Of a DNA stretch of 21,642 nt, positions 1 to 21,642 are shown piece by piece. Location: assembly GCA_001460835.1 (NCBI GenBank), contig CYKH01000505.1, forward strand, positions 1 through 21,642. The letters are read 5' to 3'. Source of the stretch: Bodo saltans (taxonomy: Eukaryota; Euglenozoa; Kinetoplastea; Eubodonida; Bodonidae). The notes under the pieces are model-generated. The model searched no databases, was not told the origin of the DNA, and saw only the letters and a program-made list of their open reading frames with translations. A program made the position numbers and the translations under genes. Positions within the stretch are counted from its first letter, which is position 1; the number at the start of each line of letters is the position of its first letter.

Positions 1-635
1 GGGCCCGTGCGGGCGTGCGTGTAATCGCTTCCACTGCACGCACGGCGCTCGTTCCTCTTTTTGTTTATCCCCCTTAAGGGCCTTGCAGCTGGCAAAGGAC
101 GTTGGTTGCTATGGTTTTTATGCTCTTTGCTCTGTGACCCGCAACGCTAACCCCGTGCTGCGACTTCTTATTTCTCCTTTGTAATGATACCCGTTTACAC
201 TAGAACGTATCTTTTCTGCTCGGTGCCAAGAACAATAGGCATGCGCGCGTGTACCGATACGGAGATTCATAAATTATTGTTGTAAAAACCTTGTAAAGGT
301 TTAGCCTAAGATCCTGTTTCTATTCCTGGGGCAAAGCTCGCGCTACTCCTTTGTCGTTGCTTCCTTGAGAATGAGAGATATGATGTGGGCGTATTGTAAT
401 GCTTCAGGCACTTGAGATGTTGTTAGTTCAGATGAGAGTTTACTCGCTTGTGGTGGTGGTGCGCGCAGCATAGGTATCTACAAATTGTGTTGTCTGTTGT
501 TTTGTCTTGTTTCTTGTCTTGAGGCTTGTGTCGATGATGTCTTTACGACCTTCACTTCTACCTATGCAAACAAGCTAAGGGCAAGAACAGTCACAGTATC
601 TATTTCCAAAAAACAGACCGGAAACAAATGTGCTC
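1..635. other. Intergenic stretch without a supported gene
   Basis: No open frame of useful length runs through this stretch on either strand. It is probably the 3' untranslated region of a gene that ends before the window, or a plain spacer. The left edge is GC-rich and can form a hairpin (14-21 pairing with 37-44). The rest is mixed T-rich sequence with several short pyrimidine runs. I found no tRNA-like cloverleaf and no convincing paired C and D boxes. Confidence 0.6.
14..44. repeat. GC-rich inverted repeat (hairpin)
   Basis: CGTGCGTG at 14-21 is the exact reverse complement of CACGCACG at 37-44, with a 15-base loop. The stem is short but very GC-rich. It may be a structured part of a 3' untranslated region. 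A chance occurrence in a GC-rich patch is also possible. Confidence 0.4.
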
Positions 636-713
636 GTTTTTCACCTAGCGAAGCATCTGTTTGAGTTTGTTTTTTTTAGAATTTTGCTGTGACGCCGGGT
701 GCAAGGTTCGTTT
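636..713 (+). repeat. Direct repeat, copy 1, with a splice-acceptor-like signal
   Basis: This copy shares blocks with 1104-1177: GTTTTTCACCTAGC at its start, AGAATTTTGCTGTGAC in the middle and GCAAGGTTCGTTT at its end. By eye about four fifths of positions match. The middle contains a T-run (671-677) followed by AG at 678-679, the form of a kinetoplastid trans-splice acceptor. A second pyrimidine run ending in CAG follows at about 732-749. The copy therefore looks like a duplicated gene front rather than random repeat DNA. Confidence 0.75.
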
Positions 714-885
714 GCCTTAATTTTTTTGCGCCTCTCTTCTCTTCGCAGCTTAGTGAGGCTTTGAGTTTAGGCTGCCGCTAGGTACTGGAACAAACGCGCC
801 ACTGCTGTTGGCGGGTTGTCATTTCTTGACTTGGACCGATTCCAGTCATGTTGGGTAGCCACACTCAACGCTTTAAGCATTTGGA

Positions 886-902
886 TTTCCTCTACGAGGA
901 AA
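886..902. repeat. Tight hairpin, 7-bp stem with 3-base loop
   Basis: TTTCCTC at 886-892 pairs perfectly with GAGGAAA at 896-902 around the loop TAC. It lies in the segment between the two direct repeats, 61 bases before a second perfect 7-bp hairpin. Confidence 0.5.
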
Positions 903-962
903 ACCGGTCGCCTAGGATCTGCGCGCTCGATGTCGTGCTCAAGGTCAACTAGGGACCTCAAA

Positions 963-980
963 AACCTCGTTCGCGAGGTT
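963..980. repeat. Tight hairpin, 7-bp stem with TTCG loop
   Basis: AACCTCG at 963-969 pairs perfectly with CGAGGTT at 974-980 around TTCG. UUCG is a known stabilising RNA tetraloop. Its best closing pair is C-G, whereas here it is G-C, so extra stability is not certain. Confidence 0.5.
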
Positions 981-1103
981 CTCCACCTAGTAACGAGGGG
1001 GTTTGAGAATACAAAGGTCTTCTTCAAGCCCATCATAACTGCCCCTGGAGTCACAGTCCGAGTCGCTGATGTAGTACGAGGAGTCACTCTCTGAAGAGCT
1101 TTT

Positions 1104-1177
1104 GTTTTTCACCTAGCTAAGCAAACGTTTGACTTTTTTTTTTCAGAATTTTGCTGTGACCAAGGCAAGGTTCGTTT
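1104..1177 (+). repeat. Direct repeat, copy 2, with the likely splice acceptor of the next gene
   Basis: This is the second copy of the 636-713 repeat, 390 bases downstream and in the same orientation. It contains a run of ten T (1134-1143) then CAG, with AG at 1145-1146. Splicing there would give the membrane-protein gene at 1263 a 5' untranslated region of about 116 bases. The block just after the AG, AATTTTGCTGTGAC, is the best-kept part of the repeat. Confidence 0.7.
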
Positions 1178-1262
1178 TTGTTGTTGCTTTTTGTTTTTGG
1201 ACGCGTGGCAGACCCTTTTTCTTTTCTTTTCTTTTTGAAATCTTGTATTCTTCTTTATCTTA

Positions 1263-1919
1263 ATGAATGACAAGGAATCGTGTTTTCTACAAATGAATAG
1301 TAGTAGCGGCGAGCACAACAACGTTGGCGGCAACAGTGGTGGTGTCATAGGAGTCGTCCAGGATGCCCTTTACCAATCGGTTCAGTTTGTATTCATCTTG
1401 CAGCAGCCGCAGCGATACTCCCGCGCAGAGCGGTACCGCTCGTGGGTGCACCTGTCTGGGTGGATTCTCAGCTTTACGACTATCGTGTCCTTCTTTTACA
1501 GCACCGTGCTGACGTGGGGGCTTGGCTTATTGTTTCAGCTTCTGGTGGTCGTCGCCGCTTCGTTTTCTCTTTTCGTCCTGCTAGAGTACGAGGATCGCTC
1601 TTCTGACGGCGCAGAGGTAGAACGCCTTACAAAACCGTTACTTCAACTGCAACTTACGACGAGATGGGTGCAGCTCGTCCACATGCTCATGCTCGGCCAA
1701 TGGTGGTTTGCATTGTTCTTCATCTTCCCCCAGATCCCGTTAGATTGGCACCTCGTGTCCAGGCACCTGCTCGTCCCCGATGCCACGACGCTATGGAAAC
1801 AGGTGAAGGGGTTAGACTGGTGGGCTAAGGTGAAGTTAGTGTACCAGGGTATCGTGTTTGTGGTGCAGCTGATCTTGCTGGTCGTCTGCCTTGTATCGTA
1901 CGTTGCTCGAGGGAGTTAG
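1263..1919 (+). CDS. Hypothetical four-helix membrane protein
   Basis: I do not recognise this 218-residue protein. After a hydrophilic Asn/Gly/Ser-rich head (residues 1-30) come four likely membrane segments: about 62-82, 84-107, 135-157 and 194-214. A charged loop (108-134) separates the first and second pairs, and the C-terminus is very short. Aromatic residues are common near the membrane edges. The first ATG is at 1263 and a second in-frame ATG at 1293 (residue 11). If splicing uses AG 1145-1146, the first ATG is available. If it uses the first AG after the pyrimidine run at 1214-1261, which lies at 1272-1273 inside the frame, the protein would start at Met11. No signal peptide or known family motif is evident. 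It is probably an organelle or endomembrane integral protein. Confidence 0.75.
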   Translation: MNDKESCFLQMNSSSGEHNNVGGNSGGVIGVVQDALYQSVQFVFILQQPQRYSRAERYRSWVHLSGWILSFTTIVSFFYSTVLTWGLGLLFQLLVVVAASFSLFVLLEYEDRSSDGAEVERLTKPLLQLQLTTRWVQLVHMLMLGQWWFALFFIFPQIPLDWHLVSRHLLVPDATTLWKQVKGLDWWAKVKLVYQGIVFVVQLILLVVCLVSYVARGS

Positions 1920-2281
1920 CATCCCGATGTTGTGTTTGTGTGTTGTATTCTCTTTCTTCTTTTTCCGGATGAGAGAAAATTCTGATTCCCCTCTGGAGAT
2001 GCCTGTACGTGTTGGTTGAATCATTTATTACGATGAGCAACGAAAACAATGTGTCTCTCCCACAAAGGGAAATAGATTGCGCAAGGAACATCGTTGTTTT
2101 TGTTGTTGTTTACTCACCCTCAGTATGCTTTCTGGGTCATTAGTATTGCGCTCGTTTTTGAACTCCCTCCTGTACAAGCAAAAGTAATACGCAAATTTTC
2201 AGCAACAATCAACGTCCGCAAGCCAATTGCACATAAAATAGAAGGCAGCACATCATCCATCGTCATCATCTTTTATCGCAC
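1920..2281 (+). promoter_or_regulatory. Spacer with candidate trans-splice acceptors for the coiled-coil gene
   Basis: This 362-base gap holds two pyrimidine runs. The first (about 1943-1966) is followed by AG at 1972-1973. The second (about 2090-2120, ending ACTCACCCTCAG) has AG at 2122-2123 and is the better candidate, giving a 5' leader of about 160 bases. Short open frames in the gap lack support and are ignored. Confidence 0.5.
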
Positions 2282-5200
2282 ATGGCGTTCGTATCGCAGT
2301 GCAGCAATTGCAGCACTTTGACAATGATGGATCGTTGCCCGAAGTGCGGTGGGTCTACGAAACCTTACGAAGGCGGTCCTGGCGCTACAAAGTCCCCCAG
2401 TCGGGCGCTATCCTACGGCAGCAGCGGCGCCACTACTGTTCGGCCTACCTCTGTCAGCAACGGTCGGGCCAAGCAATTTGCAGCCCCCGCTCCCTCTGGG
2501 GGTCTGCAAGGGTACTCAACATCAGTGCACTCAGATATCGAAGCACTTCAAGAGCAGCTTCAAGCTCGTGATCGAGAGCTAGCAGCCCTGCGCTCCGCTT
2601 CGCGACAACAACAACAACAACAACAACATCATCAAGTTTCGCCACCGCAGCGTCACCACAACGTCTCGCCTTCACCTGTTACCCTCCATTCCAGCAATGG
2701 CCTCGTAGCCAGCACGCAGCAAGAATTAGCCTCTGCGTGGTCACAGCACGTTCAAGAACGTCAGTCGCAGACCGACGTCGCCGCCCTCCGCGAAAAGTAC
2801 TCTTCACTGTTAAGTGAAAAAGATCGTTGGACAGCAGAAAAATTGCGCCTATCAGAAGAGCACCACAAAGTGACTCGGCAGCTGGAGGACCAGCTGCGTG
2901 ATGCGCGCAGTGAGGCCCAGCATTATCAATCTAAAATTGCTGAGGGAGAAACGCATCTCGTAGAAGTGCAACGAAAACATTTTGAGTCCGAACAGTTGGT
3001 CCACTCCTACGCTCAGAGAATGCAAGTGGCAACAGACGAAGTCCGTGAACTTCAACGCGCAGTCAGTTCTTCGAAAGAAGCGGATCGTCGAGAATTAGAA
3101 CGTGCACGAGCTGACACGGCAACCCACAGCAGAAGGCTTGCTGAGCTAGAAGACGAGCTCAAGCATCTACGATTGCGCATGGCGGATGTGAAGGATGAAC
3201 TTGAGGCTACAACTGCACTGCGCGCTTCACTCAGTCAGAAATTCAACACAGTCTCAGTGGAGCGCGACCAGTTAGAAGAATCGAAGCATTCCCTTGAGAG
3301 GCAGCTTAGCTTAGCAGGCGTGGAACAGCATGCTCTTGCGCAAGAAACCCGTGTGCTGCGAGAAAAGTTGCTTGAAGGAAACGCCCGCATCGAAACACTG
3401 GAAATTAAGAAGCACGAGCTTGCAGAAGAACTTCGTGAACTGCGCGACGCTCGTCTCGCTGCAGCGGCTGCCACATCGAACTCGTCGGAGGTGGCTACAT
3501 TGCGAAGTCAGCTCGAGGCCGCTTCTGCAGAAGTTGGACGTATGACTCGTGAGCGTCAAGCGGCTATCGACGCTGCTGAAGCAATGCGGAGTGAAATTCG
3601 CCGCATCAACTCCTCCAACGACGCACTAGACCATGAAATCACACACGCGAGGAGCAGCAACGAGCTCCTGGCGAAAGAGCTGTCAACACTTCGCGGTGAA
3701 ATTCGGGTAATGGGTCAAGAATTTCAGGCGTTGCAGGCCTCTCAGTTGGCAACCTATCAAAAGCACAGTGACGAGCTACGCGTCGACCTTCGCAGGGCGG
3801 AGGGGAACGCACAGAGTGCGATGGAACAAGTGGAGCGTGTCCAGCGAGATGGAGAAATTATGCGAGCAGCGCACGAAAAGACACGATCCGAACTGAAAGC
3901 CACCATCCAAAGTCTAGAAGCCGAGATGAGCAAGAAAACGCAAGAGCTTGACAGGGCCCAAAGTGAGCTGCAACGTAAACAATCCCTCTCCCCAACACGC
4001 GTTGCCAACGACGCGACCCTCGCCGCGGACAGAATCGCGAACCTGAACGCCTCCATCGAGCGCCAGCAGAAGTCTATTCAAGATGCCCGTGCAGAAACTG
4101 ACGATATCAGGCGCGAGCTTGACGACACGAGGAGGAATCTTGTTGCAGCCCGAGCGTCTGTCACGTCTCTGGACGATATTATCTCTGCCACGATTCGCGA
4201 GACAGGGAATATTTGCACCAGAGAAGAACTACCGCTTGCAGTGCGCGCATTTGCGCGAGAGCGCAACCTTGCTTTGGAAGACAAGGAACACTGCGTCGCG
4301 AAGGCAGATCGTGAGCACGCTACCATGCGCGATGAGATCTCAGACCTCCGAAGTGAAGTTCACCGTCTTGGGGCGGAGGCGGAGAAGTCCCACCAACGAG
4401 CGGTCACTGCGGAAAGCGAATCTCGCCGCCGTCAGGTGGAATGGGAACACGCCTTGAAGGAAGAGAGATCAAGAATCGAGTCGCAGTCCGTCTCAATCGC
4501 TGAAGAGGGAAGAATTCAGGCCCTTCGAGCAGCGCAGGAAATTAGGAATCTTGAGGCTGCACTCCGTGGCGTTCAAGAACTGCACGCTGCGACCGAAGAG
4601 CGCTTGCGGTCTGCGGAAGCGGAGAATCGACGATTGCTAGAACAAACGCAGCAAGCCGATGACCGCCACGCCAGCCACAGCAAAAACCTTGACAGCGCTC
4701 GTAGCCGGGAAGCAGAGCTTGTACGACTCCTTCAGCAGGAGCAAGCCAAAGCCGAAACAGCGCGCAACGTGGAATCCGACCTTCGTGATCAAATTCAACT
4801 TCTCCGATCCGACAATATCAAACTACGACGTGATACGGACACGGCAGCACAGATGTTAGCGTCGGCCCTGGAAGAGGAACGCCGCATCCAAGAAGCAGAT
4901 CGGGAACGACTCGACCGAGAGCTGGAGCAGGCACGAGTGCAGTTGCGGCTCGAAAGGGATCGTCGATCGCTTGAATCCGACGTCACACGCTCCGCTGAAA
5001 GCAGGTGCCACGAGCTTGAGGTGTCGCTAGAAAGCATCAAACTCGAGCGAGACCAGCTCAGACGGGAGCACACGACGATGCGAGGCGCCCACAAGGCGAC
5101 AAACGACGCGTTTCAAGCACGGGTTGGAGATTTAGAAGCACAAGGACGAGAGCAAGATTCGCAAGTGCGCGACCTTGTGGAGCGTCTCAGTATGAAAGAG

Positions 5201-5755
5201 CGGGAAGCGGGAGAAGCAACAGCACGTGCGTTGGAGTTTGAAAAACGACTTCAGCAATTGGAGCACGAGAAAGATGGTGCACTGCGCAAGCTGGATCATA
5301 GCAGCCGCCGCATCCAGCCGACTCCTCTTTACGCCACCTCAGATCGCTACGCCAATGATGATGGAAGGAACAAACAACACGGCGCGACAAACAGCACGAC
5401 GACTTCTGTGGCGTCTGCGAGTCTCACTTCTTCTCGCAGAGTACAGTCGCCCCCGCGTGATATTGCCGATCGCCGTCAATCGAGCGAGTATGCGGATCCA
5501 GCCGCACCAGCAGGATACTTCGCACCGCCCTCCCAACAAAGCCCAGTACCCATGCCAGCACAGGGGTCGCGGGTGGTCAGCAGTGGGCTGTCGGCTAGGG
5601 AACGCAACGATGCTCTTTTGGCACAGTTTCGTGAACAGCGAGCCCTAAGCTCTGGCTCATCATCGCTTGCAGCACCGCTGCTTCCTCAACAACATCAACG
5701 TGCGCCGTCGCAGTCGTCAAGCGCTGGTGTTCGACTTGGCTCCCTACGCCGATAA
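2282..5755 (+). CDS. Large coiled-coil protein with N-terminal double-CxxC zinc motif
   Basis: The product is 1157 residues. It opens with C7-x2-C10-x8-C19-x2-C22, a zinc-ribbon-like knuckle, then a Ser/Gly/Pro linker. A short helix (about 83-105) is followed by a Gln/His run (109-117) and a Pro/Ser patch. From about 145 to 1003 it is an almost unbroken coiled coil, rich in Glu, Arg, Lys, Gln and Leu, with heptad spacing and few prolines. The final 150 residues are disordered, rich in Ser, Pro and Gln, with a short charged element (ARERNDALLAQFREQR). No motor, kinase or membrane segment is visible. Such proteins in kinetoplastids are often cytoskeletal (flagellum, basal body, Golgi or flagellar attachment), but the exact role is unknown. 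The first ATG of the frame is used and matches the zinc motif position. Confidence 0.85.
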   Translation: MAFVSQCSNCSTLTMMDRCPKCGGSTKPYEGGPGATKSPSRALSYGSSGATTVRPTSVSNGRAKQFAAPAPSGGLQGYSTSVHSDIEALQEQLQARDRELAALRSASRQQQQQQQHHQVSPPQRHHNVSPSPVTLHSSNGLVASTQQELASAWSQHVQERQSQTDVAALREKYSSLLSEKDRWTAEKLRLSEEHHKVTRQLEDQLRDARSEAQHYQSKIAEGETHLVEVQRKHFESEQLVHSYAQRMQVATDEVRELQRAVSSSKEADRRELERARADTATHSRRLAELEDELKHLRLRMADVKDELEATTALRASLSQKFNTVSVERDQLEESKHSLERQLSLAGVEQHALAQETRVLREKLLEGNARIETLEIKKHELAEELRELRDARLAAAAATSNSSEVATLRSQLEAASAEVGRMTRERQAAIDAAEAMRSEIRRINSSNDALDHEITHARSSNELLAKELSTLRGEIRVMGQEFQALQASQLATYQKHSDELRVDLRRAEGNAQSAMEQVERVQRDGEIMRAAHEKTRSELKATIQSLEAEMSKKTQELDRAQSELQRKQSLSPTRVANDATLAADRIANLNASIERQQKSIQDARAETDDIRRELDDTRRNLVAARASVTSLDDIISATIRETGNICTREELPLAVRAFARERNLALEDKEHCVAKADREHATMRDEISDLRSEVHRLGAEAEKSHQRAVTAESESRRRQVEWEHALKEERSRIESQSVSIAEEGRIQALRAAQEIRNLEAALRGVQELHAATEERLRSAEAENRRLLEQTQQADDRHASHSKNLDSARSREAELVRLLQQEQAKAETARNVESDLRDQIQLLRSDNIKLRRDTDTAAQMLASALEEERRIQEADRERLDRELEQARVQLRLERDRRSLESDVTRSAESRCHELEVSLESIKLERDQLRREHTTMRGAHKATNDAFQARVGDLEAQGREQDSQVRDLVERLSMKEREAGEATARALEFEKRLQQLEHEKDGALRKLDHSSRRIQPTPLYATSDRYANDDGRNKQHGATNSTTTSVASASLTSSRRVQSPPRDIADRRQSSEYADPAAPAGYFAPPSQQSPVPMPAQGSRVVSSGLSARERNDALLAQFREQRALSSGSSSLAAPLLPQQHQRAPSQSSSAGVRLGSLRR
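2606..2633 (+). repeat. CAA/CAT microsatellite coding for a Gln/His run
   Basis: Seven CAA codons followed by two CAT codons and another CAA lie inside the coiled-coil gene. They code for Gln109-Gln115, His116-117 and Gln118. The run is pure in its CAA part, so length variation between strains is likely. Confidence 0.85.
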
Positions 5756-6198
5756 AACAAATACATTCTCGTTTTTATTTGCACGGTAGCTCTCTCTGAT
5801 GTTGTTGCACCACAGTCACACCACATGTGTTTTATCGGACACGCACATGATTTCTTTCTATCGATACTAAAGCCCATTTGTACTACTTTTTTGTTAGACG
5901 TACTCGTTTGAATGACAACAACGGATTTTGCACTCTAGTGGTGACTGACTTTGCCCTGATTGAACAATTATTCCCTTTTTGATTGTTGTTTATCAGATTA
6001 GAGATTAAGGAAATATCAGCGCGCGAAATCGCAAAAAACGAAGAGATCGCTGTTCGAAATAAAAACACTTCAGTTGACACTCTCCTTTTTCGGCACAACA
6101 TTTTTGATTTGACACTCTCACTTCAATTAATTGCCCTTCTCCTCCAACTCCGGTTGATATTGATCCCCCATCTTATTATTGTGTTGTGTGAAACAAAA
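5756..6198 (+). promoter_or_regulatory. Spacer with candidate trans-splice acceptor for the NFX1-finger gene
   Basis: This 443-base gap starts with an AT-rich 3' flank. A pyrimidine-rich run (5970-5994) ends in ATCAG, with AG at 5995-5996, the best acceptor; it would give a 5' leader of about 200 bases. A further pyrimidine-rich stretch (about 6107-6185) lies just before the ATG. The coding frame stays open upstream to about 5983, but it contains no ATG before 6199 and its translation there is low-complexity and hydrophobic, so I treat it as leader. Confidence 0.5.
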
Positions 6199-9100
6199 AT
6201 GCAACAAAAACAATCGAATGTTACTGCCGCTTTTGTCGGCAGTAGCAACAACACAACCACAACTGGTATCCCACCCCCATCATCAGTTGGGAGTGCAAGT
6301 AGTGGCGAGAAGAAGAACTCTTGCGTTTCTTCTGTAGTTCTCCCTTCACTTCCGCTACAAACAGAATCAGCGATTACATTATGGCTCTACAAGAAAAGTG
6401 AAGCTTCGTTAGAAGCAGCCCACAATTCTGGGCTATTGTCCCCGTTGTGGCTGTGGACGCACTTGTGCTACACGGATGCACAGCGCGTTGAACGGAGCTC
6501 GGTAAAAGCGGCAAACTTAGCGCAGTGGCTTGTTCGCAATCGTTCCTGTAGTGGCGGTGCCAGCAGCAACAACAACAGTAGCAACAGTAGTGGCGGCGAG
6601 CCCCCCACGCGTCCTTCCATCAATGCGTCCTCGATCACCTCTCCTGCACACCTACGCATTGCTGTGGTGGCCCCGCACTCAGAGACGTTGAAGCGGGTGC
6701 AGCGTGAGTTCGTTGGTGCCTCCCCTCCTCCGGAGGTGTCGTTTCTTTTGACACAGGAAATCCCAGCGGCCCTCCGCCGGCGTGAAGAAAAGAGCGATGC
6801 TGCTGCTCCTCGTGCTGAATCACCTTTGGTTGACGCCACCACCACCGCTACGAATGCTACCTCGTCGGCACCTCGGAGAGTACACACATCTTATCAACAC
6901 GTCATATTTCTGCTGCCAGAGGCTCCCACCGATGCGAACGTGGCCCTCATGATGGCCCAAGAAGTGTTCCTCTGCAGCAACCTTGCCGTCGCCGCGACCA
7001 CCTTCACTGTGATCGCCGATGCCTCGTGGCTTGCCCCTTCTGTCCTCTCCGCTTGGAAAGGTTGGAAGGGTTTTGTCGAGAAGTTGTCGCTGCAAGGCAT
7101 CCGTCACGAGAACTTGACCATCCTTGGGTCCGACGAAGAGGGTGTTGTTGCGCCGCCAGCGACACCCCCATCCTCCGCAACCTCAACCACCGCGCACCCC
7201 AGCAGCACTGCATTCCCGACCTCCACGAAGTTTGCTGGAACTGGGCTTGTCGGACCAAAAATTCCCGTCTGCTGCAGCACCCATCACAATCAGTTCCTGT
7301 TCTTCTCTGGCCTCCAGCTTGAAGCGTTAGGTTCAACTGTCGCTGGGTCTTCTTCGGCGAGTGGTGGTACGTCATTTTGCAAGCAGCTGTGTAAGAAACC
7401 TCATCATTGCTTCAAGCCTGAGCACATGTGTGGGTCTACCTGCCATCCCAATCACGATCACCGGCAATGCACATTTGCCTGCAGAGCGCAGCTCCCGTGT
7501 GGTCACGTGTGCTTGATGGAGTGCGGGGAGCCGTGTAATTGTTTGGAAATTGTGACCGAACCCCTTCCGTGCAGTCACCAAGTGGTCGCTGGCTTAGATC
7601 CGGTCACGCAGCAGCCAATCTACACTCGCGTTCCTCATACCTTCCGCGGCTTCTGCACGTCCAAGTCCCTTCCGTGTGTGGTGGACGTCCCAACGGTCTG
7701 CGCTACGTGTTTAGGGCCGTTCACTGCCCCGTGCCATCAGCTCCAACGCCAAGAGCATACCATGGAGAACAAAACAGTTTCGTGTGAAACCTGCAAACGT
7801 GCCGAAGCCGAAATTCGGTCGACTGCTCTTGCCGAGGTGCTTGTGCAGAATGAACAAAAGAAGCGCGACATGAAAGCCGACCTTGCGAAAAGTGTACACG
7901 AACAACGAAAAGGTGCCGCCAGCGGCGTGTTCAAGATCGGTGCTCGCATTTTCATTCGTGACGCCAGCAAAGCGATTCCACCATTCGACCCCGAGACAGA
8001 CTTCCCCAATGTCCCCTTCGTGGACTACGATGCTGACAACTTTTTCGCCACACTCAACGGCTCGATGGGAATTATTGTGTCGCAGCACGTGGATGTAGAC
8101 GACCCAACGGAGCTGCGAAGTCTGGTGCGCCTTTCCAGTGGCAAGTACGTTCTCGTGGGGGACGGAGGCATGGAGTACATCCGCGCAGACGTCAGCAGCA
8201 TCACCGGGGGAAGCAGCAGCAGCCCAATGCTGCTGCTCACCGGTCCTTCACCGCAGCAACAGCAACAGCACAACGAAGAAGAAGGCCCAACTAGTGAAGA
8301 GGACCTGAAATGGAAAGCTCAAGTGGATGCCATGAAGGGCAAGTGTTACCTCCTCATGAACACGGTGAAGGTCTCTCGTGCCCAAATTCGAGGCGGCCTT
8401 GAAGACCGCTCCTCTTCGTCGACGAAACCGACGCTGTCAACACCAAACGCAACTGCCACCACCAACGTTGGCAGCAGCCCATCCGGACTTGACGAGGACA
8501 GCAATCATTCTTCGGACTCAGAGGACGCAGAAGAAAACATGATTTCGTTTAGCGAAGTTGTCGTGACGGTCATTGGAAATGATCCACAGAAACGTCGTCC
8601 ATTTATCGAAGTGGAATGCGTCGTGCTGGACAGATTAAGTGAAGTGCAAGCACTAGAAGAAAGCCTCGTCATCGAAGGAGGGCCGTTGTCGCCTCAAAAG
8701 CGACCCCGCGATGACGATGCTCCTGCTGCTATTGCTACGGAACCGGGAGCACGACAACAAGTTCCTGCGACGTGCGAACGTTTCTCAGTACAAGTTCATG
8801 ACCTCGACCCGCTGCCCTTCTCTGCAAACGGTGCCGATGTATTTGTCACGCATCCACAGTATCAACTGACAAGTCGTGAACTTGTGGATCTGCTGAGCCA
8901 CGCGTTGCAAAGTAGCAGCATCTCAGAAGACAGCGCTGCTGACGACGGCAATAACAACAACAAGAACACCACCACCACCATCGCGACACCACGACCTGTA
9001 GCATTGGACACGCTATGCTTGATGCCGAACGCGATTGCTCAAGGCGAAGTGCTGCGCGTCGAATCCATTGTGAATGCACCCTTGTTCAACCAAAGCGATA

Positions 9101-9798
9101 TCGATCACGGATACGGGCAAGTATGCCGAGGCCCGGTGTGCTTGCTGTCAAGCTCCGGCGTCAGACCTGCAGCCTCTGCACAGCAAGGATCCTTCAGAGT
9201 ATCGTCGTCTTTGCGTCGAGGAGGACGTGGCGCCCCGCCGCCACGAGCAGCACCAATGCGCTCTGCCACCTCCACAACCACCGCACAGAATGCTGTGAAA
9301 CTTGTCCTTGTGCCGCTTGCATTCGTTGCTGCCGATGAGGTCACGAACGCAATGAACAGAATGGATGACGAAGCGCAACATCGCTGGGTGCAGCTCGTCC
9401 AGGAACGTCTTCAACAGCAATTTGAGGCCCGTGCACTGCGTAACGATGAGCTTGCGTTCCAAGCTCAGATGCAAATGCCGCCTGTCACCGATGAGCTGCT
9501 TCGTCAGGCGGAAGAAAACGCCGTGCCAGCCGTGAGCTGCCCTACACCGATCCCCACAAAAGAAGCACTCAAGCAAATGGAGGCCAGGGGTCGGAATCTT
9601 CCAGTTGGTGCTGGTCAGAAGATGCTGGAGACCAAAGATGCTGCTCAACGAAAAATGTCACTCCTCCGTGCAAAGCAGTTTGCCCAGCACCTCTATCAAC
9701 AAACGAAAGATGATCAAGAGGCCATGAAGAAATACTTGGAAACCGTTGGCCATCAACAACAACAACAGTCGCGTGGTGGGCAGACTCATCACAAATGA
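6199..9798 (+). CDS. NFX1-type zinc-finger protein with a decayed SF1 helicase end (ZNFX1-like)
   Basis: The product is 1199 residues from the first ATG. Residues 394-532 are rich in Cys and His. Their core is PCGHVCLMECGEPCNC (433-448), which fits the NFX1-type zinc finger found in NFX1 and ZNFX1. Before this, three pieces match in order the end of a UPF1/ZNFX1-type SF1 helicase: LRIAVVAPHSETL (152-164; family I-V-TPY), QHVIFLLP (233-240) and NVALMMAQ (247-254; family NVALTRAR), then TVIADASWL (271-279). The motif VI arginine is replaced by Met and the DExx core is absent, so helicase activity is unlikely. After the fingers comes a charged helix (about 532-570), then a long region of unknown fold with acidic patches and a possible nuclear signal (KRPR, 834-837). 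ZNFX1 relatives act in small-RNA and antiviral RNA pathways, but that role here is only an inference. The finger call is firmer than the helicase call. Confidence 0.75.
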   Translation: MQQKQSNVTAAFVGSSNNTTTTGIPPPSSVGSASSGEKKNSCVSSVVLPSLPLQTESAITLWLYKKSEASLEAAHNSGLLSPLWLWTHLCYTDAQRVERSSVKAANLAQWLVRNRSCSGGASSNNNSSNSSGGEPPTRPSINASSITSPAHLRIAVVAPHSETLKRVQREFVGASPPPEVSFLLTQEIPAALRRREEKSDAAAPRAESPLVDATTTATNATSSAPRRVHTSYQHVIFLLPEAPTDANVALMMAQEVFLCSNLAVAATTFTVIADASWLAPSVLSAWKGWKGFVEKLSLQGIRHENLTILGSDEEGVVAPPATPPSSATSTTAHPSSTAFPTSTKFAGTGLVGPKIPVCCSTHHNQFLFFSGLQLEALGSTVAGSSSASGGTSFCKQLCKKPHHCFKPEHMCGSTCHPNHDHRQCTFACRAQLPCGHVCLMECGEPCNCLEIVTEPLPCSHQVVAGLDPVTQQPIYTRVPHTFRGFCTSKSLPCVVDVPTVCATCLGPFTAPCHQLQRQEHTMENKTVSCETCKRAEAEIRSTALAEVLVQNEQKKRDMKADLAKSVHEQRKGAASGVFKIGARIFIRDASKAIPPFDPETDFPNVPFVDYDADNFFATLNGSMGIIVSQHVDVDDPTELRSLVRLSSGKYVLVGDGGMEYIRADVSSITGGSSSSPMLLLTGPSPQQQQQHNEEEGPTSEEDLKWKAQVDAMKGKCYLLMNTVKVSRAQIRGGLEDRSSSSTKPTLSTPNATATTNVGSSPSGLDEDSNHSSDSEDAEENMISFSEVVVTVIGNDPQKRRPFIEVECVVLDRLSEVQALEESLVIEGGPLSPQKRPRDDDAPAAIATEPGARQQVPATCERFSVQVHDLDPLPFSANGADVFVTHPQYQLTSRELVDLLSHALQSSSISEDSAADDGNNNNKNTTTTIATPRPVALDTLCLMPNAIAQGEVLRVESIVNAPLFNQSDIDHGYGQVCRGPVCLLSSSGVRPAASAQQGSFRVSSSLRRGGRGAPPPRAAPMRSATSTTTAQNAVKLVLVPLAFVAADEVTNAMNRMDDEAQHRWVQLVQERLQQQFEARALRNDELAFQAQMQMPPVTDELLRQAEENAVPAVSCPTPIPTKEALKQMEARGRNLPVGAGQKMLETKDAAQRKMSLLRAKQFAQHLYQQTKDDQEAMKKYLETVGHQQQQQSRGGQTHHK

Positions 9799-10107
9799 AG
9801 TGTGTGCTAAGCGATGAGCGAGGCAACATGTGTGTGTGTAGCAGAAAGCGTCGGGATGGTGTGCATCGCAAGGAAGAACTTTATTGCACGAATTGGCCTT
9901 AATTGCTAGAGCGATTTTGATAACGAAAGGGAAAAAACACATCTTTGTTGGTTTCGTGTAGTGTCTGCTTTCCATTGCATTCCCGCTATCAATTACATGC
10001 CCCTTTTTTGATCGTTGGTTCGATTCTGAGAGAAAAGAGTAACAAGTTAAGTGTTTACCAACACAGGTTTAAGTGATAGAGAGCCTCAATATATCGATTA
10101 GCGCAAC
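9799..10107 (+). promoter_or_regulatory. Spacer with candidate trans-splice acceptor for the SNARE gene
   Basis: This 309-base gap begins with a short GT repeat (about 9828-9840). A pyrimidine-rich patch (about 9963-10028, including six T at 10004-10009) is followed by AG at 10029-10030, which would leave a 5' leader of about 77 bases. Nothing else is evident. Confidence 0.45.
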
Positions 10108-10632
10108 ATGGCGGACTATGAAGAATACAATGACGAACCTAGGCGACCACGCCCCGTGCCAACAAAGAACAAGAAGTCTGTAGGCCGCGGTGGTGGTGGT
10201 GGTAATGGCGGAAACGGCGGTGCAAACCCCTCACCTCCGGCTGGTGGTCGCGGAAAGGCTGTGCCCCGAGCTCGTGGCGGCGGCGGTGAACAGACAATGA
10301 TTCTCCAACAAGTGGACCTCTCGGAACTCACCACCGAGGAAGCGCTGCAGGACGAGAAGCGCCGCGCTGCTCGCGAGATCGAAGAGGGAGTCCGCGACAT
10401 TAAAGACTGCTACGATGAATTCTCCACGCTTGTCACACATCAACAAGAGGGCATCGACCGAGCCACTAAGAACGTGGAAGTGTCCGTTACCAACGTGCAA
10501 AACGGCACAGAGCAGCTCAAGCAGGCTGGAGAATATCAGAAGTCCTCGCGTAAGCGAATGTGCTGCATTGTCGGTATCCTAGTCGTGGTGATCGCCGTCG
10601 TCGTTGTTGTCATTGTAATCCTCAAGAAGTAA
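10108..10632 (+). CDS. Short Qa-SNARE (syntaxin-like), tail-anchored
   Basis: The product is 174 residues. The SNARE motif runs from about 80 to 145. LVTHQQEGIDRATKNVEVSV aligns with syntaxin-1 LVESQGEMIDRIEYNVE, putting the central-layer Gln at Q112. KQAGEYQKSSRKR matches the basic juxtamembrane KKAVKYQSKARRK of syntaxins. A single membrane anchor follows (about 153-172, almost all Val and Ile) with only two lysines after it, so it is a tail-anchored protein facing the cytosol. Two cysteines (152-153) at the membrane edge could be acylated. In place of the usual three-helix Habc domain, residues 1-62 are disordered and rich in Gly, Pro and Arg. Typical syntaxins have around 300 residues. It should act in vesicle fusion as the Qa partner; the compartment cannot be told from sequence. 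The ATG at 10108 is the first of the frame. Confidence 0.88.
   Translation: MADYEEYNDEPRRPRPVPTKNKKSVGRGGGGGNGGNGGANPSPPAGGRGKAVPRARGGGGEQTMILQQVDLSELTTEEALQDEKRRAAREIEEGVRDIKDCYDEFSTLVTHQQEGIDRATKNVEVSVTNVQNGTEQLKQAGEYQKSSRKRMCCIVGILVVVIAVVVVVIVILKK
10188..10234 (+). repeat. GGT/GGC-rich run coding for a glycine tract
   Basis: GGT codons followed by GGC, GGA and AAT/AAC codons code for a Gly/Asn tract at residues 28-40 of the SNARE protein. The simple codon repetition suggests growth by slippage. It occupies the place where a syntaxin would carry its Habc bundle. Confidence 0.7.
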
Positions 10633-11410
10633 CAAAATAAATGTTACGATTGTGAGATACAACCGATGATTTTGTTTTGATTTGATTTGAACGACACTTC
10701 GCCGCAACACATCATTCGAAGCCCACATGGCGAAGTTCCAACCAGCGGAGAATCAATGAGAGTCGAGGAAAAAAATATTGTCGCTCCATCGTCCCCGACC
10801 TCACTCTTCCACTCGCTCCGCAATGCCGCCAGGTTCCAAAAGAAGAAAAATAGGGAACGAGAGAAGAAAAAGGGAGGAAGAGGAAAACAGGAGAAAGAAA
10901 CAAAAATCTGAAACGGTTAGGATGTACGTTGCGCCTCTTGGAAGACATTGAGAATCAAAATCGCATAGAAAGTGAGAAGAAGTTGCGTATTCCTTGTTGT
11001 GGATGTGGAAAAGTAGTGATGATGATGTAATTGTTGCTCGTAACAAATCATCAATTATGCTTGTTGCAGAACACAATAAAGAAATCACGGCACCGCACAC
11101 AACGAGGCAAATAGCCCTTGTTCGAGGGCAGTTTGGATTCCTGTGTGAGAGTGTTCGTTTCTTTTTGCTTTCCCCTTCTCCCCTTCTTCTAACCTCCCCT
11201 TTTTTTGTTTGTTTGTTGTCCCTCTCATGAATCGGTGGTTGGCGGTAGCTCTTGCTCCTCGTGTGTTCACTTGGCGTTTGTGGTGCGTTTTGTTCGTGTG
11301 TTTCACTCGTGACATTTTTTTTTCCTAGCTGAAGCCAACACAAACTCTCCCATCATTTGCCTCACTCTCTTTTCTCGTGATTCTTCATAAGGAATACGAG
11401 TAAGCCACGC
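10633..11410 (+). promoter_or_regulatory. Long spacer with a purine tract, a pyrimidine tract and acceptors for the PH-domain gene
   Basis: At 778 bases this is the longest gap between recognised genes. Its first half holds a ~70-base purine-rich tract (about 10836-10905). Its second half holds a ~70-base pyrimidine-rich tract (about 11156-11225), so the two could partly pair. A stronger acceptor follows: a pyrimidine run at 11315-11326 with AG at 11327-11328. An alternative AG lies at 11390-11391 after CTCTCTTTTCTCG. Open frames here on either strand lack ATG starts or are low-complexity products of the tracts, and I do not call them genes. An unseen small RNA is possible but unsupported. 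Confidence 0.5.
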
Positions 11411-12217
11411 ATGACCATATCGAACGAAGGGGATCTTGAAGCCGCCATCAACGCACTATCGGAACGAGTGCGACGTGAAATTGTGCTGGTCGACGCCCAA
11501 ATAGCCAAAAGCCGCGCCGCTCGAGGTTACGTCCCAACCGAAGGTACACCGTCGAAACCAAACAATGGAATTAGTAGTACTCTCGCCAGCCCTTCCGCAG
11601 GAAAGCCTACGAGTCCTGCATCTGTCACGCAAAGCGTTGCGACGGCTGTTGCTCTGGTGGTGGATCAGCAAACCACCACTGCATCTGCTGCATCATCGTC
11701 GTCGCTTGATGCACAACAAAAAGGGGGACCACTGCTCAACTTCGGCCGCACTCGTATGCTTCAATCCTTCAAGCCCTGCTACTTTGTGGTAGACGCCAAC
11801 AAAGGATTTCAATGGTGGGACAGCGCCGAGGCGTTCCGACGCAATCCAACGACTCCAGCAGACTCCATTCCATTCTTTGAAGTTACGTCAAACTCACGTG
11901 CTAGTAAGTTCAAGAAGGCTGTGACGTGCTGGCCCTTAATCCTAACGGAGGATTGTAGCAAAGCAACGGACATCGCTATTTCCTACTTTGCACTTGAATA
12001 CGTGAACCCTAAGGCGAGCAGCAGCGGAAAGACAGAGCTGCTTGTCCTAGGCGCCTCCTCAGAAACGGAGAAGAACGAGTGGGTGACGCACATCACTAAA
12101 TACGTGAAGCTGTTTTTGGCAAATCGAATGGAATCCGAAGCTTTCCTCGAATTCCCTGTTGGAAGCAAGAATCCCACTCACATTTCAGTGGTACTCGATG
12201 GTGAAGCTCCTCGATAG
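11411..12217 (+). CDS. PH-domain-like protein
   Basis: The product is 268 residues. A short N-terminal helix (about 7-36) and a Ser/Thr/Ala-rich linker (41-106) lead to a region from about 107 to 238 that reads as a pleckstrin-homology fold: LQSFKPCYFVVDANKGFQWW as the first strands, FALEYVNP and TELLVLGASS as late strands, then a closing helix ETEKNEWVTHITKYV with the signature Trp at 224. An insert (about 145-185) widens the middle of the domain. I cannot judge lipid binding, as the first-loop basic pattern is not typical. It lies directly before the myosin gene, 225 bases apart on the same strand, so a membrane-adaptor role near the motor is tempting but unproven. The first ATG is used and no membrane segment is present. 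Confidence 0.7.
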   Translation: MTISNEGDLEAAINALSERVRREIVLVDAQIAKSRAARGYVPTEGTPSKPNNGISSTLASPSAGKPTSPASVTQSVATAVALVVDQQTTTASAASSSSLDAQQKGGPLLNFGRTRMLQSFKPCYFVVDANKGFQWWDSAEAFRRNPTTPADSIPFFEVTSNSRASKFKKAVTCWPLILTEDCSKATDIAISYFALEYVNPKASSSGKTELLVLGASSETEKNEWVTHITKYVKLFLANRMESEAFLEFPVGSKNPTHISVVLDGEAPR

Positions 12218-12442
12218 TTCTGTATCAACGCGGGGAGTGTGGAAATGTTTTCTTAGCGCCTCTTTGACTTGGCGAAAAAGTTGCTTTAACTTGCATTTGC
12301 AAGAATTTTGCGTCAACGAGACCAAAGCAACGATATTGTGTTTCTCCATTCACTCTGTTTTACAACATTAGAAAATACAAACCATTCAAGAGAAAACGAA
12401 CGCAGCAGAAGCGTCTTAGAAGGATTCATACCATCATAGCAC
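12218..12442 (+). promoter_or_regulatory. Spacer with candidate trans-splice acceptor for the myosin gene
   Basis: This 225-base gap has a pyrimidine-rich run (about 12338-12361) followed by AG at 12370-12371, leaving a 5' leader of about 72 bases before the myosin ATG. It is the shortest gap between recognised genes in the window. Confidence 0.5.
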
Positions 12443-15400
12443 ATGGAGCGCCTTTCCATCGGCCAACGGGTGTATTACCCTCACAATCAGCGAGGCTGGT
12501 GTCTCGGCAAGCTTCTCTCTGTGAATACGCTCGAGAAGAAAGCAGAGGTGGAAGATGAAGAAACACGATCGGTGGAGCGGTTGACGCAACAATCGTTGCC
12601 GCTCATTCACGGCTTTATGGAGAATGCATTTGATGCCAGAGATCCGGAGTTGTTCCGAGTCTCTGATCTCCACGTCGCCACTCTCCTGCATTGCGTGAAG
12701 GAACGCTGTGAGAAAATGAAGTTGCAGTATTCCAGAATGGGCGATATGATTCTGTCGATCAACCCATTCCAACCGATGGGCTTCAACTCCGACGAGGAGC
12801 GTGGAAAGTATCTGAGCGCCGCAGATCCGATGCAGCTCGCTCCTCATGTTTGGCAAATCTCACACAAAGCCTTCACACAAATTATTGTGCGAGACCAAGG
12901 AAACCAGTCTGTGGTGATCTCCGGTGAGTCTGGGTCTGGAAAGACCGAGAACACAAAAATGCTCATCAACTACCTCGGTCAGCTGAGCTTCAAGCACAGT
13001 TGCAACGCCGCTCAGCGCCAAGTCGCCACCCAAGTGAGCGACCGCCTCAAGTGGTCCAACCCGATCCTTGAGAGCTTCGGTAACGCAAGAACCGTTCGTA
13101 ACGACAATAGCAGTCGCTTCGGAAAGTACACAAAACTGTTCTTTGACTCCAAGTCCGGCGTGATGGTCGGAGGCGAGATGGTGACGTATCTTTTAGAGAA
13201 AAGTCGCATCATTTACATCGCACCTGGTGAACGCAACTACCACGTGTTCTACGAGATGCTGGCAGGCCTGACTCCGCAGGAAAAGGCAAAGCTTGGTGGT
13301 CTGAAAGATGCCGGCCACTACAAATGTCTCAATCGAGGAGACACCCTCACTCGTCGTGGCGTCGATGGCCGTACTGTGGACGACTCCAAGGAGTTCCAAG
13401 TTCTGACTAAGGCGTTCGGTGAGATGGGTCTGGGGGAGGAGCAGCGCTGGGGTATTTTTAAGACCCTCGCCGCAGTTCTGCACATGCAAGATATCACGTT
13501 TGGCAACGATGACAACGACAAGGCGTGCTTCCAAGATGCTAGCCCCCTCAAGACTGCATGTGACCTCCTCGGTGTGTCGTTTGAAGCCCTCAAGCCTTGT
13601 TTCCTGATCAAATCCACAACAAAGATTATGACATTGCAAGCCACCAAGTCGGAAGCTGAGGGACTTCGCGATGCATTTTGCAAAGCATTGTACGTTGGCC
13701 TCTTTGACCGTCTCGTCGCGGTGGTCAACGAATCCATTCGCCCAGCAGGGGGTGGCAGCGGCTACAAGTACATCGGCGTGTTGGATATTTTCGGTTTTGA
13801 GAACTTTCAAAAGAATAGCTTCGAGCAAATGTGCATCAACTTTGCGAACGAAACGCTGCAAAATCACTACAACAAGTACACATTCCTCAACGACACAGAG
13901 GAATGTCAACAAGAGGGTGTTCAGTGCCCCGATGTTCAGTTCCCGAACAACGCAGCCTGCTTAGAAATGTTCGGGCTTTCCAAGACCGGTATTTTCGCTT
14001 TGCTTGATGAAGAGTGCGGCGTCAAGACTGGCACCTCTCAGAACTACACGACAAACGTTTGGAACATCTGGGGAGGAAAGAACGACTACTTTATTCGACC
14101 CAAGACGACTATTCCAACAGAGTTCGGAATTCGCCACTACGCCAATTTCGTCTCTTACAACACGGAGGAGTGGCTCGAGAAAAATGTGGACTCGCTGAAA
14201 GAAGAAGCCAAGAAAGCTGTTCAAGCAAGCAGTGATCGCTTCATTTCCCAACTGCTTGAAACCATTGAAGCTGTCCCCTCTGACGGGACTCGCCGAGGCC
14301 GTGTGACGGTCGCAAGCAGGTTCCAGAGCCAGCTGCTGTCCCTTCGCGGTGAGCTTGAGTCCACCGAGACACATTTCATCAGATGCGTGAAGCCGAATAT
14401 GTCTGCTCAGCCCGCTGTCATGGACAACTTGTACGTTGGCGGCCAGCTGGAGTCTGCTGGAGTGCTGCAGACCATTGCACTGAAACGACAAGGCTACCCC
14501 GTGCGCCGCCTCTTGCAGTCCTTCTCTGCATTCTTCTACCTGATTGCTCCTCGCCGTGCCGTCAGACTTCACCAGCAGCGCGTCTATGGGGAGGCCGTCA
14601 AGATTATCCTTGAGCATTACAAACAATTTTACAAATCATGGCAGCCCACGCCGAACTACGCGGTTGGTCGCACAAAGGTGTTTATGCGAGGTCACATTTG
14701 GTCAACCTTGGAACGCCTTGTGATCCGCCGCAAGCGGTACCTTTTGAAAAGAGTCATTCCTTACCTCGAGAACTGGGCCCGGCGCTTCCGCAAGAAGAAG
14801 GCTGAGGCTGAGAAGCGGCGACTTGAGCAGCAACGGCAGCTGCAGCAACAAGCGCAGCAACGCGAGCAACAAGCCACACAGAAAGGCGGCATCGATTATC
14901 GTGCCACTGCTCTCAAGTCTGGGCTCAACGAGGTGCAAGCAAACATCTTCGCCGATTTGGTGCAAATATTCCGTAACTTTGACCTTCCTATCATTATGGA
15001 CGTGGTGTTCAACCTCCCCAAGAAAGAGCAAGCCCAAGCTGCGCTAGAGGATATGCAAAATGATCGATTGAATGAAGCGCTGCCTGAGATGCTACGACGT
15101 GTGTTCCAAGACTTGAAGATTCGTAGTGAAGTTGTGGAAGCCCTCGCTGCCAAGGGCGTGGTCTCGATTGCATCATTGGCGCAGCTGTCGCCACAGCAGC
15201 TTCAGGCGCTAGGGATGAGCTCCGAGGAGATTTCAAGGCTCACCGCGTACATGCTCTCCCAGCAGTCAGAGCGCGTGGTGCAGGAACGTCTGCAGGAGCA
15301 AATTGGCACTGGGGGCTCGCTGGAGCAGCTGTTCGGGTCTGGGAGGGGTGCCGTTGGTGTGCCAGATACAGCTGCGCGTCGTGGCTCCACTGCAACGCGC

Positions 15401-15970
15401 GCAGCACCTCCTGCTCAAGCAAATAATGGTCCGTCTGGTGTCCCTTCAAGTCGCCCTGCTGCCCCGTCGTCGGTTCCCGGGGCTCCTTCTATCGACGAAG
15501 GTAGCGTCAATCAGTTAACGCGTATGGGATTCAGCCGAGATGCAGTGGTCGCCGCCCTCACTCGATTCAAAGGCGACGTGACCAACGCTGGACAATATTT
15601 GATGTCGGTTGGCTCGAGCAGCGCAACGAGTGGGGCGCCCAGCTCCCCCAGCGGCGTTGCGCGCAACCAGCAAGCCAACTCAACAACACCGCCTCCAGCA
15701 CAATCTGCAGTCGCGCCGCCGCCTCGTATTGTGCCTCCCCCGAATCGGCCAACGCCGCCAGGTAGCAGCGGAGTTCCTGTGATGGGCGTCGTCGTGTCAG
15801 ACCCTGCCTCACCGCAGAGAACCACAAGTGCCGGCGTGCCGCCTCAAGCGGTTGATGCCAGAAAATTAGACCAACTTGTATCGATGGGTTTTGACCGCGT
15901 GACGGCAACGAACGCTCTGAATGCGTCCAAGGGCGATGTCCAGGGAGCAATCAATCGCCTTCTTCGCTAA
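12443..15970 (+). CDS. Unconventional myosin with two C-terminal UBA domains (kinetoplastid myosin XXI-like)
   Basis: The product is a 1175-residue actin motor. An SH3-like N-terminus (about 5-50) precedes a full motor head: P-loop GESGSGKT (161-168), switch I NDNSSRFGKY (220-229), switch II DIFGFENF (448-455), the actin-binding/SH1 region with FIRCVKPN (645-652), and a converter containing GRTKVF (742-747). All key ATPase residues are present. The neck (about 756-790) is basic with at most one weak IQ motif, then a short Gln/Arg-rich helix. The tail has a helical region (about 800-930), a Pro/Ser linker, UBA-1 (about 1017-1055, with MGFSRDAVVAAL) and UBA-2 (1137-1175, with MGFDRVTATNAL), which ends the protein. 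Myosin XXI of Leishmania and trypanosomes (also classed as XIII in another scheme) is known for such UBA domains and acts in the flagellum and membrane traffic. The UBA domains suggest ubiquitin or cargo binding. Confidence 0.95.
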   Translation: MERLSIGQRVYYPHNQRGWCLGKLLSVNTLEKKAEVEDEETRSVERLTQQSLPLIHGFMENAFDARDPELFRVSDLHVATLLHCVKERCEKMKLQYSRMGDMILSINPFQPMGFNSDEERGKYLSAADPMQLAPHVWQISHKAFTQIIVRDQGNQSVVISGESGSGKTENTKMLINYLGQLSFKHSCNAAQRQVATQVSDRLKWSNPILESFGNARTVRNDNSSRFGKYTKLFFDSKSGVMVGGEMVTYLLEKSRIIYIAPGERNYHVFYEMLAGLTPQEKAKLGGLKDAGHYKCLNRGDTLTRRGVDGRTVDDSKEFQVLTKAFGEMGLGEEQRWGIFKTLAAVLHMQDITFGNDDNDKACFQDASPLKTACDLLGVSFEALKPCFLIKSTTKIMTLQATKSEAEGLRDAFCKALYVGLFDRLVAVVNESIRPAGGGSGYKYIGVLDIFGFENFQKNSFEQMCINFANETLQNHYNKYTFLNDTEECQQEGVQCPDVQFPNNAACLEMFGLSKTGIFALLDEECGVKTGTSQNYTTNVWNIWGGKNDYFIRPKTTIPTEFGIRHYANFVSYNTEEWLEKNVDSLKEEAKKAVQASSDRFISQLLETIEAVPSDGTRRGRVTVASRFQSQLLSLRGELESTETHFIRCVKPNMSAQPAVMDNLYVGGQLESAGVLQTIALKRQGYPVRRLLQSFSAFFYLIAPRRAVRLHQQRVYGEAVKIILEHYKQFYKSWQPTPNYAVGRTKVFMRGHIWSTLERLVIRRKRYLLKRVIPYLENWARRFRKKKAEAEKRRLEQQRQLQQQAQQREQQATQKGGIDYRATALKSGLNEVQANIFADLVQIFRNFDLPIIMDVVFNLPKKEQAQAALEDMQNDRLNEALPEMLRRVFQDLKIRSEVVEALAAKGVVSIASLAQLSPQQLQALGMSSEEISRLTAYMLSQQSERVVQERLQEQIGTGGSLEQLFGSGRGAVGVPDTAARRGSTATRAAPPAQANNGPSGVPSSRPAAPSSVPGAPSIDEGSVNQLTRMGFSRDAVVAALTRFKGDVTNAGQYLMSVGSSSATSGAPSSPSGVARNQQANSTTPPPAQSAVAPPPRIVPPPNRPTPPGSSGVPVMGVVVSDPASPQRTTSAGVPPQAVDARKLDQLVSMGFDRVTATNALNASKGDVQGAINRLLR

Positions 15971-16349
15971 GCACGCGTTGTGTTTTCCCCCATTCTCAAG
16001 AACTGGAAGGGGGGGGCGAGCATTAACTCGGAAGGGGGGGGGTAGTTATAGGATGGAGTACAATTGAAAAACTTCGGCGGTTGCTGTAAGTTTTGTCGAA
16101 GTGGATGCTAGAACCATAGCGAAAGGAGAGAGAGAACGATGCACGACTTGCTGAATTTTGATATCAACCGATTGCAATCTCATTTACAATCTCCTATGCC
16201 GTTTGAGCTACAAAAATTCGTTTTCTTTTTCTTTTTGAATCAAGCGCCTCCGCAGTAAAGTCAACAGAACCAAAGAAGGACAAAAGTACTTGCGTACGTC
16301 CTTAAGTAGCACACAAGTGAGTGTGCGTGAAAGAGAAAAAGAGTGTACG
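15971..16349 (+). promoter_or_regulatory. Spacer with twin G-runs and splice acceptors for the pseudo-cyclase gene
   Basis: Two G-runs (eight and nine G) lie soon after the myosin stop. A pyrimidine run at 16220-16236 is followed by AG at 16243-16244 and again at 16254-16255, giving leaders of about 95-106 bases before the ATG at 16350. The coding frame is open upstream to about 16290, but it has no ATG there. Confidence 0.5.
16004..16042 (+). repeat. Twin GGAA-G(8-9) direct repeat
   Basis: GGAA followed by G reaches eight Gs at 16009-16016 and nine at 16034-16042, 17 bases apart, on the coding strand in the myosin 3' flank. Two long G-runs could form an intermolecular or two-run G-quadruplex in RNA or DNA, or simply reflect homopolymer slippage. 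Confidence 0.7.
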
Positions 16350-19300
16350 ATGAATCTTGACGACAACCGCCCAGCAAGCATTCGCTTGCCAAAAGATGAT
16401 GCCGCCAAACGAAACGGAACAGCCGATTTCTTGCAAAAGACTCCAAGCCATATTCGCATATTTCGAGTGGGTTCTGTGATTGCATCGTTTTACACGGAAA
16501 CGTCGTTGCTAGGTGACCCTGTCACCGCTCAGCAAACGACACCTCACGCTGACCTCTCAGAAAATGAATCTGACGATGACAGCCATGACGCGTCTTCATG
16601 GGAAGGTCCACGCGGGACAGTGACGGAGTTGAGCTCTCTCATTGTAAGCGCAGTGCTTGCTGCGCTACACGGAGGCCACTTGATTGGCAACTCAGTCAAG
16701 CAGTTCTCGATTGTTTGGAGTGCTGCGTCTGTGGCTGCCTACGAGGAGATGAGGAATCGCGGTGAACATGGACGAACGACGCCAGCAACAACGAAGCAGC
16801 AACCTCCAACAAGTTCGGCGAGTACGTTTTCGACGGTGATTCGAGAGACACTCTTGCACCTCGGTTCGGAATTGCTGGAAGGAGATGGCCTGTGGATTCG
16901 TTGTGATGACAATGAAGGATTTCGACTAAAAGTTGCATTGCGGCAGAGCACCGAGCACGATGATGCAATCACTGTCATCATACCGCACGCCGCCAAGTTT
17001 GACGACGAGAAGATGCAGAAGGCGATTGCAGCGACCACCACCTTCCACCTCCTTCCCTCGCAGAATATCTTGTGGAATGCATTTGTGGTTCCAGTGTCGG
17101 TGCAACTCGAGGCGCTGATCGCGTCGACGTTGCAACAATGGGCCCCGTGGACGGTTGACGTCATCCCTGCCAATCATTGTGATATGTGCCCTCCTATCGG
17201 TGACATCGTGGGAGTGACGAAGAGCGACAGCGATCAGGCGCTCGGTGGAGATCAATCACCACCAAACTCAGCGGCATCGTCTTTCGTCAGTGGAATGAAT
17301 CGTGTCATGCCTCGCAGCAACTCCAGCCTGGTCCTGGAAACGCCGAACACTGTTGGCACAAAGTTTTCGATTGCGTCTCCACCAGCGTCTCCTGGAATGT
17401 CGCGAGTACCATCTCGAGCATTTTCCGTTGAGGCGTTGGATATGGGTGATGAGCGAATTCCGCACACGCCGACATCGTCAGTCTTCCGCAACAGAGGGCG
17501 CAATGCGCGGCTCGCTCGCACTGCACTGCGCTGTGAGACGCATGGCTCGTCTGCAGTCGTCATGCTGCGCGTTGAGAGTGATTACACGAAGTTTCTTGAA
17601 TCGCACGTATCGTCACGAGCTGCATCATCGACGACTGCAACAGTTGCAAACTGTCAGACACTCACCGACTTGTATCATCGCCTTTTCCAAGCATCAAACG
17701 CGTCTGTGTGTGAGCACGGTGGAAGCGTCAGTTCCATATCATTTGCCGTTGTCCCTCACTACGCTGAGCAGCAGCAGCAGAACAACAACAACGATTATTT
17801 GAGCGATGAAATTATGGCGGCTCGTGTGACGTTGTGTGTGGAGGTGCTGTGTGTCCTTCCTCGCATCGAACTTTCTCGCGATATTATTCACTTTTCTTCC
17901 ATTTGTGGGGAAGTCGCCGTGTCGCTCGTTGACGCGGCGACCACCACGGTTTCCGACTGGCAACGCACCTCAATCCTCGCAAATCAACAGACTTCGCGTT
18001 CTGCACATTTTCATGTTAGCAGTTGCTTGTTGCAAGGGCGATTGTTACACTCCCCAAGCATCACTGGCAGCAGTCTCGCACACAGAGCTGAAGTCGACCT
18101 TGTGGGTGGGTTTGTGTGTGAACGTGCTCGGTTTCTCTTGGCCTCTGCCAAAGAAGACAACGAGTTTCAAAGAGGTGGTGGTGATGATGATGGTGGTGAG
18201 GTCACATCATCGTGCATTCAAGAGACGCCAAATTCGATGCGGCCTGAAGGACATGTGATGGAAACGACACGGCAACTACCTCCAGCTTATCGTCACCTCT
18301 CGTCGAGTCTGACGAACGTCGTTGATGGTGCCCCACAAGCACTGAGTGAGCAACATCGGCACTTGGCCAGTAGCCTGCTGCAGCTTAAACTCCGCACGAG
18401 CGGTCTCCGAATTTTGGTTGGGGCAGAGCAAGCCTGGAGGGTCGTTGGAAACATGGTTTCTCGTTTGTTGTCTCAGCGGCCAAAGGAGAGGAGCACCGCA
18501 CGTCCCTCTCATGCCGATTCCGCAGCTCAACCCGTTGTGTGTCTGAATACAACGACCACTTCGTCCCTGTGTCTCGTCGTGGGCGAAGCCAAGTGTGGCA
18601 AAACGTCCTTTCTCCTCGATTGTCTCATTCAACTTTCGGTTCTCCCCATCACACTATTTCTCGATGGATCGTGTTGCAGAGGATCTGCATCTGCTGCACG
18701 GCGTTGGAGCGAAGAGAAGCACTCGCCTACGTCGAGTACCTCAGGCATTGCGTGCCCATTAATCATGTTGATGTACCTTGAGCTGAACGAGCGCATCAGT
18801 CAAGCCACCCCCTCTCAGCACAGCGAGGGGTTCGCGAAGGCGTCTTCGCCTTCCGTGGCAGAACTTGTGTTGGCCGTGAAGGCACAGTTTCACTCAATGG
18901 CAACGCAGCGAAAAGTCCTCGTGCTTATTATTGACGACATTCACAAGATGACCCACGACAAGGCAAGCATTTCTATCATTTCCAGTATTGCCAAAGAGTG
19001 CTGTCTTCCACTGGCGGTTATTGCGTCCACCGTCGACACCACATCCATTGCAGGCATCACTGCACAAGTTGATGACGTCGCCACCGCTTACCTCGACGAT
19101 AATCCTCTCCAGGACTGCTGTCGTGTGACCACCCCTTGTGAGGAGGAGGGGCTGACAAATACTTACAAAGTCCTGCGGCAATTCGTGAGCACCACCGTGT
19201 TGGGCGAAGCGCTGCTGGGGTCGAGCTCGGGGGTGGAGGCATTGCCGCTCCGGCGGCTACTTTCCAGTGTTCGCAGAGCCTCTTGCGGGTCGCTGATTGC

Positions 19301-21578
19301 GCTGGCGTCTCTCGGGCACGATCTCAAAGATCGGGCTGATCTCTTGACCCTAACGTCGACTGCACAACAACCGGCGGGTAGCAATGGAATTGGCCTGACT
19401 CCCCAAGAGCAGGACTTCCTTCTCGTCTCCCGGCTCGAGGACCGCCTCGTGGCCGACGTCTCCAATACTTTCCATCATGCTCTGTGCGATCACATCTCAG
19501 TCATGAAGCCGCAAGAAGCGTCATGGCTGGCAGCAGTGGTGTGCTACTGCGCTGCCATGGGAGAGTGGGACTCTGGGATTCCGATGCATGTCGCGATGCT
19601 GTTGTATCGCATATCAAATGCTCCGAAGTACTTGATTGGTGACGAATCGTTGAACTATGAGCCGATTGTGATTTCAGAGAGGTCTGAAAGTGACTCTATG
19701 ACTAACAATAGTTTCTTGATTGAGGCAGATGCAAGTGATGCGCAGAACGACAGCTTCGACAACGTGATCCTCGCACGCCTCTCAGTGAAGTCCCGCGACA
19801 CAGCGGCGTCAGCTGCCGGATTGGCAAGTCTCGTGAGAACCTGCGAAGACGACCCCGCCAAAGTATTTTTGTTGCCGTTTTGTATTCCACGTGTCGTGAT
19901 TCGCTTGATGCGGTCTGATGTGATTGCCGAAAGTTGTCGCCGCCTTGCATCGACGATGGAGTGGTGGTACAGCGGCCTACCCACTCACGCACGCTGCTGG
20001 CTGGCGTGCATGAATGGGGAGATCCCAATTCATGACACTCACCTTGCCGACGATATCCGTGTCACTCTCAACGCTGAAGGAATTGGAAGCAGTCGCATTT
20101 GTAACACCCTACGCCGACATGGTTACAATCATCACCAGAACTCATGCGCAACAGCCGGAAGCAGTGATCAACTGTCACTTCAAGCCCCGCACGGCTTTGG
20201 TCGTGGTTCAGATACTGTTCAGGCCATTGTGGAAGTTGCTGCTCAGAGCGATCGATATGGCGCAGTCTTAGCTGTCCTCGCCGCCTCCAACGGAAATCGC
20301 AGAAAACTTCGCAGAACGGGAAGGTCGGCTGGAGTAGGGCTGGTCACAATCGTCACACGGTTTCACGATATCGACGTAGCACTTGAACAACTGCGGTACG
20401 CATGGCGTGCTGTCGACGACGCAAGCATCAAGCATGCACAACGAATCAGTCACAACAACATACCTCAGCGCAGCGAATCCGCAGATGGGATGCCACCCAC
20501 AACATCATCATTCCGAACCCCTCTGTCTGTCGAAGGTCGGTGGGAGGGTGTTGTTGTTCATGGCAGCCTCTTCGATGCGGAAGAAGTGTCAGTGCAAGCA
20601 GTGATGAACGAAGTCGGCGAAAGCAAAGCTCGCCTGAGAGCAGTTTGGGAGATCTGCAAAAGTTTGTCAACGTTCATGGAACAGCACCCTCTCGCTGCCG
20701 ACCCATACGACCCGCCACTGCGTGCTGCCGTGTTAGAGGTGGACCGGTGCGTTTTGCAAGCAACCGGTGCTGACGGTGCAGAGACACTGGCCTCAGGCAT
20801 TGGTGACTGGCAGGTTTCTCTCCAAACTCTCTGTGAAACCCTTGCGATACGATGCAAAGACCTAAGTAGCAGAATGTGCAGCATCCTGTCCGACATCGAT
20901 CTACGTCGCATTCGTACAAAGCTCGAGGCCTCTGTCAAGTGCACCGTTTTGCGAACAGCGCTCGCTGACATCGTATCGACACTCGCCGACGTGAACCAAG
21001 TCCGAAGAAAATTGGAGAGCACCGACACGTCGAAGACAGCACAGGCTCAGCAGCTTGAAGGGGTGATCGCAGCTAAAGTTCACAACATCCGTCAGAAGCT
21101 GATCAGCGTCGTTCTCCTCGCCTCATCAGTCGCGCGGATGTCCCAGACCTTGTCAAGCGGAGGGCATCGTCACGTCGACGTTGTGATGCATCAAGCAACT
21201 TCACCAACTTCAGCAGAACGCATCCACGACCGCTTCATGACGGAAGTCACTCAGAGGTACATCTCGTCAGTCAGCTCACTTGCTGACCATGTCCACTCTT
21301 CTCGAGCAGCTCTGGTGCAAGACTTTCTTACGCTGACAATCTCGTTTGTCACGACATTCGCCGCGGTGACGATCGACACATGCGTCGCTAAGCGCGTGTC
21401 AGAAGCAGTTGGGGATGTTTCTCCATGCAATCTTGAGACTTGCACTGTCACCCAAGAAGCCAATGGTTGGTCGATATCTGTAGAGAAATCAGTTGTCGCC
21501 CAAGAGCAATCAGCAGCAGCAGCAAAGCCCTCACTCATCAGCAGCACGGGTAGGTGGCAACGAAAAGGTGCGAAATGA
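16350..21578 (+). CDS. Soluble-adenylyl-cyclase-like protein: two degenerate cyclase domains plus STAND ATPase
   Basis: The product is 1742 residues from the first ATG. Two regions show the spacing of class III cyclase domains without their catalytic residues. Domain 1 has IFRVGSVIASF (37-47) and HGGHLIGNSVKQFSIVW (107-123). Domain 2 has MLRVESDYTKF (405-415) and HGGSVSSISFAVVPHY (456-471), with a later CGEVAVSLV like the family HTGEV. In both, the first metal Asp is Val (40 and 408). The second is Lys117 in domain 1 and Ala466 in domain 2. A linker with VGAEQAWRVVGNMVSRLL (690 on, family VGRExE) leads to a STAND/AAA_16 ATPase with Walker A GEAKCGKT (745-752) and Walker B LIIDDIH (D862, D863). 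The rest (about 1000-1742) is helical and unrecognised. The order and length match mammalian ADCY10. I infer an ATPase signalling scaffold with dead cyclase domains. The ATPase call is firm; the cyclase ancestry is inferred from aligned patterns. Confidence 0.75.
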   Translation: MNLDDNRPASIRLPKDDAAKRNGTADFLQKTPSHIRIFRVGSVIASFYTETSLLGDPVTAQQTTPHADLSENESDDDSHDASSWEGPRGTVTELSSLIVSAVLAALHGGHLIGNSVKQFSIVWSAASVAAYEEMRNRGEHGRTTPATTKQQPPTSSASTFSTVIRETLLHLGSELLEGDGLWIRCDDNEGFRLKVALRQSTEHDDAITVIIPHAAKFDDEKMQKAIAATTTFHLLPSQNILWNAFVVPVSVQLEALIASTLQQWAPWTVDVIPANHCDMCPPIGDIVGVTKSDSDQALGGDQSPPNSAASSFVSGMNRVMPRSNSSLVLETPNTVGTKFSIASPPASPGMSRVPSRAFSVEALDMGDERIPHTPTSSVFRNRGRNARLARTALRCETHGSSAVVMLRVESDYTKFLESHVSSRAASSTTATVANCQTLTDLYHRLFQASNASVCEHGGSVSSISFAVVPHYAEQQQQNNNNDYLSDEIMAARVTLCVEVLCVLPRIELSRDIIHFSSICGEVAVSLVDAATTTVSDWQRTSILANQQTSRSAHFHVSSCLLQGRLLHSPSITGSSLAHRAEVDLVGGFVCERARFLLASAKEDNEFQRGGGDDDGGEVTSSCIQETPNSMRPEGHVMETTRQLPPAYRHLSSSLTNVVDGAPQALSEQHRHLASSLLQLKLRTSGLRILVGAEQAWRVVGNMVSRLLSQRPKERSTARPSHADSAAQPVVCLNTTTTSSLCLVVGEAKCGKTSFLLDCLIQLSVLPITLFLDGSCCRGSASAARRWSEEKHSPTSSTSGIACPLIMLMYLELNERISQATPSQHSEGFAKASSPSVAELVLAVKAQFHSMATQRKVLVLIIDDIHKMTHDKASISIISSIAKECCLPLAVIASTVDTTSIAGITAQVDDVATAYLDDNPLQDCCRVTTPCEEEGLTNTYKVLRQFVSTTVLGEALLGSSSGVEALPLRRLLSSVRRASCGSLIALASLGHDLKDRADLLTLTSTAQQPAGSNGIGLTPQEQDFLLVSRLEDRLVADVSNTFHHALCDHISVMKPQEASWLAAVVCYCAAMGEWDSGIPMHVAMLLYRISNAPKYLIGDESLNYEPIVISERSESDSMTNNSFLIEADASDAQNDSFDNVILARLSVKSRDTAASAAGLASLVRTCEDDPAKVFLLPFCIPRVVIRLMRSDVIAESCRRLASTMEWWYSGLPTHARCWLACMNGEIPIHDTHLADDIRVTLNAEGIGSSRICNTLRRHGYNHHQNSCATAGSSDQLSLQAPHGFGRGSDTVQAIVEVAAQSDRYGAVLAVLAASNGNRRKLRRTGRSAGVGLVTIVTRFHDIDVALEQLRYAWRAVDDASIKHAQRISHNNIPQRSESADGMPPTTSSFRTPLSVEGRWEGVVVHGSLFDAEEVSVQAVMNEVGESKARLRAVWEICKSLSTFMEQHPLAADPYDPPLRAAVLEVDRCVLQATGADGAETLASGIGDWQVSLQTLCETLAIRCKDLSSRMCSILSDIDLRRIRTKLEASVKCTVLRTALADIVSTLADVNQVRRKLESTDTSKTAQAQQLEGVIAAKVHNIRQKLISVVLLASSVARMSQTLSSGGHRHVDVVMHQATSPTSAERIHDRFMTEVTQRYISSVSSLADHVHSSRAALVQDFLTLTISFVTTFAAVTIDTCVAKRVSEAVGDVSPCNLETCTVTQEANGWSISVEKSVVAQEQSAAAAKPSLISSTGRWQRKGAK

Positions 21579-21642
21579 CCTGCATATTACCAACGGATGC
21601 GTTTTTTTTTTTTTTTTGTTACTGTTTTTCTGGTTTTCCTCG
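21579..21642 (+). promoter_or_regulatory. Start of the next spacer, with a T16 run
   Basis: Soon after the last stop codon comes a run of 16 T (21602-21617) and further pyrimidine-rich sequence to the window edge. It is probably the pyrimidine tract of the next gene's trans-splice acceptor; the AG itself is not in the window. Confidence 0.5.

Follow-up and report, generated by a model that had tools for sequence, protein, structure and literature searches.

The Locus and Its Neighbouring Genes

The window, by which we mean the whole stretch of Bodo saltans DNA that was analysed (21,642 nucleotides), carries close to its right-hand end an intact open reading frame, P0001, encoding a protein of 1742 amino acids, which is the subject of this report and whose parts are listed in Table 1. 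The frame opens with an ATG at 16350, runs through 1742 codons without an internal stop and closes with a TGA at 21576–21578. TAA, TAG and TGA are all in use as stops across the window, and the genetic code is therefore standard. The GC contents at the first, second and third codon positions are 0.58, 0.48 and 0.55, respectively, a base composition which resembles that of the neighbouring genes. Upstream of the ATG, a pyrimidine-rich tract followed by AG would represent the expected trans-splice acceptor.

The identified neighbours are all eukaryotic in kind, intronless and located on one strand. They comprise a myosin (Myosin_head, 4.7e-172) whose tail carries two UBA domains, a SNARE (9.2e-14), a cornichon-like protein (8.5e-8) and a weakly matched PH-domain protein (0.0018). 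The combination of a myosin with two UBA domains is presumably that of the kinetoplastid class XXI myosins, and the cornichon-like, SNARE and PH-domain genes, judged by their predicted products, form a small membrane-traffic group beside it. Such a gene arrangement, taken with the pyrimidine tract and AG ahead of the ATG, would suit a genome of kinetoplastid type, to which the myosin is the strongest pointer. In addition, a frame of 1199 codons, for which no Pfam match above cut-off was obtained, includes a stretch rich in Cys and His, CKQLCKKPHHCFKPEHMCGSTCHPNHDHRQCTFACRAQLPCGHVC, which is reminiscent of NFX1-type zinc-finger repeats, and a coiled-coil-like protein of 1157 residues starts with a zinc-ribbon-like CxxC pair, CSNCSTLTMMDRCPKCGG.

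Table 1. Genes of the window and known or proposed parts of the 1742-residue protein (positions are those of the window; residues are those of the protein).
Feature	Position	Strand	Remark
Cornichon-like protein	1263–1919	+	
Coiled-coil-like protein, 1157 residues	2282–5755	+	
Open reading frame, 1199 residues	6199–9798	+	
SNARE	10108–10632	+	
Weak PH-domain protein	11411–12217	+	
Myosin with two UBA domains	12443–15970	+	
Pyrimidine-rich tract, then AG	16218–16244	+	Upstream of the ATG; sequence read directly
P0001, 1742 residues	16350–21578	+	Intact; standard code; no transmembrane-like segment
Candidate domain 1, residues 30–275	16437–17174	+	First of the proposed cyclase-homology domains; contains two low-complexity inserts; without statistical support
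FRV, residues 38–40	16461–16469	+	Proposed first metal site of candidate domain 1
HGG block and K117, residues 107–117	16668–16700	+	Proposed second metal site of candidate domain 1
Polar low-complexity linker, residues 285–394	17202–17531	+	By accident a decoy within the second AlphaFold run
Candidate domain 2, residues 395–612	17532–18185	+	Second of the proposed cyclase-homology domains; a single profile match, local and weak (residues 438–464)
HGG block to A466, residues 456–466	17715–17747	+	Proposed second metal site of candidate domain 2
HEATR5A-type HEAT-repeat match, residues 489–549	17814–17996	+	Below Pfam cut-off
Probable STAND/AAA-type P-loop ATPase, about residues 691–1110	18420–19679	+	Weak AAA_22, AAA_16, ATPase_2 and NPHP3_N matches
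Walker A, GEAKCGKT, residues 745–752	18582–18605	+	Sequence motif
Walker B, LIIDD, residues 859–863	18924–18938	+	Placed by hhalign on the Walker B of bacterial sAC ATPases
C-terminal region, residues 1111–1742	19680–21575	+	Long stretches without Pro and Gly

The Protein and Its Probable P-Loop ATPase

A 19-residue Kyte–Doolittle scan of the protein found no transmembrane-like segment, the maximum (1.95) lying in the segment that follows Walker A and the other peaks reaching about 1.8 or less. The C-terminal region appears to be helical in character, and matched neither a Pfam family above cut-off nor TPR repeats. No relatives of the protein were found in IMG/VR or in 84,980 prokaryote genomes; IMG/VR likewise gave no match when queried with myosin and with human soluble adenylyl cyclase (sAC, ADCY10).

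In the middle of the protein, about residues 691–1110 very probably form a STAND/AAA-type ATPase, as judged by the Walker A motif, the Walker B motif ending in D862–D863, and the Pfam matches of the region. When residues 691–917 were searched alone, all six matches reported were P-loop ATPases, headed by AAA_22 (2.9e-4), AAA_16 (1.8e-3) and ATPase_2 (6.8e-3), all of them below the curated cut-offs. The likeness to STAND-type P-loop ATPases of the AAA_22/AAA_16 kind (Leipe, Koonin and Aravind 2004, cited in PMC12802110) lies in both Walker motifs and in the ranking of the Pfam matches, whereas the scores themselves set the protein apart. In hhalign, residues 853–892 fall exactly on the Walker B stretch of the ATPases of bacterial sAC relatives (P 0.03), with a score that was matched by one of 100 shuffles and by six of 130 real decoys, among which there may be other ATPases.

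A further reading takes the gene to be a pseudogene in decay, or its model to be wrong, so that no working protein would be made. The search results given above favour such an explanation to the extent that a gene for which no relatives are found allows no estimate of selection. Nevertheless, a frame of this length without a stop and with a neighbour-like base composition, together with Walker motifs that remain intact well downstream of the part presumed to be dead, makes decay or misannotation very improbable.

Sequence Tests of the Proposed Cyclase Domains

Eukaryotic sAC is defined by two catalytic domains, the lack of a membrane segment and a P-loop NTPase (PMC6660944), which in the human protein are arranged in the order cyclase, cyclase, ATPase and tail (PMC12802110, PMC6660944). 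Like ADCY10 (human, PDB 4CLF and others), the B. saltans protein is soluble, of similar length, and possesses a central P-loop STAND-type ATPase as well as a long C-terminal part, and it may also share tandem cyclase-homology domains in front; unlike ADCY10, it shows no significant C1 or C2 match and, in the register of the original prediction, lacks the C1 residues Asp47 and Asp99. The original prediction had assigned it a soluble-adenylyl-cyclase-like plan, of which the ATPase behind the N-terminal half, the absence of a membrane segment and the overall length are borne out, while the cyclase fold is not.

The letters on which the two cyclase domains had been proposed are present, namely FRV at residues 38–40 and HGG at 107–109 in candidate domain 1, and LRV at 406–408 and HGG at 456–458 in candidate domain 2, and the residues named for the metal positions (V40, K117, V408 and A466) were read from the translation exactly as predicted. 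HGG occurs twice in the protein against 0.15 expected occurrences. The spaced motif [FL]RV-x(40-75)-HGG, which was picked post hoc and whose [FL]RV part is no cyclase motif, is found twice in the N-terminal 640 residues and at least once in seven of 5000 shuffles of the same stretch. Compared with ADCY10, the linker separating the two HGG blocks has about 108 additional residues.

Direct searches gave no support for the assignment of both regions to the class III cyclases, which is not established by Pfam, NCBIfam, PDB, HMMER, global alignment or pairwise comparison with ADCY10, all of which were negative. With E limits of 1 for the whole protein and 10 for its segments, no match to Guanylate_cyc (PF00211, curated cut-off 21.9 bits) was reported, and phmmer against the PDB returned nothing relevant. 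A full-length profile of the bacterial sAC proteins scored 0.1 bits in HMMER, below two shuffles, and profile-global alignment with our own Viterbi code gave Z values of −0.9 to 1.1, no better than shuffles. Pairwise alignment of the human C1 and C2 domains with the candidate domains gave Z below 0.2, and the two candidate domains aligned with one another at Z about 0.15, compared with 6.6 for human C1 against C2. Likenesses noted by eye, for example that of GPRGTVTEL in domain 1 to the RGAEEL signature of sAC and that of VIIPHAAKFDDEKMQ to the strand-helix around R176, failed shuffle tests and were discarded.

A broad cyclase profile of 65 sequences, consisting of bacterial C1 and C2, 31 further cyclase domains and the human sequence, was also scanned along all 1742 residues in 256-residue windows. 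The top spot was candidate domain 2 (21.8) and the next was candidate domain 1 (14.8), windows overlapping neither scoring about 8–12. The local match in domain 2 (residues 438–464) has a score reached by none of 100 shuffles and by only one of 229 unrelated real segments, whereas that in domain 1 (residues 106–125) was reached by nine of 100 shuffles and 41 of the 229 real segments and is not significant; HGG accounts for the greater part of both matches. The sum of both halves (35.8) was reached by none of 60 long unrelated open reading frames. Masking HGG lowered the domain 2 score from 21.1 to a non-significant 12.1, with the best alignment staying at the same residues, and scrambling the helix before HGG lowered it to about 14; the signal therefore consists of two short elements, a helix and a GG turn, which offer weak evidence for a cyclase, at a site that had been chosen by HGG, the very motif that carries most of the profile score. 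In addition, a weak HEATR5A-type HEAT-repeat match (E 0.0017 for the segment alone) overlaps domain 2 and competes with the cyclase reading.

These results are central to an alternative in which a STAND/AAA-type ATPase is preceded by 640 unrelated residues that evolve fast and are partly disordered, FRV, LRV and HGG being coincidental. The negative outcome of every direct search, the chance-level score of domain 1, the low-complexity inserts in which the region is rich, the choice of the site by the highest-scoring motif and the failure of AlphaFold to give anything (see below) all fit this alternative. Against it, the two best cyclase-profile spots stand in the right order before the right kind of ATPase, and domain 2 and the summed halves outscore nearly all and all of their real comparison sequences, respectively. 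An unrelated front half accordingly strikes us as somewhat less than an even prospect.

Structure Prediction

AlphaFold modelled domain 2 alone with a pLDDT of 32, and Foldseek returned no matches for it. With its elements in the order strand-helix-helix-strand-strand-strand, this model fits a cyclase only loosely. In a second job, to which 20 bacterial sAC rows were supplied, MAFFT had happened to align the C2 columns of the bacteria with the linker at residues 285–394, which then folded in a cyclase-like manner with a pLDDT of 45–81, compared with 26–55 for domain 1; the first strand of domain 1, whose FADIS and GG columns had been placed as the original prediction has them, was drawn as a helix. 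Since a disordered linker outscores domain 1 when bacterial rows are present, the model is circular and reflects the rows supplied. It was therefore rejected as evidence for a cyclase, as were its Foldseek matches to sAC (E about 0.01–0.04), which were mixed with unrelated ferredoxin-like folds.

Taken together, profile and structure searches detected no cyclase fold in either region, which is formally the outcome that the original prediction had named as speaking against it; these tests are weak because the collections scanned contain no relatives of the protein.

Bacterial Tandem Cyclases and the Proposed Metal Sites

For comparison, a consensus of bacterial tandem cyclases, used as bait only, drew 80 loci (L001–L080) from species genomes, mostly of Chloroflexota, with some of Verrucomicrobiota and others. 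A profile of this set retrieves human ADCY10 from the PDB at 1.3e-45, with a match that extends over both C1 and C2, and the loci are thus true relatives of sAC; in Pfam, they show Guanylate_cyc, AAA_16 and TPR. The plan is greatly expanded in Chloroflexota, as the Ardenticatenales isolate MGR_bin47 contains at least six separate tandem-cyclase-plus-ATPase loci (L006, L007, L015, L020, L023 and L069) and the Oscillochloris bin KT5_bin-278 at least five. The B. saltans protein resembles these proteins in its proposed domain order and in its AAA_16-type ATPase, but the C1 residues Asp47, Asp99 and Lys144, which are invariant in all 64 aligned relatives, and the strong matches to Guanylate_cyc, AAA_16 and TPR are missing or weak here.

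At the proposed domain 1 positions of Asp47 and Asp99 stand V40 and K117, and neither Asp nor Glu occurs within residues 27–49 and 100–131, the surroundings of both proposed metal sites. Because no acidic residue lies near either site, domain 1, if cyclase-derived, would certainly be dead, whatever the exact register. The second domain calls for a different judgement. sAC has a single active site, situated between C1 and C2 (PMC12802110), and the first of the metal aspartates is as a rule absent from its C2, the position being occupied by Arg in 47 and Lys in eight of the 64 bacterial relatives and by N298 in human, not unlike the LRV of domain 2 here; hence only domain 1 bears on deadness. 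The proposal that both domains look dead amounts to one loss that counts: it stands for domain 1, on condition of cyclase ancestry, and is overstated for domain 2, since a C2 without metal ligands is normal in the sAC family.

Could the protein nonetheless be an active or partly active cyclase, whose true metal ligands lie elsewhere and were missed through a wrong register? E409 and D411 lie near what would be the first strand of domain 2, and in the absence of any significant alignment the register is uncertain. However, with the acidic residues absent from both stretches of domain 1, even a shift of several residues would restore neither metal site, and the invariance of both C1 aspartates and of K144 in all 64 bacterial relatives leaves little room for such a solution, which we judge to be highly unlikely.

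It had further been suggested that the protein may keep bicarbonate sensing. Bicarbonate control of sAC is reported to be a mammalian feature, and its residues are usually not conserved outside mammals (PMC12867704), with which the bacterial set agrees: K95 and R176 are mostly replaced by Gly, Ser or Asn and by Ala, respectively, in the 64 relatives, despite an intact metal site. In the register of the original prediction the equivalent of K95 is G113 and that of the base-recognising K334 of human C2 is S462, so that none of D47, D99, K95 and K334 of ADCY10 is found at its equivalent position; lacking a reliable alignment, the equivalents of K334, T405, N412 and R416, as well as of R176, cannot be placed. 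Bicarbonate sensing by the B. saltans protein is therefore unlikely. K334 is mostly Gln in the bacterial relatives, and these patterns suggest that neither the bicarbonate sensing nor the ATP specificity of human sAC is ancestral to the tandem plan.

A Possible STAND Switch with a Decayed Cyclase Module

The reading that we prefer, at nearly even chances, is that of an eroded sAC plan, in which a STAND-type signalling ATPase retains a decayed tandem cyclase module as a non-catalytic scaffold. It is favoured by the proposed order of cyclase, cyclase, ATPase and tail, which is that of human sAC and its bacterial relatives, and by the fact that the bacterial tandem cyclases also have AAA_16 as their ATPase. 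The fuller version, namely that the entire sAC architecture is kept while the catalytic residues of the cyclase pair are lost, so that the protein would be a STAND switch with a pseudo-cyclase module and produce no cAMP, is put forward slightly more tentatively, as somewhat less likely than not.

According to the eroded plan, two cyclase-homology domains would be followed by a P-loop ATPase and a long tail in a large, soluble protein. Binding of ATP at K751 and T752 and its hydrolysis, aided by D862 and D863, would toggle the protein between a closed and an open state. A signal or partner may be received by the C-terminal region, and the N-terminal pair, which would produce no cAMP, may contribute to folding, dimerisation or output. 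The analysis shows the intact frame, the Walker motifs with their weak STAND/AAA profile matches and the lack of acidic residues at the candidate metal sites of domain 1, whereas descent from a cyclase, the switching mechanism and the functions of the two ends are what we infer. In either leading reading, the Walker motifs and the family indicate that a STAND switch driven by ATP is most likely the part that does the work, the C-terminal region then being most likely the site of sensing or partner binding and the N-terminal half a module for output or assembly.

The original prediction had regarded a soluble-type cyclase relative as new for kinetoplastids; that novelty does not hold as worded, since HemAC-Lm of Leishmania is already known as a soluble adenylate cyclase, though of the globin-coupled type (PMC4534343). 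HemAC-Lm shares with the present protein solubility, kinetoplastid origin and, if the ancestry proposed here is correct, the cyclase family, and differs from it in being globin-coupled, oxygen-sensing and active (PMC4534343). A search of open-licence papers brought up no description of a kinetoplastid protein of the sAC type. HemAC-Lm itself we take not to follow the plan of tandem cyclases plus STAND ATPase.

If the front half were not derived from a cyclase, the gene would be of ordinary interest, encoding one more STAND ATPase of kinetoplastids that has yet to be characterised. What the ATPase and the tail do in full-length sAC is not understood, and the purified protein revealed no regulator acting through them (PMC12802110). 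Should the B. saltans protein indeed have kept the ATPase and lost the cyclase, the ATPase and tail would have a job of their own, and this protein would provide a clean system in which to find it.
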